Of a DNA stretch of 64,000 nt, positions 1-64,000 are shown one piece after another. The DNA comes from Jiangella endophytica (GTDB lineage: Bacteria > Actinomycetota > Actinomycetes > Jiangellales > Jiangellaceae), in contig NZ_QVAI01000010.1 in assembly GCF_003427025.1 (NCBI RefSeq), positions 124,001-188,000 of the forward strand, read 5' to 3'. Each line of letters starts with the position of its first letter. The stretch's first letter is position 1. The notes beneath the pieces were generated by a model, which was given only the letters and a program-made list of their open reading frames with translations, searched no databases and was not told the origin of the DNA. The translations under genes and the position numbers were made by a program.

Positions 1-491
1 CGGACGTGCTGTTCCTGGACGAGCCGACCACCGGGCTGGACCCGGAGAGCCGGCGCAACACCTGGGAGCTGGTCCGCACGCTGCTGGACGACGGCGCCAC
101 GGTGCTGCTGACCACCCACTACCTGGACGAGGCGGAGGAGCTGGCCGACCGGCTGGCGATCATGCACCAGGGCCGGATCGTCCGCACCGGCACGGTCGCG
201 GAGGTGGTCGCCTCGCAGCCTGCGACGGTGTCGTTCGCGCTGCCGCCGTCGGTGCCGCGGGACCGCCTGCCCGACCTGGCAGGGACGCTCGTCGTCGACG
301 ACGGCGACCGGCTGGAGATGCACACGGACACCATGCAGGCGACGTTGACCGGCCTGCTGGTGTGGGCCCGTGACCACGGCGTCGAGCTGCGGGAGCTGTC
401 GGCCCGGCCGGCGTCGCTGGAGCAGGCGTTCCTGGCGGTGGCGTCGTCGCCGTCGTCCCCGGAGCCGGAACGAGCGGAGGTGGCGGCATGA
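1..491 (+). CDS. ABC-2 exporter ATP-binding subunit, 3' part only
   Basis: The window opens inside this gene and keeps only its last 162 codons (frame from base 3). It is the ATPase of an exporter of the DrrA class. The visible part begins at Walker B (VLFLDEPTTGLDP) and includes the D-loop and the H-loop histidine in LLTTHYLDEAEE. It ends with the variable C-terminal region usual for DrrA-like ATPases; Walker A and the signature motif lie outside the window. Its TGA overlaps the permease ATG (ATGA), so the pair is probably translationally coupled. A kinase and response regulator follow on the same strand, which suggests a drug- or peptide-responsive export module. The substrate cannot be inferred. 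Confidence 0.93.
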   Translation, partial: DVLFLDEPTTGLDPESRRNTWELVRTLLDDGATVLLTTHYLDEAEELADRLAIMHQGRIVRTGTVAEVVASQPATVSFALPPSVPRDRLPDLAGTLVVDDGDRLEMHTDTMQATLTGLLVWARDHGVELRELSARPASLEQAFLAVASSPSSPEPERAEVAA

Positions 492-1297
492 GTGCCGTGA
501 TGACGGCCGGATCGGTGCGCCGGGTGCGCGCGCTGGCGACGGCGGAGGTGCGGCTGCTGGTGCGCAACCGCACGGCGATGTTCACGGCGCTGGCGCTGCC
601 GGTGCTCACCGTCGCGGTGCTCAGCTCGATCGGGTTCGGCGAGGAGACCGACCTGCCGCTCGGCGCGGTCGTCGTGACGATGCTGGCCGGGTTCGCGCTG
701 CTCTACGTCGTCTACTACAACCTGGTGTCGGCGTACGTGGCCAGGCGCGAGGAGCTGGTGCTCAAGCGGCTGCGGGTCGGTGAGCTGCGCGACGGCGAGA
801 TCCTGGCGGGGACGGCGCTCCCGTCGATCGTCGTGGCGGTCGCGCAGGTCGTGCTGACCGCCGTCGTCTCCGCCATCGTGTTCGGGCTGGACGCGCCCCC
901 GAACGTGGTGGTCGCGGTGCTGGCGATCGTCGCCGGTGTGGTCATGTTCGTGCTGCTGGCCGCCGCGTCGACCGCGTTCACCCGCAACGTCGAGATGGCG
1001 CAGGTCAGCACGCTGCCGGTGCTGTTCCTCTGCATGGGCAGCCTGATCTTCTCCGGCGTCGTGGTCCCGGCCGACTCGGTGCCGGACCGCGTACGCGAGG
1101 TCGCGCAGTTCATCCCGCTGACGCCGGTCGTCGATCTCGTGCAGCTCGGCCTGACCGGGCAGACGCCCGACGGCGACACCGTCGGGTTCGGGGCCAGCTG
1201 GGCCGAGGCCGTCAGCCCGGCGGCCATCCTGGTCGCCTGGATCGCGATCGGCGTGTGGGCGTTGCGTCGCTGGTTCCGCTGGGAGCCGCGAGGCTGA
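488..1297 (+). CDS. ABC-2 type exporter permease
   Basis: This 269-residue inner-membrane protein is the channel partner of the ATPase just upstream. About six hydrophobic segments are visible, starting near residue 32 (TAMFTALALPVLTVAVL) and ending with a last helix near residue 250. The cytoplasmic stretch RREELVLKRLRVGELRDGE after the second helix is the coupling region typical of DrrB/ABC-2 permeases. The start overlaps the ATPase stop by 4 nt. A 21-nt gap separates it from the sensor kinase gene, so all four genes look co-transcribed. Family assignment is firm; the transported compound is unknown. Confidence 0.9.
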   Translation: MSAVMTAGSVRRVRALATAEVRLLVRNRTAMFTALALPVLTVAVLSSIGFGEETDLPLGAVVVTMLAGFALLYVVYYNLVSAYVARREELVLKRLRVGELRDGEILAGTALPSIVVAVAQVVLTAVVSAIVFGLDAPPNVVVAVLAIVAGVVMFVLLAAASTAFTRNVEMAQVSTLPVLFLCMGSLIFSGVVVPADSVPDRVREVAQFIPLTPVVDLVQLGLTGQTPDGDTVGFGASWAEAVSPAAILVAWIAIGVWALRRWFRWEPRG

Positions 1298-1318
1298 TGC
1301 CGGCGGCGTGACAAGCTG

Positions 1319-2548
1319 ATGTCCGTGTCGATGGTGAGCCGGTGGTGGGAGGAGCGCAGCGCGCCGCAGCGTTTCGACCTCTACACCCGCGGCACCCTCT
1401 ACTCCATGCTGGCGGCCGAGCCGCTGCTGGCCCTGCTGGTGGCGTCGTCCAGCGAGGACCTCGGATCGGGCGCCGCGCTCGCCGTCTTCGTCGGCCTGGC
1501 CACCGCGCACGCCGTGCTCGGTCTCGTCGTCGTGCGGGGCGGGGTGGAGTGGTACCTCGGCCGCGGCTCCTGGCCGTACCGGTGGACGGTGGTGCTGCTG
1601 GTGGTGACGGTGTGCGCGGCGGCATCGGCGGTGTGGGCGTTCGGCTGGGAGCCCCCGTCGGAGCCGGGCGTCATCAGCGGCGCCGTGGCCACGCAGTTCG
1701 CCGTCATCATGCTGTGCGGCTTCACCGTCGGAGCGCTGACGCCGCGGCTGGACAGCCCGCGGCTGGCGCTGCTCGCGCTGGTGCTCGGCGGGGGCGCGGC
1801 GGTCGTCGGGCTCCTCAGCGACTGGCCGCAACCCAGCGCCGTCGGCACCGGGTTGGCCGGGGTGTTCGCCTACCTCGGCGGCTGGTCGGCCTTCCGGGCG
1901 TCGATCTGGATGCTCGGCATCGTGTGGGAGCTGGACCGGTCGCGACAGGTGCAGGCCGACCTCGCCGTCGCCGAGGAACGGCTGCGCTTCGCCCGCGACC
2001 TGCACGACATCCTGGGCCGCAACCTGTCCGTCATCGCCGTCAAGAGCGAGCTGGCCGCCGCGCTCTCCCGGCGCGGGCGCGACGAGGCGGGCGACGAGAT
2101 GATGGCCGTCCGCGACATCGCCCAGGAGTCGTTGCGCGAGGTCCGCGACGTCGTCCGCGGCTACCGCGAGGCCGACCTCACGACCGAGCTGGCCGGCGCG
2201 CGCTCCGTGCTCCGCTCGGCCGGCGTCTCGACCCGCGTCGTCGGCGAGGTGGACCAGCTGCCGCCGGACGTGCAGGCGGTCCTCGGCTGGGTGGCCCGCG
2301 AGGGCACCACCAACGTGCTGCGGCACAGCTCCGCGTCCACCTGTGTCATCACCGTCGCCCGGCTCGATGGGAGCGTGACCCTGACCATGGAGAACGACGG
2401 TGTTCGCGCGCCGTCCGGCGCCGCCGGCTCCGGACTGTCCGGGCTGGCGGAACGGCTGGGCGAGCTGGGCGGCTCGCTGACGGCCGACCGGATCGACGGC
2501 GGCCGGTTCCGGCTCGCCGCCCGCGTGCCGTCGGAGGTGACCTCGTGA
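1319..2548 (+). CDS. Sensor histidine kinase, HisKA_3 (NarL-partner) type
   Basis: This 409-residue membrane kinase should phosphorylate the response regulator encoded directly downstream. The N-terminal half (about residues 30-200) is a block of five or six membrane helices with no sizeable extracytoplasmic domain, as in DesK- or LiaS-like sensors that detect signals in or at the membrane. The dimerisation and phosphoacceptor segment follows, with His229 in RFARDLHDILGRN. The C-terminal HATPase_c domain has an N-box around EGTTNVLRHS and a glycine box around GSGLSGLAERL. The stop overlaps the regulator's GTG start (GTGA). Context suggests it controls the upstream exporter. Confidence 0.92.
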   Translation: MSVSMVSRWWEERSAPQRFDLYTRGTLYSMLAAEPLLALLVASSSEDLGSGAALAVFVGLATAHAVLGLVVVRGGVEWYLGRGSWPYRWTVVLLVVTVCAAASAVWAFGWEPPSEPGVISGAVATQFAVIMLCGFTVGALTPRLDSPRLALLALVLGGGAAVVGLLSDWPQPSAVGTGLAGVFAYLGGWSAFRASIWMLGIVWELDRSRQVQADLAVAEERLRFARDLHDILGRNLSVIAVKSELAAALSRRGRDEAGDEMMAVRDIAQESLREVRDVVRGYREADLTTELAGARSVLRSAGVSTRVVGEVDQLPPDVQAVLGWVAREGTTNVLRHSSASTCVITVARLDGSVTLTMENDGVRAPSGAAGSGLSGLAERLGELGGSLTADRIDGGRFRLAARVPSEVTS

Positions 2549-3150
2549 TCCGTGTCCTGCTCGCCGACGACGAGAACCTCATCCGCTCCGCGCTGCGGGC
2601 GCTGCTGTCGCTGGAGGACGGCATCGAGGTGGTCGCCGAGGCCGCCACCGCCGACGAGGCGCTGGCCATGGCCCGGGCGCACACCCCCGACGTGGCCGTG
2701 CTGGACCTCCAGCTGCCGGATCGCGACGGCATCGCGCTCGCCGCCGACCTGCGGCGGGAGCTCCCGTCGTGCCGGACGATGATCGTCACCAGCCACGGCC
2801 GGCCCGGCTACCTCAAGCGCGCGCTGGCCGGGGGAGTCGGCGGCTTCCTGCCCAAGACCGTGTCGGCGTCGGTGCTGGCGCAGGTCGTCCGGACGGTGCA
2901 CGAAGGTGGCCGCTACGTCGACCCGGAACTGGCGGCCGAGGCCATCAGCGCCGGCGACAGCCCGCTGACGGCGCGTGAGGCGGACGTCCTGGAACTGGCC
3001 GCCGAGGGTGCGCCGGTCGAGGAGATCGCTCGCCGGGCCGCGTTGACGCCCGGGACCGTGCGCAACTACCTCTCGTCGGCGGCGTCGAAGCTCGGCGCCG
3101 CCAATCGGCACGAGGCCGTTCACGTCGCTCGTCGCCACGGGTGGATCTGA
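2545..3150 (+). CDS. NarL/LuxR-family response regulator
   Basis: This 201-residue regulator starts at the GTG that overlaps the kinase stop. The receiver domain has the acidic pair at residues 8-9 (ADDE), phosphoacceptor Asp54 (VLDLQLP) and conserved Lys104 (FLPK). A LuxR-type helix-turn-helix occupies about residues 135-195 (LTAREADVLELAAEG through GTVRNYLSSAASKLG). It is the last gene of the exporter, kinase and regulator module. A second module with the same four families lies at 24517-28066 on the other strand. The TGA stop is immediately followed by the left end of a composite palindromic element. Confidence 0.93.
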   Translation: MIRVLLADDENLIRSALRALLSLEDGIEVVAEAATADEALAMARAHTPDVAVLDLQLPDRDGIALAADLRRELPSCRTMIVTSHGRPGYLKRALAGGVGGFLPKTVSASVLAQVVRTVHEGGRYVDPELAAEAISAGDSPLTAREADVLELAAEGAPVEEIARRAALTPGTVRNYLSSAASKLGAANRHEAVHVARRHGWI

Positions 3151-3379
3151 GTTGATCACGTTAAGTGGGGCTACTCCCGCTCCAGTAGGCATGCATGCCT
3201 GGTGAACCGGGAGAACGCCTGGGGCAGGGGCGGGCAATCGCTTTCCGCGTCGCGCGTCGACCCGGCCTAGGCGGGCAATCGCTTTCCGCGTCGCGCGTCG
3301 GCCTGGCCCAGGCGTTCTCCCGCTTCGGTAGGCATGCATGGGTGGTGGAGCGGGTGCACCCCTACTTGACGTGATCAAC
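3151..3379. repeat. Composite palindromic element with two internal direct repeats
   Basis: This 229-nt intergenic block fills the gap between two convergent genes. Its outer arms of about 79 nt (3151-3229 and 3301-3379) are inverted copies with roughly 80 percent identity by hand alignment. Both arms begin GTTGATCACGT when read inward, and both contain the exact blocks ATGCATGCCT and GAGAACGCCT. Between the arms sit two identical 31-nt direct repeats separated by 10 nt. It could fold into a long hairpin and act as a bidirectional terminator, or be a non-autonomous mobile element. No target duplication is obvious. Confidence 0.85.
3229..3300. repeat. Pair of identical 31-nt direct repeats
   Basis: Two perfect copies of a 31-nt unit beginning GGCGGGCAATCGC and ending CGCGCGTCG lie at 3229-3259 and 3270-3300. 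They are separated by the 10-nt spacer acccggccta and form the core of the larger palindromic element. The unit is itself rich in alternating CG near its 3' end. I did not find a third copy elsewhere in the window. Confidence 0.93.
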
Positions 3380-3386
3380 TCCGGGC

Positions 3387-4769
3387 TCAGGCGGCGGGCA
3401 CGGGGTCGGTGGGGATCGGCGGCGGGGGAGCGGGCGTCAGCTCCGGATCGTCGGCGGCGAAGGTCCGGACGGGGCCCGGCGGGGTGGCGGCGGTTTCGAA
3501 GCGGACCGTGACCCGCCCGCGTCCGGACCCCCACACCCAGCCCGCGCCGTGCTCCGCATGCACGACGTCCATGCCGGGGGACCAGCCGCGCCGCTCGTGC
3601 AGGACCTCCTCGACCTGGCCGGCCGGGTCGACGGCGGCACCGGCCGCACCGGCCGCACCGGCCGCACCGGCGGCACCGGCGTCGTCGGCGGGAGCGGCGG
3701 GAGCGGCGTCGGAGACGAACAGGTCGTCCTGGACCCAGTCGGACAGGCCCGACACGCCGACGCCGAGCAGGCGGACTCCGCCGGTCGTGTCGACGTCGGC
3801 GAGCAGGCGGGTCGCCACACGCGACATGACGCGGACGTCGTCCGTGGGGGCGGGCAGGGTGGCCGAGCGGGACAGGGTGGTGAAGTCGTGCAGCCGCGTC
3901 TTCAGCGTGATGGTGCGCCCGGACAGTCCGGCCTTGACCAGTCGCGAGGCCACCCGCTCGGCCAGCCGGGCGACGATCGCCACCAGCAGCGCGGGGTCGG
4001 TGAGGTCGCGGTCGAAGGTGTCCTCGACGCTGACGGACTTGGACTCGCGGTCGGCGCTGACGGGGCGGTCGTCGCGCGCGAGCGAGAGCCGGTGCACCGA
4101 ACGGCCGTGCGCCTCGCCGAGCAGGTCGACGAGGTCGGGCTCGGTGATGCGAGCGAGGTCGCCGACGGTCTTGACGCCGAAGCGGGTGAGCCGGGCGGCC
4201 GTCGCGGGGCCGACGCCGGGCAGGGCGCGGATCGGCAGCGGGTGCAGCAGGTCGAGCTCCGTCCCCGGCTCGATGACCAGCAGGCCGTCGGGTTTGGCCT
4301 GCTCGGAGGCGATCTTGGCCATCAGCTTGGACGCGGCGACGCCGACGGAGGCCGTCACGCCGGTCTCATCGACGATCGTCGATCGCAGGGCGGCGGCGAG
4401 CGCGCGGACCTCGGCGGCGGACGTGGGGACGCCACCGTCGCGGGCGGCGAGGTCGACGAACGCCTCGTCCAGCGACAGCGGCTCGACCACCGGCGACAGC
4501 GTCCTCAGGCGCGCCATGACCACCGCGCTGACCACCCGATAGACGCCGAACCGGCCGGACAGGTAGGCGGCGTGCGGGCAGCGCGACCGAGCCTCGCTCA
4601 TCGACATGGCCGACCGGACGCCGAAGACGCGCGCCTCGTAGGACGCCGTCGACACCACACCGCGCGGCCCCAGCCCGCCCACGATGACCGGTTTGCCGCG
4701 AAGGGACGGCTTGTCGCGCTGCTCGACCGAGGCGAAGAATGCGTCCAGGTCGAGATGGAGGACGCGCAT
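3387..4769 (-). CDS. dinB: DNA polymerase IV (Y-family)
   Basis: This 460-residue translesion polymerase carries the Y-family catalytic core. Asp7 and Asp9 lie in HLDLDAFFASVEQ, a YEARVFGVRSAMS block contacts the nucleotide, and the acidic pair is in PLSLDEAFVDL near residue 100. The HhH and little-finger regions follow (LPGVGPATAARLTRFG near residue 183). The C-terminus is longer than in E. coli and contains a low-complexity Gly-Ala-Ala stretch near residues 360-375, encoded by a 9-nt tandem repeat, before a conserved tail that starts HERRGWSPGMDVVH. The tail resembles the extension seen in other actinobacterial DinB proteins. No LexA-type operator is visible in 4770-4924. Confidence 0.94.
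   Translation of the reverse strand: MRVLHLDLDAFFASVEQRDKPSLRGKPVIVGGLGPRGVVSTASYEARVFGVRSAMSMSEARSRCPHAAYLSGRFGVYRVVSAVVMARLRTLSPVVEPLSLDEAFVDLAARDGGVPTSAAEVRALAAALRSTIVDETGVTASVGVAASKLMAKIASEQAKPDGLLVIEPGTELDLLHPLPIRALPGVGPATAARLTRFGVKTVGDLARITEPDLVDLLGEAHGRSVHRLSLARDDRPVSADRESKSVSVEDTFDRDLTDPALLVAIVARLAERVASRLVKAGLSGRTITLKTRLHDFTTLSRSATLPAPTDDVRVMSRVATRLLADVDTTGGVRLLGVGVSGLSDWVQDDLFVSDAAPAAPADDAGAAGAAGAAGAAGAAVDPAGQVEEVLHERRGWSPGMDVVHAEHGAGWVWGSGRGRVTVRFETAATPPGPVRTFAADDPELTPAPPPPIPTDPVPAA
3637..3681. repeat. 9-nt tandem repeat (5 units) inside dinB
   Basis: Five in-frame units of GCACCGGCC or GCACCGGCG run head to tail. On the coding strand they encode Gly-Ala-Ala repeats in the linker between the little-finger domain and the C-terminal tail of DinB. 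The near-perfect units suggest recent slippage. Copy number could vary between strains without shifting the frame. Confidence 0.9.
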
Positions 4770-4924
4770 GTCCCGATCGTCGCACGCCGCAACGGGACCG
4801 GGCCAACGCCGACCGCGAGGTCACAGCGGCAGCGATTCCCGCAAGGGAAAGGAAAACCCGCGCCGATGCCTGCGGTACGGTTGCGCCGCGACCGGAGTTC
4901 ACGCCGGAGTGAGAGAAGGTTCCG

Positions 4925-5335
4925 ATGACCGCGATCGTCGTGGGCTACGTCCCCAAGTCCGAGGGCCGGGCCGCACTGCGCCGGGCTGCCGAGGAGGCCC
5001 GGCTGCGCGGTGCGCGGCTGGTGGTCGTCAACTCCGCCCGGGGCGGGCGTGACTTCGACGACGAGGACGCCGTTCGCGCCGACGCCGAGCTGGCCGCCGT
5101 CAGCCAGCAGCTGAAGGACGCCGGCATCGAGGCCGAGGTGCGCCAGCTGGTGCGCGGCATGGACGTCGCCGAGGACCTCATCGCGGTGGCGGAGGAGCAC
5201 GCGGCCGACATCATCGTCATCGGCCTGCGCCGCCGCAGCCCGGTCGGAAAGTTGATCTTGGGAAGCAACGCCCAGCGTATTCTGTTGGACGCACCGTGCC
5301 CTGTCCTGGCCGTCAAGGCCGAGGACGTGGACTGA
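4925..5335 (+). CDS. Universal stress protein, UspA family
   Basis: This 136-residue single-domain protein is a small cytoplasmic nucleotide-binding stress protein. The first beta strand (TAIVVGYVPKSEGRAAL) and the C-terminal motif GLRRRSPVGKLILGSNAQ define the ATP-binding subgroup. The motif ends in GS, which holds the triphosphate. The ATG follows a purine-rich leader (GAGAGAAGG). The gene is divergent from dinB, and a possible -10 (TACGGT, about 4874) lies in the shared 155-nt region. A small TTCCC-GCAA-GGGAA hairpin sits at 4836-4849. A DNA-repair gene follows after 17 nt. Confidence 0.9.
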   Translation: MTAIVVGYVPKSEGRAALRRAAEEARLRGARLVVVNSARGGRDFDDEDAVRADAELAAVSQQLKDAGIEAEVRQLVRGMDVAEDLIAVAEEHAADIIVIGLRRRSPVGKLILGSNAQRILLDAPCPVLAVKAEDVD

Positions 5336-5352
5336 GAAGGGTTCCCGCGACC

Positions 5353-5925
5353 GTGACCACCTTGTACCTGGCCGGCACCGCCGACGCCGACGCGCTGCTG
5401 GCCCGCGACCCGTTCGCGCTGCTCACCGGCATGCTGCTGGATCAGCAGGTGCCCATGGAGAAGGCGTTCTCGGGTCCGGCGGTCATCGCGGAGCGCATGG
5501 GCGTCGACCACCTCGACCCCGCGGCCATCGCCGCGCACGACCCCGAGGCGTTCGCCGAGATCTTCTCGCGCACCCCGGCCGTGCACCGGTTCCCCGGGTC
5601 CATGGCCGCGCGGGTGCAGAAGGTGGCCGGGTACGTCGCCGAGCACTACGGCAACGACGCGGCGAACATCTGGGCCGACGCCGCCACCGGCGCCGAGCTG
5701 CTGAAGCGGCTCAAGGCGCTGCCCGGGTTCGGCGAGCAGAAGGCGAAGATCATGGTCGCGCTGCTGGGCAAGCAGATCGGCGTGCGGCCCGACGGCTGGC
5801 GCGAGGCCGCCGGCGACTACGGCGCCGAGGGCGCCACCCGGTCGGTGGCCGACGTCGTCGACGCCGACACCCTGGTGCAGGTCCGGGCGACGAAGCGTGA
5901 GATCAAGCGTGCGGCGAAGGCCTAG
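5353..5925 (+). CDS. HhH-GPD family base-excision repair protein
   Basis: I start this 190-residue protein at the GTG at 5353, which follows an AGAAGGG ribosome site; the reading frame is open further upstream but overlaps the stress gene. It belongs to the helix-hairpin-helix glycosylase family found near the principal sigma factor gene in many actinobacteria. An N-terminal helix bundle contains LLTGMLLDQQVPMEKAF. The HhH motif is LKALPGFGEQKAKIMVALLG near residue 120-138, followed by a C-terminal Lys/Arg-rich tail. There is no C-terminal iron-sulfur cysteine cluster. The damaged base it recognises cannot be named. Confidence 0.85.
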   Translation: MTTLYLAGTADADALLARDPFALLTGMLLDQQVPMEKAFSGPAVIAERMGVDHLDPAAIAAHDPEAFAEIFSRTPAVHRFPGSMAARVQKVAGYVAEHYGNDAANIWADAATGAELLKRLKALPGFGEQKAKIMVALLGKQIGVRPDGWREAAGDYGAEGATRSVADVVDADTLVQVRATKREIKRAAKA

Positions 5926-5930
5926 CGACG

Positions 5931-7535
5931 ATGCGACCGGCTGACGCCCAGCGCCTGCTCGGTGCGCTGGCCGGCGTCGACGCTCCCGTGGGATTCGCGG
6001 TGTTCGACGACGAACACCGTTTCCTGGCCATCAACGCCGCCCTGGCGGAGCGGTCCGGCAAGGGCATCGCCGACCACCTCGGGCGGACGCCGGCCGACGT
6101 GCTGCCGCCCGAGCTGGCCGCCCACACCGACGAGATGATCGAGCGGGTCCTGCGCACCGGCGAGTCGGTCGAGGCCGAGGAACCGGCCGTCTCCGGGCGC
6201 ACCGACACCTACCACCTGCATTCCTCCTGGTACCTGGTCGACGAGGGGCGCGGCCGCGAGGTGGCCATGTTCGTCGTCGACGACACCTCGCACCAGCGCG
6301 CCATCTCGTCGCTGCGCCGCAGCCGGGCCCGCAACGCGCGGCTGCTCGAGGTGTCCGACGTGCTGTCGCGGGCGGTGTCGGTGCGCGAGGTCGCCGACGG
6401 CGCCGCCGCCATCGGGCGGCGCAACGCGCAGGCGCTGCGGACCGCCGTCACGCTGATCGGCCCCAACGGCCGCCCGTACCCCGTCACCACCGGATTCGGT
6501 GAGGACGACCACGTCGTCGCCTGGCCGCACCAGGCCGTCACACCGACCGACGAGGTGCTGCGCAGCGGCTGGCCGATGTTCCTCGGCAGCCGCGACCGCG
6601 CCCGGGCCGCCGCGCCCGGCGACCCCGTCTTCGGCGAGTTCCTGGACCACACCGACGAACGCGCCTGGGCGGTGCTGCCGCTGGCCGGCGAGGACGGCTG
6701 CGTCGGCGCCGTCCGGTTCTCCTTCGCCACCGAGCAGGAGTTCGACTCCGACCAGTGCCGGTTCCTGCGCGCCGTCGCCCAGCAGTGCTCACTGGCCTTC
6801 GCCCGCGCCCGGCTGTTCGAGCGGGAGCGGACGGCGGCCGCGTCGCTCAGCCAGGGGCTGTTGCCGCGCCGGCTGCCGACGGTGGCCGGCATCGAACTGG
6901 CGGCGCGCAGCCGCACCGACGTGGGGGAGCACTCCGTCGGCGGCGACTGGTACGACGCGCTGGTCATGCCCGACGGCGAGCTGGCCCTGGTGGTCGGCGA
7001 CGTCATGGGTCACGGCGTCACCGCGGCCAGCGCGATGGGCCAGATGCGGGCGGCGCTGCGGGCGCTCGCTCTCACCGACCCCGATCCCGCGGCGGTGCTC
7101 GGCGGGCTCGACCGGCTGGTCGAGCGCGACGACGCCGTCGAGATGGTGACCGTCGTCTACGCCCTGGTCGATCCCCTCAACGGGACCGTCCGGGTCGGCG
7201 ACGCCGGTCATCTGCCCCTGATCCGCATCCCCGAGGTGGGCGCCGTCGAGCTCGTCGACGCCGGCGCCGGCACCACGCCGATCGGCGTCACCGAGCCGCG
7301 GTCGACGCAGTCCGTGCGGCTGTGGCCGGGTGACGTGCTGATCGCGTTCACCGACGGGCTGATCGAGAGCCGGCTGCGTTCCCTGGAGGAGGGCTTCGCC
7401 CAGCTGCTGCGTTGCCTCGAGGAACAACGCGGAGTGTCGCTCGAGCAACTGCTCGACGCGGTCGTCCGGCGCATGCAGATCGACGGCGCCGCCGACGATC
7501 AGACGATTCTCGCGCTACGGTGGGCCGGGCGATGA
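5931..7535 (+). CDS. SpoIIE/RsbU-type serine phosphatase with PAS and GAF sensor domains
   Basis: This 534-residue soluble protein has a PAS-like domain (about residues 5-110), a GAF-like domain (about 140-295) and a C-terminal PP2C/SpoIIE phosphatase (about 305-532). Metal-binding acidic residues are in GGDWYDALVM, VVGDVMGHG, FTDGLIES and ADDQTILAL. In related systems such enzymes dephosphorylate an anti-anti-sigma factor and so release an alternative sigma factor. No anti-sigma or antagonist gene lies beside it here. It begins 5 nt after the repair gene and ends 125 nt before rpoD. Partners are unknown. Confidence 0.9.
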   Translation: MRPADAQRLLGALAGVDAPVGFAVFDDEHRFLAINAALAERSGKGIADHLGRTPADVLPPELAAHTDEMIERVLRTGESVEAEEPAVSGRTDTYHLHSSWYLVDEGRGREVAMFVVDDTSHQRAISSLRRSRARNARLLEVSDVLSRAVSVREVADGAAAIGRRNAQALRTAVTLIGPNGRPYPVTTGFGEDDHVVAWPHQAVTPTDEVLRSGWPMFLGSRDRARAAAPGDPVFGEFLDHTDERAWAVLPLAGEDGCVGAVRFSFATEQEFDSDQCRFLRAVAQQCSLAFARARLFERERTAAASLSQGLLPRRLPTVAGIELAARSRTDVGEHSVGGDWYDALVMPDGELALVVGDVMGHGVTAASAMGQMRAALRALALTDPDPAAVLGGLDRLVERDDAVEMVTVVYALVDPLNGTVRVGDAGHLPLIRIPEVGAVELVDAGAGTTPIGVTEPRSTQSVRLWPGDVLIAFTDGLIESRLRSLEEGFAQLLRCLEEQRGVSLEQLLDAVVRRMQIDGAADDQTILALRWAGR

Positions 7536-7590
7536 CAACTACGGACGTGTGCGGCGGCCTTTCGGGATGAACGGGACCCTGTCGCTGTGC

Positions 7591-7596
7591 CACAAT
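7591..7596 (+). promoter_or_regulatory. Candidate -10 element for rpoD
   Basis: CACAAT resembles the TANAAT -10 consensus and lies 64 nt before the chosen rpoD start. A matching -35 is not clear. Its position argues that the in-frame ATG at 7595 is too close to the promoter to be the translation start. This is a weak call from sequence alone. Confidence 0.35.
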
Positions 7597-7660
7597 GATG
7601 TGTTGCCGTCGCCACCTCGCGTACTGCGCTGCCCCTAACCAAGACATCGAGAGGTCGTAC

Positions 7661-9172
<1,512 letters not shown>

Positions 9173-9187
9173 CGCCTTCGGCGTTCG

Positions 9188-9221
9188 ACGGCCCCGTCCC
9201 GGCCTTCCGGGACGGGGCCGT
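9188..9221. terminator. Strong hairpin terminator after rpoD, likely bidirectional
   Basis: A perfect 15-bp stem (arms ACGGCCCCGTCCCGG and its complement) closes a 4-nt CCTT loop. A short TTTCGCGTT tract follows on the plus strand. It lies 15 nt past the rpoD stop and 8 nt before the stop of the convergent gene, so it can serve both. Confidence 0.9.
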
Positions 9222-9229
9222 TTCGCGTT

Positions 9230-9619
9230 CTAGTCGGTCAGTTCGAGGTCCATCAGGTGCGCCTCGCCGTCGCCGTCGTCGCGGACCAGGCAGCTGTAGC
9301 TGGACCGCAGCAGCGCGCCCAGGCCGTTCTCCGAGGCGACCGTGCCCTCGACCCGCCAGCGTCCGTCGCCGAGCGGCGTGACGTCCGGGCGCTGGAAGTC
9401 GGCGGTGTCGGGAGCGTCGAGCCGCCCCCGCACGAAGCCCTCGCAGACGTACCGGGCCGCGTGCTCGTCCATGCCGTCGGGTTCGGGGGGACCATCGTCG
9501 CCGCGCAGGGCGCCGCCCATGGTCATCATCGTGATGGTGGCGACCACGCCGACCACGCCGAGGCTGGCATACACCAGCCGCGAGCGGGCGTACCACTCCG
9601 TTCGCAGATGCTCGCTCAT
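9230..9619 (-). CDS. Membrane-anchored hypothetical protein with a two-cysteine domain
   Basis: This 129-residue protein has one N-terminal membrane helix (about residues 17-36), then an exported domain of about 85 residues. That domain holds CEGFVRGRLDAPDTADFQ and, near the end, LLRSSYSCLVRD. The pattern of a Cys plus an Arg-Leu-x-x-Pro segment, a beta hairpin ending in a glycine-rich turn, and a second Cys recalls small secreted domains in many bacterial and phage proteins, but I know no function. A disulfide between the two cysteines is plausible. The chosen ATG at 9619 could be preceded by an in-frame start about 27 nt upstream. Confidence 0.7.
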   Translation of the reverse strand: MSEHLRTEWYARSRLVYASLGVVGVVATITMMTMGGALRGDDGPPEPDGMDEHAARYVCEGFVRGRLDAPDTADFQRPDVTPLGDGRWRVEGTVASENGLGALLRSSYSCLVRDDGDGEAHLMDLELTD

Positions 9620-9690
9620 GCCGCCCGACCCCCATCGGCCACCCATGTCCGTGCCTGGGGAGGCTACGCCGGGGCCGGGACACAACTCGT

Positions 9691-10266
9691 CTAGCGGCCG
9701 GCGGGGCGGTAGGTGAGCAGCAGGACGTCGGGGCCGACGGAGCGCGAGGAGACCAGGGCGAGGTCCGCCGGGGCGGCGCCGGCGCCGAACAGGCGCTTGC
9801 CGCGCCCCAGCACCACCGGGTGGAGCATCAGCCGGTACTCGTCGACGAGGTCGTGGTCGCGCAGGGCGCCGACGAGGGTGGCGGAGCCGGCGACGAGGAT
9901 GTCGCCGTCGTAGCGGGACTTGAGCGCCGCGACCGCGCCCGGCAGGTCGCCGGCCACGACCGTGGTGTTCTCCCAGGCCGGCTCGGTGAGCGTCGTCGAG
10001 ACGACGACCTTGGGCATCTCGTTCATCATGACGCCGAACTCGCCGGTGGTCTCCTTCATGGCCGGCCAGGCGGCGGCGAACTCCTCGTAGGTGACGCGGC
10101 CGAGCAGCTGTACGTCGGCGGCCCGCAGCTCCTCGAGCTTGAACTGCTGGCCGTCGGGGGCGGGGAACCGGAACGTCCACCCGCCGAAGTCGGTGCCCTC
10201 GGCACCGCCCGGGTCCTCGATGACGCCGTCGAGGGACACGAACTCGCTGACGACTACCTTGCCCAT
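9691..10266 (-). CDS. RibD C-terminal/dihydrofolate reductase-like oxidoreductase
   Basis: This 191-residue protein has the fold of the RibD reductase domain. The family opens with a strand such as KVVVSEFVSLDGVIEDPGG. A LLGRVTYEEFAAAWP motif follows near residue 55, and the nucleotide-binding strand is DILVAGSATLVGALRDHDLVDE. The C-terminus holds HPVVLGRGKRLF. Relatives are annotated as dihydrofolate reductase family proteins, yet few have a proven substrate, and true folate activity should not be assumed. The gene is divergent from the arginase-like gene across 108 nt. Confidence 0.85.
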   Translation of the reverse strand: MGKVVVSEFVSLDGVIEDPGGAEGTDFGGWTFRFPAPDGQQFKLEELRAADVQLLGRVTYEEFAAAWPAMKETTGEFGVMMNEMPKVVVSTTLTEPAWENTTVVAGDLPGAVAALKSRYDGDILVAGSATLVGALRDHDLVDEYRLMLHPVVLGRGKRLFGAGAAPADLALVSSRSVGPDVLLLTYRPAGR

Positions 10267-10374
10267 GATCCTTCTCCCATCGGGTGCCGATGGAATCGAC
10301 GCTAGGACCGGGCACCGGTCCGCCGTCAGGTCCGATCCGTGCGCCGATTCGAGGACCAATGGCACAATCGCCCG

Positions 10375-11115
10375 ATGACGCGCATCCTCGTGCCGTACCA
10401 CCTCGACGAGCATCGGCCCGGCCTCGACGTGCCGTACGAGGCGGACGCGACGCTGACGCGTGAGCTGGCCGGCGACGACGTGTGGGGACGGCTGGCCGGG
10501 CTGTACGCCGACGTCGCCGACGCCGTGGCGGCGGACGTCCGGGGCGGTCAGGTGCCGTTGGTGATGTCCGGCGACTGCATGGTCTCGCAGGCGGTGGTCG
10601 CGGGCGTGCAGCGCGCACACGACGGCGTCCCACCCTCGATCGTCTGGTTCGACGCGCACGGCGACGTCCAGACGCTGGAGACGACGGCGTCGGGGTACCT
10701 GGGCGGCATGCCGCTGCGCATGCTGGCCGGCTACCGTCCCGACCTGGTCGCCGACGGGCTCGAGCTGGCGCCGGTGCCCGAGGACCGCATCGTCCTGGTC
10801 GACGGGCGCGACCTCGACCCGCCGGAGCGCGACTACCTGGCCGCGTCGGAGATCCGGCAGGTCTTCGCCGCCGAGCTCGACGCCGGCACCGTGCCGCCCG
10901 GCCCGGTCTACCTGCACGTCGACCTCGACGTCGTCGACGGCGCGCTGCTGCCGGGCCTGCTGTTCCCGGTCGCCGGCGGTCCGTCGGCCGACGAGGTCGG
11001 TCAGGCGGTGCGCCGGGTGCTCGACACGGGACGGGTCGCGGCGGTCGGTCTGGGCTGCACCTGGCACGACGGACATGGCGCGGCCGAGCGGGTGCGCGCC
11101 GCCCTGCCGTTCTAG
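10375..11115 (+). CDS. Arginase/agmatinase-fold protein with altered first metal motif
   Basis: This 246-residue protein has the ureohydrolase fold. Two metal motifs are intact: WFDAHGDVQT, giving Asp, His and Asp ligands, and HVDLDVVD near residue 182, giving two Asp. The first motif, normally GGDHS, reads SGDC, so Cys replaces the usual His ligand. The stretch after DAHGD also differs from HGMPL (it reads GGMPL). It therefore belongs to a divergent subfamily and is unlikely to be ordinary arginase. The start at 10375 follows a -10-like CACAAT (10363-10368) by only 6 nt, which suggests a leaderless transcript. The stop shares CTAG with the convergent gene. Confidence 0.8.
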   Translation: MTRILVPYHLDEHRPGLDVPYEADATLTRELAGDDVWGRLAGLYADVADAVAADVRGGQVPLVMSGDCMVSQAVVAGVQRAHDGVPPSIVWFDAHGDVQTLETTASGYLGGMPLRMLAGYRPDLVADGLELAPVPEDRIVLVDGRDLDPPERDYLAASEIRQVFAAELDAGTVPPGPVYLHVDLDVVDGALLPGLLFPVAGGPSADEVGQAVRRVLDTGRVAAVGLGCTWHDGHGAAERVRAALPF

Positions 11116-11894
11116 CGCGGCCGGCGGACCAACTCGACGGTGCCGCCGGTGCGGCGGGCGCCGAACCTCGCGAACAGCGCGTTGGAGCCGTCGTTGGTCT
11201 CGTCGACCTCGCAGACCACCTCGGCGTCGCCGCGCTCGCGCACGACGCCGAGCACCCGCGCCACCAGCGCGCGGGCCAGGCCGCGTTGCCGGAACTCCGG
11301 CCGCACGCCGATCAGGCCCAGTCGCGGCACCGCCGGAACCGCCCGGATCCACACCCGCACCAGCCCGGCGTATCCGCCGCTGCCGCCGTCGACCGCGATC
11401 AGATAGGTCGACGGGTCGAACTCCGGGTCGTCGAACGTCTGACGGCGGAACGACTCCGGGTCGCTGCGCCAGACCCCGGTGCCGGGGACGTCGCGGCGCA
11501 GGTCCTGGTCGAGCGTGTTGAGCCGGACGAGGTCGGCGTCGGCGGCGGAGACCACCGTGAAGCCGTCCGGCCGCGTGTCCGGCCACCCGCCCGCCACGCC
11601 CGGCGGCGCCGTGGGCACGGCATACAGGTGCTCGCGCCGGACGACGGCGAAGCCGCGGCTGGTCAGTGCCGCGAGCCGGTCGCCGTCGTCCTCGTCGGCC
11701 TGGGCGTAGAGATCGCCCGGCTGCACGACGTCAGCCCCCAGAGCGGTGTCCAGCAGCGGCCCGTCGGCGCCGCCCTGCAGCGCGAGGTACGCGCGGTCGT
11801 CGGGACGGATCAGCAGCCGCAGCCCGCCGGCGGCGGTGCCGTCGGAGCGCAAAGCGACCCAGTGGTCCGGCGCTTCCCGCCGCACGGTGATCAC
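11112..11894 (-). CDS. GNAT-family N-acetyltransferase
   Basis: This protein is about 260 residues with a GTG start chosen at 11894; GTG at 11885 is also possible. The C-terminal GNAT domain shows the acetyl-CoA loop LGLIGVRPEFRQRGLARALV and the strand DAEVVCEVDETNDGSNALFARFG. The N-terminal 110 residues are a second, degenerate GNAT-like half, as in tandem GNAT proteins. No acceptor can be named. It is convergent with the arginase-like gene and divergent from the rhomboid gene. Confidence 0.82.
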   Translation of the reverse strand: MITVRREAPDHWVALRSDGTAAGGLRLLIRPDDRAYLALQGGADGPLLDTALGADVVQPGDLYAQADEDDGDRLAALTSRGFAVVRREHLYAVPTAPPGVAGGWPDTRPDGFTVVSAADADLVRLNTLDQDLRRDVPGTGVWRSDPESFRRQTFDDPEFDPSTYLIAVDGGSGGYAGLVRVWIRAVPAVPRLGLIGVRPEFRQRGLARALVARVLGVVRERGDAEVVCEVDETNDGSNALFARFGARRTGGTVELVRRPR

Positions 11895-11961
11895 GATCGC
11901 CGACGCTAGCCGGGCCGCCGTCGCGGCGGCCACCGATTTTCCGCCCGCATAGACTGGCGAC

Positions 11962-12558
11962 ATGTCGTCCTCGGGCCAGGTCACGCCGCGTCGATCCGTG
12001 CCGCCGGCCCTCGCGGCCACCCTGCCGGTGTTCGTCCTGGTGCTGCTCATGTGGGCCGAGGAGATCATCGACTCCTTCCCGGGCGTCGACCTCGACCAGT
12101 ACGGCATCCGCCCGCACGACCCCGAGGGCCTCGTCGGCATCGTCACGGCGCCGTTCCTGCACGGCGGGTTCGGCCACCTCATCGCCAACACCGGCGCGTT
12201 CCTGGTGCTGGGCTGCCTCATCGCCATGACGACGCGGCGCTTCTGGCCGGTGACCATCGGCGTGGCGCTGGTCGGCGGGTTCGCGACCTGGCTCGCGGCC
12301 TCGCCCAACACCGTGCACATCGGCGCCAGCGGGCTGGTCTACGGCTACGCCGCGTTCCTGGTGGCGTGGGGCGTGTTCAGCCGCCGGGCGCTGTCCGTCG
12401 TGGTGGCGGTGATCGTGGTGCTGATGTACGGCGGCATCGTCATCGGCGTGCTGCCCGGCCAGCCCGGCATCTCGTGGCAGGGGCACCTGTTCGGAGCGCT
12501 GGCCGGCGTGCTCATGGCGTGGCTGTTGCGGGGGAGCGCGACGAAGACTCCCGCGTGA
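11962..12558 (+). CDS. Rhomboid-family intramembrane serine protease
   Basis: This 198-residue protein has six predicted membrane helices, the minimal bacterial rhomboid core. The catalytic pair is visible: Ser123 in GASGLVYG on helix 4 and His175 in WQGHLFGALAG on helix 6. The helix 2 motif HGGFGHLIANTGAF is also conserved. It should cut substrates within the membrane; substrates are unknown. A TAGACT -10-like box at 11950-11955 ends 6 nt before the ATG, which suggests a leaderless mRNA. The 3' end overlaps the convergent hypothetical gene by 47 nt. Confidence 0.92.
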   Translation: MSSSGQVTPRRSVPPALAATLPVFVLVLLMWAEEIIDSFPGVDLDQYGIRPHDPEGLVGIVTAPFLHGGFGHLIANTGAFLVLGCLIAMTTRRFWPVTIGVALVGGFATWLAASPNTVHIGASGLVYGYAAFLVAWGVFSRRALSVVVAVIVVLMYGGIVIGVLPGQPGISWQGHLFGALAGVLMAWLLRGSATKTPA

Positions 12559-12934
12559 ACCGCATGTCCATCCAGTGCCGCCACGCGCCGTCGTCGAGCC
12601 GCTCCCATCGGGCCGCCATGCTCGCGCCGTCGTCGGCCACGACGAGCCGCGCGCGCGAATCGGCGCCGGTCAGCGTCAGCACGCCCGGCGACCCGGCCGC
12701 GACGGTCATCGTGGCGGCGACGCCGTCACTGTCGTAGGACCGCGCGATGTCGCCCTCGAACACCTCCAGCGCCTGGTAGTGCCGCCCGTCGATTCTGACG
12801 TCGACCTGGTGCAGCAGGAAGTGCCGGCCGGGCAGCCACTCGTAGACGTCGCTGCCCTCGATGCGCACGACGGGGTCGTCCACGGTCTCGCCGGCCGATC
12901 GCCAGGCCCCGACCAGTGCGTCCAGTCCCTCCAC
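12512..12934 (-). CDS. Hypothetical protein, DUF1579-like lipocalin-type domain
   Basis: This 140-residue soluble protein starts at GTG 12934 (or 12937), 5-8 nt after GGAGG. Its all-beta pattern, with GAWRSAGET near the N-terminus, FLLHQVDVRIDGR, and a C-terminal WERLDDGAWRHWMDM, resembles DUF1579-like or fatty-acid-binding barrel proteins. It lies divergent from an ArsR/SRPBCC pair across a 62-nt region that holds one strong palindrome, so the ArsR protein probably controls both directions. The last 16 codons overlap the rhomboid gene and look less conserved. Function is unknown. Confidence 0.75.
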   Translation of the reverse strand: MEGLDALVGAWRSAGETVDDPVVRIEGSDVYEWLPGRHFLLHQVDVRIDGRHYQALEVFEGDIARSYDSDGVAATMTVAAGSPGVLTLTGADSRARLVVADDGASMAARWERLDDGAWRHWMDMRFTRESSSRSPATATP

Positions 12935-12948
12935 CACGAGATCCTCCG

Positions 12949-12982
12949 TTAGGCTGTGTAAGCAATGTCTTACACAGACTAA
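12949..12982. promoter_or_regulatory. ArsR-type operator between divergent genes
   Basis: A 34-nt palindrome has perfect inner arms TGTGTAAG and CTTACACA around a 6-nt centre (CAATGT), plus outer arms TTAG and CTAA. It lies between the GTG starts of the hypothetical gene (12934) and the ArsR gene (12997). The size and AT content fit a winged-helix ArsR dimer site. Autoregulation of both promoters is the simplest reading. Confidence 0.8.
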
Positions 12983-12996
12983 CGCCTGGGAGGGAC

Positions 12997-13293
12997 GTGG
13001 ACGACGCACTGCGCGCGGTCGCCGACCCGACCCGCCGGGCGATCATGGAGTTGGTGCGTGACGGCGAGTGCTGCGCCGGCGACATCGCGACGCGGTTCCC
13101 GGCGATGAGCCGCCCGGCCGTGTCGCAGCACCTCAAGGTGCTCGCCGACGCGGGCCTGGTGGACGTGCGGCGCGACGGCAACCGTCGGCTCTACGCGCTG
13201 CGGCCGGAGGGCCTGGCCGACGCGGCCGGATTCATCGAGCGCATGTGGTCCACGCAACTGCGGCGGCTCAAGGAAGCGGTGGAGAACGAGTGA
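12997..13293 (+). CDS. ArsR-family transcriptional regulator
   Basis: This 98-residue winged-helix repressor starts at GTG 12997 after GGAGGG. The N-terminal ALRAVADPTRRAIMELV and the recognition segment MSRPAVSQHLKVLADAGLV (about residues 41-59) are typical of the ArsR subgroup paired with SRPBCC proteins. It has a Cys pair (ECC) in the first third but no classical CVC metal box, so it probably does not sense metals. Its stop overlaps the start of the SRPBCC gene (GTGA). A 34-nt operator lies directly upstream. Confidence 0.92.
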   Translation: MDDALRAVADPTRRAIMELVRDGECCAGDIATRFPAMSRPAVSQHLKVLADAGLVDVRRDGNRRLYALRPEGLADAAGFIERMWSTQLRRLKEAVENE

Positions 13294-13700
13294 TCGAGCA
13301 GACGATCCGCATCGACGCGCCGCCGGAGCGGGTGTGGGCCTACTTCACCGACCCGGGCAAGCTGGCGCGGTGGTGGGGGAGAGCCGAGGCGGACCCGCGC
13401 CCGGGCGGGACCCTGCGCGTCGCGATGGACGGCGGGCCAGAGCCGGTGATGCGGGGCGAGTTCGTCGAGCTGGCGCCGTACGAGCGGCTGGTGTTCACGT
13501 TCGGCTGGGAGCCGGGGCCCGGTGTGCCGGACGTCGCGCCCGGCGCCTCGCGCGTCGAGGTCGACCTCCGGCCCGACGGGACCGGCACCGTCGTGACCGT
13601 CCGCCACGGTGGTCTGCCGGCGACGCTGGGCGGCGAGACCACCGATGGCTGGCGGATAGTGCTCGGCCGCCTCGCGAAGGAGGCGGCCGCCGGTCTCTGA
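13290..13700 (+). CDS. SRPBCC/AHSA1 domain protein
   Basis: This 136-residue protein starts at the GTG overlapping the ArsR stop. It has the START/AHSA1 helix-grip pattern: IRIDAPPERVWAYFTDPGKLARWWG at the start, then a beta sheet containing RGEFVELAPYERLVFTFGWE. A C-terminal helix carries GWRIVLGRLAKEAA. ArsR-SRPBCC pairs are common in actinobacteria; the SRPBCC partner likely binds a small hydrophobic ligand, but no ligand is known. The two proteins are translationally coupled. Confidence 0.9.
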   Translation: MIEQTIRIDAPPERVWAYFTDPGKLARWWGRAEADPRPGGTLRVAMDGGPEPVMRGEFVELAPYERLVFTFGWEPGPGVPDVAPGASRVEVDLRPDGTGTVVTVRHGGLPATLGGETTDGWRIVLGRLAKEAAAGL

Positions 13701-13714
13701 GAAGAAGCGGGGGG

Positions 13715-13933
13715 TCAGTCGGTAACGGGGGTGGGCTGGGGCTGGAGGCGGTCGGTCTCGTCGTGCCACTCCACCGCGATGGGGCGGAGCTTGGCCTCGT
13801 GCCGGCGGCCGTGGTGACCGCAGAACAGCAGCTCGCCCTCGTTCAGGACGACGCGGATGTACGCCTGGGCACCGCAGCTGTCGCAACGGTCGACGGCCTT
13901 GAGAGGGCTGGTAGCGAGAGCCGTAGTAGTCAC
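13715..13933 (-). CDS. Small zinc-ribbon-like protein (DUF7455 type)
   Basis: This 72-residue protein starts at GTG 13933 behind AGGAAGG. It carries two metal-binding pairs: CDSCGAQAY near residue 17 and FCGHHGRRHEAKL near residue 40. The LLFCGHH and HDETDRL blocks match a family found beside parE in many actinobacteria, and the same neighbour is seen here. It likely binds zinc; function is unknown. The 265-nt divergent region with parE contains a CRP-like site. Confidence 0.85.
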   Translation of the reverse strand: MTTTALATSPLKAVDRCDSCGAQAYIRVVLNEGELLFCGHHGRRHEAKLRPIAVEWHDETDRLQPQPTPVTD

Positions 13934-14067
13934 GTCGCCTGCCTTCCTGATCGTTGGTCCACCGAGAGATCCGGTGGTGTCGTGCATCCGTACCAACATG
14001 TAATCACCCCCAGGCGTTCCCGCATCTCGAGTGTGGGGTGGTTCGCTCTGCGCGTAATCGGCGCAGC

Positions 14068-14083
14068 TGTGACACTGGTCACC
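14068..14083. promoter_or_regulatory. CRP-like operator upstream of parE
   Basis: TGTGACACTGGTCACC matches the CRP family consensus TGTGA-N6-TCACA at all but the last base, with GTGAC and GTCAC as perfect inverted arms. It lies between the divergent zinc-ribbon gene and parE, 131 nt before the parE start. No CRP gene is in the window. Confidence 0.5.
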
Positions 14084-14198
14084 TGATCGACTCGTCAACA
14101 CGTTCGGACGAGACCGCTCCAGCGCGCCTGCGCCGGTTCCGCCGGCCGCAGGGCTTACTCTGGCAACGCATGTGCTCACCGCAAGGAGGAACCGACAC

Positions 14199-16298
14199 GT
14201 GACCGCCGAGCGAGCCGAGGCCCCGACCTCCGGTGGCGACTACACCGCCCGCCATCTGTCGGTGCTCGAGGGCCTGGAAGCCGTGCGCAAGCGGCCGGGC
14301 ATGTACATCGGCTCCACCGACTCCCGCGGCCTCATGCACTGCCTCTGGGAGATCATCGACAACGCCGTCGACGAAGCGCTGGGCGGGTTCTGCGACCGCG
14401 TCGAGGTCGTCCTGCACGCCGACGGCTCGGCCTCGGTGGCCGACAACGGCCGCGGCATCCCGGTCGACACCCACGCGAAGTCGGGGCTGTCCGGCGTCGA
14501 GGTCGTCTACACCAAGCTGCACGCCGGCGGGAAGTTCGGCGGCGGCTCCTACGCGGCCACCGGCGGCCTGCACGGCGTCGGCGCGAGCGTCGTCAACGCA
14601 CTGTCGGTCCGGGTCGACGTCGAGGTCGACCGCGGCGCCCGCACGCACGCCATGTCGTTCCGCCGCGGCGAGCCCGGTGTATGGGACGGCGACGGCCCGG
14701 CGGCCGCGTTCGCGCCGTTCACCGACCACTCCGAGCTGCGGGTCACCGGCCGGGTCGCCAAGCGGGTCACCGGCACCCGGGTCCGCTTCTACGCCGACCG
14801 GCAGATCTTCCTGCGCGACGCCGCGTACTCCTGGGACGACCTCATCTCCCGCGCCCGCCAGACGTCGTACCTGGTCCCGGGCCTGCAGCTGGTGGTCCGC
14901 GACGAACGCGCCGACGAGGTCGTCCAGGAGACGTTCCGGCACGACGGCGGCATCAGCGAGTTCGTCGAGTTCCTCGGCCCGGGCGCGGCGGTCACCGACG
15001 TCCTGCGGCTCACCGGCGAGCAGACCTTCCGCGAGACCGTCCCCGTCCTCGACGACGACGGTCAGCTGGTCAGCAAGGACACCGAGCGGGTCTGCCAGGT
15101 CGACGTCGCGCTGCGCTGGGACACCGGCTACGACACCGTCGGCCGCTCGTTCGTCAACGTCGTCGCCACGCCGAAGGGCGGCACCCACGTCGCAGGGTTC
15201 GAGCAGGGCCTGCTCAAGGCGCTGCGCGACCAGATCAAGGTCAACGCGCGGCGGCTCAAGGCCGGCAACGACAAGATCGAGAAGGACGACGTGCTCGAGG
15301 GACTCACCTCGGTGGTCACCGTCCGGCTCGACGAGCCGCAGTTCGAGGGGCAGACGAAGGAGGTGCTCGGCACGGCGGCGGTCCGCTCCATCGTCGCCGG
15401 CGTCGTCGAGCGCGAGTTGAAGACCGTCCTGACCTCGACGAAGCGGGCCGACAAGGCACAGGCGTCGCTGCTGCTGGAGAAGGTCGTCGCGGCGGCGAAG
15501 GCCCGCGTGGCGGCGCGGCTGCACAAAGAGACCGTCCGCCGCAAGAACGCGCTCGAGACCAGCTCGCTGCCGACCAAACTGGTCGACTGCCGGTCCAACA
15601 GCCTCGAGCGCTCCGAGCTGTTCATCGTCGAGGGCGACTCCGCGCTGGGCACCGGGCGTTCGGCCCGCGACGCCGAGTACCAGGCGCTGCTGCCCATCCG
15701 CGGCAAGATCCTCAACGTGCAGAAGGCGTCCGTCGCCGACATGCTGAAGAACGCCGAGTGCGCCGCCATCATCCAGGTGCTCGGCGCCGGCAGCGGGCGC
15801 AGCTTCGACCTCGATCAGTCGCGCTACGGCCGGGTCATCCTGATGACCGACGCCGACGTCGACGGCGCGCACATCCGCACCCTGCTCATCACGCTCTTCT
15901 ACCGGTACATGAAGCCGTACGTCGAGGCCGGCCGGCTGTTCGCCGCCATGCCGCCGCTGCACCGCATCGAGCTGGCCAACCCGAAGAAGGGCCAGGACAA
16001 GTACGTCTACACGTACACCGACGCCGACCTCGACCGCACCCTGCGCGACCTCGCTCGCAAGGGCGTCCGGGTCAAGGAGACCCCGCAGCGCTACAAGGGC
16101 CTCGGCGAGATGGACCCGGAACAGCTGGCCGAGACCACCATGGACCCCCGGCATCGCCGGCTGCGGCGCATCAACGCCAAGGACGCCGAGCAGTCCGAGA
16201 AGGTCTTCGAGTTGCTGATGGGCAACGACGTCGCGCCGCGCAAGGAGTTCATCATCGCCGGCGCCGCCGAGCTCGACCGCGCCCGCATCGACGCCTGA
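14199..16298 (+). CDS. parE: DNA topoisomerase IV subunit B
   Basis: This 699-residue ATPase subunit of a type IIA topoisomerase starts at GTG 14199 after AAGGAGGA. The GHKL ATPase domain has EIIDNAVDEAL, DNGRGIPV and a glycine-rich lid around GGLHGVGASVVNALS. The Toprim domain carries EGDSALGTG with its catalytic Glu, the PIRGKILNV block and DADVDGAHI. The ParE rather than GyrB name rests on the position near rpoD and on the separate parC at 34818, an arrangement seen in Streptomyces, where gyrBA sit near the origin. With ParC it would decatenate daughter chromosomes. Confidence 0.92.
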   Translation: MTAERAEAPTSGGDYTARHLSVLEGLEAVRKRPGMYIGSTDSRGLMHCLWEIIDNAVDEALGGFCDRVEVVLHADGSASVADNGRGIPVDTHAKSGLSGVEVVYTKLHAGGKFGGGSYAATGGLHGVGASVVNALSVRVDVEVDRGARTHAMSFRRGEPGVWDGDGPAAAFAPFTDHSELRVTGRVAKRVTGTRVRFYADRQIFLRDAAYSWDDLISRARQTSYLVPGLQLVVRDERADEVVQETFRHDGGISEFVEFLGPGAAVTDVLRLTGEQTFRETVPVLDDDGQLVSKDTERVCQVDVALRWDTGYDTVGRSFVNVVATPKGGTHVAGFEQGLLKALRDQIKVNARRLKAGNDKIEKDDVLEGLTSVVTVRLDEPQFEGQTKEVLGTAAVRSIVAGVVERELKTVLTSTKRADKAQASLLLEKVVAAAKARVAARLHKETVRRKNALETSSLPTKLVDCRSNSLERSELFIVEGDSALGTGRSARDAEYQALLPIRGKILNVQKASVADMLKNAECAAIIQVLGAGSGRSFDLDQSRYGRVILMTDADVDGAHIRTLLITLFYRYMKPYVEAGRLFAAMPPLHRIELANPKKGQDKYVYTYTDADLDRTLRDLARKGVRVKETPQRYKGLGEMDPEQLAETTMDPRHRRLRRINAKDAEQSEKVFELLMGNDVAPRKEFIIAGAAELDRARIDA

Positions 16299-16385
16299 TC
16301 CCTGGGAGATTCCTCACCTCGGGGGCCGGAATACCGGTGCCGAGCCGCTGGTGACCGCGAATCCCGTGGTCGGCGCGGCAAGCCG

Positions 16386-16413
16386 CCGGTCCGGAGGCCG
16401 GCCTCCGGACCGG
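16386..16413. terminator. 28-nt perfect palindrome after parE
   Basis: The sequence is fully self-complementary about a GGCC centre, with 12-nt arms that begin CCGGTCCGGAGG. It lies 87 nt past the parE stop and 43 nt before the next start. It has no T tract, as is common for GC-rich actinobacterial terminators. A dimeric protein site is the alternative. Confidence 0.6.
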
Positions 16414-16456
16414 TAGGGTAAGGGCGACGAACGAGCAGCCGGGGGAGGTACGACGC

Positions 16457-16861
16457 ATGGTCAGCGCCTCCCGTGCCGTGCTCCGGGACGTCGTCGCGGC
16501 CCTGCTCGCCGCCGGACTCGTCGTCCTGGCGGCCGCCATGGTCACCGCGGGCGGCGACACCGTTCGCGGTCTCGGCCCGGCCATCCACCCGGCCGCCGAG
16601 ATCACCCCCAACTCCCTGCCGCGCACCGACGCCGACCAGCAACTGCTCGACGACGCCGCCCGGCAGGCCGCCGACGACGGTCCCGCGCCGGCGACCGACC
16701 ACGCCGGCCCTGACTCCGCCGCGATCGTCACCGACGCCGCGCCGTCCGCTGCCGCCGCCCACACCACCGCGGACAAGGTCCGCGACACCACCGCGCGACC
16801 CGCCGCGCCGGCGCCCGCCGGCACGGTCGACGGCCGCGCCCCTCCTGAACCCGGCGTCTGA
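16457..16861 (+). CDS. Hypothetical membrane-anchored protein with Ala/Asp-rich tail
   Basis: This 134-residue protein has one N-terminal helix (about residues 10-30, VVAALLAAGLVVLAAAMV). The remaining 100 residues are disordered-looking and rich in Ala, Asp, Pro and Thr. GGGGGAGG lies 7 nt before the ATG, a good ribosome site. No domain is recognisable. It sits between the parE terminator and the Mrp operon, 88 nt before mrpA, and may be transcribed with that operon. Composition alone does not exclude a non-coding reading, but the start signals are good. Confidence 0.6.
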   Translation: MVSASRAVLRDVVAALLAAGLVVLAAAMVTAGGDTVRGLGPAIHPAAEITPNSLPRTDADQQLLDDAARQAADDGPAPATDHAGPDSAAIVTDAAPSAAAAHTTADKVRDTTARPAAPAPAGTVDGRAPPEPGV

Positions 16862-16949
16862 CCGTCCCCGTCCGTGTGAATGTGCCCCTGTGACCGTCCG
16901 CAGGCGGCACCATCGAAGGGTTTCCCGTGTCCGACCGTGAGAGCCGCTC

Positions 16950-19859
16950 ATGATGCTGGCCCTGATCGCCGCGCACCTCGTCGCCGCGGCGCTGGCGCCT
17001 GCCCTGGTGACCTGGTTGCGCCGCCCGGCGTTGCTGCTGCTGGCCGTCGTCCCCGCCGCCGGGTTCGTCTGGGCCGTCGCGATGACCGGGGAGGTCCGCC
17101 ATGGCGGCGCCGTCGAGCAGCGCGTCCGCTGGGTCGAGACGCTGGGGCTGGAGCTGTCGTTCCGCCTCACCACGCTCACCTGGGTGATGACCCTGCTGGT
17201 GACCGGCGTGGGCGCGCTGGTGCTGGCCTACTGCGCCTCCTACTTCCGCCGCGGCGACGCCGGCCTGCCGCGGTTCGCGGGGCTGCTCACGGCGTTCGCC
17301 GGTGCGATGCTCGGGCTGGTGCTGGCCGACGACCTGCTGGTGCTGTACGTGTTCTGGGAACTGACGACGGTCCTGTCGTACCTGCTCATCGGGCACAACC
17401 CGGAGCGCAAGGCGAACCGCCGGGCGGCCATGCAGGCGCTCATGGTGACGACGTTCGGCGGGCTGGCGATGCTGGTCGGCGTCATCGTCATCGGCCAGGC
17501 GGCCGGGACCTACCAGATCTCCGAGGTGCTGGCGAACCCGCCGGCGGGTGACGCGGTCACCGTCGCCGTCGTGCTGGTGCTGATCGGGGCCGTGTCGAAG
17601 TCGGCGCTGATCCCGTTCCACTTCTGGCTGCCCGGCGCCATGGCCGCGCCCACCCCCGTCAGCGCCTACCTGCACGCGGCCGCGATGGTGAAGGCCGGCA
17701 TCTACCTCGTCGCGCTGTTCGCGCCGGCGTTCGCCGGGCTGATGCCGTGGCGGCCGTTGCTGCTGACCCTCGGCGTGCTGACGATGCTGCTCGGCGGGTT
17801 GCGGGCGCTGCGGCAGACCGACCTCAAGCTGCTGCTGGCGTACGGGACGGTGAGCCAGCTCGGCTTCCTGATCGTCCTGGTCGGCGCCGGGACCCGGTCC
17901 GCCGCGATGGGCGGCGTCGCGATGCTGGTGGCGCATGCGCTGTTCAAAGCCACGTTGTTCCTGGTGGTCGGCCTGGTCGACCGCGCGACCGGCACCCGCG
18001 ACCTGCGCGAGCTGTCCGGGCTGGGTCGCAGGCTGCCGTTGCTCATGGTGACGTCGGTCCTGGCAGCCGCGTCGATGGCGGCGATCCCGCCGCTGGCCGG
18101 GTTCGTGGCCAAGGAGACCGCGTACGCCGCCGCTGTCGACATCGCCGAGACCGGCGACGGCACGGGCATCGGGGCCTTCGCCGGCTGGGCGCTGGTCGCC
18201 GGGCTGGCCGTCGGCTCAGCACTGACCGCCGCCTACAGCATCCGGTTCGTCTGGGGCGCGTTCGCCGTGAAGCCCGGAGTCGCGCCGATCGCCTCGTCCG
18301 ACTGCCGGTTCCCGACGGCCGGGTTCGCCGCCGCGCCGGTCGTGCTGGCCTTCGGCGGGCTGGCGCTGGGCTTCCTCGGCCCGATCGAGACCGAGCTGCT
18401 GGAGCCGTACGCCGACCTGTTCCCCGAGGGTGCGCACGAGCCCGAGCTGGCGCTGTGGCACGGCGTCAACACCGCATTGCTGCTGTCGATCGCGTCGGTG
18501 CTGGTGGGCATCGTGCTGTTCCGCTGGCGCGACCGCGTCGACCGGGTCGAGGCCGCGCTCGCGCCGCGCACCGACGCCGAGGCGTCGTACCGAACCATCA
18601 TGCGCGGCGTCGACCGGCTCGCCGTCGAGGTCACCGGCGCCACTCAGCGGGGTTCGCTGCCCAGCTACCTCGCCGTCATCTTCCTGGTGGTGGTCGCGGT
18701 GCCGGGCGGCGTGCTGGTGGCTCAGCAGTTGTGGGCCGACGGCCCCGGTGTGCGCGCGTGGGACAGCGTCGGGCAGGCCGTGGTCGCCGTCATCATGATC
18801 GCCTCGGCGGTGCTGGCCGCGCGGTCGCGGCGCCGGCTGAAGGCGGTGCTGCTGGCCGGTGGCACCGGCTACGGCATGGCGATGCTGTTCATCCTGCACG
18901 GCGCGCCCGACCTCGCGCTGACCCAGGTGCTGGTCGAGACCGTCACGCTGGTGATCTTCGTGCTGGTGCTGCGGCGGCTGCCGCCGTACTTCTCCGACCG
19001 GCCGCTGACGAAGTCGCGCTGGTGGCGCATCGGGCTCGGCGTCGCCGTCGGCATGGTGATGGCCGGGCTGGCGCTGGCCGCGTCCGGCGCCCGCACCGCC
19101 CAGCCGGTGTCCGACGGGTTCGCCGAGCCGGCCGTCTCGTACGGCGGCGGGCACAACATCGTCAACGTCACGCTGGTCGACATCCGCGCCTGGGACACGA
19201 TGGGCGAGATCTCCGTCCTGGTCGTCGCCGCGACCGGCGTGGCCAGCCTGATCTTCCTCATCACCGGCCGCACCGGACGGTGGCGGCCGGACGACGCCAT
19301 CGCCAGCGCGCCCGCCCCGCACGAGCGCCGCGCGCACCGCAACCTGTGGCTGCGGGCCGGGCGCACGGTCGCGCCGGAGGGCCGCTCGATCCTGTTCGAG
19401 GTGGTCACCCGGCTGGCCTTCCACGTCATCATCGTGTTCTCGATCTACCTGCTGTTCGTCGGGCACAACGCGCCGGGCGGCGGGTTCGCCGGTGGCCTGG
19501 TGGCGGGGCTGGCGCTGATGGTCCGCTACCTCGCCGGCGGCCGGCACGAGCTGAACGAGGCCGCGCCGGTCGACGCCGGCCTGGTGCTGGGCATCGGGTT
19601 GTTCATCGCCACGGGCAGCGGCATGGTGCCGCTGGCCTTCGGCGGCGACGTCCTGCAGAGCGCGGTCGTCGACTTCTCGCTGCCGCTGGTCGGGCATGTG
19701 CACTTCGTGACGTCGTTGTTCTTCGACATCGGCGTCTACCTCGTCGTCGTCGGGCTGATGCTCGACGTGCTGCGCAGCCTCGGCGGCGGCATCGACAAGC
19801 AGGCCGGCGACGACGCCGAGCCCGGCGAGGCCATCGAGTCCGCGGAGGGGGTGCGATGA
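16950..19859 (+). CDS. mrpA: Mrp-type Na+/H+ antiporter subunit A fused to B
   Basis: This 969-residue membrane protein is the largest subunit of the Mrp (Mnh) cation/proton antiporter, related to complex I NuoL. The proton-channel core contains the lysine-bearing KSALIPFHFWLPGAM near residue 217 and the conserved APTPVSAYLHAAAMVKAG. A MrpA-specific region follows (residues about 600-800). The last 160 residues, from GRSILFEVVTRLAFHVI, match the MnhB domain including the GHNAPGGGFAGGL signature, so subunit B is fused in. No separate mrpB occurs, and mrpC starts by 4-nt overlap. The operon should export Na+ or other monovalent cations for pH and salt tolerance. Confidence 0.95.
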   Translation: MMLALIAAHLVAAALAPALVTWLRRPALLLLAVVPAAGFVWAVAMTGEVRHGGAVEQRVRWVETLGLELSFRLTTLTWVMTLLVTGVGALVLAYCASYFRRGDAGLPRFAGLLTAFAGAMLGLVLADDLLVLYVFWELTTVLSYLLIGHNPERKANRRAAMQALMVTTFGGLAMLVGVIVIGQAAGTYQISEVLANPPAGDAVTVAVVLVLIGAVSKSALIPFHFWLPGAMAAPTPVSAYLHAAAMVKAGIYLVALFAPAFAGLMPWRPLLLTLGVLTMLLGGLRALRQTDLKLLLAYGTVSQLGFLIVLVGAGTRSAAMGGVAMLVAHALFKATLFLVVGLVDRATGTRDLRELSGLGRRLPLLMVTSVLAAASMAAIPPLAGFVAKETAYAAAVDIAETGDGTGIGAFAGWALVAGLAVGSALTAAYSIRFVWGAFAVKPGVAPIASSDCRFPTAGFAAAPVVLAFGGLALGFLGPIETELLEPYADLFPEGAHEPELALWHGVNTALLLSIASVLVGIVLFRWRDRVDRVEAALAPRTDAEASYRTIMRGVDRLAVEVTGATQRGSLPSYLAVIFLVVVAVPGGVLVAQQLWADGPGVRAWDSVGQAVVAVIMIASAVLAARSRRRLKAVLLAGGTGYGMAMLFILHGAPDLALTQVLVETVTLVIFVLVLRRLPPYFSDRPLTKSRWWRIGLGVAVGMVMAGLALAASGARTAQPVSDGFAEPAVSYGGGHNIVNVTLVDIRAWDTMGEISVLVVAATGVASLIFLITGRTGRWRPDDAIASAPAPHERRAHRNLWLRAGRTVAPEGRSILFEVVTRLAFHVIIVFSIYLLFVGHNAPGGGFAGGLVAGLALMVRYLAGGRHELNEAAPVDAGLVLGIGLFIATGSGMVPLAFGGDVLQSAVVDFSLPLVGHVHFVTSLFFDIGVYLVVVGLMLDVLRSLGGGIDKQAGDDAEPGEAIESAEGVR

Positions 19860-20335
19860 GCCCGAACCTGGTCCTGGTCATCGTGGTCGGCGTGCTGTTC
19901 GCCGCCGGCGTGTACCTGCTGCTCGAGCGCAGCCTGACCCGCGTGCTGGTCGGCGTCATCCTCATCGGCAACGGCGTCAACACGCTGTTCCTGGTGGCGT
20001 CCGGGCCGGCCGGGCGGGCGCCCATCGTCGGCCTCAACGACGTCGACGACATGAGCGACCCGCTGCCGCAGGCGCTGGTGCTCACCGCCATCGTCATCAC
20101 CCTCGGCGTGACGGCGTTCCTGCTGGCCATGGCCTACCGGGCCTGGCAGCTCAACGGCCACGACGAGGTCCAGGACGACGTCGAGGACGCCTCGATCCGC
20201 CGCCGCGCCGAGCGCGACGAGGTGTCGTCCAGCTACGACGACAGCGCCGGCGGCACGATGGACGAGGAAGGCAGTGACGAGACCGCGGGCGAGGGCGAAC
20301 CGGCCGCCGTCGGAACCGAGGAGGAGCGCCCGTGA
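19856..20335 (+). CDS. mrpC: Mrp antiporter subunit C
   Basis: This 159-residue NuoK-like subunit has three membrane helices in the first 100 residues, with the conserved VLIGNGVNTLFL and DPLPQALVLTAIVITLG blocks. After residue 105 comes a 55-residue acidic cytoplasmic tail (DEVQDDVEDAS to GTEEERP) that Bacillus MrpC lacks; such tails occur in some actinobacterial homologs. Start and stop each overlap the neighbours by 4 nt, as throughout this operon. Confidence 0.95.
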   Translation: MSPNLVLVIVVGVLFAAGVYLLLERSLTRVLVGVILIGNGVNTLFLVASGPAGRAPIVGLNDVDDMSDPLPQALVLTAIVITLGVTAFLLAMAYRAWQLNGHDEVQDDVEDASIRRRAERDEVSSSYDDSAGGTMDEEGSDETAGEGEPAAVGTEEERP

Positions 20336-21921
20336 ACGCGTCCGTGCTCGTCCCGCTGCCCGTCGTGCTGCCGCTGTTCGGCGCCGGGCTGGCGCTCGCG
20401 CTGGGCCGCTCGGCCCGGGCGCAGCGCGTGGTCAGCGTCGTCGTCCTCACCCTCGTGGTGGGCATCGCGGCCGTCCTGCTGGCCCGCGCCGACGCCGACG
20501 GCCCGCAGGTCATGCACGTCGGCGGCTGGCCCGCTCCGCTCGGGATCTCGCTGGTCGCCGACCGGCTGTCCGCGCTGATGCTGCTGGTGTCGGTGGTCGT
20601 GGCGCTCTGCGTCCTGCTGTACTCGCTGAGCCAGGGCCTGGTGGAGTACGGACCCGACACCCCGCTGTCGATCTACCACCCGACGTTCCTGATCCTGGTC
20701 GCGGGCGTGTCCAACGCGTTCCTGTCCGGCGACCTGTTCAATCTGTACGTCGGCTTCGAGATCCTGCTGGCCGCGTCGTACGTGCTGCTCACGCTGGGTG
20801 GCACGGCCGACCGTATCCGGGCCGGCAGCACCTACGTCGTGGTCAGCCTGGCGTCGTCGATCGTGTTCCTGACGGCGCTGGCGCTGGTGTACGCCGCCAC
20901 CGGCACCGTCAGCCTGGCGCAGCTGGCCGGGCGGCTGGACGACCTGCCGTCCGGCGTCGCGCTGCTGCTGCAGCTCATGCTGCTGACGGCGTTCGCGATC
21001 AAGGCGGCGGTGTTCCCGCTGTCGGCCTGGCTACCGGACAGTTACCCGACCGCGCCGGCGCCGGTCACGGCGGTGTTCGCCGGGTTGCTGACGAAGGTCG
21101 GCGTCTACGCGATCATCCGGACGCAGACGCTGCTCTTCCCGGACAGCCCGCTGTCCGACCTGCTGCTGTGGGCGGCGCTGCTGACCATGGTGATCGGCAT
21201 CCTCGGCGCCGTCGCGCAGGACGACCTCAAACGAATGCTGTCGTTCACCCTGGTCAGCCACATCGGCTACATGGTCTTCGGAGTGGCACTGGCCAGCGAC
21301 GACGGCCTGTCCGGCGCCATCTACTACGTCGTGCACCACATCGTCATCCAGACCAACCTGTTCCTCGTCGCCGGCCTGATCGAGCGGCGCGGCGGCAGTA
21401 CGTCGCTGGAGCGGCTGGGCGGGCTGGCGCGACTGTCGCCCGTGCTGGCGCTGCTGTTCTTCATCCCGGCGATGAACCTGGCCGGCATCCCGCCGTTCTC
21501 CGGGTTCCTCGGCAAGCTGGGCCTCATGCAGGCCGGCGTCGACAACGGGAGCTGGCTGGCGTACCTGCTGGTCGCAGGGAGCGTCGCCACCAGCCTGCTG
21601 ACGCTGTACGCCATGGCGAAGGCGTGGAACCGCGCGTTCTGGCAGCCGCCGTCGCCTGAGGCGGAGGCAGAGGCGATCGCCACCGGGGCGACGACGGATC
21701 TGCACGGCAAGCCGGTGCGCACCGACGCGCCGCCGGTCTCCGGCAAGGTGGCCGTCGCCCTGCGGGCCGGTATGGCCGGGCCGGCCGCGGTCCTGCTGGC
21801 GGTCGGGGTCGCGTTGACGGTGTTCGCCGGGCCGCTGTTCGGGCTCACCGACCGCGCCGCCGCCGACCTGCGCGAACGCACCCCATACATCGAAGCCGTC
21901 CTGCCGGGAGGTGCACCGTGA
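20332..21921 (+). CDS. mrpD: Mrp antiporter subunit D
   Basis: This 529-residue NuoM/N-like subunit has about 14 membrane helices. The key channel lysine lies in KAAVFPLSAWLPDSYPTAP near residue 224, and the preceding acidic helix carries GFEILLAASYVLLTLGG. Conserved FSGFLGKLGLMQAG appears near residue 395. It begins in a 4-nt overlap with mrpC and ends in a 4-nt overlap with mrpE. With MrpA it forms the ion-translocating pair of the complex. Confidence 0.96.
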   Translation: MNASVLVPLPVVLPLFGAGLALALGRSARAQRVVSVVVLTLVVGIAAVLLARADADGPQVMHVGGWPAPLGISLVADRLSALMLLVSVVVALCVLLYSLSQGLVEYGPDTPLSIYHPTFLILVAGVSNAFLSGDLFNLYVGFEILLAASYVLLTLGGTADRIRAGSTYVVVSLASSIVFLTALALVYAATGTVSLAQLAGRLDDLPSGVALLLQLMLLTAFAIKAAVFPLSAWLPDSYPTAPAPVTAVFAGLLTKVGVYAIIRTQTLLFPDSPLSDLLLWAALLTMVIGILGAVAQDDLKRMLSFTLVSHIGYMVFGVALASDDGLSGAIYYVVHHIVIQTNLFLVAGLIERRGGSTSLERLGGLARLSPVLALLFFIPAMNLAGIPPFSGFLGKLGLMQAGVDNGSWLAYLLVAGSVATSLLTLYAMAKAWNRAFWQPPSPEAEAEAIATGATTDLHGKPVRTDAPPVSGKVAVALRAGMAGPAAVLLAVGVALTVFAGPLFGLTDRAAADLRERTPYIEAVLPGGAP

Positions 21922-22496
21922 GCACTGACACGTCGAACGACCTGCCGGGCGACGTGCCGTCGCGGCGCACCGGTGTGCAGTGGCCGATGCTGATCGGGCT
22001 GACGGTCGTCTGGGTGCTGCTGTGGGGCGGCCTCTCGGTGGCGAACGTGGTGTCCGGGCTGGTCGTGGCCGTCATCGTCACGCTGGTGTTCCCGCTGCCG
22101 CCGATCGTGTTCGGCGGCCGCCTCCGGGTGCGCGGGCTGGCCGTGCTGATCGGCCGGTTCGTGGTCGAGCTGATGGTCGCCAGCGTGCAGGTCGCCGGTC
22201 AGGCGCTGCGGCTCGGGCGGCAGCCGTTGAACGCCGTCATCGAGGTCGACCTGCGCAGCCACTCCGACCTCTACCTGACGCTCACCGCCGAGTTGCTGTC
22301 GCTCGTCCCCGGCAGCCTCGTCGTCGAGGTCCGCCGCTCGACGTCGACGCTGTTCCTGCACGTCCTGGGCGTGCGCAACGAAGCCGACGTCGAGGAGGCG
22401 CGGCGGCGGGCGCTGCTGCAGGAGGAACGGGTCATGCGGGCGCTGGCGTCGGACGAGGAACTGGCCGCTTATCTGTCCGAGGGGGTGGGCCGATGA
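21918..22496 (+). CDS. mrpE: Mrp antiporter subunit E
   Basis: This 192-residue subunit has two membrane helices near residues 22-60 and a C-terminal cytoplasmic domain. The MnhE signature is visible as FVVELMVASVQVAGQAL followed by LTLTAELLSLVPGSLVVEV. A short N-terminal cytoplasmic segment (residues 1-20) precedes the first helix. It is required for assembly of the complex in characterised systems. The ends overlap mrpD and mrpF by 4 nt. Confidence 0.94.
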   Translation: MSTDTSNDLPGDVPSRRTGVQWPMLIGLTVVWVLLWGGLSVANVVSGLVVAVIVTLVFPLPPIVFGGRLRVRGLAVLIGRFVVELMVASVQVAGQALRLGRQPLNAVIEVDLRSHSDLYLTLTAELLSLVPGSLVVEVRRSTSTLFLHVLGVRNEADVEEARRRALLQEERVMRALASDEELAAYLSEGVGR

Positions 22497-22765
22497 CCGT
22501 CGTGATCTGGGTGTGTGCGGCCATGCTGAGCATCGCCGCCGTCCTGGTGCTGACCCGGATGGCCGTCGGCCCGACCATGCTCAACCGGGTCGTCGCGATG
22601 GACGTGCTGATCGCCATCGTCGTCGCCGGCCTCGGACTGGAGGCCGCGCTGAACCGGCACGCCACGACGTTGCCGATCCTGGTCGTCCTCTCGCTGGTCG
22701 GCTTCGTCGGCTCCGTCAGCGTCGCCCGCTTCGCCACCCACGACGACAAGGGGGAGGGCTCGTGA
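22493..22765 (+). CDS. mrpF: Mrp antiporter subunit F
   Basis: This 90-residue protein has three membrane helices, the normal MnhF size. The conserved GPTMLNRVVAMDVL loop follows the first helix, and the last helix reads LPILVVLSLVGFVGSVSVARF. Both ends overlap the adjoining subunit genes by 4 nt, which fits fixed stoichiometry of translation. Confidence 0.95.
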   Translation: MTVVIWVCAAMLSIAAVLVLTRMAVGPTMLNRVVAMDVLIAIVVAGLGLEAALNRHATTLPILVVLSLVGFVGSVSVARFATHDDKGEGS

Positions 22766-23109
22766 ACTGGTTCGACATCGTCTCGGCCGCCTGCCTGCTG
22801 GCCGGGTGCGCGCTGTCGCTGATCGCCGCGATCGGCCTGATCCGGTTCCCGGACCTGCTCAGCCGCATGCACGCCGGCACCAAGCCGCAGGTGCTCGGCC
22901 TGCTGTTCATCCTCGTCGGCGTCGGCCTGCGGCTGCGCGACTGGAGCGACGTCGGCATGCTGCTGGCGGTCGCGATGTTCCAGCTGATGACCGCCCCGGT
23001 GGCGGCGCACATGGTCGGCCGGGCCGCATACCGGCGCGGCGCCGTTCGTCGCGACACGCTGCTGGTCGACGAGCTGACGCCGGCCCTGGAGGCCGAGAAC
23101 CGCGACTGA
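22762..23109 (+). CDS. mrpG: Mrp antiporter subunit G
   Basis: This 115-residue subunit starts at a GTG overlapping mrpF. Three helices are present, with the MnhG hallmark IGLIRFPDLLSRMHAGTKPQVLG near residues 25-47. It is the last gene of the operon. The convergent acetyltransferase stop lies 14 nt away, with only a weak CTGAG/CTCAG hairpin between. The complete set A(B)-C-D-E-F-G indicates a functional antiporter. Confidence 0.95.
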   Translation: MNWFDIVSAACLLAGCALSLIAAIGLIRFPDLLSRMHAGTKPQVLGLLFILVGVGLRLRDWSDVGMLLAVAMFQLMTAPVAAHMVGRAAYRRGAVRRDTLLVDELTPALEAENRD

Positions 23110-23123
23110 GGGTCCGCCCGGGC

Positions 23124-23606
23124 TCAGAGCGGGCAGGTGTAGTAGCGGACCGACTTGTCCTTGCCGACCAGGTCGGCCGAGCCGACCGCCGCGAACCCCA
23201 TCGACGTGTGCAGCGCGTCGGACGCCGGGTTCGGCGGGTCGAGGTTGACCTCGGCGCACAGCAGCGACTGGCCCTCGGCACGGGCCGCCGCGATGACGTC
23301 GTCGTAGAGCGCCCGCGCCAGGCCCTGCCCCCGCGCGGCCGGCGCCACGACGACTCGGTCGATGTAGGCGAAGCGCGGGTGGCGGGCCTTGAACCAGTCG
23401 AAGTTCTGGCTGGACCGCACGGTGTCCTGGTCGAATGCGATGACCATGGCGCTGAGGTCGTCGGTGACCCGGACCCGCCAGGCCACCTTCAGCAGCTCGC
23501 GGAGCTCGTCGGCGGTGAGCTCGGACAGCTCGAGGGCGTGGTCGTTGTTCAGCCGCAGCAGAGCGGCCTCGTCGGCTTCGGTGGGGGCGCGGAAGGTGTG
23601 CGGCAC
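23124..23606 (-). CDS. GNAT-family N-acetyltransferase
   Basis: This 160-residue enzyme starts at GTG 23606; the open frame continues upstream but would overlap the divergent oxidoreductase. The acetyl-CoA site is YIDRVVVAPAARGQGLARALYDD near residues 80-102. The following strand LLCAEVNLDPPNPASDALHTSMGF is conserved in a subgroup that acts on small molecules. The acceptor is not known. It is divergent from an F420-type oxidoreductase across 49 nt. Confidence 0.88.
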   Translation of the reverse strand: MPHTFRAPTEADEAALLRLNNDHALELSELTADELRELLKVAWRVRVTDDLSAMVIAFDQDTVRSSQNFDWFKARHPRFAYIDRVVVAPAARGQGLARALYDDVIAAARAEGQSLLCAEVNLDPPNPASDALHTSMGFAAVGSADLVGKDKSVRYYTCPL

Positions 23607-23655
23607 GCTTCGAGCGTAAGGGAAGACGCCGTGCCGCTCGGCGGTTGCCCACGGT

Positions 23656-24516
23656 ATGACGATCGACGTGGGACGAGCAGGGGTGTGGGTCGGGGCGCGG
23701 AACTGGCCCGCCGACAAGGCCGAGGTGAGGGACGCGTTCGCGGAGCTGGAGGGGCTGGGCTACGACGCCGCCTGGCTGGGCGGCGCCGAGGGCGACCTGA
23801 CCAGGCCGGAACAGATCCTCGCCGCCACGACGCGGCTGACCGCCGCCACCGGCATCGTCAACGTGTGGACCGAGCCCGCGGACCAGGCCGCCGAGGCGTT
23901 CCGCCGGGTCGGCGGCTCGTACCCCGACCGGCTGCTGCTGGGCGTCGGCGCGGGCCACGCGAAGTTCGTCGAGCGGAGCGGCCAGGAGTACCACCGTCCG
24001 TACAGCAAGGTCGTCGAGTACCTCGACCAGCTCGACACCGCGGGGGTGCCGGCGGCGCAACGCGCCGTCGCCGCCCTCGGGCCGAGGACCCTGCGGCTGG
24101 CGGGGGAGCGCAGCCTCGGAGCGCATCCGTACCTCGTCACGCCCGAGCACACCCGCCTCGCCCGCGACATCCTGGGCGACGGGCCGCTGCTGGCGCCGGA
24201 GCAGATGGTCATCCTGTCGACGGACGAGGACGAGGTGCTGCGCATCGCCCGGCCGGTGGTGGCGCTCTACCTCGGCCTGCCGAACTACGTGAACAACCTG
24301 CGCCGTCTCGGCTTCACCGACGACGACCTCAGCGGCTCGGGCAGTCGCCGGTTGGTCGACGCGCTGGTCGCCTGGGGCGACCCCGACACCGTCGCGCGGC
24401 GCGTCGCCGAGCACCACGAGGCCGGCGCCGACCACGTGTGCGTCCAGGTCCTCACCGACCGGCCCGGGCTGCCGCGGGCCGAGTGGCGCGCGCTCGCGCC
24501 GGTGCTGGTGCCGTAG
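23656..24516 (+). CDS. LLM-class F420-dependent oxidoreductase
   Basis: This 286-residue TIM-barrel protein belongs to the luciferase-like family, whose actinobacterial members mostly use coenzyme F420. Visible signatures are TGIVNVWTEPADQAAEAFRR near residue 70, RLLLGVGAGHAKFVE near residue 93 and VARRVAEHHEAGADHVCVQV at the C-terminus. It matches a subgroup often named TIGR03620-like. No substrate can be assigned. The TAG stop is directly abutted by the convergent regulator's stop (TAGTCA), leaving no room for a terminator. Confidence 0.88.
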   Translation: MTIDVGRAGVWVGARNWPADKAEVRDAFAELEGLGYDAAWLGGAEGDLTRPEQILAATTRLTAATGIVNVWTEPADQAAEAFRRVGGSYPDRLLLGVGAGHAKFVERSGQEYHRPYSKVVEYLDQLDTAGVPAAQRAVAALGPRTLRLAGERSLGAHPYLVTPEHTRLARDILGDGPLLAPEQMVILSTDEDEVLRIARPVVALYLGLPNYVNNLRRLGFTDDDLSGSGSRRLVDALVAWGDPDTVARRVAEHHEAGADHVCVQVLTDRPGLPRAEWRALAPVLVP

Positions 24517-25146
24517 TCAGGGGCGCGGTGTCAGGTAGCCGCGGGAGAACGCCGTCGCAACGGCGGCCGCGCGGTCGTTGACGCCGAGCTTGGCGTAGAT
24601 GTGCAGCAGGTGGGTCTTCACCGTCGCCTCGCTGATGAACAGCTGCCTCGCCGCCTCGCGATTCGTGGCGCCGCCGGCGATCAGCTCCAGAACCTCCAGT
24701 TCGCGCTGCGACAGCGGCTCCGACGCCGGCTGCCGCAGCCGGCCCATGAGCCGGGACGCCACGGCGGGGGACAGCACCGCCTGGCCCTGCGCGGCGGCCT
24801 CGACCGCGCGGAACAGCTCGTCGCGCGGCGCGTCCTTCAGCAGGTAGCCGGTGGCGCCCGCCTCGATGGCCGGCAGCACGTCGCTGTCGGTGTCGTACGT
24901 GGTGAGCACCAGGATCCTCGCCTCGACGCCGCGCCGGGCCAGCTCCTCGATCGCGGCGACGCCGTCGGTGCCGGGCATGCGCAGGTCCATCAGGATCACG
25001 TCGGGGCGCAGCCGCTCGCCGACGGTGACGGCCTCGGCGCCGTGGGCCGCCTCGCCGAGCACCTCGAAACGCGGGTCGGCGCTGAACATGCCGCGCAAGC
25101 CGTCGCGCACCACCGGGTGGTCGTCGACGATCAGCAGCGAGATCAC
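24517..25146 (-). CDS. NarL/LuxR-family response regulator
   Basis: This 209-residue regulator starts at a GTG overlapping the kinase stop. The receiver has acidic residues 8-9, phosphoacceptor Asp54 (ILMDLRMPG) and Lys104 (LLKDAPRDE). The LuxR helix-turn-helix is at about residues 143-205 (LSQRELEVLELIAGGATNRE, ATVKTHLLHIYAKLGV). It closes the reverse-strand order ATPase, permease, kinase, regulator. This matches the order of the forward module at 1-3150, though the sequences are clearly different. Confidence 0.94.
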   Translation of the reverse strand: MISLLIVDDHPVVRDGLRGMFSADPRFEVLGEAAHGAEAVTVGERLRPDVILMDLRMPGTDGVAAIEELARRGVEARILVLTTYDTDSDVLPAIEAGATGYLLKDAPRDELFRAVEAAAQGQAVLSPAVASRLMGRLRQPASEPLSQRELEVLELIAGGATNREAARQLFISEATVKTHLLHIYAKLGVNDRAAAVATAFSRGYLTPRP

Positions 25147-26408
25147 CGCCCACCTCCGGCCGGGATCGCCGGGACGGTGGCCGAGATCGCCGTGCCGCCG
25201 CCCGGCTCGGACTCGACGTCGAGCCGGCCCGCGAGACGCTGCACCCGCTGGCGCATGCCGGCCAGGCCGAACCCGCCGCCCGTGCCGCCGGTGCCGCCGG
25301 TGCGCAGGGTACCGGGCGCGAAGCCGACACCGTCGTCGCGTACGTCCAGGGTCACCACGTCCTCCATGTACGACAGTGTCAGGCCGACGCGTCCGGCCCG
25401 TGCGTGCTTCGCGACGTTGGTTAGGGCCTCCTGCGCGGCCCGCAGCAGCGTCACCTCGACGTCGGCGTGCATCGGCCGGGGATCGCCGGTGGTGGTGAGC
25501 ACGGCGTCGACGCCGTTCACGTCGGACCAGCGCCGCACGACGTCGCCGATGGCGTCGGGCAGCCGGGCGCCGGCCAGCACCTCCGGCTGCACCGCGTGCA
25601 CCGTCCGGCGGGCCTCGGTGAGGCTCTCGCGAGCCAGATCCATCGCGTTCGTCACGTGCCGCCGCGCCGTCACCGGCTCGCCCAGCGTCTGCTCGGCGGC
25701 CTGCAGCTGCGTGACGATGCCGGCCAGTCCCTGGGCGAGCGTGTCGTGGATCTCGCGCGCCATCCGCTGCCGCTCGTCGTGCACGCCGGCCTCCCTGGCC
25801 TGGACCAGCAGCTGCGCGTGCAGACCGGCGTTCTCCGCCAGCGCCGCCTCCAGCTTGACGTTGGCCTCGTGCAGGTCGGCGAGGGCCTGCTTCTGCGCGG
25901 CGCCGCGCCGGTCGGCGGCGTCGGCGAGGTGGAAGAAGATCGACGACAGTACGGTCGCGACGACCGAGACCACGGCCCACTGCCACCATCCGCCGGGCCG
26001 GATCGCCTCGATGCCGCCGACGTAGGTCACCGCGGTGATGGCCGACGTCGCGGCCACCCCGACGTAGCGCCAGGGCCCCCTCAGGCACACCGCGGCGTGC
26101 ACGTAGCCGGTGAACGCGAAGATGCCGTACCAGGGGGCGAGCAGCACCAGGCCGGCCGACAACACCGTCAGGCCGACGTAGTAGAGCGCCATGAGCCGGT
26201 GGTGCCGCAGCCAGTCGGGGTGCAGCGTGACGAACCAGGCCACCCAGAGCGCCGTGACGAGCGTCAGCCCGAGCACCGCCGGGAGGTGCACCTCGAGGTC
26301 CCAGACCGGCAGCAGCGCCATGACGGTGCTGACGGCCAGCAGCGCGTACGGCGCGGCGGCGAGGAACGCGGTCTCGCGGCGCTCCCCGCGGTCGGCCTCG
26401 ACGCTCAA
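25143..26408 (-). CDS. Sensor histidine kinase, HisKA_3 type
   Basis: I start this 421-residue kinase at the TTG at 26408, 7 nt after GGGAG and 4 nt past the permease stop. No ATG or GTG gives a better N-terminus without running into the permease gene. Five or six membrane helices fill residues 12-160. A coiled coil (residues 168-205) leads to His221 in RQRMAREIHDTLAQGLAG. The ATPase domain ends with GGGFGLAGMRQRVQRLAGRL and is interrupted by a short Gly-Thr repeat. It presumably controls the ABC exporter encoded by the two preceding genes. Confidence 0.92.
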   Translation of the reverse strand: MSVEADRGERRETAFLAAAPYALLAVSTVMALLPVWDLEVHLPAVLGLTLVTALWVAWFVTLHPDWLRHHRLMALYYVGLTVLSAGLVLLAPWYGIFAFTGYVHAAVCLRGPWRYVGVAATSAITAVTYVGGIEAIRPGGWWQWAVVSVVATVLSSIFFHLADAADRRGAAQKQALADLHEANVKLEAALAENAGLHAQLLVQAREAGVHDERQRMAREIHDTLAQGLAGIVTQLQAAEQTLGEPVTARRHVTNAMDLARESLTEARRTVHAVQPEVLAGARLPDAIGDVVRRWSDVNGVDAVLTTTGDPRPMHADVEVTLLRAAQEALTNVAKHARAGRVGLTLSYMEDVVTLDVRDDGVGFAPGTLRTGGTGGTGGGFGLAGMRQRVQRLAGRLDVESEPGGGTAISATVPAIPAGGGR

Positions 26409-26412
26409 CGAC

Positions 26413-27153
26413 TCACTCCCAGCGGAAATACCGCGCGGCCAACCCGCCGGCCACGACCGTCCACCCCAGCAGGACGGCCACGTGCAGCAGTTGCGGCCAG
26501 TCGCCGGCGGCGGCGTCCTGCAATGATTGCACGCCGGCCCCCAGCGGCGTGGCGTCACTGATCCGCAGCAGCACGTCGTTCATCGATTCGCGCGGGATCC
26601 ACAGGCCGGCGAAGAACAGCAGCGGGAACAGCAGCACCATCCCGATCGACCCCGCGCTCTTCCCGTTCGGCGCCAGCGACGCCACGAGCAGGCCGAGCGC
26701 GAACATCGCCAGCGCGCACAGCACGAACGCGACGAGGTACGCCACCGGCTGCTCCGGCAGCCGCACGTCGAACACCAGCCGGGCGATGGCCAGCACGGCC
26801 AGTGTCGCCACGGCCGACAGGACCGTGCTCATGATCAGCTGGGCGGCGAGCATCCCGCCGGGCTTCACCGGCGTCGTGCGCATGCGGCGCAGGATGCCCT
26901 TCTCGCGGTAGAGGGCGAACTGCTGCGGCAGTCCGGTCAGCGCGAACATGGTGATCGCCGTCACGACGAGGATCGGTGTGTACAGGTCGATCACCCGCAG
27001 GCCGCCGAGGTCGGCCTCGTGTTCGCGGAACGCCGGGATGGCGCCGAGGATGACGAACAGGATCGGGGGGAACGCGAGCGTGAAGAACACGCTCATCGGT
27101 TCGCGGAAGAACAGCCTGGTCTCGGTGGCGGTGAGCCGGGTCACGGCAGACAT
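26413..27153 (-). CDS. ABC-2 type exporter permease
   Basis: This 246-residue permease has six membrane helices. The first follows LFFREPMSVFFTLAFPPILFV. A coupling stretch reads LYREKGILRRMRTTPVKPGG near residue 83. The C-terminal half contains FPLLFFAGLWIPRESMNDVL, which is usual for antibiotic-type ABC-2 exporters. It lies 10 nt after the ATPase gene and 4 nt before the kinase. It should form a homodimeric channel with its ATPase. The substrate is unknown. Confidence 0.92.
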   Translation of the reverse strand: MSAVTRLTATETRLFFREPMSVFFTLAFPPILFVILGAIPAFREHEADLGGLRVIDLYTPILVVTAITMFALTGLPQQFALYREKGILRRMRTTPVKPGGMLAAQLIMSTVLSAVATLAVLAIARLVFDVRLPEQPVAYLVAFVLCALAMFALGLLVASLAPNGKSAGSIGMVLLFPLLFFAGLWIPRESMNDVLLRISDATPLGAGVQSLQDAAAGDWPQLLHVAVLLGWTVVAGGLAARYFRWE

Positions 27154-27163
27154 GTGGTCTCCT

Positions 27164-28066
27164 TCAGGACGGGATCGGGCGGCCGGTGAGAGCGACGAAC
27201 GCGTCGTCCAACGACGCCTGCTCCACCCGCAGCTCGGCGGCGGTGATCTGTGCGGCGGCCAGCGTCGTCGTCACGGCGAGCAGCAGGTTGCCCGTCCCGG
27301 TCACGACGAGCTGGGCGCCGGCTCGCTGGACGTCGTGCACCTCGGGCAGGGCGGCGAGGACGGCCGGGTCCAGCGGCGCGGACGGCCGGAACCGGATGCG
27401 CTGGCGGTCGTCCACGCGGGCCACCAGCCCGGCGGGCGTGTCCAGCGCGACCAGCCGCCCGGCGTCGATGACGGCGAGCCGGTCGCAGAGGCGCTCGGCC
27501 TCCTCCATGAAGTGCGTGACCATGAGGATCGTCACGCCACGGTCGCGGATCGCCTCGATCAGCCCCCATGCGTCGCGGCGCGCCTGCGGGTCCAGGCCGG
27601 TCGTCAGCTCGTCCAGCACGGCCACCCGCGGGTTGCCGACCAGCGCCAGCGCGATGGACAGCCGCTGCTTCTGCCCGCCCGACAGCCGCCGGAACTGGGC
27701 GCCGGTCTTCGCGGTCAGGTCGAGCGTCTCGAGCAGTTCTCGCCAGTCGGCGGGCTCGCGGTAGAACGAGCTGTACAGCTCCATCGCCTCGCCGACGGTG
27801 AGCTTGTCGGGCTGCTCGCTCTCCTGCAGCTGCGCGCCGAGCAGTTCGCGCACCCTGTCGTCGCGAGGATGGAGGCCGGCGACGCTGATGCGGCCGCCGT
27901 CCGGTGTCCGAAGCCCCTCGATGCACTCCACGGTCGTGGTCTTCCCGGCGCCGTTGGGCCCCAGGATGCCGAAGATCTCACCCTCCTCCACGTCGAAGCT
28001 CACGCCGTCGACCGCCGTGTGCTCGCCGTAGCGTTTGACCAGGCCTTCTACTTCGATGATCGCCAT
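27164..28066 (-). CDS. ABC-2 exporter ATP-binding subunit
   Basis: This 300-residue ATPase starts at ATG 28066. Walker A is GPNGAGKTTT near residue 36-45, the signature is LSGGQKQRLSIAL, and the H-loop is MVTHFMEEAERLCDRL. Walker B reads VAVLDELTTGLDPQ, so Leu replaces the usual Pro after the catalytic Glu; this variant is common in actinobacterial DrrA-like proteins. The C-terminal 80 residues are the usual regulatory region. It leads the four-gene reverse module and may be expressed from a promoter near 28090-28126 (TTGATC and TCGATA, 18 nt apart, weak). Confidence 0.93.
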   Translation of the reverse strand: MAIIEVEGLVKRYGEHTAVDGVSFDVEEGEIFGILGPNGAGKTTTVECIEGLRTPDGGRISVAGLHPRDDRVRELLGAQLQESEQPDKLTVGEAMELYSSFYREPADWRELLETLDLTAKTGAQFRRLSGGQKQRLSIALALVGNPRVAVLDELTTGLDPQARRDAWGLIEAIRDRGVTILMVTHFMEEAERLCDRLAVIDAGRLVALDTPAGLVARVDDRQRIRFRPSAPLDPAVLAALPEVHDVQRAGAQLVVTGTGNLLLAVTTTLAAAQITAAELRVEQASLDDAFVALTGRPIPS

Positions 28067-28183
28067 GCCCACCAGCCTGCCCGCGGGCACCGGGGTGGCG
28101 TATCGACCGCCGGGCCAGAGTGGCGATCAACCGATCGGTGGATGCGCCATCAGCCGCGGCGCCGAGGTGAGGGAACCGCGATC

Positions 28184-28350
28184 ATGAAGCTGACGACATG
28201 ACTCGCTCGCGGTCGCCGAGGGCCACACTGGGTCTTCGCGGGCGGGCTCGCGGACACCGACGCGGCCACGGTCGTCGACAACCGGGGCGACGACGTGGTG
28301 TTCGGCGACGGGCCCTTCGTGGAGTCGAAGGAGTATCTCGCCGCTGCCCG
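28184..28350 (+). pseudogene. Decayed YCII (DGPF-domain) gene remnant
   Basis: An ATGAAG start follows a GGTGAGGGAA leader but meets TGA after five codons (28199-28201). In the same frame, from 28229, the translation reads WVFAGGLADTDAATVV and then DGPFVESKEYLA, the hallmark segment of YCII/DGPF-domain proteins. The N-terminal third and the whole C-terminal part of a normal 110-120-residue protein are missing. The frame then runs into the 3' end of the convergent carbonic anhydrase gene. This is best read as a gene with an internal deletion and a lost 3' end. Confidence 0.75.
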
Positions 28351-28359
28351 CGGGAAGCC

Positions 28360-28860
28360 TCAGGCGTGCTGGTCGAGCCGCCCGGTGTCGACGTCGTAGA
28401 GGAAGCCGCCGACGGGGACGCCGGCGGGCAGGAAGGGCCAGGAGCGGATCTTCTGCACGTCCTCGGCGAGGGTCGCGCGCTGGTCGGCGATCAGGTGGAA
28501 GTCGAGGCTGCGGACGTCGATGCCGGAGGACTGCTCGATCGCCACGACCACCTCGTCGGCCGTGGCGCTGGCCATCTTGCACCTCGTGTGCGCGACCACC
28601 ATGATCCGCGTGACGCCGAGCAGGTGCGTCGCGAGCGCCAGCGTGCGCAGCACGTCGGTGGTGACGCGGGCGCCGGCGTTGCGCATGATCTTCGCGTCGC
28701 CCGGCTTCAGGCCGAGCATGGCCAGTGGCTCGATGCGGGAGTCCATGCAGGTGACGACGGCGAGGCCGCGCGCGGCGACCGGCTCGAGGCCGGCCAGCGC
28801 GAACCGGGTCGCGTAGTCGTCGTTGCCGGCCAGGACGTCGGCGAACTCCTCGGACTGCAT
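28360..28860 (-). CDS. Beta-class carbonic anhydrase
   Basis: This 166-residue enzyme should hydrate CO2 to bicarbonate. The zinc site is complete: Cys38 with Asp40 and Arg42 in VVTCMDSRIEP, and His91 with Cys94 in VVAHTRCKM. It resembles the short bacterial type close to mycobacterial Rv1284. The GAGAGGAGCCC leader is a good ribosome site. It lies 10 nt after the sucrase/ferredoxin-like gene on the same strand and is probably the last gene of that transcript. A second, exported carbonic anhydrase of different type lies at 62455. Confidence 0.93.
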   Translation of the reverse strand: MQSEEFADVLAGNDDYATRFALAGLEPVAARGLAVVTCMDSRIEPLAMLGLKPGDAKIMRNAGARVTTDVLRTLALATHLLGVTRIMVVAHTRCKMASATADEVVVAIEQSSGIDVRSLDFHLIADQRATLAEDVQKIRSWPFLPAGVPVGGFLYDVDTGRLDQHA

Positions 28861-28870
28861 CGGGCTCCTC

Positions 28871-29791
28871 TCACTGCGGAACGGGGACACCAGAAACGTA
28901 CGCGATGGGCGTGACGGCCGGCTTACCGCACGACTCCGGACGGGGCGGTCGCTGCTCCTCGGCGTGGACGGCGACCGTCCAGCCGCGCCCGTCGCGGTGG
29001 GCGACGACGGCGTTCCAAGCGCGGTCGGCGGCCGCCGACACCGACGGCACCGACAGGTCGTCCAGCCCGGTGTCGCCGAGCAGACGGCGGACGGCGGCCT
29101 CGGCGGCCTGGCCCGGCCGGTCGAACGTGCTCCGCCCGCGGTACCCGTCGTCCAGGAAACGCCCCTCGCGCGCCGACTCGACCAGCAGCAGCGCCTGCTT
29201 GTCGTCCAGCCGTCCGTACGCGACGCCGTGCGGCAGCAGCACCGCCGTCGGCGCGAACCGGTGCCCGCCGAGGTGCGTCGTCTCCCAGACCCGGCCGAGG
29301 ACGTCGTCGCGCAGGCCGGCGACGAGTTGCCGCCCCTTCGCGGCACAGCAGAGGTCGCGCCGTCCGTTCGTGCAGACGAGCAGCAGCGGCTCGGTCTCGT
29401 GGCGCAGTTCCGGCGCCGCGGCCAGCACCGCCCGCTCGTCGCCCGAGCGCAGCGCGGCCCACGGCAGCGACCGCAGCACGTCGACCGTGCGCAGCCAGCC
29501 GCCGAGCAGGAACGTCGCACCGGGCGTGGTGCCGGCCAGCCAGACGCGGTGAGCGGCGGGGTCGTGGGTGTCGGGGTGCCGGCGCGGCCGCCGCACCAGC
29601 GCGACCCGCCCGCCGTGGTCACCGGCGGCGGCGTCGAGCGCGGCCCCGAGCACGGGATCGAGGTGCGACTGCGTCAGCGCCTTCGCGCCCCACGGCCCGG
29701 GCTGCTCGACGACCAGCCACCAGGCCGCGACAGGTGCCGTGCCGGCCAGCGGCTCGGACAGCTCGCGGCCGATGTCCGAGCAGAGCGTCAC
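28871..29791 (-). CDS. Sucrase/ferredoxin-like family protein
   Basis: This 306-residue soluble protein has a thioredoxin-like ferredoxin core. Cysteines occur at the N-terminus (TLCSD) and in LLVCTNGRRDLCCAAKG near residue 130. GGHRFAPTAVLLPHGVAYGRL follows near residue 172; this block typifies the family, where a Gly-Gly-x-Arg-Phe motif precedes a proline turn. Relatives may hold an iron-sulfur cluster, but no biochemical role is established and the sucrase name is historical. Its GTG start overlaps the transporter stop, tying it to the LprG/P55-like pair. Confidence 0.82.
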   Translation of the reverse strand: MTLCSDIGRELSEPLAGTAPVAAWWLVVEQPGPWGAKALTQSHLDPVLGAALDAAAGDHGGRVALVRRPRRHPDTHDPAAHRVWLAGTTPGATFLLGGWLRTVDVLRSLPWAALRSGDERAVLAAAPELRHETEPLLLVCTNGRRDLCCAAKGRQLVAGLRDDVLGRVWETTHLGGHRFAPTAVLLPHGVAYGRLDDKQALLLVESAREGRFLDDGYRGRSTFDRPGQAAEAAVRRLLGDTGLDDLSVPSVSAAADRAWNAVVAHRDGRGWTVAVHAEEQRPPRPESCGKPAVTPIAYVSGVPVPQ

Positions 29792-31530
29792 GCCTCCACG
29801 GTACGGGGCCGGTGCCGAAGCAGCAGCACGGCACCCACGGCGGCCGCCGCCGCGCACACGGCCGCCCCGGTGAACGTCGCCTGCAACTGCTCGACGATCG
29901 CCTGCCGGACGGCGTCGTCGTACGGGCCGCAGTCGGTGGGGGAGTTGGGGCACAGGACGGCCGGCGACGCGATGTCCGCCTGCACGGAGTAGAGGCGCCG
30001 CAGCCCGATGGCGGTCAGCGCCGACAGTCCGGCCAGCATGCCGATCATCCGCGCGACGACGAGCAGCGCGCTGGCCACTCCGTGGGTCTCGCGCGGCGCC
30101 GCGGCCAGCAGCGCCGCGTTCACCGGCGCGATCGCCAGCCCGAACCCGAGCCCGGCCGCCACCAGCACCGCGTCGTCGCCGATGCCGTCCAGTGATCCGA
30201 CGCCCCACGTCGCCATGACCGCGAGCCCGGCGGTGCCCAGCGCCATGCCGGCGCCGGCCAGCAGCGCGGGGCCGTACCGGCGCAGCAGCCAGCCGCCGAG
30301 CACCGCGCCCACCGGCAGCGCGACCAGGAACCGCAGCAACACCAGCGCGGCGTCGAGTTGGTCGGCGCCCTCGAGCACGGTGCGGGCGAGGATCGGGACG
30401 TCGACGACGACGGAGACCAGCGACGCGCCGATGAACAGGCTCACGACCAGCGCGCCCCAGGCGGGCATCGCCTTGACGGCGGCGGGCGGGACGAGCGGGG
30501 CGGTGGCACGGCGCTGCCGCCAGGCGAACGCCGCCAGCGCGACCGCGGACCCGGCCAGCAGCCACGGTCCGGACGGCGCCATCAGCTCGACCGCGGGGTC
30601 GGCGACGGCGAACGTCAGCACGATCCCGCCGAGCGCGACGCCGAGCAGCAGCGCCCCGGGCAGGTCGGCCGCCCGCAGGATCGCCGGGGTGCGGCGCAAC
30701 GGCAGCAGCGGCCGGCGCGCCGTCAGCTCGCGGGCGACGAACGCCGCGAGCAGCACGAACGAGGCCAGCGCGAGCGGTGTCGTCCACTCCTGGCCGTCGG
30801 CGCGCGGGACCAGCAGCTCGCCCCAGCGGACGCTGCGTTCCAAGGAGGCCGGCCGGGTGACGGCGACGCCGGCGCAGGCCAGCGCGCCCAGTCCGAGGAC
30901 CAGGCCGATGACGTCGAAGCGGCCGCGTGGAGCGTCCGGCTCGCCCGCCGGCCGGTCGTGGCGCGGCCCCGCCGCCGTGCCCACGAACAGCGCGGCACCG
31001 ACCGCGAAGTTCACCCAGAAGATCGCCCGCCAGTCCGCCACCGCGAGGATCGCCGCGCCGAACAGCGGGCCCAGCACCGACCCCAGCTCCTGCACGGCGC
31101 CGACCAGCCCGAGCGGCACCCCGCGCCGTTCAGGCGGCCACAGGTCGGCGACCAGCGCGAGTGTCACCGGCACCAGCGCACCGCCGCCCGCGCCCTGCAG
31201 GAACCGGCCGACGATCGCGCCCGCGACACCGTCGGCCGACGCCGTCAGCAGCGACCCGGCGGTGAACACCAGCAGCGAGCCGGTCAGCACGGGCAGCCGC
31301 CCGGTGACGTCCGACACGCGCCCGACCAGCGGCAGCACGACCACGTAGCCGAGCAGGAACATCGACACCAGGGGAGCGGCGCGCTGGAGTTCGTCGACGT
31401 CCAGCCCGACGCCCACCATCATGTCCGGCAGTGCCAGGACGATGACGTACGTGTCGGCGGCGGCCAGCAGAACGCCGACGACCCCGAGGGCGAGTGCGGC
31501 GCGGCCGGTTCGGTCAGCTCTCTGGAGCAC
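29788..31530 (-). CDS. MFS transporter, P55-like (14 helices)
   Basis: This 580-residue drug/proton-antiporter family protein has about 14 membrane helices. Motif A is GRVSDVTGRLPVLTG near residue 66, and helix 5 contains GAVQELGSVLGPLFGAAIL, a motif C-like antiporter signature. It directly follows, with 17-nt overlap, an LprG-type lipoprotein gene. That pair is the arrangement of the mycobacterial lprG-P55 operon, where the two proteins move triacylated lipids across the envelope. A similar role is inferred from context. An extra loop of about 20 residues (WGELLVPRADGQEW) sits between helices. Confidence 0.88.
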   Translation of the reverse strand: MLQRADRTGRAALALGVVGVLLAAADTYVIVLALPDMMVGVGLDVDELQRAAPLVSMFLLGYVVVLPLVGRVSDVTGRLPVLTGSLLVFTAGSLLTASADGVAGAIVGRFLQGAGGGALVPVTLALVADLWPPERRGVPLGLVGAVQELGSVLGPLFGAAILAVADWRAIFWVNFAVGAALFVGTAAGPRHDRPAGEPDAPRGRFDVIGLVLGLGALACAGVAVTRPASLERSVRWGELLVPRADGQEWTTPLALASFVLLAAFVARELTARRPLLPLRRTPAILRAADLPGALLLGVALGGIVLTFAVADPAVELMAPSGPWLLAGSAVALAAFAWRQRRATAPLVPPAAVKAMPAWGALVVSLFIGASLVSVVVDVPILARTVLEGADQLDAALVLLRFLVALPVGAVLGGWLLRRYGPALLAGAGMALGTAGLAVMATWGVGSLDGIGDDAVLVAAGLGFGLAIAPVNAALLAAAPRETHGVASALLVVARMIGMLAGLSALTAIGLRRLYSVQADIASPAVLCPNSPTDCGPYDDAVRQAIVEQLQATFTGAAVCAAAAAVGAVLLLRHRPRTVEA

Positions 31531-32230
31531 TGATCTCGGCGGGCTCGTCGTACTTGTCGAGGCGGACGGTGTAGGTCTGCTCGTCGCCGCTCTCGTAGAA
31601 CGGGCCGGTCAGCGTGGCCTGGCGCAGCTGGCCGGTCTCGGAGTCGAGCGCCCACACGGCCTGGACCTCGGCGGAGGGATCGGCGATGGTGAGCACCTCG
31701 CCGACCAGCTCGCCCGGCAGCACCGACTCGACCTGGTCGTAGACGTCGCCGTCGACGCGCACCTGCTCGCCGGCGGTGATCTCGGTCCCCGACGTCAGCA
31801 GCTGGCTGACGCCGTGGTCGGGGTCGATCAGCAGACCGGGGTCGCCGAACCCGAGCTCCTCGGCGTTGACTTCGTCGAACCCGCTGGTCAACGGCAGCTG
31901 CGCCCAGAGCTTGCCGTCGACGGAGACGATCTTGATGGTGGCCGGCAGCGCGCCCGCGCGGATGCGGATCTCGCCCTCGAACGACGACGGCGGCACTGCG
32001 ACCCCCTCGCCGCCGACGACGACCGTGCCTTCGTCGGGGAGGTCGTCGCCCTCCAGCTCGAACGTGACGCTGGACGCCTCGTTGAGTAGATCGGCGGCGG
32101 TCTCGAGTTGCGCCTGCGGGTCGCTCTCCGGCGTGCTTCCGCCGCCGTCGCCGTCGTCGCTGCACGCGGTCAGGGCCAGCGTGGCGGCGACGAGCGCGGC
32201 GGGCAGGACGCGGCGGGCGACGTTGCGCAT
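31514..32230 (-). CDS. lprG: LprG/LppX-type lipoprotein
   Basis: This 238-residue lipoprotein starts at ATG 32230. A signal peptide ends in the lipobox LTAC with Cys23, followed by an acidic linker. The mature domain shows the LppX/LprAFG pattern: LETAADLLNEASSVTFELEG near residue 45, a central KIVSVDGKLWAQLPLT strand, and the C-terminal TGQLRQATLTGPFYESGDEQ. Mycobacterial members form a cavity that carries triacylated lipids. The overlap with an MFS gene downstream supports the lprG name by synteny. It is divergent from another MFS operon at 32473. Confidence 0.87.
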   Translation of the reverse strand: MRNVARRVLPAALVAATLALTACSDDGDGGGSTPESDPQAQLETAADLLNEASSVTFELEGDDLPDEGTVVVGGEGVAVPPSSFEGEIRIRAGALPATIKIVSVDGKLWAQLPLTSGFDEVNAEELGFGDPGLLIDPDHGVSQLLTSGTEITAGEQVRVDGDVYDQVESVLPGELVGEVLTIADPSAEVQAVWALDSETGQLRQATLTGPFYESGDEQTYTVRLDKYDEPAEISAPES

Positions 32231-32364
32231 GACGGCAGTCTGCCAGCCTTTCCACGCCCCGTGACCCGCGACACCCGACCTGGACATCGACAGCTCTCCT
32301 CCCGTTCGGTGCGCGGCCACGATGCGAGGTCGCGGCTGTGATTTTGCTGAGAGTTCCCGAAATT

Positions 32365-32389
32365 GCGATACGGGGCTGTTGCGTATCGC
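32365..32389. promoter_or_regulatory. TetR-type operator, site 1
   Basis: Perfect 8-bp arms GCGATACG and CGTATCGC flank a 9-nt centre. The right arm overlaps a possible -35 (TTGCGT, 32379-32384), which pairs with a possible -10 TACGGT at 32402-32407 across 17 nt. A repressor here would block polymerase. The same arms recur at site 2. Confidence 0.8.
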
Positions 32390-32419
32390 TGGCGATGGGT
32401 CTACGGTCGAGCCGAGAAA

Positions 32420-32442
32420 CGATACGGAACGGATACGTATCG
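32420..32442. promoter_or_regulatory. TetR-type operator, site 2
   Basis: Arms CGATACG and CGTATCG flank a 9-nt centre, matching site 1 with 7-bp arms and equal spacing. An overlapping perfect palindrome GATACGTATC lies at 32432-32441. The site falls in the presumed leader of the MFS gene. The TetR gene two ORFs downstream is the obvious binding partner. Confidence 0.8.
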
Positions 32443-32472
32443 AAAATGTACAGCAGGGAAGGACCCGCCATC

Positions 32473-34032
32473 GTGGACCAAGCGACGATCCACAACCGGC
32501 GATGGAGCATCCTCGGCGTCCTCGTCGTCAGCCTGCTCGTCGTCGTACTCGACAACACGGTGCTCAACGTCGCGCTCCGCACGATCCAGGACGATCTCTC
32601 GGCCACCCAGGGCGAGCTGGAGTGGGCGATCAACTCCTACACCCTCGTCTTCGCCGGACTGCTGTTCACGTTCGGCCTGCTCGGTGACCGGTTCGGCCGC
32701 CGGCGCATCCTCATGCTCGGGCTGCTGCTCTTCGGCATCGCGTCGGCCGTCTCCGCGTACGCTCAGTCGCCGGAGCAGCTGATCACCGCCCGGGCGTTCA
32801 TGGGTGTCGGCGCCGCGGCCGTCATGCCGGCGACGCTCGCCATCATCACCAACGTCTTCGAACCGGAGGAGCGCGGCCGGGCCATCGGCATCTGGGTCGC
32901 CTCCGTCGGGATCTCGATCGTGCTCGGACCGGTGCTCGGCGGCGCGCTGCTGGAGCGGTTCTGGTGGGGCTCGGTCTTCCTCATCAACGTGCCGGTGGTC
33001 GTGATCGGCCTGGTGCTGATCGCCTGGCTGGTGCCGGAGTCGAAGAATCCCGTGCCCGGCCGGCTGGATCCCGGCGGCGTGCTGCTGTCGATCATCGGCC
33101 TGACGCTGCTCGTCTACGGCATCATCGAGGGCGGTGAGCGGGCGACGGTGACCGACCCGCTGGTCTGGGGCTCGGCACTGGCGGGGCTGGCCGTGCTGGC
33201 GCTGTTCGTCTGGTACGAGCGGCGCTCGTCGCATCCGGCACTCGACATCGAGCTGTTCCGCAATCCCGTGTTCTCCGCGTCGGTGACCACCATCGGGCTG
33301 GTGTTCTTCGCCATGCTCGGGACGTTCTTCTTCATGACGTTCTACCTGCAGATCGTCCGCGGGTACACGCCGCTGCAGACCGGCCTGATGTTCCTGCCGT
33401 TCGCGGTGGCGCAGACGGTGTTCTCGACGCTCTCCGAGACCATGGTGCGCCGGTTCGGCATCCGGGCCGTCACGGCGACCGGGCTGAGTCTGGTCGCCAT
33501 CAGCCTGCTCGGCATGGCGTTCGTCGGCATCGACACCCCGCTGTGGATCCTGCTGACGTTGTTCTTCATCCAGGGCGCCGGCATCGCCAACGTCATGCCG
33601 CCCGCGACGACGGCCGTCATGGGCGCCGTCCCGCGCGAGAAGGCCGGTGTGGGCTCGGCGGTGAACAACACGATGCGCCAGGTCGGCGGCGCGCTCGGGG
33701 TCGCCGTCCTGGGTGCGGTGCTGTCGGCGCGGTACCGCGCCGGTGTCGACGACGCGGTCAACGCCCTGCCCGCCGGGGTCCGGCACGCCGCCGCCGAGTC
33801 GCTCGGCACCACGATGCTGGCGGCGGAGCGGGCCGGCGTCGTCGCCCAGGTGCGTGGCCCGGCGTTCGCGGCCTTCGTCAGCGGCATGCACTGGGTAGCC
33901 TTCTTGGGAGCCGCGGTCGCGGCGCTGAGCGTGATCGTGGTCGCGGTGTTCCTGCCCGGCCGGTCGGCACGCGCGGCGCCCTCACCGTCGGGGGCTCCGG
34001 AATCGCCGGAGCCGGAGAGAGCGAGGACGTGA
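32473..34032 (+). CDS. MFS efflux transporter, EmrB/QacA (DHA2) type
   Basis: I start at GTG 32473 behind AGGGAAGGA, giving 519 residues; an in-frame ATG at 32446 would be 3 nt past the second operator and is less likely. Fourteen membrane helices are expected. Hallmarks are VVVLDNTVLNVALRTIQDDL in helix 1 (motif D1), GLLGDRFGRRRIL as motif A, and VASVGISIVLGPVLGGALLE as motif C. The TetR regulator follows by 6 nt. Two matching operators upstream make this a standard repressor-controlled drug-efflux unit; inducers are unknown. Confidence 0.93.
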   Translation: MDQATIHNRRWSILGVLVVSLLVVVLDNTVLNVALRTIQDDLSATQGELEWAINSYTLVFAGLLFTFGLLGDRFGRRRILMLGLLLFGIASAVSAYAQSPEQLITARAFMGVGAAAVMPATLAIITNVFEPEERGRAIGIWVASVGISIVLGPVLGGALLERFWWGSVFLINVPVVVIGLVLIAWLVPESKNPVPGRLDPGGVLLSIIGLTLLVYGIIEGGERATVTDPLVWGSALAGLAVLALFVWYERRSSHPALDIELFRNPVFSASVTTIGLVFFAMLGTFFFMTFYLQIVRGYTPLQTGLMFLPFAVAQTVFSTLSETMVRRFGIRAVTATGLSLVAISLLGMAFVGIDTPLWILLTLFFIQGAGIANVMPPATTAVMGAVPREKAGVGSAVNNTMRQVGGALGVAVLGAVLSARYRAGVDDAVNALPAGVRHAAAESLGTTMLAAERAGVVAQVRGPAFAAFVSGMHWVAFLGAAVAALSVIVVAVFLPGRSARAAPSPSGAPESPEPERART

Positions 34033-34038
34033 CCTGAC

Positions 34039-34638
34039 ATGACGGAGATCGCTCGGGTGGAGCGGCGCAGCGGCCGGCCGCGCAGTGAGGGCGCCGACCG
34101 GGCGATCATCGAGGCGACCCTCGACCTGCTCGCGGCGTCCGGCATCGCCGGGACCACGATCGAGGGCATCGCCGCCCGGGCCGGCGTCGGCAAGACCACC
34201 ATCTACCGGCGGTGGAAGGGTCTGGAGAGCCTCATCTGCGACGCTGTCGCCGAGCTCAAGGGCCCGCTGCCGACGCTGCCCGGCACGTCCATCCGCGACG
34301 ACCTCCTGGCGCTCGCCGAGGCGGCGGCGCGCGGTCGCGAATCGGCGCGCAACCGCAAGGTGTATGCGTGCTTCATCGGCGAGATGACCCGCTACCCGGC
34401 GCTGGACGCCCAGTACCGCGAGTCGGTCATCCGCCCGCGCCGGGCCCTGACCCAGTCGGCTCTCCAGCGCGGCGTCGAGCGTGGTGAGCTCCGTGACGAT
34501 CTCGACCTCGAGGTCATGGCCGAGATCGTCACGGCGCCGACGCTGCACTGGATGCTGCACAACCCCGACCTCAACCCGACCCGCGAACAGCTGGAGCAGT
34601 TCCTCGACGGCGTCCTCAACGGCGTGGCCCGGAAGTAG
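34039..34638 (+). CDS. TetR-family transcriptional regulator
   Basis: This 199-residue repressor has an N-terminal helix-turn-helix (residues 20-66) with GIAGTTIEGIAARAGVGKTT and the IYRRWKGLESLI signature. The C-terminal ligand domain (residues 75-195) belongs to the TetR_C group with the LDAQYRESVIRPRR stretch. It lies 6 nt after the efflux pump gene. It most likely binds the paired GCGATACG palindromes at 32365 and 32420 and is autoregulated with the pump. A GC-rich, gene-free 179-nt spacer follows. Confidence 0.93.
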   Translation: MTEIARVERRSGRPRSEGADRAIIEATLDLLAASGIAGTTIEGIAARAGVGKTTIYRRWKGLESLICDAVAELKGPLPTLPGTSIRDDLLALAEAAARGRESARNRKVYACFIGEMTRYPALDAQYRESVIRPRRALTQSALQRGVERGELRDDLDLEVMAEIVTAPTLHWMLHNPDLNPTREQLEQFLDGVLNGVARK

Positions 34639-34753
34639 AGCCGCGGGGAGTGGTCGGGGCACCTCGCTCGGGTGGGGCGGGACGTCACTCGTCGGGGAGC
34701 CGTACTGGGGTCCGTTCGGTCTGAGTGCGGGCCTTGGAGGCCTGGGCCATCTT

Positions 34754-34812
34754 CCGGCCGGCCCTGACGCTGCCTTCCCCCCGATGATCGAGAGCAGCTG
34801 GGGGCCGGCCGG
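34754..34812. terminator. Possible long-loop hairpin between TetR and parC
   Basis: CCGGCCGGCCC at 34754-34764 pairs with GGGCCGGCCGG ending at 34812, leaving a loop of about 37 nt. It lies between convergent genes in an otherwise featureless 179-nt gap. Without a T tract and with such a long loop the call is weak. Confidence 0.25.
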
Positions 34813-34817
34813 CCGCG

Positions 34818-37349
34818 CTACTCCAGCTCCAACGTCCCCTGTTCTCCGTCGCCGGCCGGTTCGGGCGCGGGCGGGGCCACCTCGGCATCGTCGCCCCCGG
34901 CGAGCGGGCCGGCGATCGCGGCGATCGGCTGCGCCACCGCGATTCCGGAGCCGTCGCGACGACCGGTCGCCGGCGGCAGCTCGATCGGCACGCCGCTCGC
35001 GGCCGCCGCCCGGGCCGGGGCCACCCCGGCCCACGCGAGCAGGAGGGTGTCCTCGCCCTTGAGGAACCGGTGGCAGCGCACGCCGCCGGTCGCCCGGCCC
35101 TTCGCGGGGTACTCCGAGTAGGGCGTCACCTTGACCGCCCCCGGCTGCGTGCCGGGCAGCGCCGTCGACGAGCCGGAGACGGTGACGACCGCGCCGGACC
35201 TCGACGCGTCGGCCGAGCCGAAGAACGTGACCTTGGCCCCGGCCGCCAGTTTGATGCCGGCGATGCCTCCGCCTGCCCGGCCCTGCGGCCGGACCGACGA
35301 GGCGGCGAAGCGCAGCAGCTGCGCGTCGGAGCTGATGAAGACGAGGTCCTCGTCGCCGGTGCGCAGCTCGACGGCGCCGACGACGCGGTCGCCGTCGTCG
35401 AGGCGGATGACGTCGTAGGCGTCCTTGCCGGGGTGGTCGGGGACGACGCGTTTGACGACGCCGCGTTCCGTCGCCAGCGCCAGGCCCGGCGACGAGTCGG
35501 AGAACGTCGTCAATGCCAGCGCCCGCTCACCGGGCTCGAGCTCGATGAACTCCTTCAACGCCGCGCCGCCGGCCAACGTCAGCGCCGCCGTCGGAGGCAG
35601 CGCCGGAAGGTCGAGCACCGACAGTCGCAGCACCCGGCCGGCCGACGTGACGACGCCGACCTGGCCGCGCGCCGTGGCGCCGGCCACGGACACGACGACG
35701 TCGTGCTTGGACCGCTTGTCGCCGTAGACCAGCGGCTCCTCGCCCGCTGTGCGGGCCAGCAGGCCGGAGGACGACAGCAGCACCTGGCACGGGTCGTCGG
35801 CGATCTCGAGCGAGGTGGCGCCCGCCCGCGAGGTGACGGCGCCGGACTCCTCGAGCAGGACGGTGCGTCGCGGCGTCGCGTGCGCGGCGGCGATCTCGGC
35901 CAGCTCGTCGGAGACCGCCTTGCGCAGCAGCGTCTCGTTCTCGAGCAGCGCCGTGAGCTCCTCGATGGTGCGGCGCAGCTCCTCGCCCTCCTTCTCCAGC
36001 TCCAGCCGGTCGTACCGGGTGAGCCGGCGCAGCGGGGTGTCGAGGATGTAGCGGGCCTGGATGTCGCTGAGGTCGAAGACGGTCATCAGGCGCTCGCGCG
36101 CGGCGCTGGCGTCGTCGGACGAGCGGATGACCGCGATGACCTCGTCGATGTCGAGCAGTGCGACCATCAGGCCGTCGACCAGGTGCAGCCGGTCGGCCGC
36201 CTTCGTGCGGCGGAACTCGCTGCGCCGCCGGACGACGTCGAGGCGGTGGGCGATGAAGACCTCGAGCAGCTCCTTGAGGCCCAGCGTGCGCGGCTGGCCG
36301 TCGACCAGCGCGACGTTGTTGATGGAGAACGAGTCCTCGAGCGGGGTGAGGCGGTACAGCTCTTCCAGCACCGCCTCGGGCACGAACCCGCTCTTCAGCT
36401 CGATGACCAGGCGCAGCGCGGTGTTGCGGTCGGTGTAGTCGACGACGTCGGCGACGCCCTGCAGCTTCTTGTTGCGGACGAGCTCGACGATGCGCTCGCG
36501 GACCCGCTCCGGGCCGACCATGTACGGCAGCTCGGTGATGACGATGCCCTTGCGGCGGGCGGTGATGTTCTCGACGCGGGCGGTCGCGCGGGTCTTGAAC
36601 GCGCCCCGGCCGGACTCGTAGGCGTCGCGGACGCCGTCGAGCCCGATGATGCGCCCGCCGCTGGGGAGGTCGGGCCCTGGGACGAATCGCATGAGGTCGT
36701 CCAGCGACGCCTCGGGGTGGGTCAGCAGGTGCCGCGTGGCGTCGATGACCTCGCCGAGGTTGTGCGGCGCCATGTTCGTCGCCATGCCGACGGCGATGCC
36801 GGTGGCGCCGTTGACCAGCAGGTTCGGGAACGCCGCCGGAAGCACCTCGGGCTGCTCGAACTGCCCGTCGTAGTTCGGCACCATGTTGACGACGTTCTCG
36901 TCGAGCGACCTGACCAGCAGCATCGCCGGCTCGCTCATGCGGCACTCGGTGTACCGGTATGCGGCCGGACCGGCGTCGAGCGAGCCGAAGTTGCCGTGCC
37001 CGTCGACCAGCGGCACCCGCATGGCCCACGGCTGCGCCATGCGCACGAGGGTGTCGTAGATGGCGCCGTCGCCGTGCGGGTGCAGCTTGCCCATCACGTC
37101 GCCGACGACGCGGCCGCACTTGACGTGCGGGCGGTCGGGGCGCAGACCCATCTCGTTCATCTGGAACAGGATCCGGCGCTGCACCGGCTTCAGCCCGTCG
37201 CGGGCGTCCGGGATGGCGCGGGAGTAGATGACCGAATAGGCGTACTCGAGGAAGCTGCCCCGCATCTCGTCCGAGACGTCGACGTCGAGAATGACTTCCT
37301 CGAAGTCCTCGGACGGGGGTGTCGTGGTCCGGCGTGCCATGCCATCCAT
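34818..37349 (-). CDS. parC: DNA topoisomerase IV subunit A
   Basis: This 843-residue breakage-reunion subunit starts at ATG 37349 or the second ATG at 37340. The winged-helix region has [19 protein letters not shown]; the catalytic tyrosine is Tyr133 in [12 protein letters not shown]. The quinolone-determining segment reads [15 protein letters not shown], with Gly in the usual Ser83 position of E. coli GyrA. The C-terminal beta-pinwheel (about residues 505-805) lacks a clear GyrA box, which favours ParC over GyrA. The tail is acidic. Its start lies 46 nt after the last of five tandem paralogs on the same strand, so it may share their transcript. Confidence 0.93.
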
Positions 37350-37395
37350 TCTCGCCCCCCGAGGGCCGTGCTCCGTGCAGCGACCCGCGCGCAGG

Positions 37396-38004
37396 TCAGG
37401 ACGACATCTCGATCGAGATCACGAAGATGGCGGCCACGGAGGGCACCACGACGAGCACCCCGGCGAGGACGGGATAGCGCTCGAGCAGGGGGACGGCGTG
37501 CGGGTAGCGGCGGGCGAGAGCGCGCGCCGAGGCCAGCCGTCCGAGTTTGTGGGTCTCGACGCCGAGCACGGCGAGGAGCCGGCGCATGTCGTCCTCGACC
37601 CAGCGGGCGCCGGACATGCGGGCGAGCCGCCGGCCGCCACGGTCCAGAACGTACAGGTGGGCGAGGCTGCGGCTGTTCTTGTGCGTGCGGGGGAGCGCCG
37701 CGGTGACGATCGACCCGACGGCGTCGCGGGGGACGCGGCGCGTGCGCAGCAACCCCGTGACGGCCAGCTCGGACGGCGTGACGGTGATGGCGGCGCGCCG
37801 GAACCAGGCCGGCGCGATGCTCGACACCAGCACGATGACGCTCAGCGACACGATCGCGCCGAATGCGCCACCACGCAGCAGCAACGCCGCCAGCAGCACC
37901 ACGATCGGCAGCAGCGACCACTTGACGGTGCTCAGGTAGCGGCGCAGCGACGGCCGCAGTACGAGCGCCGCTGCGGGCAGGGGTCCGGGCACGGCCAGCA
38001 TCAT
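37396..38004 (-). CDS. Membrane PH-like paralog 5 (most divergent)
   Basis: This 202-residue protein starts at ATG 38004 (or 38001). Two helices lie at about residues 28-62 and one at the C-terminus (about 178-198). Between them a beta-rich domain begins with ITVTPSELAVTGLL, the family motif. Later blocks correspond to those of the other four copies but are weaker: RRLARMSGARW for LLRIHG, and ALARRYPHAVPLLERYP for the third motif. It is the last of the five and the closest to parC. The fold is inferred to be PH-like, as in other two-helix plus bPH proteins. No function is known. Confidence 0.82.
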   Translation of the reverse strand: MMLAVPGPLPAAALVLRPSLRRYLSTVKWSLLPIVVLLAALLLRGGAFGAIVSLSVIVLVSSIAPAWFRRAAITVTPSELAVTGLLRTRRVPRDAVGSIVTAALPRTHKNSRSLAHLYVLDRGGRRLARMSGARWVEDDMRRLLAVLGVETHKLGRLASARALARRYPHAVPLLERYPVLAGVLVVVPSVAAIFVISIEMSS

Positions 38005-38018
38005 AGGCGTGGACGGGG

Positions 38019-38603
38019 TCAGCCCGACAGGGCCGCGATCACGGTACCGACGACGACCGCCACGACGGCGAAGCCCAAGGCGCAGAGCAGGATGAACGCG
38101 AGCATGTGCCGCTCGACCCAGCTGCTGGCGCCGGGCTGCTCGCGGGCGAACTGCCCGGCGCTGACGGGACCCTCGGACCCGGCGACCGGCAGGTCGAGGT
38201 GGTCGACCAGCCGGTCCAGGTCGGCGACGGAGAAGAGAGCGCCGTTGATGCGCAGCAGGGCACGCTGGTCTGGATCGAAGAGGACGATGGTCTCGGCGGG
38301 TGCGGCCCCGGGCTGGACCACCTTGGTCCGGAGGATCGAGGCGGCGTCCGCGCGGTCGCGGCGGCGGTGGAACCACAGGCCGCGCACCGAGATCTCGGTG
38401 GGGGTGACGACGATGTGGGAGCGCCGCAGATAGACGGCGATGGCGGCGGCCAGCAGCAGGGCGAGGCCGATGCCGGTGAACAGGGCCGGCCTGCCGCCGG
38501 CCATGACGCCGCCGATGACGAGGACGACGGCGATCACGGCGGTGATCGCGAGGGCGTGCCGGCGCGGCCCGGGAGCCGGCCGGAGGACGAGAGCGTTGGA
38601 CAC
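38019..38603 (-). CDS. Membrane PH-like paralog 4
   Basis: This 194-residue protein starts at GTG 38603; the frame runs further upstream but overlaps paralog 3. The family layout is clear: ALVLRPAPGPRRHAL at the N-terminus, a helix pair near residues 18-55, then IVVTPTEISVRGLWFHRRRD. ALLRINGALFSVADLDRLVDHL follows, then SAGQFAREQPGASSWVERH before a final helix. It lies 14 nt before paralog 5. It has diverged from copies 1-3 in the third block. Confidence 0.84.
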   Translation of the reverse strand: MSNALVLRPAPGPRRHALAITAVIAVVLVIGGVMAGGRPALFTGIGLALLLAAAIAVYLRRSHIVVTPTEISVRGLWFHRRRDRADAASILRTKVVQPGAAPAETIVLFDPDQRALLRINGALFSVADLDRLVDHLDLPVAGSEGPVSAGQFAREQPGASSWVERHMLAFILLCALGFAVVAVVVGTVIAALSG

Positions 38604-38659
38604 GGCCCCGACCCTAGAACACGGCGAGGGGCGCTTCGGTCGTGGCGCGCTCGGCCGGG

Positions 38660-39238
38660 TCAGGCCGACAGGACCACGGCCGCGGTGCCGATGAGGATGA
38701 CCAGCACCACGGTGCCGCACCCGACCGCGAAGGCGAAGGAATACGGCCGCCGCTCGGGCCACCGCACGATGCCGGGGTGCTCGCGGTCCAGCTGGGCCGC
38801 GGTCATCGGCCGGTCGTGCTCGACGGCGGGCCGGCCCAGCCGCCGGACCAGCTCGTCGAGGTCGTGGGTCTCGTAGTGCCCGGCGTTGATCCGCATCAGG
38901 ACCTGGTCGCCGGCCCCGCGCAGGAAGAGCGTCGGCGCCGCCGGGCCGCGGGGCGGGATCACGGTGGCCCGGACGATGGTCGTCACGTCACCCAGCGGCT
39001 GCATGCGGGCGCCGAACAGCCCGGTGACCGCGACCTCCGACGGTGTGAGGACGATGCGCGATCGCGACAGGTAGAAGAAGCCGATGCCCAGGCCGGCGGC
39101 GCCGATGATCAGCGAGACCAGCAGCCCGGCGACCCCGCCGGCGATCGTCGCCGCCATGACGAAGACGGCGAGGACCAGTCCGGCGGTGACCATGACGGTA
39201 CGCCGGCGCCGCGCCGACGGCCGCAACTCCAGCAGCAT
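38660..39238 (-). CDS. Membrane PH-like paralog 3
   Basis: This 192-residue protein opens with LLELRPSARRRRTVM. A helix pair spans about residues 16-56. The central domain starts IVLTPSEVAVTGLFGARM and contains VLMRINAGHYETHDLDELVRRL. The third block is TAAQLDREHPGIVRWPERRP, followed by a C-terminal helix (about residues 168-190). It lies between paralogs 2 and 4 with gaps of 43 and 56 nt. Both ends of the central domain face the cytoplasm if the usual positive-inside rule holds. Confidence 0.85.
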   Translation of the reverse strand: MLLELRPSARRRRTVMVTAGLVLAVFVMAATIAGGVAGLLVSLIIGAAGLGIGFFYLSRSRIVLTPSEVAVTGLFGARMQPLGDVTTIVRATVIPPRGPAAPTLFLRGAGDQVLMRINAGHYETHDLDELVRRLGRPAVEHDRPMTAAQLDREHPGIVRWPERRPYSFAFAVGCGTVVLVILIGTAAVVLSA

Positions 39239-39281
39239 GGCCTGGAACCCTAGGGCATGAGTGCCGCGCTGCGCGCCCGGG

Positions 39282-39872
39282 TCAGCGGGTGCTGCTGACG
39301 ACCGCGAGCACGATGATCAGCAGAGCCATCGACCCGAAGGCGACGAGCAGCGAGAACGCGATGGGCCGCCGCTCGGCGAACGGCACGATGCCCGGGTACC
39401 GGCGGGCCAGCTGCGCGGCGGTGACGGGCGCGCCCGGGCCGCCGGTGGGCAGCCCGAGTCGTGCCACCAGCTGGTCGAGGTCGGCGGTCTCGTAGTTGCT
39501 GCCGTGGATGCGCAGCAGGACGTGGTCGTCGCGGTCGCGGACGAAGACGGTGTCGGCCATCGAGCCGCGGACCGGGATGACGACCGCCCGGACGACCGAC
39601 GCGGCCCGGGCGCGGTCACGTCGCCGGTGGACGACGAGGCCACGAACGGCGATCTCGGAGCGGGTGAGGACGACGCGGGCCCGCCGCAGATGACCGTGGA
39701 GGATCGCCAGCACGACGGCCGCGAGCACGAGTCCGCCGAGCAGGCCGACGATGCCGCCGGGAATCGCGAGGAACACGGTGATCAGGCCGGTGACCACCAC
39801 GCCGAGCACCAGAGCGGACCGGCGCCGTCTCGACGACGGGCGCAGTTCGAGATCGTCCAGGCCGGCTGACAT
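39282..39872 (-). CDS. Membrane PH-like paralog 2
   Basis: This 196-residue protein opens with LELRPSSRRRRSALVLG. A glycine-rich helix pair spans about residues 20-58. The beta-rich domain starts VVLTRSEIAVRGLVVHRRRD, where Arg replaces the family Pro. Blocks VLLRIHGSNYETADLDQLVARL and TAAQLARRYPGIVPFAERRP are nearly the family consensus. A final helix ends the protein. It lies 36 nt after paralog 1. Of the copies, this one is among the closest to paralog 1. Confidence 0.85.
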   Translation of the reverse strand: MSAGLDDLELRPSSRRRRSALVLGVVVTGLITVFLAIPGGIVGLLGGLVLAAVVLAILHGHLRRARVVLTRSEIAVRGLVVHRRRDRARAASVVRAVVIPVRGSMADTVFVRDRDDHVLLRIHGSNYETADLDQLVARLGLPTGGPGAPVTAAQLARRYPGIVPFAERRPIAFSLLVAFGSMALLIIVLAVVSSTR

Positions 39873-39908
39873 CGCCGTCGATCCTAGGGGACGCTCCTGG
39901 GCGGCCGC

Positions 39909-40487
39909 TCAGAGCATGGTGGCCGCGATGATCAGCGAGATGACGGTCACCAGCACGACGATCGCGCCCACCACGGCGAAGCCGAACTTGTACGGGTGCC
40001 GCTCGATCCACGGCACGATGCCGTGGTACTGCTTGGCCACCTGGTTCGCGGTGAGCGGCCGGTCCGCCGTCACGGTGGGCAGGCGGAGGTGCTCGACCAG
40101 CCGGTCGAGGTCGGCGGTGGGGTAGTTGACGCCGTGGATGCGCAGCAGCAGCTTCTCGTCGCGATCCAGGACGAAGAGCGAGTCGTTCGCCGGGGCGCGC
40201 GGCGCCACCACCGTGGCCCGCACGATCGACGCCGCCTGGTAGCGGTCGGCCCGCTTGTGCGTGACGAACCCGCGGACGGAGATCTCCGACGGCGTGACGA
40301 CGATGCGCGAGCGCAGCAGGTGGCCGGCGACGGGCACCACCACCAGAGAGGCCACGGCCAGCCCGGCCAGCACCCCGGTCGTGCCGCCGGCGGCGCCCGC
40401 GTAGACGCACAACCCGACGAAGACGATGACCGGAATCAGGGCCAGGGGCCGGTGCCGAACGGTCGGCCGCAGGACGAGCTCCGTCAT
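39909..40487 (-). CDS. Membrane PH-like paralog 1
   Basis: This 192-residue protein is the first of five tandem copies and lies only 9 nt after the sensor kinase stop. It has ELVLRPTVRHRPLALIP at the start, a helix pair (about residues 16-56), then IVVTPSEISVRGFVTHKRAD. A RATVVAPR strand, the block LLLRIHGVNYPTADLDRLVEHL, and TANQVAKQYHGIVPWIERHP follow, before a C-terminal helix near residue 168-190. The domain between helices resembles bacterial PH domains (DUF304/bPH-like), an inference from pattern only. The operon position suggests control by the upstream two-component system. Confidence 0.85.
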   Translation of the reverse strand: MTELVLRPTVRHRPLALIPVIVFVGLCVYAGAAGGTTGVLAGLAVASLVVVPVAGHLLRSRIVVTPSEISVRGFVTHKRADRYQAASIVRATVVAPRAPANDSLFVLDRDEKLLLRIHGVNYPTADLDRLVEHLRLPTVTADRPLTANQVAKQYHGIVPWIERHPYKFGFAVVGAIVVLVTVISLIIAATML

Positions 40488-40496
40488 GCCCAGACC

Positions 40497-41882
40497 CTAG
40501 GACACGGCCTCGGGCGCGCCGATGGTGGCCTTGGCGGCCGGCAGTGTGACGACGAACCGGGCGCCGGGCGCGGCGTTCTCGACGACGATCGTGCCGCCGT
40601 GTGCGACGACGATCTCGCGGGCGATCGCCAGCCCCAGCCCGGACCCGCCGGCGTCGCGGTCGCGGGCGTCGTCGAGGCGGGTGAAGCGCTCGAAGATGCG
40701 TTCGCGGTCCGCCTCGCGCACACCGCTGCCGTCGTCGGCGACCGCGACCCGTGCCCTGCCGCCGGAGGTCGTCACGACCACCTCCACCTGCGACGACGCG
40801 TGCCGGACGGCGTTGTCGACGAGGTTGCGCAGCACCCGGGAGAGGGAGTCGCGGTGACCGCGCGTGTAGACGTCGTCGCCGGCGTCGACGCGCACCTCGA
40901 CCCGTCCGTCGCGCACGCCCTCGGCCACCTCGATGGCCAGCTCGCCGAGATCGACCAGCTCGTCGCGCCGTACCGGCCGCGGGCTGTCCAGATGCGCGAG
41001 CACCAGCAGGTCGTCGACCAGCCGGGCCATGCGCTGGACCTCGACCAGGGCCTCGCGGGCGGTGTCGTGCGGGTCGACGGCGTCGGGGTGCGCCAGCGCG
41101 ACCTCCAGCTCCGTCCGCAGCACGGCGATGGGACTGCGCAGCTCGTGGGCGGCGTCGGCGACGAACGCGCGCTGCCGGGCCGCCGCCGCGTCGAGCCGGC
41201 CGAGCATGTCGTTGAGCGTCACCGCGAGCCGGCTGAGCTCGTCGCCCCCGGCCGGGACCGGCAGCCGGTGCCCGCCGCCGGCGCCGGTGATCTCCTCGGC
41301 GCCGCCGCGCAGCCGGTCGACCGGGCGCAGCGCGCGAAGGATGACCAGCCAGCTCAGCACCGCCAGAGCGGCCGTGACGGAGAGGCCGCCGGCGAACACG
41401 CCGATCTTCGCGAACCGGACGGAGCGCTGCTGCTCCTCGAGCGACACGGCGACGATGACGGTGCGCGGCTCGCCCGCGTCGTCGGTGGGCACGCCGACCA
41501 CGCGCAGCGGTTCCGGCTGGCCGAGCCGGGTGCCGTCGAGGCCGATCGCCTCGCCGGCCCGAACCGCGGCGAGGTCGTCGCCCGCGACCACCGGCGTGAG
41601 GCGGTCGCCGCCGGGCGTCGAGGCGACCACGCGATCGTCGTCGTCGAGCACCTGCGCGACGACGGCGCCGAAGCCGGGCAGCGGGTCGGGCAGCCGGCCG
41701 GACTCGACCAGCGTCGCGATGTCCTCGCCCTGCCGCCGCGCCGTCTCGTCCAGCGCGCCCAGCAGCGCGCGGTCCAGCGCGACCAGCAGCAGCACGCCGC
41801 CGATGCCCAGGCCCACCGCGGCCATCGCGGTGGCGGCCAGGGTGAGCCGGGCACGCAGGCTCATGCGGCCGAAGACGGCCAC
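40497..41882 (-). CDS. Sensor histidine kinase, EnvZ/MprB-like
   Basis: This 461-residue kinase has two membrane helices (about 14-36 and 160-182) flanking an extracytoplasmic sensor of about 120 residues rich in Asp and Pro. A HAMP domain follows (about 183-236). His246 lies in VADAAHELRSPIAVLRTELE, and the ATPase domain has NLVDNAVRHA, a DDGSGV motif and GSGLGLAIAREIV. It starts 1 nt after the regulator stop and ends 9 nt before paralog 1. This is the classical OmpR-partner layout seen in actinobacterial envelope-stress sensors; the stimulus is unknown. Confidence 0.94.
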   Translation of the reverse strand: MAVFGRMSLRARLTLAATAMAAVGLGIGGVLLLVALDRALLGALDETARRQGEDIATLVESGRLPDPLPGFGAVVAQVLDDDDRVVASTPGGDRLTPVVAGDDLAAVRAGEAIGLDGTRLGQPEPLRVVGVPTDDAGEPRTVIVAVSLEEQQRSVRFAKIGVFAGGLSVTAALAVLSWLVILRALRPVDRLRGGAEEITGAGGGHRLPVPAGGDELSRLAVTLNDMLGRLDAAAARQRAFVADAAHELRSPIAVLRTELEVALAHPDAVDPHDTAREALVEVQRMARLVDDLLVLAHLDSPRPVRRDELVDLGELAIEVAEGVRDGRVEVRVDAGDDVYTRGHRDSLSRVLRNLVDNAVRHASSQVEVVVTTSGGRARVAVADDGSGVREADRERIFERFTRLDDARDRDAGGSGLGLAIAREIVVAHGGTIVVENAAPGARFVVTLPAAKATIGAPEAVS

Positions 41883-41883
41883 C

Positions 41884-42561
41884 TCAGCCGCCGTCGCCGC
41901 TCAGGCGGTAGCCGGCGCCGCGCACGGTCTGCACCGCGGCCCGGCCGAACGGGGTGTCGATCTTGCGCCGGAGGTAGCCGACGTAGACCTCGACGACGTT
42001 GGGGTCGCCGTCGTAGTGGGCGTCCCAGACGTGTTCGAGGATGTCGCGCTTGGACACGACCTCGTCGGCGCGGCGCATGAGGAACTCGAGCACGCCGAAC
42101 TCGCGCGGCGTCAGCGTGACCTCGGCGTCGCCGCGGCGCACCGTCTTCGCGCCCGGGTCCAGCTCGAGGTCGCCGGCGCTCAGCACGGCCGGGCGGGCCG
42201 GCGCGCCGCGGCGCAGCAGCGCTCGCAGCCGCGCGACCAGCACGACGTAGGAGAACGGCTTGGTGAGGTAGTCGTCGGCGCCGACGTCGAGGCCGTCGGC
42301 CTGGTCATACTCGCCGTCCTTGGCCGACAGCATGAGGATCGGCACCCAGTTGCCCTCGGCCCGCAGCGTCTGGCAGATGCGATAGCCCGACAGCGATGGG
42401 AGCATGATGTCGAGCACGATGACGTCGTAGGCGTTCTCGCGGGCCAGGTGCAGGCCGTCGAGGCCGTCGTGGGTCACCTCGACGGAGAACCCCTCCGCCG
42501 ACAGCCCGCGGTGCAGCGCGCGGGCCAGCCCGCGCTCGTCCTCGACCACCAGCACCCGCAT
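41884..42561 (-). CDS. OmpR/PhoB-family response regulator
   Basis: This 225-residue regulator starts at ATG 42561; the open frame extends upstream without further support. The receiver has acidic pair 8-9 in VVEDERG, phosphoacceptor Asp51 (VIVLDIMLP) and Lys101 in DYLTKPF. The C-terminal winged helix contains LTPREFGVLEFLMRRADEVVSK and EVYVGYLRRKID. It heads a run of eight reverse-strand genes ending with parC. In the 146-nt divergent region there are 10-11-nt direct repeats upstream of the LolA-like gene, a plausible binding array for it. Confidence 0.95.
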   Translation of the reverse strand: MRVLVVEDERGLARALHRGLSAEGFSVEVTHDGLDGLHLARENAYDVIVLDIMLPSLSGYRICQTLRAEGNWVPILMLSAKDGEYDQADGLDVGADDYLTKPFSYVVLVARLRALLRRGAPARPAVLSAGDLELDPGAKTVRRGDAEVTLTPREFGVLEFLMRRADEVVSKRDILEHVWDAHYDGDPNVVEVYVGYLRRKIDTPFGRAAVQTVRGAGYRLSGDGG

Positions 42562-42659
42562 GTCGTCAAGCATGCCCTGCCGCACGCGACGCCGGTCGGC
42601 GGCTCTCAGGGATCTCACAGCGACGGCGAGGCAACCTGGGTGTCATCGGGGTGAAACCC

Positions 42660-42691
42660 GACGCACCGAAGACGCACCGAAACGCACTGAG
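42660..42691. promoter_or_regulatory. Direct repeats, candidate OmpR-family binding array
   Basis: GACGCACCGAA occurs at 42660 and 42671, and a third degenerate unit ACGCACTGAG starts at 42682, giving a spacing of 10-11 nt. OmpR-family regulators bind head-to-tail sites one helical turn apart. The array ends 16 nt before the ATG of the LolA-like gene and faces the regulator gene. A second weaker pair, CTCAG and CTCAC, lies at 42605-42618. Confidence 0.55.
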
Positions 42692-42707
42692 CACGTCAGG
42701 AGACGAC

Positions 42708-43904
42708 ATGCCGAACTCCCTTCTCAGCACCCCGGCCAGGCGGTGGGCGACCGGTGCCACGGTCGCGACCGTGGTCGTCGGCGCGGCCGTGGCCGGCCCG
42801 CTGATCGCCGGTGCCGACTCCGAACTGCCCGACCGCACGGCCGCCGAGCTGCTCGTCGACCTCGCGAGCCTCGACGTCCAGCCGTTCGCCGGCACCGTCG
42901 TGCAGTCCGCCGACGTCGGCCTTCCCGAGCTGGCCAACAGCGACACCACGTCGCTGCCCACGGCCGCCCTGTCGCTGCTCAACGGGTCGTCCACGGCTCG
43001 CATCTGGTACACCGACGGCGACACCTACCGCTTCGCGCTGCAGGACGACCAAGCCGAGTCCGACCTCATCCGCAACGGCCAGGACCTCTGGTTCTGGAGC
43101 AGCGAGGGGGCCAGCGCCTCACACCTGGTCCTCCCCGAGGACACGGGCGACGACGCCACCGGCGGCCCGTTCGGCGGCGACAACCCGTTCGGCGGCGAGG
43201 GCATGGAGGGCCTGCCCGAGGACCTCCCGGCCGACGTTCCCACCGCGGCCGCCTCGCTGGCGCTGGCGATGATCGAGCCGTCCACCCAGGTCGACGTCGA
43301 CGGCACGGCCACCGTGGCCGGCCGGCACGCGTACGAACTGGTGCTGCGGCCCAAGGACGAGCAGTCGCTGATCGGCTCCATCCGGCTGGCCGTCGACGGC
43401 GAGACGTCCATGCCGCTGCGGGTGCAGTTCGTCGCCCGCGACGCCAGCGAGCCGTCGTTCGAGGTCGGCTTCACCTCGATCTCCTTCGACGAGCCCGACG
43501 CGTCGACGTACGAGTTCGCCCCGCCGCCCGGCACCACGGTCGACGAGATCCAGCCCGACGAGCTCGACGACGCCGCCGCGCAGCACCACCCGGGCGCCGG
43601 CGCCGGCCACGAGGGCATGGACCAGTCCGACGTGTCCGTGGTCGGTTCCGGCTGGAGCAGCGTCTTCGTCCTCCGCGGCGTCGACCTCGACCAGCTCACC
43701 GCCGGCCTCGACGGCGACGCCGCCGCCATGGCCGACGCCTTCCTGGCCGACTTCCAGGACGTCAGTGGCCCGTACGGCACCGGCCGGGCCATGACGAGCG
43801 ACCTGTTCACCGTCCTCCTCCTCGACGACGGCCGGCTGCTCATGGGCGCCGTCCCGCTGGAGGTCCTCGAGCAGGCCGCGCAGGACCCCGCCGCCGCGCT
43901 GTAA
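42708..43904 (+). CDS. Exported LolA/RseB-like protein (DUF2092 type)
   Basis: This 398-residue protein starts at ATG 42708 after AGGAGA. One helix near residues 14-34 is a signal anchor or cleavable signal. The remaining domain has the LolA/RseB half-barrel pattern: SLLNGSSTARIWYTDGDTYRFAL, QDLWFWSS, and HAYELVLRPKDEQSLIGSI. Such domains sense or carry lipids outside the membrane. A Gly/Pro-rich loop (GGPFGGDNPFGGEG) follows residue 160. It is divergent from the OmpR-type regulator, so it may be the sensed or regulated partner of that system. A strong terminator follows 25 nt after its stop. Confidence 0.82.
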   Translation: MPNSLLSTPARRWATGATVATVVVGAAVAGPLIAGADSELPDRTAAELLVDLASLDVQPFAGTVVQSADVGLPELANSDTTSLPTAALSLLNGSSTARIWYTDGDTYRFALQDDQAESDLIRNGQDLWFWSSEGASASHLVLPEDTGDDATGGPFGGDNPFGGEGMEGLPEDLPADVPTAAASLALAMIEPSTQVDVDGTATVAGRHAYELVLRPKDEQSLIGSIRLAVDGETSMPLRVQFVARDASEPSFEVGFTSISFDEPDASTYEFAPPPGTTVDEIQPDELDDAAAQHHPGAGAGHEGMDQSDVSVVGSGWSSVFVLRGVDLDQLTAGLDGDAAAMADAFLADFQDVSGPYGTGRAMTSDLFTVLLLDDGRLLMGAVPLEVLEQAAQDPAAAL

Positions 43905-43929
43905 GGCACCGGCGGAACGCACGGGGGCC

Positions 43930-43966
43930 GGAGGCCGCCGCGGGACAAGACCCCGCGGCGGCCTCC
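43930..43966. terminator. Strong hairpin terminator after the LolA-like gene
   Basis: A perfect 15-bp GC stem with left arm GGAGGCCGCCGCGGG encloses a 7-nt loop (ACAAGAC). It lies 25 nt past the stop codon. There is no U tract, as is usual for high-GC hosts. Confidence 0.88.
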
Positions 43967-44077
43967 GCATGTCCGGGCCGAGCGCAGACGTTGCCGATGA
44001 TCAGGTGATCTCCTCGGCACTTCGTGCCCATGCCCCGGAAACGTGTGATGCCTAAGTTGCCTCCAACGTGTCCGCAC

Positions 44078-44095
44078 GGGTGACTTGGATCACCC
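44078..44095. promoter_or_regulatory. CRP-like palindrome before the NCS2 permease
   Basis: GGGTGA and TCACCC form perfect arms around the 6-nt centre CTTGGA, matching the GTGA-N6-TCAC core of CRP-family sites. It ends 22 nt before the chosen start, overlapping the likely transcript start, so it would repress rather than activate. A related site lies at 14068. Confidence 0.45.
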
Positions 44096-44117
44096 GACCC
44101 ACGTGGAGGAGGCCTCC

Positions 44118-45566
44118 GTGGCGCTCGGCTGGAAGGTGGTCTACGAGGGCAAGACACCGCCACCGGGGGCGGTGGTCCGGCCGGACGAACGGTTGTCGTG
44201 GGGGCGCACGGCCGGCCTCGGTGCACAGCACGTGGTCGCGATGTTCGGCGCGACGTTCGTGTTCCCGATCATCATGGGGCTGAATCCGCAGCTGGCCATC
44301 ATGATGAGCGGCATCGCGACGATCTGCTTCCTGCTCATCGTCAAGGGCAAGGTGCCGAGCTATCTCGGTACCAGCGCGTCGTTCGTCGGCGGCGTGGCGG
44401 CGATCAGGGCGCAGGGCGGTGACTCCGCCGACGTGACCGGCGCCATCCTGGTGGCCGGCGTGGTGCTGGCGCTGTGCGGCGTGCTGATCCACTATTTCGG
44501 CTCCGGCACCCTCCACCGTGTGCTGCCGCCGGTGGTGACGGGCGCGGTCGTCATGCTGATCGGGTTCAACCTGGCGCCGGTGGTGGCGACGGTGTACTGG
44601 CCGCAGGACCAGTGGATCGCGCTGATCGTGATGACCGCCGTCATCCTCATGGCGGTCGGGCTGCGCGGCTTCCTCGGCCGCATCGCGATCTTCGTCGGGC
44701 TGGTGTTCGGCTACGCGTTGTCGTGGATGTTCGACCGGATGTTCGGCATGATCACCTCGCCCGACGGCGCCGGCGAGGTCGTGACCCGCGACCGGGTGAA
44801 CTTCGACGGCGTGCGCGAGGCGTCCTGGCTGGGCTTCCCGGACGAGACGTTCGTGAACTCCCAGGGCGTCGAGATCCCGGGCTGGCACGTGCCGACCTTC
44901 AGCGTCACGTTCATCCTGCTCGTGCTGCCCGCCGTCATCGCGCTGATCGCGGAGAACGCCGGCCACGTCAAGGCCGTCGCCGAGATGACCGGCAAGGACC
45001 TCGACCCGGTCATGGGCAAGGCGATCGCGGCCGACGGCGTCGGCACGGTCATCGCGACGTCCGTCGGCGGCTCGCCGACCACGACGTACGCCGAGAACAT
45101 CGGCGTCATGGCGGCGACCCGCGTGTACTCGTCGGCGGCGTACTACGTGGCGGCGGCGGTCGCGATCCTGTTCGGGTTCTCGCCGAAGTTCGGCGCCCTG
45201 ATCGCGGCGACGCCGGCTGGTGTGCTCGGCGGCATCACCGTCGTGCTGTATGGCATGATCGGCCTGCTCGGCGCCCGCATCTGGATCGAGAACCGGGTCG
45301 ACTTCGCCAATCCGGTCAACCTGGTGCCGGTCTCGGCCGGCATCATCATCGCCATCGGCAACACGTCGCTGGAGATCACCGACGACTTCGTGCTGTCCGG
45401 CATCGCGCTGGGCACGATCGTGACGATCGTCGCGTACCACCTGGCGCGGGCCGTCGCCCCGCCGCACCTGCGCGAGGGCGGCGCCGTCCTCACGGTCGGG
45501 CCGCCCGGCGTGCACGAGGTCGACGACGATCCGCCGGGCGAAACGGCGCGCGGCGAGAGAGGATGA
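44118..45566 (+). CDS. NCS2-family nucleobase/xanthine permease
   Basis: I start this 482-residue transporter at GTG 44118 behind GTGGAGGAGG; a TTG at 44085 lies inside a palindrome and is unlikely. Fourteen helices are expected. The family motif QHVVAMFGATFVFPIIMGLNP is near residue 42, GTSASFVGGVAA near residue 84, and the substrate-site glutamate region LIAENAGHVKAVAEM near residue 277. The second signature is VGGSPTTTYAENIGVMAATR. It lies 4 nt before a three-subunit molybdenum hydroxylase operon, so purine, uracil or a related heterocycle is the likely cargo. Confidence 0.9.
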   Translation: MALGWKVVYEGKTPPPGAVVRPDERLSWGRTAGLGAQHVVAMFGATFVFPIIMGLNPQLAIMMSGIATICFLLIVKGKVPSYLGTSASFVGGVAAIRAQGGDSADVTGAILVAGVVLALCGVLIHYFGSGTLHRVLPPVVTGAVVMLIGFNLAPVVATVYWPQDQWIALIVMTAVILMAVGLRGFLGRIAIFVGLVFGYALSWMFDRMFGMITSPDGAGEVVTRDRVNFDGVREASWLGFPDETFVNSQGVEIPGWHVPTFSVTFILLVLPAVIALIAENAGHVKAVAEMTGKDLDPVMGKAIAADGVGTVIATSVGGSPTTTYAENIGVMAATRVYSSAAYYVAAAVAILFGFSPKFGALIAATPAGVLGGITVVLYGMIGLLGARIWIENRVDFANPVNLVPVSAGIIIAIGNTSLEITDDFVLSGIALGTIVTIVAYHLARAVAPPHLREGGAVLTVGPPGVHEVDDDPPGETARGERG

Positions 45567-45570
45567 TGCC

Positions 45571-46446
45571 GTGAAGCCAGCGGGGTTCACCTACCACCGG
45601 CCGGTCACCGTCGACGACGCCGTCGCGGTCCTGGCCGAGGTGAGCCCTGCCGGAAAGGTGCTGGCCGGAGGCCAGAGCCTGGTCCCGCTGCTGAACATGC
45701 GGCTGGCCGCGCCGGAGCACCTGGTCGACATCAATCGGCTGTCCGAGCTGGCCTACGTGCGCGCCGGTGGCGACGCCGTCACGGTCGGCGCGCTGGCCAG
45801 GCACGCCGACGTCGAGCGCGACGACGCCGCGTACGCCGTGCTGCCGCTGCTGCGCGACACCCTGCGCCACGTCGCGCACCCGACCATCCGCAACCGCGGC
45901 ACGACGGTCGGCAGCATCGCGCACGCCGACCCGGCCGGCGAGCTGACGGCGGTGCTGGCGCTCCTCGGCGGGACGGTCACGTTGCGCTCCGCGGCGGCCG
46001 AGCGCACCGTCACCGCGGCCGACTTCTTCACCGGACCCATGTCGACCTGCGCCGACGCCGGCGAGCTGGTCACGTCCGTCACGTTCCCGGTGCCGGAGGG
46101 CCGCACCGGGGCCGTCTGGACGGAGGTGGCCCGGCGGCACGGCGACTACGCCGTCTGCGGCACCGGAACGGTGGTGACGCTCGACGACGACCTGCGGGTC
46201 GCCGGTGCCAGAGCGGCCTTCGTCTCGATGGGCCCGGAGCCGGTGGTGCTCGACGTCACCGACGCGGTCGCGGGGGCGACGCACGACACCGCGGACTGGG
46301 CGGCGGCCGGGCGGCTGGCCGCGGGCCGCCTGGACCCGGAGGACGATATCCACGCCACGGCCGACTACCGCACGCACCTGGCCGAGGTGCTGACGACACG
46401 AGCGCTGCGCGACGCGGCGCGGCGCGCGGCTGAGGTGGCGCCATGA
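45571..46446 (+). CDS. Molybdenum hydroxylase FAD-binding subunit (CoxM-like)
   Basis: This 291-residue subunit starts at GTG 45571 after GAGAGAGG. The FAD-binding motifs are AGGQSLVPLLNMRLA near residue 31 and TIRNRGTTVGSIAHADPAGEL near residue 108. A C-terminal CO dehydrogenase flavoprotein domain follows from about residue 175. It passes electrons from the iron-sulfur subunit to an external acceptor. Its stop overlaps the iron-sulfur gene by 4 nt. The order M, S, L matches cox-type operons. Confidence 0.93.
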   Translation: MKPAGFTYHRPVTVDDAVAVLAEVSPAGKVLAGGQSLVPLLNMRLAAPEHLVDINRLSELAYVRAGGDAVTVGALARHADVERDDAAYAVLPLLRDTLRHVAHPTIRNRGTTVGSIAHADPAGELTAVLALLGGTVTLRSAAAERTVTAADFFTGPMSTCADAGELVTSVTFPVPEGRTGAVWTEVARRHGDYAVCGTGTVVTLDDDLRVAGARAAFVSMGPEPVVLDVTDAVAGATHDTADWAAAGRLAAGRLDPEDDIHATADYRTHLAEVLTTRALRDAARRAAEVAP

Positions 46447-46943
46447 GCGCCGTCGAGGAGCTGTTCGAGGTGACGCTCGTGGTCAACGGCGTGCCGCGGT
46501 CGGCCACGGTGCCCGCGCGGCGGCTGCTGTCGGACTTCCTGCGCCACGACCTCGAGCTGACCGGCACCCACGTCGGCTGCGAGCACGGCGTCTGCGGCGC
46601 CTGCACGGTGCTCGTCGACGGCCGGCCGATCCGGTCCTGCCTGCAGTTCGCCGTCACCGTCGACGGCGCCGAGGTCACGACCGTCGAGGGCTGCGGGGGA
46701 GCCGACGGCGAACTCGGCCCGGTCCAGCAGGCCTTCCGCGACTGCCACGGCCTGCAGTGCGGGTTCTGCACGCCCGGCTTCGTCACGACGATCACCGCGT
46801 ACCTCGAGGAGCACCCGGCGCCTTCCGACGACGAGGCGCGCGAGGCCATCGCCGGCAACCTGTGCCGCTGCACCGGCTACCAGAACATCGTCGCGTCGGT
46901 GCTGCGCGCGGCCGAGCTGCGCGCGGAGGAGGCGGGCCGATGA
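46443..46943 (+). CDS. Molybdenum hydroxylase 2Fe-2S subunit (CoxS-like)
   Basis: This 166-residue protein carries two 2Fe-2S clusters. The plant-type cluster ligands are Cys46, Cys51, Cys54 and Cys66 (HVGCEHGVCGACTV). The second cluster ligands are Cys106, Cys109, Cys141 and Cys143 (LQCGFCTPGF, NLCRCTGYQN). All eight are present, so the electron path is intact. It overlaps the genes on both sides by 4 nt. Confidence 0.96.
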   Translation: MSAVEELFEVTLVVNGVPRSATVPARRLLSDFLRHDLELTGTHVGCEHGVCGACTVLVDGRPIRSCLQFAVTVDGAEVTTVEGCGGADGELGPVQQAFRDCHGLQCGFCTPGFVTTITAYLEEHPAPSDDEAREAIAGNLCRCTGYQNIVASVLRAAELRAEEAGR

Positions 46944-49345
46944 CGACGAAGACGTTCGGCGAGCCGATCGCGCGGCTGGAGGACCCGCGGCTGCTCACCG
47001 GGCAGGGCCGGTTCCTCGACGACATCGGGCACCGCGCGCTGGCAGCGGCGTTCGTCCGCAGCCCGCACGCGCACGCCCGCATCACCGGCATCGACGTCAC
47101 CGACGCGATCGGCGTCGACGGGCTGGTCGCCGTCTACACGCACGAGGACCTCGACGGCCGCGCCGGCGAGCCGCTGCCGCTGCTCATCCCGCACGAGGCC
47201 CTGACCCACGGCCGCACCGGGTACGCCCTGGCCAAGGACGAGGTCAACCACGTCGGCGAGCCGATCGTCATGGTCGTCGCCACCGACCGGTACGTCGCCG
47301 AGGACGTCTGCGCCCGCATCGGCGTCGACTACGAGTTCCTGCCGCCGGTGGTCGGCATCGAGGCCGCCCGCGACGGCGACCTGCTCGTGCACGACGACGT
47401 CCCCGGCAACGTCGCGGCCCGCATGGTGCAGTCCCGGGGCGACGCCGCGGCCGCCATCGACGCCGCGCCGCACGTCCTCGAACTGGACCTCGACATCGAG
47501 CGCAGCGCGTCCACCCCGCTGGAGGGCAAGGGCGTGCACGCGCGCTGGGACGCCGACGACGCCAGCCTGCGCGTCTACACGTCCACCCAGGCGTCGACGT
47601 CGGTGCGGGCGGCGCTGGCCGCGCGGCTGGAGCTGCCGCCGGACCGCGTCGAGGTCATCGCGCCCGACGTCGGCGGCGGGTTCGGCGTGAAGATCGTGCA
47701 CCCGTGGCCCGAGGAGGTGCTGGTGCCGTGGGCGGCGATCCGGCTCGGCCGCGAGGTCAAGTGGACCGAGGACCGCCGCGAGCACTTCGTCGGCGCCACC
47801 CACGAACGCGGCCAGCTGCAGCACGTCAGGGTCGGCTTCGACGACGAGGGCCGGTTGCTCGGCCTCGACGTCACCGTCTGGCACGACAACGGCGCCTACA
47901 CGCCGTACGGCATCATCGTCCCGATCATCACGACGACGCAGCTGCTCGGGCCCTACAAGCCGGGCGCGTACCGCGCGGAGTTCTTCAGCCTCTACACCAA
48001 CACCGTCTCGGTGACGCCGTACCGCGGCGCCGGCCGGCCGCAGGGGTGCTTCGCGATGGAGCGCACCATGGACGCCGTCGCCGCCCACCTCGGCCTGGAC
48101 CGCACCGTAGTGCGCGAGCGCAACTTCATCCGGCCCGACGAGATGCCCTACGACCACGGCCTGATCTTCCAGGACGGCCGGCCGCTGGTGTACGACTCCG
48201 GCGACTACCCGGCGACGCTGGAGAAGCTGAAGAAGCTGGTCGGCTGGGAGGAGTTCGAGGCCTACCGCGACGAGGCGCGGGCGGCCGGGCGGCGGGTCGG
48301 CATCGGCATCGCCTGCTACGTCGAGGGCACCGGCGTGGGCCCGTACGAGGGCGGCTGGGTGAAGGTCGAGACCGACGGCAGCGTCGTCGCGGCCACCGGG
48401 CTGACCACCCAGGGGCAGGGCCACCGGACGGCGTTCGCCCAGGTCGTGGCCGAGGAGCTGGGGGTGCCGGTCGACCGGGTCAACGTGACGACGGGCGACA
48501 CCCGCCGGTTCGGCTACGCCGTCGGCACGTTCGCCTCTCGGGCGGCCGTCATGAGCGGCAACGCGCTCGCGGCGGCGGCCCGTAAGGTGCGCGACAAGGC
48601 GCTGCGGATCGCCGGCGAGGCGCTGGAGGCCGACCCGCGCGACCTCGAGATCGTCGACGGCGTCGTCCGGGTCATCGGGTCGCCGGCGAGCGCGCCGGGC
48701 GGAAGCATCCCGCTGGCCACCGTCGCCGTGCTGGCCAACCCGCTGCGCTACGCGTTCGACCGCGAGGCCGAGCGGGCCACCCAGTTCGGCGGGCCGGTCG
48801 ACTTCTCCAAACCGCCGGTCGCCGAGGGCGAGTCGCCCGGCCTGGAGGACACCGGCTTCTACTCGCCGCCGCGCTCGACCTTCGCCAACGGCATGCACGC
48901 GGCCATCGTCGAGACCGACCCGGACACCGCCGAGATCACCATCCTGCGCTACTGCGTCGTGCACGACTGCGGCACGCTGATCAACCCGCGCATCGTCGAG
49001 GGCCAGATCCACGGCGGTGTCGCCCAGGGCGTCGGGGGAGCGCTGTACGAGCGCATGGTCTACGACGACGCCGGGCAGCTGCTCAACGCGTCGTTCATGG
49101 ACTTCCTCATGCCGTACGCGACCGAGGTGCCGGTCGTCGAGACCGACCATCTCGAGACGCCGTCGCCGCTGAACCCGCTCGGCATCAAGGGCGCGGGCGA
49201 GGCCGGCGTGATCCCCGGCTCCGCCGTCCTCGCGTCGGCGATCTCCGACGCGGAGGGGTTCGCGATCACCCGCATGCCGATCTCGCCGTCGGACCTGTAC
49301 TCGCTCCGGTCGACATCTACACGCATGGGGGAGACGCCGCGATGA
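46940..49345 (+). CDS. Molybdenum hydroxylase catalytic subunit, form II CoxL-like
   Basis: This 801-residue subunit binds the molybdopterin cofactor. The active-site loop reads PYRGAGR, the form II pattern (AYRGAGR), and not the AYXCSFR of true aerobic CO dehydrogenase. The catalytic glutamate is in GIKGAGEAGVIPG near residue 750. The N-terminal domain starts FGEPIARLEDPRLLTGQGRF, and DVGGGFGVKIVHPWPEE is at about residue 240. It is therefore a heterocycle or aldehyde hydroxylase of unknown substrate. The NCS2 permease upstream hints at a purine or related ring compound. Confidence 0.93.
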   Translation: MTTKTFGEPIARLEDPRLLTGQGRFLDDIGHRALAAAFVRSPHAHARITGIDVTDAIGVDGLVAVYTHEDLDGRAGEPLPLLIPHEALTHGRTGYALAKDEVNHVGEPIVMVVATDRYVAEDVCARIGVDYEFLPPVVGIEAARDGDLLVHDDVPGNVAARMVQSRGDAAAAIDAAPHVLELDLDIERSASTPLEGKGVHARWDADDASLRVYTSTQASTSVRAALAARLELPPDRVEVIAPDVGGGFGVKIVHPWPEEVLVPWAAIRLGREVKWTEDRREHFVGATHERGQLQHVRVGFDDEGRLLGLDVTVWHDNGAYTPYGIIVPIITTTQLLGPYKPGAYRAEFFSLYTNTVSVTPYRGAGRPQGCFAMERTMDAVAAHLGLDRTVVRERNFIRPDEMPYDHGLIFQDGRPLVYDSGDYPATLEKLKKLVGWEEFEAYRDEARAAGRRVGIGIACYVEGTGVGPYEGGWVKVETDGSVVAATGLTTQGQGHRTAFAQVVAEELGVPVDRVNVTTGDTRRFGYAVGTFASRAAVMSGNALAAAARKVRDKALRIAGEALEADPRDLEIVDGVVRVIGSPASAPGGSIPLATVAVLANPLRYAFDREAERATQFGGPVDFSKPPVAEGESPGLEDTGFYSPPRSTFANGMHAAIVETDPDTAEITILRYCVVHDCGTLINPRIVEGQIHGGVAQGVGGALYERMVYDDAGQLLNASFMDFLMPYATEVPVVETDHLETPSPLNPLGIKGAGEAGVIPGSAVLASAISDAEGFAITRMPISPSDLYSLRSTSTRMGETPR

Positions 49346-49998
49346 AGGTGACTGGAACCGCCGTCCTGCAGGCCCCGCGGGCCGACGTATGGAAGGCGCT
49401 GAACGACCCCGCCGTCCTGGTGCGCACGATCCCCGGCTGCCAGCGGCTGGAGGAGGCCGGGCCGGACCAGTACCGCATGACGGTGAGCGCGGGCGTCGGC
49501 ACGATCAAGGGCACCTACGCCGGCGACGTGCGGTTGCACTCCCAGGAGGAGCCGGGCTCGTTCGTCATGACGGCCTCCGGCGCGGGCGCGCCGGGAACGG
49601 TCAGCGCCGACGTCCGAGTGACGCTCGCTGACGACGGCACCGGCGCGACGCGGCTGGACTACGCCGCCGACGCCATCGTCGGCGGCATGATCGGCGGCGT
49701 CGGGCAGCGGATGCTCGCCGGCGTCGCCAAGAAGACGGCGGGCGAGTTCTTCGCCGCGGTGAACGACGTGCTGACGGGCGCGGCGCCGGCTCCGGCCGTC
49801 GCTGGGGTTGCGACGCCGGCAGCGTCCGCCGCGTCCGCCGCGCCTGCCGCGGCGCCGGGCGTGTACGAGGCGCCGCTCGCCGAGCGTCCCGCTGCCGCGC
49901 CCGCCGACTTCACCCGCGGCATCGTCGTCGGCGCCGCGGTCGCGTTGGCCGGCGTCGCCGTCGGCGGCTGGCTGTCCGGCCGCTCCCACAGAAGTTGA
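49342..49998 (+). CDS. CoxG-like SRPBCC protein with C-terminal membrane anchor
   Basis: This 218-residue protein has a CoxG-type SRPBCC domain (residues 1-145) with TGTAVLQAPRADVWKALNDP and the TIKGTYAGDVRL strand. An Ala/Pro-rich linker and one C-terminal helix (about 192-213, GIVVGAAVALAGVAVGGWL) follow. CoxG is thought to tether the hydroxylase to the membrane in carboxidotrophs. The TGA stop lies inside the left arm of a 71-nt palindromic repeat, so its last codons (Arg-Ser) may come from the inserted element. Confidence 0.87.
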   Translation: MKVTGTAVLQAPRADVWKALNDPAVLVRTIPGCQRLEEAGPDQYRMTVSAGVGTIKGTYAGDVRLHSQEEPGSFVMTASGAGAPGTVSADVRVTLADDGTGATRLDYAADAIVGGMIGGVGQRMLAGVAKKTAGEFFAAVNDVLTGAAPAPAVAGVATPAASAASAAPAAAPGVYEAPLAERPAAAPADFTRGIVVGAAVALAGVAVGGWLSGRSHRS

Positions 49999-50064
49999 TC
50001 TTGGAGTTCTTCGGCCATCTAACGGACATGTCGGACGTGAAGACCGAACAACTCCAAGATCAAC
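49994..50064. repeat. 71-nt dispersed palindromic repeat, copy A
   Basis: The arms GTTGATCTTGGAGTT and complement extend to about 21 bp with one mismatch around a 29-nt loop. It aligns end to end with copy B at 54989-55059 over 71 nt with 12 differences, most of them in the loop. The stop codon TGA of the upstream gene is bases 3-5 of the element. It lies 62 nt before the nitrilase gene. Confidence 0.92.
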
Positions 50065-50125
50065 TGCGTGTGAGGGGCGGTTTGTGGTGCGACAGTGGAG
50101 GTTCGAGCGCTGAGGAGGTGCCGTC

Positions 50126-51025
50126 ATGCGGGCGTTCACCGCGGCCGCGGTCCAGGTGCGGCCGCTGGCCGAGCCGCTGACCGTGCAGAGCATCAAGGCC
50201 AACGTCGAGCACGCGCTCGACTACGTGGAGCGCTGCGCCGGCGACACCGGCGCGGAGCTGATCGTGCTGCCGGAGTCCGTCACCACCGGGTTCACCCCGG
50301 CGCTGCCGGCCGACGACCTGTGGGAGCTGGTCACCGACGTGCCGGGCGCGCTGGCCGAGCCGTTCCAGGAGGCGGCCCGCCGGCTGGGCGTCCACTTGGC
50401 ATGGGGGACGTACGAGCGCGGCGCCGGGCGTGGCGTCGTCCACAACTCGGCCGTGCTGGCCGGCCCGGACGGCGAGATCGCCGGCGTCTACCGCAAGACG
50501 CACCCGTTCTGCACGGAGCTGGCGTCGCGCGGCGGCTGGGTGACACCCGGCGACGACGTGTGCGTGGCCGACACCGCGCTCGGGAAGATCGGCATGATCA
50601 TCTGCTTCGACGGCGACTATCCGGAGCTGTCGCGCATCACCGCCGTCCGCGGCGCCGAGGTCATCCTGCGCCCATCGGCGCTGCTGCGCTCGGCCGACCT
50701 GTGGGAGCTGACCAACCGGGCCCGTGCCTACGACAACCACGTCTTCGTGGTGGGGGCCAACGCCACGGGCGCCGACCCGGCCGGCGTGCTCTACTTCGGC
50801 AACTCGATGATCGTCACCCCGATCGCCGAGGTCGTCGCGCGCGCGGCCAGCCACGAGTGCTGGGTCTCCGCTCGGCTCGATCCTGACGCGGCGCTGCGGT
50901 CGCTCACACCGGGATCCAGCGTCGGGCAGGGCTTCGACCATCTGGCCGACCGCAATCTGGAGCTGATCCGGCGGCACACGGACGAGCTCACCCGCCCGGC
51001 CGCCAGCTCGTTCAGGAGGGCCTGA
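50126..51025 (+). CDS. Carbon-nitrogen hydrolase (nitrilase family)
   Basis: This 299-residue amidase-type enzyme has the full catalytic triad: Glu50 in IVLPESVTTGF, Lys124 in GVYRKTHPF, and Cys160 in MIICFDGDYPEL. It lies downstream of the molybdenum hydroxylase genes and is separated by a palindromic repeat. Its GGAGG ribosome site is intact. It could complete degradation of a ring-opened amide, but it may also be independent. The last 14 nt overlap the convergent MerR gene. Confidence 0.92.
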   Translation: MRAFTAAAVQVRPLAEPLTVQSIKANVEHALDYVERCAGDTGAELIVLPESVTTGFTPALPADDLWELVTDVPGALAEPFQEAARRLGVHLAWGTYERGAGRGVVHNSAVLAGPDGEIAGVYRKTHPFCTELASRGGWVTPGDDVCVADTALGKIGMIICFDGDYPELSRITAVRGAEVILRPSALLRSADLWELTNRARAYDNHVFVVGANATGADPAGVLYFGNSMIVTPIAEVVARAASHECWVSARLDPDAALRSLTPGSSVGQGFDHLADRNLELIRRHTDELTRPAASSFRRA

Positions 51026-51821
51026 CCGGCCAGACGATCTCGGTCTCGAGCTTCGACGGGTCGCTCACCTGCGACGGGTCGTTGAGGTACACGTCGTAGG
51101 GTGCGCCGTTCGACGTCAGCCCCTGGGTCTCGAGCCACGCCTCGACCTCGCGGTAGGCGAGGCCCAGCTCTTCGTACGGACCGACGTGACGGGTGACGGC
51201 GGCAAGCCCGCCGGGCTGCCGGTGCAGGCTGAACCCGTCGGGCGCCGCAGGCAGCCCGGCGACCGGCACGCACGCCTCGATGGTCCACGTGTCGTCGGCC
51301 ATCTCGAGGTACACCATGCGCGGCGGGCCCGCGGGCCGCCCGCCGGCCGCCTGGACGGCGGCGAACAGCCGGTGGTAGGCGACGGCGCTGGTTTCGGCCA
51401 GGGTGTCCGGCGTGGCCGGGTAGGTGGTGCCGAGGACCTCGGCGGGCGCGGTGTCGCGGGTGCTGATCTGGTAAGCCATGACGGCTCCCTTCCGGATGAA
51501 GGTCTCGACACGGTCGAGCATGTGCCGATGACGGTCGATGCGCCGCTCGAGCACCTGCCGGTAGTCGTCGAGGAGATCGCGGACGCGGTCCGGGTCGGAC
51601 TCGGCCAGCACCTCCCGGATCGACGACAGCGGCATGTCGAGCGAGCGCAGGGTGGCGATGACCCGAGCCGTCGCCGCCTGTTCCGGCGCGTAGTACCGGT
51701 AGCCGGTGTCAGGGTCGACGTGCGCGGGGCGCAGCAGGCCGGTCTCGTCGTAGACCCGCAGTGCCTTGATGCTCAGCCACGTCAGCCGGGAGAACCGGCC
51801 GATCGTCAGGAGCTCGTCCAT
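51012..51821 (-). CDS. MerR-family regulator with GyrI-like effector domain
   Basis: This 269-residue regulator starts at ATG 51821, 5 nt after AGGAGG. The N-terminal MerR helix-turn-helix is at residues 5-70 (TIGRFSRLTWLSIKALRVYDE, DPDTGYRYYAPEQ). A coiled coil (about residues 80-112) precedes a GyrI-like ligand domain (about 120-265) with WTIEACVPVAG and RHVGPYEELGLAY. Such BmrR-like proteins sense small aromatic or cationic ligands. The target is not clear, since neither neighbour gives a typical MerR spacer promoter. Confidence 0.9.
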   Translation of the reverse strand: MDELLTIGRFSRLTWLSIKALRVYDETGLLRPAHVDPDTGYRYYAPEQAATARVIATLRSLDMPLSSIREVLAESDPDRVRDLLDDYRQVLERRIDRHRHMLDRVETFIRKGAVMAYQISTRDTAPAEVLGTTYPATPDTLAETSAVAYHRLFAAVQAAGGRPAGPPRMVYLEMADDTWTIEACVPVAGLPAAPDGFSLHRQPGGLAAVTRHVGPYEELGLAYREVEAWLETQGLTSNGAPYDVYLNDPSQVSDPSKLETEIVWPVRPS

Positions 51822-51880
51822 CGCCACCTCCTCTCACGTCAGGGAGCCTGGAGTCTTCCCCCGGGGACGAGTCAAGCACC

Positions 51881-52759
51881 TCAGCGGAGCTTGGGTACCA
51901 CCTCCAGCGCGAGCCGCTCGAACCGTTCGACGTCCGCGGGCAGCGGCCAGCCGACGACGAACTCGGTGAAGCCGGCCGGGGCGTACCGATCGACCAGCTC
52001 CTCCAGCTCCGCCGGCCCGCTCAGCGCGTCGGTGCCGGCCCAGAGCAGCACCGACCTGCGGATCGACGCCGGGTCGCGGCCGGCCGCCGCGGCGAACTCG
52101 TCGACCCTCCGGCTCCACTGCGTGGCCAGCGCGACGTTCTCGTCGAGGCTCGCGTCGGGGCGGCCGTTGGTGTTCCAGACGTCGGCCCGCTCGGCCGCCA
52201 CCCGCAGCACCGTCGGTGCCTGGCCGCCGACGATCAGCGGCGGGCGCGGCCGCTGCGCCGCGGGCGGGCCGGTCGGGAGGTCGCGGACGGTGTACCAGTC
52301 GCCCTCGAACGTGTACGGCCCGCCGTCTCGGCGCAGCACCTCGTCGAGGACCCGGACGTACTCGGGGTACCGGGCGACCCGCTCCTTGACCGTCCACGGC
52401 GCGGTGCCCGTGGCGTGGTGGTCGACCTCCATGATGCCGGCGCCGATGCCCAGCTCCAGCCGCCCGCCGGACAGCTGGTCGACCGTGAGCGCCTCCTTCG
52501 CCAGCACCGCCGGCGGACGGAGGATCGGGTTGCTCACGAGCGTGCCGACCCGGATGGCCGACGTGGTCAGGGCGGCTGCGGTGGTCATGGTCCAGCCGTC
52601 CAGCCAGGGCGGCTCGGTGGCGAAGATGTTGCCGATGTGGTCGGGGAGGAAGAGCTGGTCGAAACCGAGCTGCTCGACCCGGCGGAACCGGTCGAGCAGC
52701 GTGGGCGCGTCGGCGTCGGGGAGGACCAGGACGCCGAAGCGGCGGGGGTGCGTCGTCAT
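51881..52759 (-). CDS. LLM-class F420-dependent oxidoreductase
   Basis: This 292-residue TIM-barrel oxidoreductase starts at ATG 52759. It shows FGVLVLPDADAPTLLDRFRRV at the N-terminus, FDQLFLPDHIGN near residue 32, and LELGIGAGIMEVDHHATG near residue 100. RPPLIVGGQAPTVLRVAAERAD is the late family motif. It is divergent from an HxlR regulator across an 87-nt region with a near-palindrome, so HxlR probably regulates it. No substrate is identifiable. Confidence 0.9.
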   Translation of the reverse strand: MTTHPRRFGVLVLPDADAPTLLDRFRRVEQLGFDQLFLPDHIGNIFATEPPWLDGWTMTTAAALTTSAIRVGTLVSNPILRPPAVLAKEALTVDQLSGGRLELGIGAGIMEVDHHATGTAPWTVKERVARYPEYVRVLDEVLRRDGGPYTFEGDWYTVRDLPTGPPAAQRPRPPLIVGGQAPTVLRVAAERADVWNTNGRPDASLDENVALATQWSRRVDEFAAAAGRDPASIRRSVLLWAGTDALSGPAELEELVDRYAPAGFTEFVVGWPLPADVERFERLALEVVPKLR

Positions 52760-52794
52760 GATGCGATCGTCGGCGCACACTTGCCGATGATCAA

Positions 52795-52817
52795 GTACTG
52801 ACTATATTGTCAGGTAC
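52795..52817. promoter_or_regulatory. HxlR operator with overlapping divergent promoter elements
   Basis: GTAC-TGAC, a TATATT centre, and GTCA-G-GTAC form a near palindrome with one extra base in the right arm. It overlaps a forward -35 (TTGTCA at 52807) with a weak -10 (TAAGTA, 52829), and a reverse -10 (TATAGT). The position between divergent genes fits autoregulation by the HxlR protein. Confidence 0.6.
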
Positions 52818-52846
52818 CCACCAGATGGTAAGTATGGGGAGAGCGC

Positions 52847-53185
52847 ATGGCCCGGAACCGGCCCTACACCTGCGGCCTCGACGCCGCCATCGACGTCGTC
52901 GGGGGCAAGTGGAAGGCGACGGTGCTGTGGATGCTGGAGGACCAGGGCCCGCTGCGTTTCGGTGAGCTGCGCCGGCGCATCCCGGGGGTCACCGAGAAGA
53001 TGCTGGTCCAGCACCTGCGCGAGCTCGAGTCCGACGGTCTGGTGCACCGCGAGGCCTACCACCAGGTGCCGCCGAAGGTGGAGTACTCGCTGACCGACTA
53101 CGGCCGCACGCTCGAGCTGGCACTGCGGCCATTGGGCGACTGGGGGCACGCGAACATGGCCCGGATCGAGGCGACGCACGCCTGA
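52847..53185 (+). CDS. HxlR-family transcriptional regulator
   Basis: This 112-residue winged-helix regulator has the family opening YTCGLDAAIDVVGGKWKATVLW with conserved Cys9. The recognition and wing segment is LRFGELRRRIPGVTEKMLVQHLRELESDGL. Cys9 may sense electrophiles or oxidants, as in some HxlR proteins; that is inference. It is divergent from an F420-type oxidoreductase. A transporter gene follows on the same strand after about 50 nt. Confidence 0.93.
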   Translation: MARNRPYTCGLDAAIDVVGGKWKATVLWMLEDQGPLRFGELRRRIPGVTEKMLVQHLRELESDGLVHREAYHQVPPKVEYSLTDYGRTLELALRPLGDWGHANMARIEATHA

Positions 53186-53237
53186 CCTCGCGAGCGTCCC
53201 AACGGCGGAGGTCGTCTCCGTCGGGGCGCTGCTGCTC

Positions 53238-54440
53238 GTGCTGGCCGCCGCCGTCGTGCGCCCGTTCGGCTGGCCGGAGGCGGCGGTCGCGGTGCCGGCG
53301 GCGGCGCTCGTGGTCGCCACCGGGGCGATCTCGCTCGACCACGTCCGTGCCGAGACCGACCGGCTCGGCGACGTCGTCGTGTTCCTGGCGGCGGTGCTCG
53401 TGCTGGCGCAGCTCTGCGACGACGACGGGCTGTTCCGCGCGTGCGGGGCGTGGCTGGCCCGGGGCGCGGCCGCCCGGCCGCGTCGGCTGCTGGGCCGGGT
53501 GTTCGTGGCCGCCTCGGCGATCACCGTCGTGCTCAGCCTGGACGCCACCGTCGTGCTGCTGACCCCGGTGGTGTTCGCCACCGCGGCGCGGCTCGGGATG
53601 CGGCCGCGGCCGCACCTGTACGCCTGCACCCACCTGTCGAACACGGCGTCGCTGCTGCTGCCCGTCTCGAACCTGACCAACCTGCTCGCGTTCGCGGTCA
53701 GCGGGCTGACGTCCGCCCGGTTCGCGGCGCTGATGGCGCTGCCGTGGCTGGTGGCGGTCGCGGTGGAGTACCTGGTGTTCCGGCGCTTCTTCGGCACCGA
53801 CCTCGACGCGGCGCCCCCGCCCGTCGTCACCGGGGAGACGCCCGAGCTGCCGGTGTTCACGCTGGTGACGCTGGCGGTCACGCTGGCCGGGTTCGTGCTG
53901 ACGTCCGCGCTCGGCATCGGCCCGGCCTGGGCGGCGTGGGCCGGCGCGCTGGTGCTCGCCGTCCGCGCCCTGGTCCAGCACCGTACGACGTGGAGGCGGC
54001 TGCTGCGCTCGCTGTCGCTGCCGTTCCTGGCCTTCGTGCTGGCACTGGGCATCGTGGTGCGGGCGGTCGTCGACAACGGGCTCGGGACGGCGCTGGGCGC
54101 GCTGGTCCCCTCCGGCACCGGCCTGCTCGCCCTGCTCGGCATCGCGGTGCTGGCGGCCGTGCTGGCCAACGTGATCAACAACCTGCCGGCGGTCCTGGTG
54201 CTGCTGCCGCTGGCCGCGCCGTCCGGTCCGGGCGCCGTGCTGGCGGTGCTGATCGGGGTCAACATCGGGCCGAACCTCACCTACGCTGGGTCCCTGGCCA
54301 CCCTGCTGTGGCGGCGCGTCGTGCACGCCCACGACACCGAGGTGAGCCTGCGAGAGTTCACCAGACTCGGCCTCGCCACCGTGCCCGCGTGCCTCGTCGC
54401 CGCGGTGCTGGCACTGTGGGTGTCGCTGGCCGTGGCCTGA
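53238..54440 (+). CDS. ArsB/NhaD-type ion transporter (start uncertain)
   Basis: This membrane protein of at least 400 residues belongs to the ion transporter superfamily that includes ArsB. About ten helices are visible; conserved regions include LAQLCDDDGLFRACG near residue 57, LSLDATVVLLTPVVFATA near residue 98, and the C-terminal ANVINNLPAVLVLLPLA and NIGPNLTYAGSLATLLW. The GTG at 53238 would cut the first helix: the frame stays open upstream to the HxlR stop with hydrophobic residues but no standard start, so a rare start such as CTG may be used. An arsenite or organic-anion substrate is possible. Confidence 0.82.
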   Translation: MLAAAVVRPFGWPEAAVAVPAAALVVATGAISLDHVRAETDRLGDVVVFLAAVLVLAQLCDDDGLFRACGAWLARGAAARPRRLLGRVFVAASAITVVLSLDATVVLLTPVVFATAARLGMRPRPHLYACTHLSNTASLLLPVSNLTNLLAFAVSGLTSARFAALMALPWLVAVAVEYLVFRRFFGTDLDAAPPPVVTGETPELPVFTLVTLAVTLAGFVLTSALGIGPAWAAWAGALVLAVRALVQHRTTWRRLLRSLSLPFLAFVLALGIVVRAVVDNGLGTALGALVPSGTGLLALLGIAVLAAVLANVINNLPAVLVLLPLAAPSGPGAVLAVLIGVNIGPNLTYAGSLATLLWRRVVHAHDTEVSLREFTRLGLATVPACLVAAVLALWVSLAVA

Positions 54441-54453
54441 GGAGGCGGAGCCG

Positions 54454-54993
54454 ATGCGCGTCGTGGTCTGGGTGGTCGAGGGCACCTGGCCGGCCTGCGT
54501 CGACGCCGCTCGTGCCTACGCGTCGCAGGACGCGGAGCTGGAGCTGCTGCACGTCACCCCGGCCGACCTGTCCGGGGCCGCGCACGGCGCGTTCGCGGGC
54601 CTGCTCGGACGCGGCCGCGCCGACCTCGACCCGGGCAGCCGGCTGGAGGACCTCGCGGCCGGTTCCGCGGAGCGGCTGCTGGCCGGCGCGGCACAGCGGC
54701 TGGGCCGTCCGTGCACCAGGGTGGCGCGCACCGGCCGGGTGGAGCAGGAGGTCGTGGTGGCCGCCGACGGCGCCGGCCTGCTGGTCCTCGCCCGCGACGG
54801 CGACCTGACCCACCTCGGGCCGCACAGCCTCGCACCCGCCAGCCGGTTCGTCGTCGACCATGCCCCGTGCCCCGTCCTGCTGGTCTGGCCCGAGGCCGCG
54901 CCCAGCGCCGCTACCCTCCCGCCGTCTCCTCCACCGCCTCCGCCGCACCCGCCACCGCCCGCCCCGCCGCCGCCGCGCGGCCAGCCACGTTGA
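54454..54993 (+). CDS. UspA-like protein with polyproline tail
   Basis: This 179-residue protein lies 13 nt after the transporter gene. Residues 1-148 form a UspA-like Rossmann domain (VVVWVVEGTWPACVDAARAY, HAPCPVLLVW) that lacks the clear G-x2-G-x9-GS ATP motif. The last 30 residues are mostly proline and end Arg-Gly-Gln-Pro-Arg. The TGA stop lies in the left arm of palindromic repeat copy B. The tail looks like former noncoding sequence read through to the element's stop. Confidence 0.75.
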   Translation: MRVVVWVVEGTWPACVDAARAYASQDAELELLHVTPADLSGAAHGAFAGLLGRGRADLDPGSRLEDLAAGSAERLLAGAAQRLGRPCTRVARTGRVEQEVVVAADGAGLLVLARDGDLTHLGPHSLAPASRFVVDHAPCPVLLVWPEAAPSAATLPPSPPPPPPHPPPPAPPPPRGQPR

Positions 54994-55061
54994 TCTTGGA
55001 GTTGTTCGGCCATCAATCGGGCGAATCGGACCGCATGGCCGAACAACTCCAAGATCAACGT
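54987..55061. repeat. 71-nt dispersed palindromic repeat, copy B
   Basis: Perfect 27-bp arms, ACGTTGATCTTGGAG onward to CGGCCAT and their complement, enclose a 21-nt loop. The 71-nt core at 54989-55059 aligns with copy A. The plus-strand gene ends with TGA at 54991-54993 in the left arm. The minus-strand gene ends with TGA (bases 55055-55057) in the right arm. It is thus both a bidirectional hairpin and the source of both stops. Confidence 0.95.
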
Positions 55062-56245
55062 CGGTCGTGGAAGGCGGCGAGCAATGCCGGCAGCGCCACC
55101 AGCAGCGCGGCCGCCCGGATCGCGCCGGCCAGCGGGTACGGCGCCCGCAGTCCGAACGCGTGCGCGATGACGCCGCTGACCAGAGCGCCCGCCGGGATCA
55201 ACCCCCAGCCGACCAGGCGGTGCACGCTCATCACCCGGCCGAGCAGCTCTGCCGGCGCCAGCCGCTGCCGCAGCCCGATGCTCACCAGGTTCCACAGGGT
55301 GACGCCCAGCCCGGTGGCCGCCAGCAGCGAACCGAGCACGACGGCGTTGGGGCTCAGCCCGATCGCGGCCACGGCGGCGGCGTTCACAGTCAGCGCGGTG
55401 AGCAGCACCGCCCGGTCGCCGAAGCGGCGCAGCAGCCGTGGCCCGGCCACCCCGCCGATCAGGCTGCCGACCGCCGCCGACGCCAGCAGCAGGCCGAACC
55501 CGCGCGTCGACACCCCCAGCTCCGTCGTCGCCAGCAGCACCAGCGTCGCGTTGCCGAGCTGGAAGCAGAACGTGTTCACCGCGGCCAGCAGCGTCAGCGT
55601 CCGCAGCAGCCGGTGTGCGGCCAGCCAGCGCAGCCCGGCCCCGATCTCCGAGCGCAGCGACGTCGACGCCCGCCCGGCGACGCGGTCCCGGGGTGCCTGC
55701 CGGAGGGTCGCCAGCAGCGCCGCCGCCACCGTCAGCATGACCGCGTCCGCCCCGAACGGCAGCCCGATCGCGACGGCGAACAGCAGGCTGCCCAGCGGCG
55801 GGCCGAGGAACTGCTGCCCGACGACGGCGATGGTCTGCTGGTAGCCGTTGGCCGACGGCAGCCGCTCGGGCGACACCAGCGAGGGCAGCAGCGCCTGCGC
55901 CGCCGTCCCGGTCACCACCTGGGCGGCGCCCAGCCCGAAGGCCAGCGCCGTCAGCCCGGCCACGCCCAGCCGACCGCTCGCGGCCAGCACGGCGGCCAGC
56001 GCCGCGATCGCCGCCTGCGCCGCGACGCCGCGCCAGAGCAGCGCGGCCCGGTCGTGCCGGTCGACCAGCGCGCCGGCCGGCAGCGAGAACAGCAGCCACG
56101 GCAGGTAGGTCGCCGCGGCGACGACGGAGACCAGCCGCGGATCGCGGGTCAGCGTCGCCGCCAGCAGCGGCACGGCCGCCGCGAACATGCCGTCGCCGGC
56201 CGTCGTCAGGCTGGTGGCGGCGGCGAACCGGCGGTAGCGGGTCAT
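55055..56245 (-). CDS. MFS transporter, 12-helix
   Basis: This 396-residue transporter starts at ATG 56245. Motif A reads LPAGALVDRHDRAALL near residue 55, and the pattern of twelve helices with a central loop (DRVAGRASTSLRSEIGAGLRWL) is that of the enterobactin-exporter-like MFS group. The C-terminus FHDRR ends at a stop provided by palindromic repeat copy B. It is divergent from an ArsR-type regulator across a 67-nt region with one palindrome, which makes it the likely target. Confidence 0.88.
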   Translation of the reverse strand: MTRYRRFAAATSLTTAGDGMFAAAVPLLAATLTRDPRLVSVVAAATYLPWLLFSLPAGALVDRHDRAALLWRGVAAQAAIAALAAVLAASGRLGVAGLTALAFGLGAAQVVTGTAAQALLPSLVSPERLPSANGYQQTIAVVGQQFLGPPLGSLLFAVAIGLPFGADAVMLTVAAALLATLRQAPRDRVAGRASTSLRSEIGAGLRWLAAHRLLRTLTLLAAVNTFCFQLGNATLVLLATTELGVSTRGFGLLLASAAVGSLIGGVAGPRLLRRFGDRAVLLTALTVNAAAVAAIGLSPNAVVLGSLLAATGLGVTLWNLVSIGLRQRLAPAELLGRVMSVHRLVGWGLIPAGALVSGVIAHAFGLRAPYPLAGAIRAAALLVALPALLAAFHDRR

Positions 56246-56285
56246 GGCGGGGATCGTCCAGGGCGGGCGCGCCGAACGAGCACCA

Positions 56286-56302
56286 TGTAGCGCTCTGCTA
56301 CA
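56286..56302. promoter_or_regulatory. ArsR-type operator TGTAGC-N5-GCTACA
   Basis: Perfect 6-bp arms flank GCTCT. The site lies 40 nt upstream of the MFS start and 10 nt before the ATG of the divergent regulator. It probably controls both genes. Confidence 0.75.
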
Positions 56303-56312
56303 CACTGGGACG

Positions 56313-57389
56313 ATGGCGCTGACCGTCGAGCTGAGCGTGGACGAACTGGCCGACACCCGGTTCGCGGTGTCGGCGCTGTCGGAGACGGTGGCCGCCCTGC
56401 AGCAGCTGGCCGGGCAGGACCGCCAGGCCGTGCACGACCGCTGGCTGCGCTGGGCCCGGTCCGAGCTGGCTCGCGCGCCGCTGGCGTTGCCGCTGACCTG
56501 GCCGCTGCTGTTCGGCACCGGGCCGGGCTGGCCGGAGTTCCTGGTCCCGGCGCCGGCCGGGCCGGGCGGCACGATCGACGACGACCTGGCCGCGCTGTGC
56601 CGCACGCCGCCGGGGAACGTGCGGGCGAACCTGCGCCGGAGGTTCGCGGCCGGGTACCCGTCGGAGGCCGTCGCCGGTCTCGCCGCGGACCCCGCGGCCG
56701 GGCTGGCCGAGCTGGCCGCCGAGCTGCGCGCCGTCCACGACCGCCTGATCGAGCCGCACTGGCCCCGCATCCGCGCCGTCCTCGAAGCCGACGTCGCGCA
56801 TCGCGCCCGGCGGCTGGCCCGCGGGGGAGCGGCGGCGCTCTTCGCCGACCTGCACCCGGACCTCAGCTGGCGCGACGGCCGGCTCCGGCTCGGTGGCGAC
56901 CGCTGGCGCGAGGACAGCTCCGTCGACCGCGGGCCGGGCGGGCTGGTGCTGATGCCGGTCGTCCTCGGGTCGGCGTACGTGCTGATCAAGCGGCGAACGT
57001 CGACCCAGACGACGGTGCGCTACCCGGCCCGAGGTGTCGGCGCGCTGTGGAGCGTGCGGCTCGGGGCGCCGCCGGCCGGGGCGACCGTCAGGCTGCTCGG
57101 CCGGGCCCGTGCGGAGCTGCTCGACGCGCTGCGCTCGCCCGCGTCGACCACCGACCTCGCCCGCGCGCTCGGCGTCACACCCAGCGCCGTCGGCCAGCAC
57201 GTGCGGGTGCTGCGCGAGAACGGGCTGGTCGCGGGCGAGCGCCACGGCCGGTCCGTCCTCTACCGCACGACGGCGCTCGGCGCTGCCCTGCGCGACGGAG
57301 CGGTTCACGAGGGCGACGGCGCACCGTTGGCACCAGTTGCCGACGCCGGGCCCGGCGCCGCGCCGGTTGAATCGACCGCATGCCCCTGA
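56313..57389 (+). CDS. ArsR-family regulator with DUF5937-like N-terminal domain
   Basis: This 358-residue protein has a long N-terminal region (about residues 1-245) that starts LTVELSVDELADTRFAVSAL and contains TQTTVRYPARGVGALW. A C-terminal ArsR winged helix follows, with SPASTTDLARALGVTPSAVGQHVRVLRENGLV near residues 270-300. This architecture is common in actinobacteria and lies beside MFS pumps. The first domain probably binds a ligand. It overlaps the next gene, hyuA, by 10 nt. Its likely operator is 10 nt upstream. Confidence 0.88.
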   Translation: MALTVELSVDELADTRFAVSALSETVAALQQLAGQDRQAVHDRWLRWARSELARAPLALPLTWPLLFGTGPGWPEFLVPAPAGPGGTIDDDLAALCRTPPGNVRANLRRRFAAGYPSEAVAGLAADPAAGLAELAAELRAVHDRLIEPHWPRIRAVLEADVAHRARRLARGGAAALFADLHPDLSWRDGRLRLGGDRWREDSSVDRGPGGLVLMPVVLGSAYVLIKRRTSTQTTVRYPARGVGALWSVRLGAPPAGATVRLLGRARAELLDALRSPASTTDLARALGVTPSAVGQHVRVLRENGLVAGERHGRSVLYRTTALGAALRDGAVHEGDGAPLAPVADAGPGAAPVESTACP

Positions 57390-59449
57390 TCCGCATCGGC
57401 ATCGACACCGGTGGCACGTTCACCGACGTCGTCGCCGTCGACGAGGAGACCGGCCGGCAGGCGAGCACGAAGACGCCGTCGACGCCGGGCGACCCCGCCG
57501 AGGGGTTCATGGCCGGCGTGCACAAGATCCTGCGCCTGCTCGGCGCGGCCGGCGACGACGTCGGCGCCGTCGTGCACGGCACCACCGTCGCGACGAACCG
57601 GCTGCTGGAGGGGAAGGTCGGCCACCTCGGCTTCGTCACGACCGAGGGGTACGCGCATGTGCTGGAGATCGCCCGGCAGTCGGTCCCGGACGGCTACGGC
57701 AACAGCTACTTCTGGGTGAAACCGCCGCGCATCGTCCCCGCCGACCTCGTCCGCACCGTCGGCGGCCGGCTCGCCCACGACGGCAGCGAGCTGCGCCCGT
57801 TCAGCGAGGACGACGCCGTCGCCGCCGCCCGGTTCTTCCGCGACCGCGGCATCACCACCGTCGGCGTCTGCTTCCTGCACTCCTACGCGAACCCGGAGCA
57901 CGAGCTGCGCATGCGTGACGTGCTGGCGCGGGAGCATCCGGACGCCGTCGTGTCGATCTCGGCCGAGGTGCTGCGGGAGTACCGCGAGTACGAGCGCAGC
58001 GTGACGACGCTGGTCGACGCCGCGGTGAAGCCGAGCATCGCCCGCTACGTCGGGACCATCGCGTCCCGGCTGGCGACGCTGCGCGACGACGGCGACGCCG
58101 TTCCGTTCTACGTCATGAAGTCCAACGGCGGCGTGCTGTCGGCCGACGAGGTGGTCCGGCAGCCGATCTCGACGGTGCTGTCCGGCCCGGCCGCCGGCGC
58201 TCTGGGCGCCGCGGTCGTCGCGGAGGCGGCCGGGTTCGGCAGTGTCCTCACGCTGGACGGCGGCGGCACGTCCACCGACGTCGCGGTGGTCGTCGACGGG
58301 CATCCGGCGCTGACGACCGAGGGCAGCGTCGGCGCCTTCCCGAGCAAGATCCCGATGATCGACGTCGTCACCGTCGGCGCCGGCGGCGGGTCGGTCGCCT
58401 GGCTCAGTCCCGAAGGGACGCTGAAGGTGGGGCCGCGATCGGCCGGCGCCGATCCGGGCCCGCTCTGCTACGGCACCGGCGGCACCGAGCCGACCGTCAC
58501 CGACGCGCACCTGCTGCTCGGCCGCATCCCGCCGCACCTGCTCGGCGGCGAGATCCCGCTGGACATCGACGCCGCTCGATCGGGTGTCGCCGCGCTGGCT
58601 GCCGAGCTCGGGCTGACGCCGGAGCGGTGCGCCGCCGGGATCCTGGAGATCTCCACGTGGAACCAGGCGAACGCGCTGCGGCAGGTCACCGTCACCCGCG
58701 GGCTGGACGTGCGCGACTTCCACCTGGTCAGCTTCGGCGGGTCCGGGTCACTGCTGGCCTGCCGGCTGGCCGACGTGCTCGGGCTGGCCGGCGTGCTGGT
58801 CCCGCCGGACCCCGGCAACCTGTCCGCATACGGGCTGCTCACCGTCGACGTGCGCAACGACTACGTGCGGACGGCGGTCGCCCGGCACGCGGTGCTCGAC
58901 CCCGACGCCGCCGGGAAGACGTTCGACGACCTGCGGGCGGAGGCGTCCGCCGCGCTGGAGCGGGAGGGTTTCGCGGCGGGGGAGCGGCGGTACCTGCGCA
59001 CGGCCGACCTGCGCTACTTCGGCCAGGCGTCGGAGGTGCGCGTCGAGGTGCCGGACGGCCCGGTCACCACGGCGCTCGCGGACGCCGTCGCCGCCGCCTT
59101 CCACGCCGCCCATCGGCGGCTCTACGGCTACGACTTCGCCGGCGACGCCCGTCAGGAGGTCGAGTGGGTCAACCTGCGGGTCACCGGCGTCGGCCCGATC
59201 GCCCGCCCGGCGCCGCGGTTCGCGCCGCGCGGGACGGGGGCCGTGCCGCGGACGTCGCGGCCGGTCGACTTCGGCGACGGGTGGGCGGACACCCCGATCT
59301 ACGACCGCGCCGCGCTGGGCGCCGGCGACATCGTCGCCGGGCCGGCCGTCGTCGAGGAGTTCGGCTCCACGGTCCCGGTCCACCCGGGCTTCCGCGCCGT
59401 CGTCGACGCACACGGGAACCTGCTGATCACCCGGGAGGGGCACCAGTGA
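57380..59449 (+). CDS. hyuA: Hydantoinase/oxoprolinase subunit A
   Basis: This 689-residue protein has the ASKHA-type ATP-binding fold of HyuA: IRIGIDTGGTFTDVVAVD at the N-terminus, VVHGTTVATNRLLEG near residue 55, and DGGGTSTDVAVVVDGHP near residue 293. It couples ATP hydrolysis to opening of 5-oxoproline or hydantoin-type rings, or to carboxylation in related enzymes such as acetone and acetophenone carboxylases. Its stop overlaps hyuB by 4 nt. The start overlaps the upstream ArsR gene by 10 nt, though the link may be accidental. The true substrate is open. Confidence 0.92.
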   Translation: MPLIRIGIDTGGTFTDVVAVDEETGRQASTKTPSTPGDPAEGFMAGVHKILRLLGAAGDDVGAVVHGTTVATNRLLEGKVGHLGFVTTEGYAHVLEIARQSVPDGYGNSYFWVKPPRIVPADLVRTVGGRLAHDGSELRPFSEDDAVAAARFFRDRGITTVGVCFLHSYANPEHELRMRDVLAREHPDAVVSISAEVLREYREYERSVTTLVDAAVKPSIARYVGTIASRLATLRDDGDAVPFYVMKSNGGVLSADEVVRQPISTVLSGPAAGALGAAVVAEAAGFGSVLTLDGGGTSTDVAVVVDGHPALTTEGSVGAFPSKIPMIDVVTVGAGGGSVAWLSPEGTLKVGPRSAGADPGPLCYGTGGTEPTVTDAHLLLGRIPPHLLGGEIPLDIDAARSGVAALAAELGLTPERCAAGILEISTWNQANALRQVTVTRGLDVRDFHLVSFGGSGSLLACRLADVLGLAGVLVPPDPGNLSAYGLLTVDVRNDYVRTAVARHAVLDPDAAGKTFDDLRAEASAALEREGFAAGERRYLRTADLRYFGQASEVRVEVPDGPVTTALADAVAAAFHAAHRRLYGYDFAGDARQEVEWVNLRVTGVGPIARPAPRFAPRGTGAVPRTSRPVDFGDGWADTPIYDRAALGAGDIVAGPAVVEEFGSTVPVHPGFRAVVDAHGNLLITREGHQ

Positions 59450-61299
59450 GCGCCGACCCGATCCTGGTCGAGATAGTCGAGGGCTATCTGACGTCGGTCG
59501 AGAAGGAGGTCGAGACCGCCATCGGGCGCACGTCCCGCTCGCCGATGATCCGCGACGCGCACGACTACCGCGCCGGCATCCACGACCGGCGGCTGCGCAA
59601 GCTGACCGGCCGCTCGTACTCGGCGCTGGTCGATCCCGTCGTCCGCGACTACCCGATCGAGACGATGCGGCCGGGCGACGTGTTCTTCCACAACGACGTG
59701 TACCTGTCCGAGGGCGGCATCGGTCACCTGCCGGACCTGTGCGTCACCGCCCCCGTCTTCGTTGAGAACACAGCGGGGGAGCCCGAGGTCGTTGCCTTTG
59801 TCCAGGCGTTCGGGCACCACGACGACATCGGCGGCACCGTCCCCGGCTCGATGCCGTCGCACGCCACCAGCGTGTTCGAGGAGGGCCTGATGGTCCCGCC
59901 GATCCGGCTGTGGGACCAGGGCGTGCCCAACGAGGCCGCGCTGAAGATCATGATCCGCAACTCGCGGATGCCGGAGTCGCTGGCCGCCGACCTCGACGCC
60001 GAGTGCGCGGCCTGCCTCATGGGCGCGCGGCGGCTGGCCGAGCTGTTCCAGCGCTACGGCCGGGCCGACGTCGAGGCGTGCTTCGACGCCATCCTCGACA
60101 AGACGACGCAGACGTTCCGGCGGGAGATCCTGGCGAAGATCCCGGCCGGCACCTACGTCTGGGAGGACTACGCCGAGCACGACGGCGTCGACCCGCCGAG
60201 GCTGCACACGCAGCGCATCACCCTCACCAAGCAGGACGACCGGCTGGTCATCGACTTCGCCGGCACCGGCCCGCAGGCGAAGGGGCCGATCAACCACTGC
60301 GGCGACTACGCCGACGGCGCGTTCCTGAAGAAGTGGCTGGCGCCGATCCTGCGCAACCTCGCCGACTCGCCGGAGCGGATGGCCGAGCTCGAGGTCAACG
60401 AGGGCGTCGTGCCGCTGATCGAGCTGCGCTTCCCGCCGCCCGGCACGCTGCTGACGCCGGTGTTCCCGGCGCCGACGAACGCCCGGACCTTCGTCATCCT
60501 GCGGCTGCTCGGCGTCCTGGCCGGCGTGCTCGCGAAGGCGGTCGACGGCCGGATGCCGGCGGACCAGGAGACGATCCGCTACACCGGCGTCTACGGCGAC
60601 GACGCCGAGGGGCGGCCGTACCTCATGCGCGAGGTGCTGGGCGGCGGCTCGGGCGGGCGGTACTACGCCGACGGCGAGGACACCATCCACGTCGTGCCGG
60701 ACTCCCGGAACCTGCCGACGGAGTTCAGCGAGTCGCGCTTCCCGTTCGTCGTCGAGAAGCTGGGCCTGGCGCTGGACTCCGGCGGGCCGGGCCGGTACCG
60801 CGGCGGCCTGGGCTACGAGAAGCACGTCCGGATGCTGCGCGACGCGCACTTCATGTCGATCGCGGACCGGTCGATCCTGTCCTGCTGGGGCGTGCGGGGC
60901 GGGCGGGCCGGGCGGCCGTTCTCGGTGACGATCGACCCCGGCGGCCCGCGCGAGCGCGAGGTCGACGCCCTGGCCGACGGCGAGCCCGTGCGGGCCGGCG
61001 AGGTGATCCGGATCCGTACCACCGGCGGCGGTGGCTGGGGCGACCCGCTGGACCGCCCGGCCGGCGAGGTGCTGCGCGACGTGCGCTGGCGGAAGGTCTC
61101 GGTGGACGGGGCGCGAGCCGACTACGGGGTCGTGGTGAGTGGGCCGGCGGACGACCCGGTCGTCGACGAGGCGGCGACGCGAGGGCTGCGGGCGACGCTG
61201 CTGGCGGAACGGACCGGCGACGAGCCGTTCTTCGACCGCGGTCCCGGCTACGCCCGCCTCTCCGGCGGCGCCACGTCGGCCGCCGTCGACCGGCTCTGA
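59446..61299 (+). CDS. hyuB: Hydantoinase/oxoprolinase subunit B
   Basis: This 617-residue protein starts at GTG 59446. It shows RPGDVFFHNDVYLSEGGIGHL near residue 70, the metal-type motif GHHDDIGGTVPGSMPSH near residue 121, and a late glycine-rich GGGGWGDPLDRP. These belong to HyuB/hydantoinase B. With HyuA it forms the enzyme pair. The last 70 residues are variable. No third subunit or racemase is nearby, and a 232-nt gap follows that has no clear gene. Confidence 0.92.
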   Translation: MSADPILVEIVEGYLTSVEKEVETAIGRTSRSPMIRDAHDYRAGIHDRRLRKLTGRSYSALVDPVVRDYPIETMRPGDVFFHNDVYLSEGGIGHLPDLCVTAPVFVENTAGEPEVVAFVQAFGHHDDIGGTVPGSMPSHATSVFEEGLMVPPIRLWDQGVPNEAALKIMIRNSRMPESLAADLDAECAACLMGARRLAELFQRYGRADVEACFDAILDKTTQTFRREILAKIPAGTYVWEDYAEHDGVDPPRLHTQRITLTKQDDRLVIDFAGTGPQAKGPINHCGDYADGAFLKKWLAPILRNLADSPERMAELEVNEGVVPLIELRFPPPGTLLTPVFPAPTNARTFVILRLLGVLAGVLAKAVDGRMPADQETIRYTGVYGDDAEGRPYLMREVLGGGSGGRYYADGEDTIHVVPDSRNLPTEFSESRFPFVVEKLGLALDSGGPGRYRGGLGYEKHVRMLRDAHFMSIADRSILSCWGVRGGRAGRPFSVTIDPGGPREREVDALADGEPVRAGEVIRIRTTGGGGWGDPLDRPAGEVLRDVRWRKVSVDGARADYGVVVSGPADDPVVDEAATRGLRATLLAERTGDEPFFDRGPGYARLSGGATSAAVDRL

Positions 61300-61531
61300 T
61301 CGAGCGCGGCCCGGCCCGCGCGGCGGCCTGACCTGCGGCGAGACGGTCCCCAGGCGCCGTCTGTCGGTGCGGGCGCGACCCGACTCGCCGAACGTGACCA
61401 TCCGGCGACAGCACCCATAGCGACAATCTGGACAAAGCCGGTATTGACGGCGATGCCGTTGATATCACATGCTCCCCTTTGTGGCTTCCGCGAGAGGCCA
61501 CGACGTAGATATTCATCCGGGGGGCTGAATC

Positions 61532-62491
61532 TTGTCGTCGACGAGCCATGTCGATCATTTCACGCATGGTCTGACCACGCCTGCGATCGGGTACGCGTTC
61601 ATGGTGATGGCGGCCGTGATCGGACTGATGTGCACCGTCCGCGCCCGAGAGGCGACCGGGGCCGCCAAGCGGAACTGGCTGATCACCGGCGCCGCGTCGC
61701 TGGCCGCCGGGATCTGGACACTGCACTTCATCGCAATGCTGGGATTCCGGGTATCCGGAAGCCCGATCCGTTACAACGTATCGCTGACCTTGATCAGTTT
61801 GATCGTCGCGTTCCTCGTCGTCGGTGGCGGGGTGCTGATGGTCGGTTACGGGAAAGATCGAAATCGCGCGCTGCTGTTCGGCGGGCTGGGCACCGGCATC
61901 GGCGTCGCCGCGATGCACTACACCGGAATGGCGTCGGTGCAGATCGACGGGTCGGTCGGATACCGCGCGGAGCTGGTGGTGGCGTCGCTGGCGATCGCCG
62001 TCGGGGCCGCGACCGCGGCGTTGTGGCTGGCGTTCACCATCCGCACGCTGTGGGGTGCGGTGGCCGCCGCGCTGGTCATGGGCATCGCGGTGAGCAGCAT
62101 GCACTACACCGGCATGGCGTCGGTGTCGGCGCGGCTGGCCGCGGATCCCGGACCGGTCACCGGCGCGTCGGCGGGGGAGTTCGTGGTGCCCCTGACGATC
62201 GGGCTCGGGGCGCTGCTGCTGGCCGGCTTCACGGTCATCGCGGTGTCGCCGGTCGAGCTCGGTCCTCCGGACGACGACGAGGACGAGCCGTCGGCCGAGG
62301 TGGAGCGGGAGAACCTGTTCGCGCCGCCGCGCCGCCCGTCACCGGAGGAACCGGGCCAGCCGCCGGCCCCGGTGCGGCGGGCCGCGCAGACCCGCCCGCT
62401 GCCCAGACGGCCACTGGGCGACGACGAACCGGCGAAGGCCGATCCGGCGGTCGTTCAGAGCTGGCTGACCCGCCCGGACTCGAGGTCGTAG
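61532..62491 (+). CDS. MHYT-domain membrane sensor
   Basis: This 319-residue protein starts at TTG 61532, the only start that keeps the conserved N-terminus VDHFTHGLTTPAIGYAF; the nearby ATG at 61549 is out of frame. Seven helices fill residues 18-245. MHYT motifs occur at residues 128-131 and 190-193; the first repeat is degenerate (LHFIAM, 64-69). These are proposed to bind copper and sense O2, CO or NO. A 70-residue Pro/Asp-rich tail follows with no GGDEF or EAL domain. The 232-nt region upstream shows no riboswitch core. Its 3' end overlaps the convergent gene by 37 nt. Confidence 0.88.
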   Translation: MSSTSHVDHFTHGLTTPAIGYAFMVMAAVIGLMCTVRAREATGAAKRNWLITGAASLAAGIWTLHFIAMLGFRVSGSPIRYNVSLTLISLIVAFLVVGGGVLMVGYGKDRNRALLFGGLGTGIGVAAMHYTGMASVQIDGSVGYRAELVVASLAIAVGAATAALWLAFTIRTLWGAVAAALVMGIAVSSMHYTGMASVSARLAADPGPVTGASAGEFVVPLTIGLGALLLAGFTVIAVSPVELGPPDDDEDEPSAEVERENLFAPPRRPSPEEPGQPPAPVRRAAQTRPLPRRPLGDDEPAKADPAVVQSWLTRPDSRS

Positions 62492-63189
62492 ACCCCGGCG
62501 ACGACCGTGGTGCGGCCGGCGGCGACCGCCTCGTGCACGATCGGCGACGCGCCGGTCAGCGCCGCCGCGGCACTGCGGACCTGCGCCTCGACGCAGGCGG
62601 CGAGGTACGCGGCCTCGTCGCCGCCGGCCGTCACACCGCGGACGGCCGGCTCGATCGCCTGCACGAGCGCCGCGATGGAGCCGTCGGGCGCCGGGCCGCC
62701 ACGCACGACGTCGACGGTGGCCTGGACGGCGCCGCAGCCCGCGTGCCCGAGCACGACGACCAGCGGGACCGCGACGTGCTCGACGGCGTACTCGATGCTT
62801 CCCACGACGGCGTCGTCGAGCACCTCGCCGGCGGAGCGGACCGTGAACAGGTCGCCGAGGCCCTGGTCGAACACCAGCTCCGGCGTGACCCGCGAGTCGG
62901 CGCAGCTGAGCACGCAGGCGATCGGGTGTTGCCCGGCCACGAGCGACTCGCGGTAGGGCTCGTCGTCGTGCGGGTGCTGCGACTCACCGGCCGCGAACCG
63001 GTCGTTTCCGGCCGCGAGCACCGCCCAGACGTCATCGGCGCTGGTGGGTGCGGTCCGCGGTGTCGGCGTCGCCGCCGGGCCGGAGCCTTCCGGTCCGGAC
63101 GAGCAGCCGGCCAGGCCGGTCGCCGTGAGGCCGACGAGACCGAACAGGCCGAGGGCGCGGCGCCGGGTCAGCCGGCCGTCGTTGATCAC
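62455..63189 (-). CDS. Tat-type lipoprotein beta carbonic anhydrase
   Basis: This 244-residue enzyme starts at GTG 63189. The signal has a twin-arginine run (TRRRALGLFG, residues 8-17) and a lipobox LAGC with Cys29, so a folded, zinc-loaded enzyme would be exported and lipid-anchored. The active site is complete: Cys96, Asp98 and Arg100 in LSCADSRVTPE, His149 and Cys152 in LGHAGCGA. It should produce bicarbonate outside the membrane. It is distinct from the cytoplasmic copy at 28360. The 3' end overlaps the MHYT gene convergently. Confidence 0.93.
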   Translation of the reverse strand: MINDGRLTRRRALGLFGLVGLTATGLAGCSSGPEGSGPAATPTPRTAPTSADDVWAVLAAGNDRFAAGESQHPHDDEPYRESLVAGQHPIACVLSCADSRVTPELVFDQGLGDLFTVRSAGEVLDDAVVGSIEYAVEHVAVPLVVVLGHAGCGAVQATVDVVRGGPAPDGSIAALVQAIEPAVRGVTAGGDEAAYLAACVEAQVRSAAAALTGASPIVHEAVAAGRTTVVAGVYDLESGRVSQL

Positions 63190-63213
63190 GATCGCTCAGC
63201 GTAATCTGTGAGG

Positions 63214-64000
63214 ATGTCCGACACGCAGGAGTTCGCCGATGCCGGACCGCTGGCCGGCTACGTCGTGGTCGACCTCAGCCGGGCGCTGGCCGGGCCGCAC
63301 GCGGGCATGATGCTCGGCGACCTCGGCGCCCGCGTCATCAAGGTCGAGGCGCCCGGCCACGGCGACGAGTCGCGTACCTGGGGCCCGCCGTTCCTCGGTT
63401 CCGACGACCAGCCGGTGTCGTCGTACTTCCTGTCCGCCAACCGCAACAAGGAGTCGGTCACCGCCGACCTCAAGTCCGAGGCCGGCAAGGACCTGCTCGC
63501 CCGCCTGGTCCAGCGGGCCGACGTCCTCATCGAGAACTTCCGCACCGGCGTGCTCGACCGCCTCGGCTTCGGCGTCGAGCGGTTGCACGAGCTCAACCCG
63601 CGCCTCGTCGTGCTGTCCATCACCGGGTTCGGGCCGGACGGTCCCGAGGCGGGCCGGGCCGGCTACGACCAGATCGCGCAGGGCGAGGCCGGCGTCATGA
63701 GCCTCACCGGCGAGCCGGACCACCCGACGAAGGTCGGCGTCCCGATCGGCGACCTGCTGGCCGGCATGTACGGCGTGTCAGGCCTGCTCGCGGCGCTGCT
63801 CGAGCGGGAGCGGACGGGGCGCGGCCGCGTCGTCCGGGTCTCGCTGCTGTCGGCGCTGGTCGGGGTGCACGCGTTCCAGGGCACCCGGTGGACGGTGGCC
63901 GGCGAGGTCCCGCACGCCATCGGCAACCATCACCCGTCGATCGCGCCGTACGGACTGTTCAACGCCGCCGACGGCGCCCTGCAGGTCGCCGTCGGCAACG
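63214..64000 (+). CDS. Family III CoA-transferase (CaiB/BaiF), 5' part only
   Basis: The gene runs off the end of the window after 262 codons. It starts at ATG 63214 behind GTGAGG. The fold signature VVVDLSRALAGPHAGMMLGDLGARVIKVE is at residues 18-46. LIENFRTGVLDRLGFG comes near residue 109, and the region with the catalytic aspartate, RAGYDQIAQGEAGVMSLTGEP, near residue 150. It should move CoA between organic acids through an aspartyl-CoA intermediate. The acyl substrate is not evident. It is divergent from the lipoprotein carbonic anhydrase across 24 nt. Confidence 0.93.
   Translation, partial: MSDTQEFADAGPLAGYVVVDLSRALAGPHAGMMLGDLGARVIKVEAPGHGDESRTWGPPFLGSDDQPVSSYFLSANRNKESVTADLKSEAGKDLLARLVQRADVLIENFRTGVLDRLGFGVERLHELNPRLVVLSITGFGPDGPEAGRAGYDQIAQGEAGVMSLTGEPDHPTKVGVPIGDLLAGMYGVSGLLAALLERERTGRGRVVRVSLLSALVGVHAFQGTRWTVAGEVPHAIGNHHPSIAPYGLFNAADGALQVAVGN

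Follow-up and report, generated by a model that had tools for sequence, protein, structure and literature searches.

A tandem array of predicted membrane PH-fold proteins behind a putative envelope two-component system in Jiangella endophytica

What do five adjacent paralogs of one small membrane protein do directly behind a two-component system? The question is raised by a locus of Jiangella endophytica, from a genus of soil bacteria, within a 64,000-nucleotide stretch of contig NZ_QVAI01000010.1 (the window, to which all coordinates refer). On the reverse strand, the gene of an OmpR/PhoB-type response regulator (41884..42561) is separated by 1 nt from that of a sensor histidine kinase with HAMP, HisKA and HATPase_c domains (40497..41882, GTG start), and 9 nt further on the array begins. 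Its members are copy 1 (39909..40487, 192 aa), copy 2 (39282..39872, 196 aa), copy 3 (38660..39238, 192 aa), copy 4 (38019..38603, 194 aa, GTG start) and copy 5 (37396..38004, 202 aa), all on the same strand, with intervening gaps of 36, 43, 56 and 14 nt; they represent orthologue groups A to E in that order, the assignment of copy 2 to group B being tentative. The layout given in a preliminary description of this DNA, a regulator, a kinase and five paralogs of 192-202 residues on a single strand, was borne out in its order and its gaps. Copy 5 ends 46 nt from a conserved downstream neighbour, the gene of a type II topoisomerase subunit A of the GyrA/ParC family (34818..37349, reverse strand). 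This neighbour had been called parC; its product passes the general subunit A model but misses the equivalog cut-offs of both ParC and GyrA. A simple sigma-70 promoter scan showed no promoter-like site between the array genes, and a simple terminator scan found none between genes, the two terminator-like sites (0.6 expected) lying inside copies 3 and 4.

The five copies are related to one another and to no named family. Compared with its own genome, copy 1 recovers the other four at E-values of 2.1e-46 to 1.5e-16 and, beyond these paralogs, nothing better than 0.2; judged by sequence, homology among the five is far beyond chance. Identity to copy 1 is 47, 39, 40 and 32% for copies 2, 3, 4 and 5, and 19 positions are invariant (including LxLRP, GG at 34-35, T65, E68, V71, G73, R116, D126 and ER at 162-163). 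The three recurring motifs reported earlier are real but degenerate, and copy 5, named there as the most divergent, is so within the window but is the most widely kept between species. Assignment to a known family by sequence was rejected, since no Pfam or NCBIfam model scores above its cut-off for any copy and a PDB sequence search gave no solved relative of note. The best Pfam match of the window copies is bPH_6 to copy 5 (12.2 bits, cut-off 22), and over 48 family members the best are bPH_10 (E 0.0055) and bPH_6 (E 0.018), so that the copies fall below the curated cut-offs of these named bacterial PH families; among the matches of 19 wider members at E 0.01 there is no bacterial PH family. 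A phage origin was also set aside, copy 1 having no match in 50,697 phage records. The family occurs in six actinomycete families, and no title or abstract describing such an array or regulon was found in a literature search of largely non-subscription papers.

A PH-like fold consists of a seven-stranded beta sandwich capped by a C-terminal helix. The models built for copies 1 and 5 (mean pLDDT 80 and 77) both contain a predicted barrel of this kind, with one strand before the membrane helices, six after them and then the capping helix. The PH-like fold surmised in the preliminary description, which had proposed structure prediction as a check, is supported by these two models and by the fold-search lists, and the copies are predicted to be PH-like. 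PH-like domains dominate both the Foldseek and the VIA lists at modest E and Z; the best Foldseek E-values are weak (2e-3 and 7e-4), and a Z of 6 to 8 can come from common arrangements. Also high in these lists are the PH domains of eukaryotic histone chaperones (FACT, Rtt106), a ranking taken as a sign of common fold and not of function. In the copy 1 model a strand at residues 4-6 is followed by helices at 14-34 and 36-59 and then by the barrel, and soluble PH domains align to it from residue 1-2. The "short basic N-terminus" of the earlier account is thus better described as holding strand 1 of the predicted barrel (E4-6). For copy 5, DSSP gives the hairpin region of the model as a single unbroken helix (20-70); the barrel is apparently interrupted by a membrane hairpin, as in the plan of EROS and PIGH, with the hairpin resolved only in the copy 1 model. 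Hydrophobic segments are present for both the hairpin and a C-terminal helix, and the latter is, in the models, a membrane helix additional to the hairpin. EROS/CYBC1, the chaperone of NOX2, is the first match of copy 5 by VIA (8kei_D, Z 6.5, 134 residues aligned) and lies less than 1 Z below the first for copy 1 (Z 7.2, 130 aligned).

The two-component system has an identity and a history of its own. By its domain content, the regulator is an OmpR/PhoB response regulator, with a receiver (Response_reg, 95.2 bits, 3.5e-27) and a Trans_reg_C domain (91.2 bits, 4.5e-26), both above cut-offs. Its best solved relatives include Mycobacterium tuberculosis PhoP (E 7e-49), with which it has the recognition region NVVExYVxYLRRKID in common. 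Divergent from the regulator, on the forward strand, stands the gene of an RseB/LolA-like exported protein (42708..43904), whose partial match to MucB_RseB just passes the cut-off (5.1e-5, 23.4 bits against 22.3) and whose match to LolA (1.1e-4) is below it. RseB proper is a sigma-E regulator that goes with a cognate anti-sigma factor and sigma factor; the immediate neighbours of this gene are regulator and kinase. CutRS, the Streptomyces secretion-stress system, was considered as the identity of the pair and set aside, since the terms LolA, RseB and lipoprotein do not occur in the main text of the 2025 CutRS paper. The unit of regulator, kinase and RseB-like gene is widespread, its linkage being seen in other actinomycetes, and six wider stretches from other families in which the regulator was recognised have no array copy nearby. 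In two Jiangellaceae genomes (G012 and G019) the system is likewise present, with no copy between kinase and topoisomerase gene. The pair and its old partner, the RseB/LolA-like gene, are older than the array and exist without it, and the earlier notion of a "dedicated" sensor is not supported. The same genomes bear on the idea that the copies act on the kinase itself as membrane-bound accessory modulators, adjusting its signalling via the hairpin or the PH domain. That most Jiangellaceae loci place the copies next after the kinase, and that the copies join a membrane anchor to a predicted protein-binding domain, speaks for modulators, but the kinase occurs with no copy beside it in G012, G019 and other actinomycetes, and homologues exist with no kinase nearby, which leaves this idea quite unlikely.

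The array itself is specific to the Jiangellaceae, and it is young and variable. Loci in this family carry 1-5 copies with a patchy distribution of orthologues. All 16 Jiangellaceae loci that have both a copy and the kinase, the window included, keep the order regulator-kinase-copies, and the wider order from the RseB-like gene to the topoisomerase gene is conserved across the family with insertions in some members; in two Jiangella genomes (G003 and G006, 2/16 loci) a divergent regulator gene and a reductase gene stand between kinase and array, a further point against a dedicated sensor. Copy 5 (group E) is found in 12/12 Jiangella genomes and is the only copy present in all, whereas for each of groups A to D 5 to 9 of the 12 gave no copy, one of these genomes (G002) being cut by a contig end. 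This pattern weighs on the modular, possibly hetero-oligomeric assembly proposed earlier, taken here as a membrane ring or pore built from five different subunits. Soluble bacterial PH proteins do form rings, and for membrane members Xu et al. 2010 (PMC2817789) put forward a role as transporter or pore. The frequent absence of four of the copies contradicts a fixed five-subunit ring, though not one made of copy E or of whichever copies are available, and taken as a whole the proposal is very unlikely.

The main rival to the reading preferred here is that, in the Jiangellaceae lineage, a gene for a membrane PH-fold protein came to lie between those of kinase and topoisomerase and was duplicated and lost under weak selection, with a function of its own and no two-component control. 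Such a passenger would fit the system without an array in two genomes, the inserted reductase and regulator genes, and the loci outside the family. Twenty of these were fetched, four of which (L075, L077, L078 and L079) had no copy under the gene filter; none of the 16 readable loci, 15 of which entered the alignment, has a regulator or kinase nearby. Single homologues away from any such system had been named as an argument against a system, and the outcome is mixed, no regulator or kinase lying near the readable homologues outside the family. Rates of change also fit in part. The median omega per orthologue group is 0.44-0.71 (a rough measure, by simple Nei-Gojobori counting in a high-GC genome, with 5/7 members used for group A). 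Groups C (0.65) and D (0.71) evolve fast, which is compatible with weak constraint, and one group D copy, in G011, is degraded. Every group median lies below 1 and single pairs reach 0.94 at most, so positive selection was rejected; these values lend no support to the adaptive divergence entertained earlier. Against a passenger stand the retention of copy E in every Jiangella genome at a median omega of 0.44, the gap of 9 nt that follows the kinase gene in the window together with an array interior devoid of promoter-like sites in the simple scan, and the setting of a second clade. In the family tree (48 rows with a domain score of at least 40 bits, two G011 fragments of 33 and 31 bits and a weak G046 match being left out), this second clade lies behind sigR-rsrA in 6/6 standalone loci from two other Jiangellaceae genera, again a stress-regulator setting. 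On balance, the passenger explanation is unlikely, if less so than the modulator or the ring.

Evidence on what the system controls comes from a conserved sequence in the gap between the regulator and the RseB-like gene. The predicted regulator site, CTGTGAG-N4-CTGAGAG (42603..42620, reverse strand, 42 bp upstream of the regulator), is a 7-bp direct repeat with a 4-bp spacer, and a TCACAGC half-site lies at 42615-42621. A second site in the window (32336..32353, forward strand) is 106 bp upstream of the gene of an LprG/LppX-like lipoprotein (31514..32230, reverse strand; LppX_LprAFG 2.7e-13), which is overlapped by an MFS transporter gene on the same strand (29788..31530; MFS_1 6.7e-40); both are predicted targets. 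The MFS gene is presumably P55-like, a label that comes from its pairing with the lipoprotein gene and not from an equivalog model. New here is that each of the 12 Jiangella genomes has exactly three such sites, in every case ahead of the same genes, where the reversed-pattern control gives 0 in all 12. The 36 sites lie upstream of the regulator/RseB-like pair (12; 42-43 bp from the regulator), the LprG-like gene (12; 106-134 bp) and an MmpL gene (12; 50-54 bp). Among 18 further loci, all 15 with a regulator have the site at 11-14 of 14 letters in the regulator/RseB-like gap, and a search of the 3 without a visible one gave none; exact matches in G015, G016 and G017 are limited to the regulator site. 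In genomes outside the family, the exact pattern exceeds its reversed control by a modest margin only (11 sites in 9/181 genomes versus 6 sites in 6 genomes). The repeat is the predicted binding site of the regulator, and the three conserved sites suggest an envelope lipid/lipoprotein-export regulon to which the array is a lineage-specific addition. The site faces the regulator-kinase-array operon in the orientation opposite to that in which it faces the RseB-like, LprG-like and MmpL genes, and activation of the array by the site is therefore not implied; control of the array by the two-component system is an inference.

On this basis of computed homology, linkage, orthologue pattern, predicted fold and common sites, the preferred reading, with a probability of somewhat under one half (roughly 0.46), is that the Jiangellaceae array encodes accessory or assembly proteins acquired by an old actinomycete envelope-stress two-component system. 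The kinase would sense envelope conditions, probably in concert with the exported RseB/LolA-like protein encoded divergently, and the regulator would bind its direct repeats ahead of three gene sets: its own operon with the RseB/LolA-like gene, the LprG-like lipoprotein with the MFS pump, and the MmpL exporter. Together, these may export lipids or lipoproteins. Expression of the array, 9 nt behind the kinase gene, would go with that of the kinase. Each product is predicted to have a short N-terminus, a first beta strand, a basic stretch and a membrane hairpin inserted in a putatively cytosolic PH-like barrel, followed by the capping helix with DLDxLV, a conserved TAxxLAR / PG / ERxP stretch and the last membrane helix. 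Its shape and setting suggest, as the most likely role, that it attaches to a single membrane protein (an exporter subunit or the kinase) to hold or assemble it, in the way that EROS serves its oxidase, and the paralogs may differ in partner or in the conditions that they serve. Counted against this are the two genomes with the system and no array and the two with the array apart from the kinase. A bolder version, in which bacterial EROS-type PH-fold chaperones are made under stress as tandem paralogs that each assemble or protect one exporter (e.g., MmpL or the LprG-linked MFS), copy number tuning the exporters that can be built, is distinctly improbable. The array's job in the cell is a guess. 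The locus nonetheless offers a membrane protein family that lies outside Pfam and NCBIfam, a predicted architecture, a PH barrel with a membrane hairpin within it, that was described as not observed in known structures at the time of the 2022 EROS model, and a tandem expansion tied to an envelope system whose small regulon is readable from conserved sites. Through that regulon, an actinomycete two-component system of wide occurrence can be linked to the export of lipids or lipoproteins in a way open to testing.

Four known systems invite comparison. In EROS/CYBC1 and PIGH, a PH domain is broken near its N-terminus by an antiparallel membrane hairpin (PMC9767466), and EROS aligns over 130-134 residues of the copy 1 and copy 5 models. 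The window copies differ in being bacterial, in having one strand before the hairpin rather than two, in carrying the further C-terminal membrane helix, in that the copy 5 model does not resolve the turn of the hairpin, and in having no sequence match in Pfam or PDB searches, tools that do not exclude homology. The bacterial PH-domain membrane families (bPH_6, bPH_10/YqeB-like, DUF2244 and YdbS/YdbT, the last from PMC8657885) are likewise small proteins of the membrane whose PH-like domain is predicted to be cytosolic, and PMC2817789 ties bacterial PH proteins to envelope stress. In the description given there, DUF2244 and DUF1200 have no strand 1 and their domain follows helices, whereas in the array copies a strand precedes the helices; here, moreover, the genes form a tandem array behind a two-component system and score below Pfam cut-offs. 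M. tuberculosis PhoP, which according to PMC4832192 needs 7-bp repeats with a 4-bp spacer, resembles the window regulator in its recognition region, in the direct repeat and in the TCACAGC half-site, but the first half-site differs and the predicted targets here are RseB/LolA-like, LprG-MFS and MmpL genes. Finally, the LppX_LprAFG lipoprotein gene overlaps an MFS transporter gene as in the LprG-P55 pair (Rv1411c-Rv1410c), with the difference that the pair in the window lies behind a predicted two-component site.

The regulator, the sensor histidine kinase and the five paralogs of the array (together 37396-42561, minus strand) were re-read in the window, and their positions and gaps agree with the preliminary description. 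Searched against its own genome, copy 1 matches copies 2-5 with E-values from 2.1e-46 to 1.5e-16, and no other hit is better than E 0.2; its nearest named match is from Jiangella anatolica (75% identity). The recurring motifs described earlier are real but degenerate in an alignment of the five copies, which has 19 invariant positions, and copy 5 is indeed the most divergent copy within the window.

A profile built from the five copies finds the family in 20 of 22 Jiangellaceae genomes: all 12 Jiangella genomes of the set (the window's genome and 11 more) and eight of ten others. The two Jiangellaceae genomes without a match are 75 and 81% complete. Outside the Jiangellaceae, this profile gives a match, a weak one, in one of 38 genomes. 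A 48-row profile has matches in 46 genomes of the 393 in the class set. Twenty of these are Jiangellaceae; the other 26, from 371 outside genomes, fall in five further families. Of these 26 genomes, 22 carry a single match and four a pair, which is closely spaced in genome G046 alone, at about 1.2 kb, where both members score weakly. Of 20 outside loci fetched, 16 could be read, and none of the 16 has a regulator, kinase, RseB/LolA-like or topoisomerase relative in its neighbourhood.

Within the Jiangellaceae the gene order recurs: an RseB/LolA-like gene, then regulator, kinase, copies and topoisomerase gene, with insertions in some genomes. A tree divides the copies into orthologue groups A to E (B tentatively), whose order is constant in Jiangella. 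The window holds ABCDE; genomes G004, G008 and G010 hold ACDE, copy A of G004 covering only model positions 2-158 of 194. The other genomes carry CDE (G009), ADE (G005), ABE (G006), DE (G001), AE (G007), BE (G003), E at a contig end (G002), or E and a degraded D-type copy lacking most of the PH region (G011; locus L050, 3567-3926). Group E is present in all 12 genomes, intact D and A in seven each, C in five and B in three, a pattern that contradicts a fixed five-part complex. Copy 5 (group E) is the core copy, though the most divergent in the window. Median omega is 0.44 for E, 0.46 for A, 0.49 for B, 0.65 for C and 0.71 for D, above 1 in no copy group; among the neighbours, the regulator has 0.14, the kinase 0.34 and the RseB-like protein 0.45. 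Groups C and D stand out as fast-evolving; A, B and E do not. The degraded copy of G011 is direct evidence of copy loss. An extra A-type copy of G010 lies far from the array (L049, 9630-10208); the stretch fetched around it shows neither sigR-rsrA nor any relative of the regulator, kinase, RseB-like or topoisomerase protein.

Six genomes, from two Jiangellaceae genera other than Jiangella, have a standalone family member downstream of sigR-rsrA (L058, 9513-11219; L059, L051, L052, L061 and L056), directly adjacent in five and about 1.5 kb away in G017. Both settings, the two-component system and sigR-rsrA, are those of stress regulators.

The two-component system predates the array. Relatives of the RseB/LolA-like protein occur in 76 of the 246 genomes sampled from the class, and 56 of those 76 are not Jiangellaceae. 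Among 30 fetched loci (one in the Jiangellaceae and one outside ending at a contig border), the regulator adjoins the RseB-like gene in all 19 from the Jiangellaceae and in 8 of the 11 from elsewhere; for an adjacent kinase the counts are 18 of 19 and 8 of 11. No array copy was seen in wider stretches of nine other genomes, in six of which the regulator was recognised, with a gene filter that misses some genes. In G012 and G019 the regulator, kinase and topoisomerase genes lie in a row, and the gap of about 100 nt between the last two holds no copy. Two genes separate kinase and array in G003 and G006, namely a reductase gene on the same strand as the array and an HTH-cupin regulator gene that is divergent, so the array of these genomes cannot be transcribed by simple read-through from the kinase. 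That the array is a passenger at this locus is a serious rival to a role in the response of the system.

The inserted reductase is thioredoxin-reductase-like and is accompanied by the HTH-cupin gene in two Jiangella genomes (L041, 10259-11955, the one scanned with profiles; L044, 10949-12654). In L043 (10902-11630, scanned) and L046 (8172-8915), copy E and the topoisomerase gene are separated by a DinB_2-domain gene whose product has, by eye, a pentapeptide-like N-terminus. Pairs that look ABC-transporter-like by eye adjoin the RseB-like gene in L127 (10842-12756), L125 (10885-12673), L135 (2262-4089) and L134 (10644-12618), and are a possible further output of the two-component system.

A predicted regulator site, CTGTGAG-N4-CTGAGAG (42603-42620, minus strand), lies in the gap between the regulator and RseB-like genes and is conserved in 12 of 12 Jiangella genomes. 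Across 18 other loci, this gap has a match of at least 11 of 14 letters in all 15 with a regulator and in none of the three without a visible one (of which L119 ends at a contig border); a few 11-letter matches occur elsewhere in the same loci, so the lowest score is weak alone. The regulator's recognition region is nearly identical to that of Mycobacterium tuberculosis PhoP, which requires 7-bp repeats with a 4-bp spacer (PMC4832192), the form of the predicted site.

Slightly loosened after the 18-locus comparison, the pattern CTGTGAN5CTGAGAG occurs exactly three times in each of the 12 Jiangella genomes, and its reversed control in none. All 36 sites were checked and fall into three sets of 12: one upstream of the regulator and the RseB-like gene, at 42-43 bp from the regulator; one upstream of an LppX/LprG-type lipoprotein gene, at 106-134 bp; and one upstream of an MMPL-family exporter gene, at 50-54 bp. 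The last two gene types were assigned by Pfam. The pattern was derived from the regulator site, which leaves only the 24 other sites as independent finds. An MFS transporter gene overlaps the lipoprotein gene, as in the LprG-P55 pair. In the window this pair (29788-32353), with its own conserved site, is about 5 kb from the array and adjoins divergent MFS and TetR genes. The third site of the window's genome (L169 near 5148; G000:C23:123147) precedes the MmpL-family exporter gene, as in 12 of 12 Jiangella; one more, with a single mismatch, lies at G000:C5:203346-203363 (L141, L170).

In other Jiangellaceae, by sequence resemblance, exact sites precede MmpL-like genes in G012, G018, G019, G020 and G021 and lipoprotein genes in G019 and G021; in G015, G016 and G017 the regulator site is the only one. 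In two Jiangellaceae genera other than Jiangella, a DksA/TraR-type zinc-finger gene also has an exact site upstream of it (L193 near 3774, by profile; L198 near 3736, by resemblance). Outside the family, 11 exact sites in 9 of 181 class genomes mean little alone, because the reversed control gives six sites in six genomes. The RseB-like protein is present in seven of the nine site-bearing genomes versus 47 of 181 overall (Fisher p 0.0013, on the assumption, suggested by the genome handles, that these genomes are in both samples). Relative to the gene that it precedes, the site has one orientation at the lipoprotein, MmpL and RseB-like genes and the reverse at the regulator operon, so a predicted effect on the array could have either sign.

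In the proposed working, an envelope signal would reach the kinase and regulator, probably together with the RseB/LolA-like protein, and the regulator would adjust how lipids or lipoproteins are moved outward. The array would provide membrane-anchored PH-fold accessory proteins binding a membrane partner, a step to which fold and setting point.

No Pfam or NCBIfam model exceeds its cut-off for any of the five copies; the closest Pfam hint is bPH_6 for copy 5 (12.2 bits versus a cut-off of 22). AlphaFold2 models of copy 1 (5-row alignment, mean pLDDT 80, pTM 0.65) and copy 5 (8 rows, 77, 0.69) have a common order: short strand, membrane helices, six strands, capping helix, short strand, and small helices leading to a last long helix. 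The membrane helices of the copy 1 model form a hairpin (14-34 and 36-59); in that of copy 5 the turn is not resolved, because DSSP gives an unbroken helix from 20 to 70. Hydropathy places membrane-like segments in the hairpin region and C-terminus of all five copies. Basic residues flank the hairpin, so by the positive-inside rule the barrel would be cytosolic. Foldseek and VIA lists for copies 1 and 5 contain mostly PH-like domains at modest scores (best E 2e-3 and 7e-4; best Z 7.9 and 6.5). The VIA alignments of soluble PH domains to copy 1 start at residue 1-2 and span a range much longer than the number of residues aligned, which suggests that the first strand is part of the barrel.

The top VIA match of copy 5 is EROS (Z 6.5, 134 residues), in which a membrane hairpin interrupts the PH domain; with copy 1 it scores Z 7.2 over 130 residues, less than one Z below the first match. 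Since a widespread arrangement can produce Z values of this order, the modelled likeness is one of plan and not proof of kinship. Literature searches, at the level of titles and abstracts, gave no match for the combination of parts, the apparent inserted-hairpin plan in an unmodelled bacterial family or the conserved three-site regulon. A 2022 paper describes the insertion of helices into a PH domain as a feature not seen among known structures, and names PIGH as similar (PMC9767466). The parts are of known kinds, namely bacterial PH proteins, an OmpR-type system and tandem duplication, and the models apparently place the inserted-hairpin plan in a bacterial family without a Pfam or NCBIfam model.
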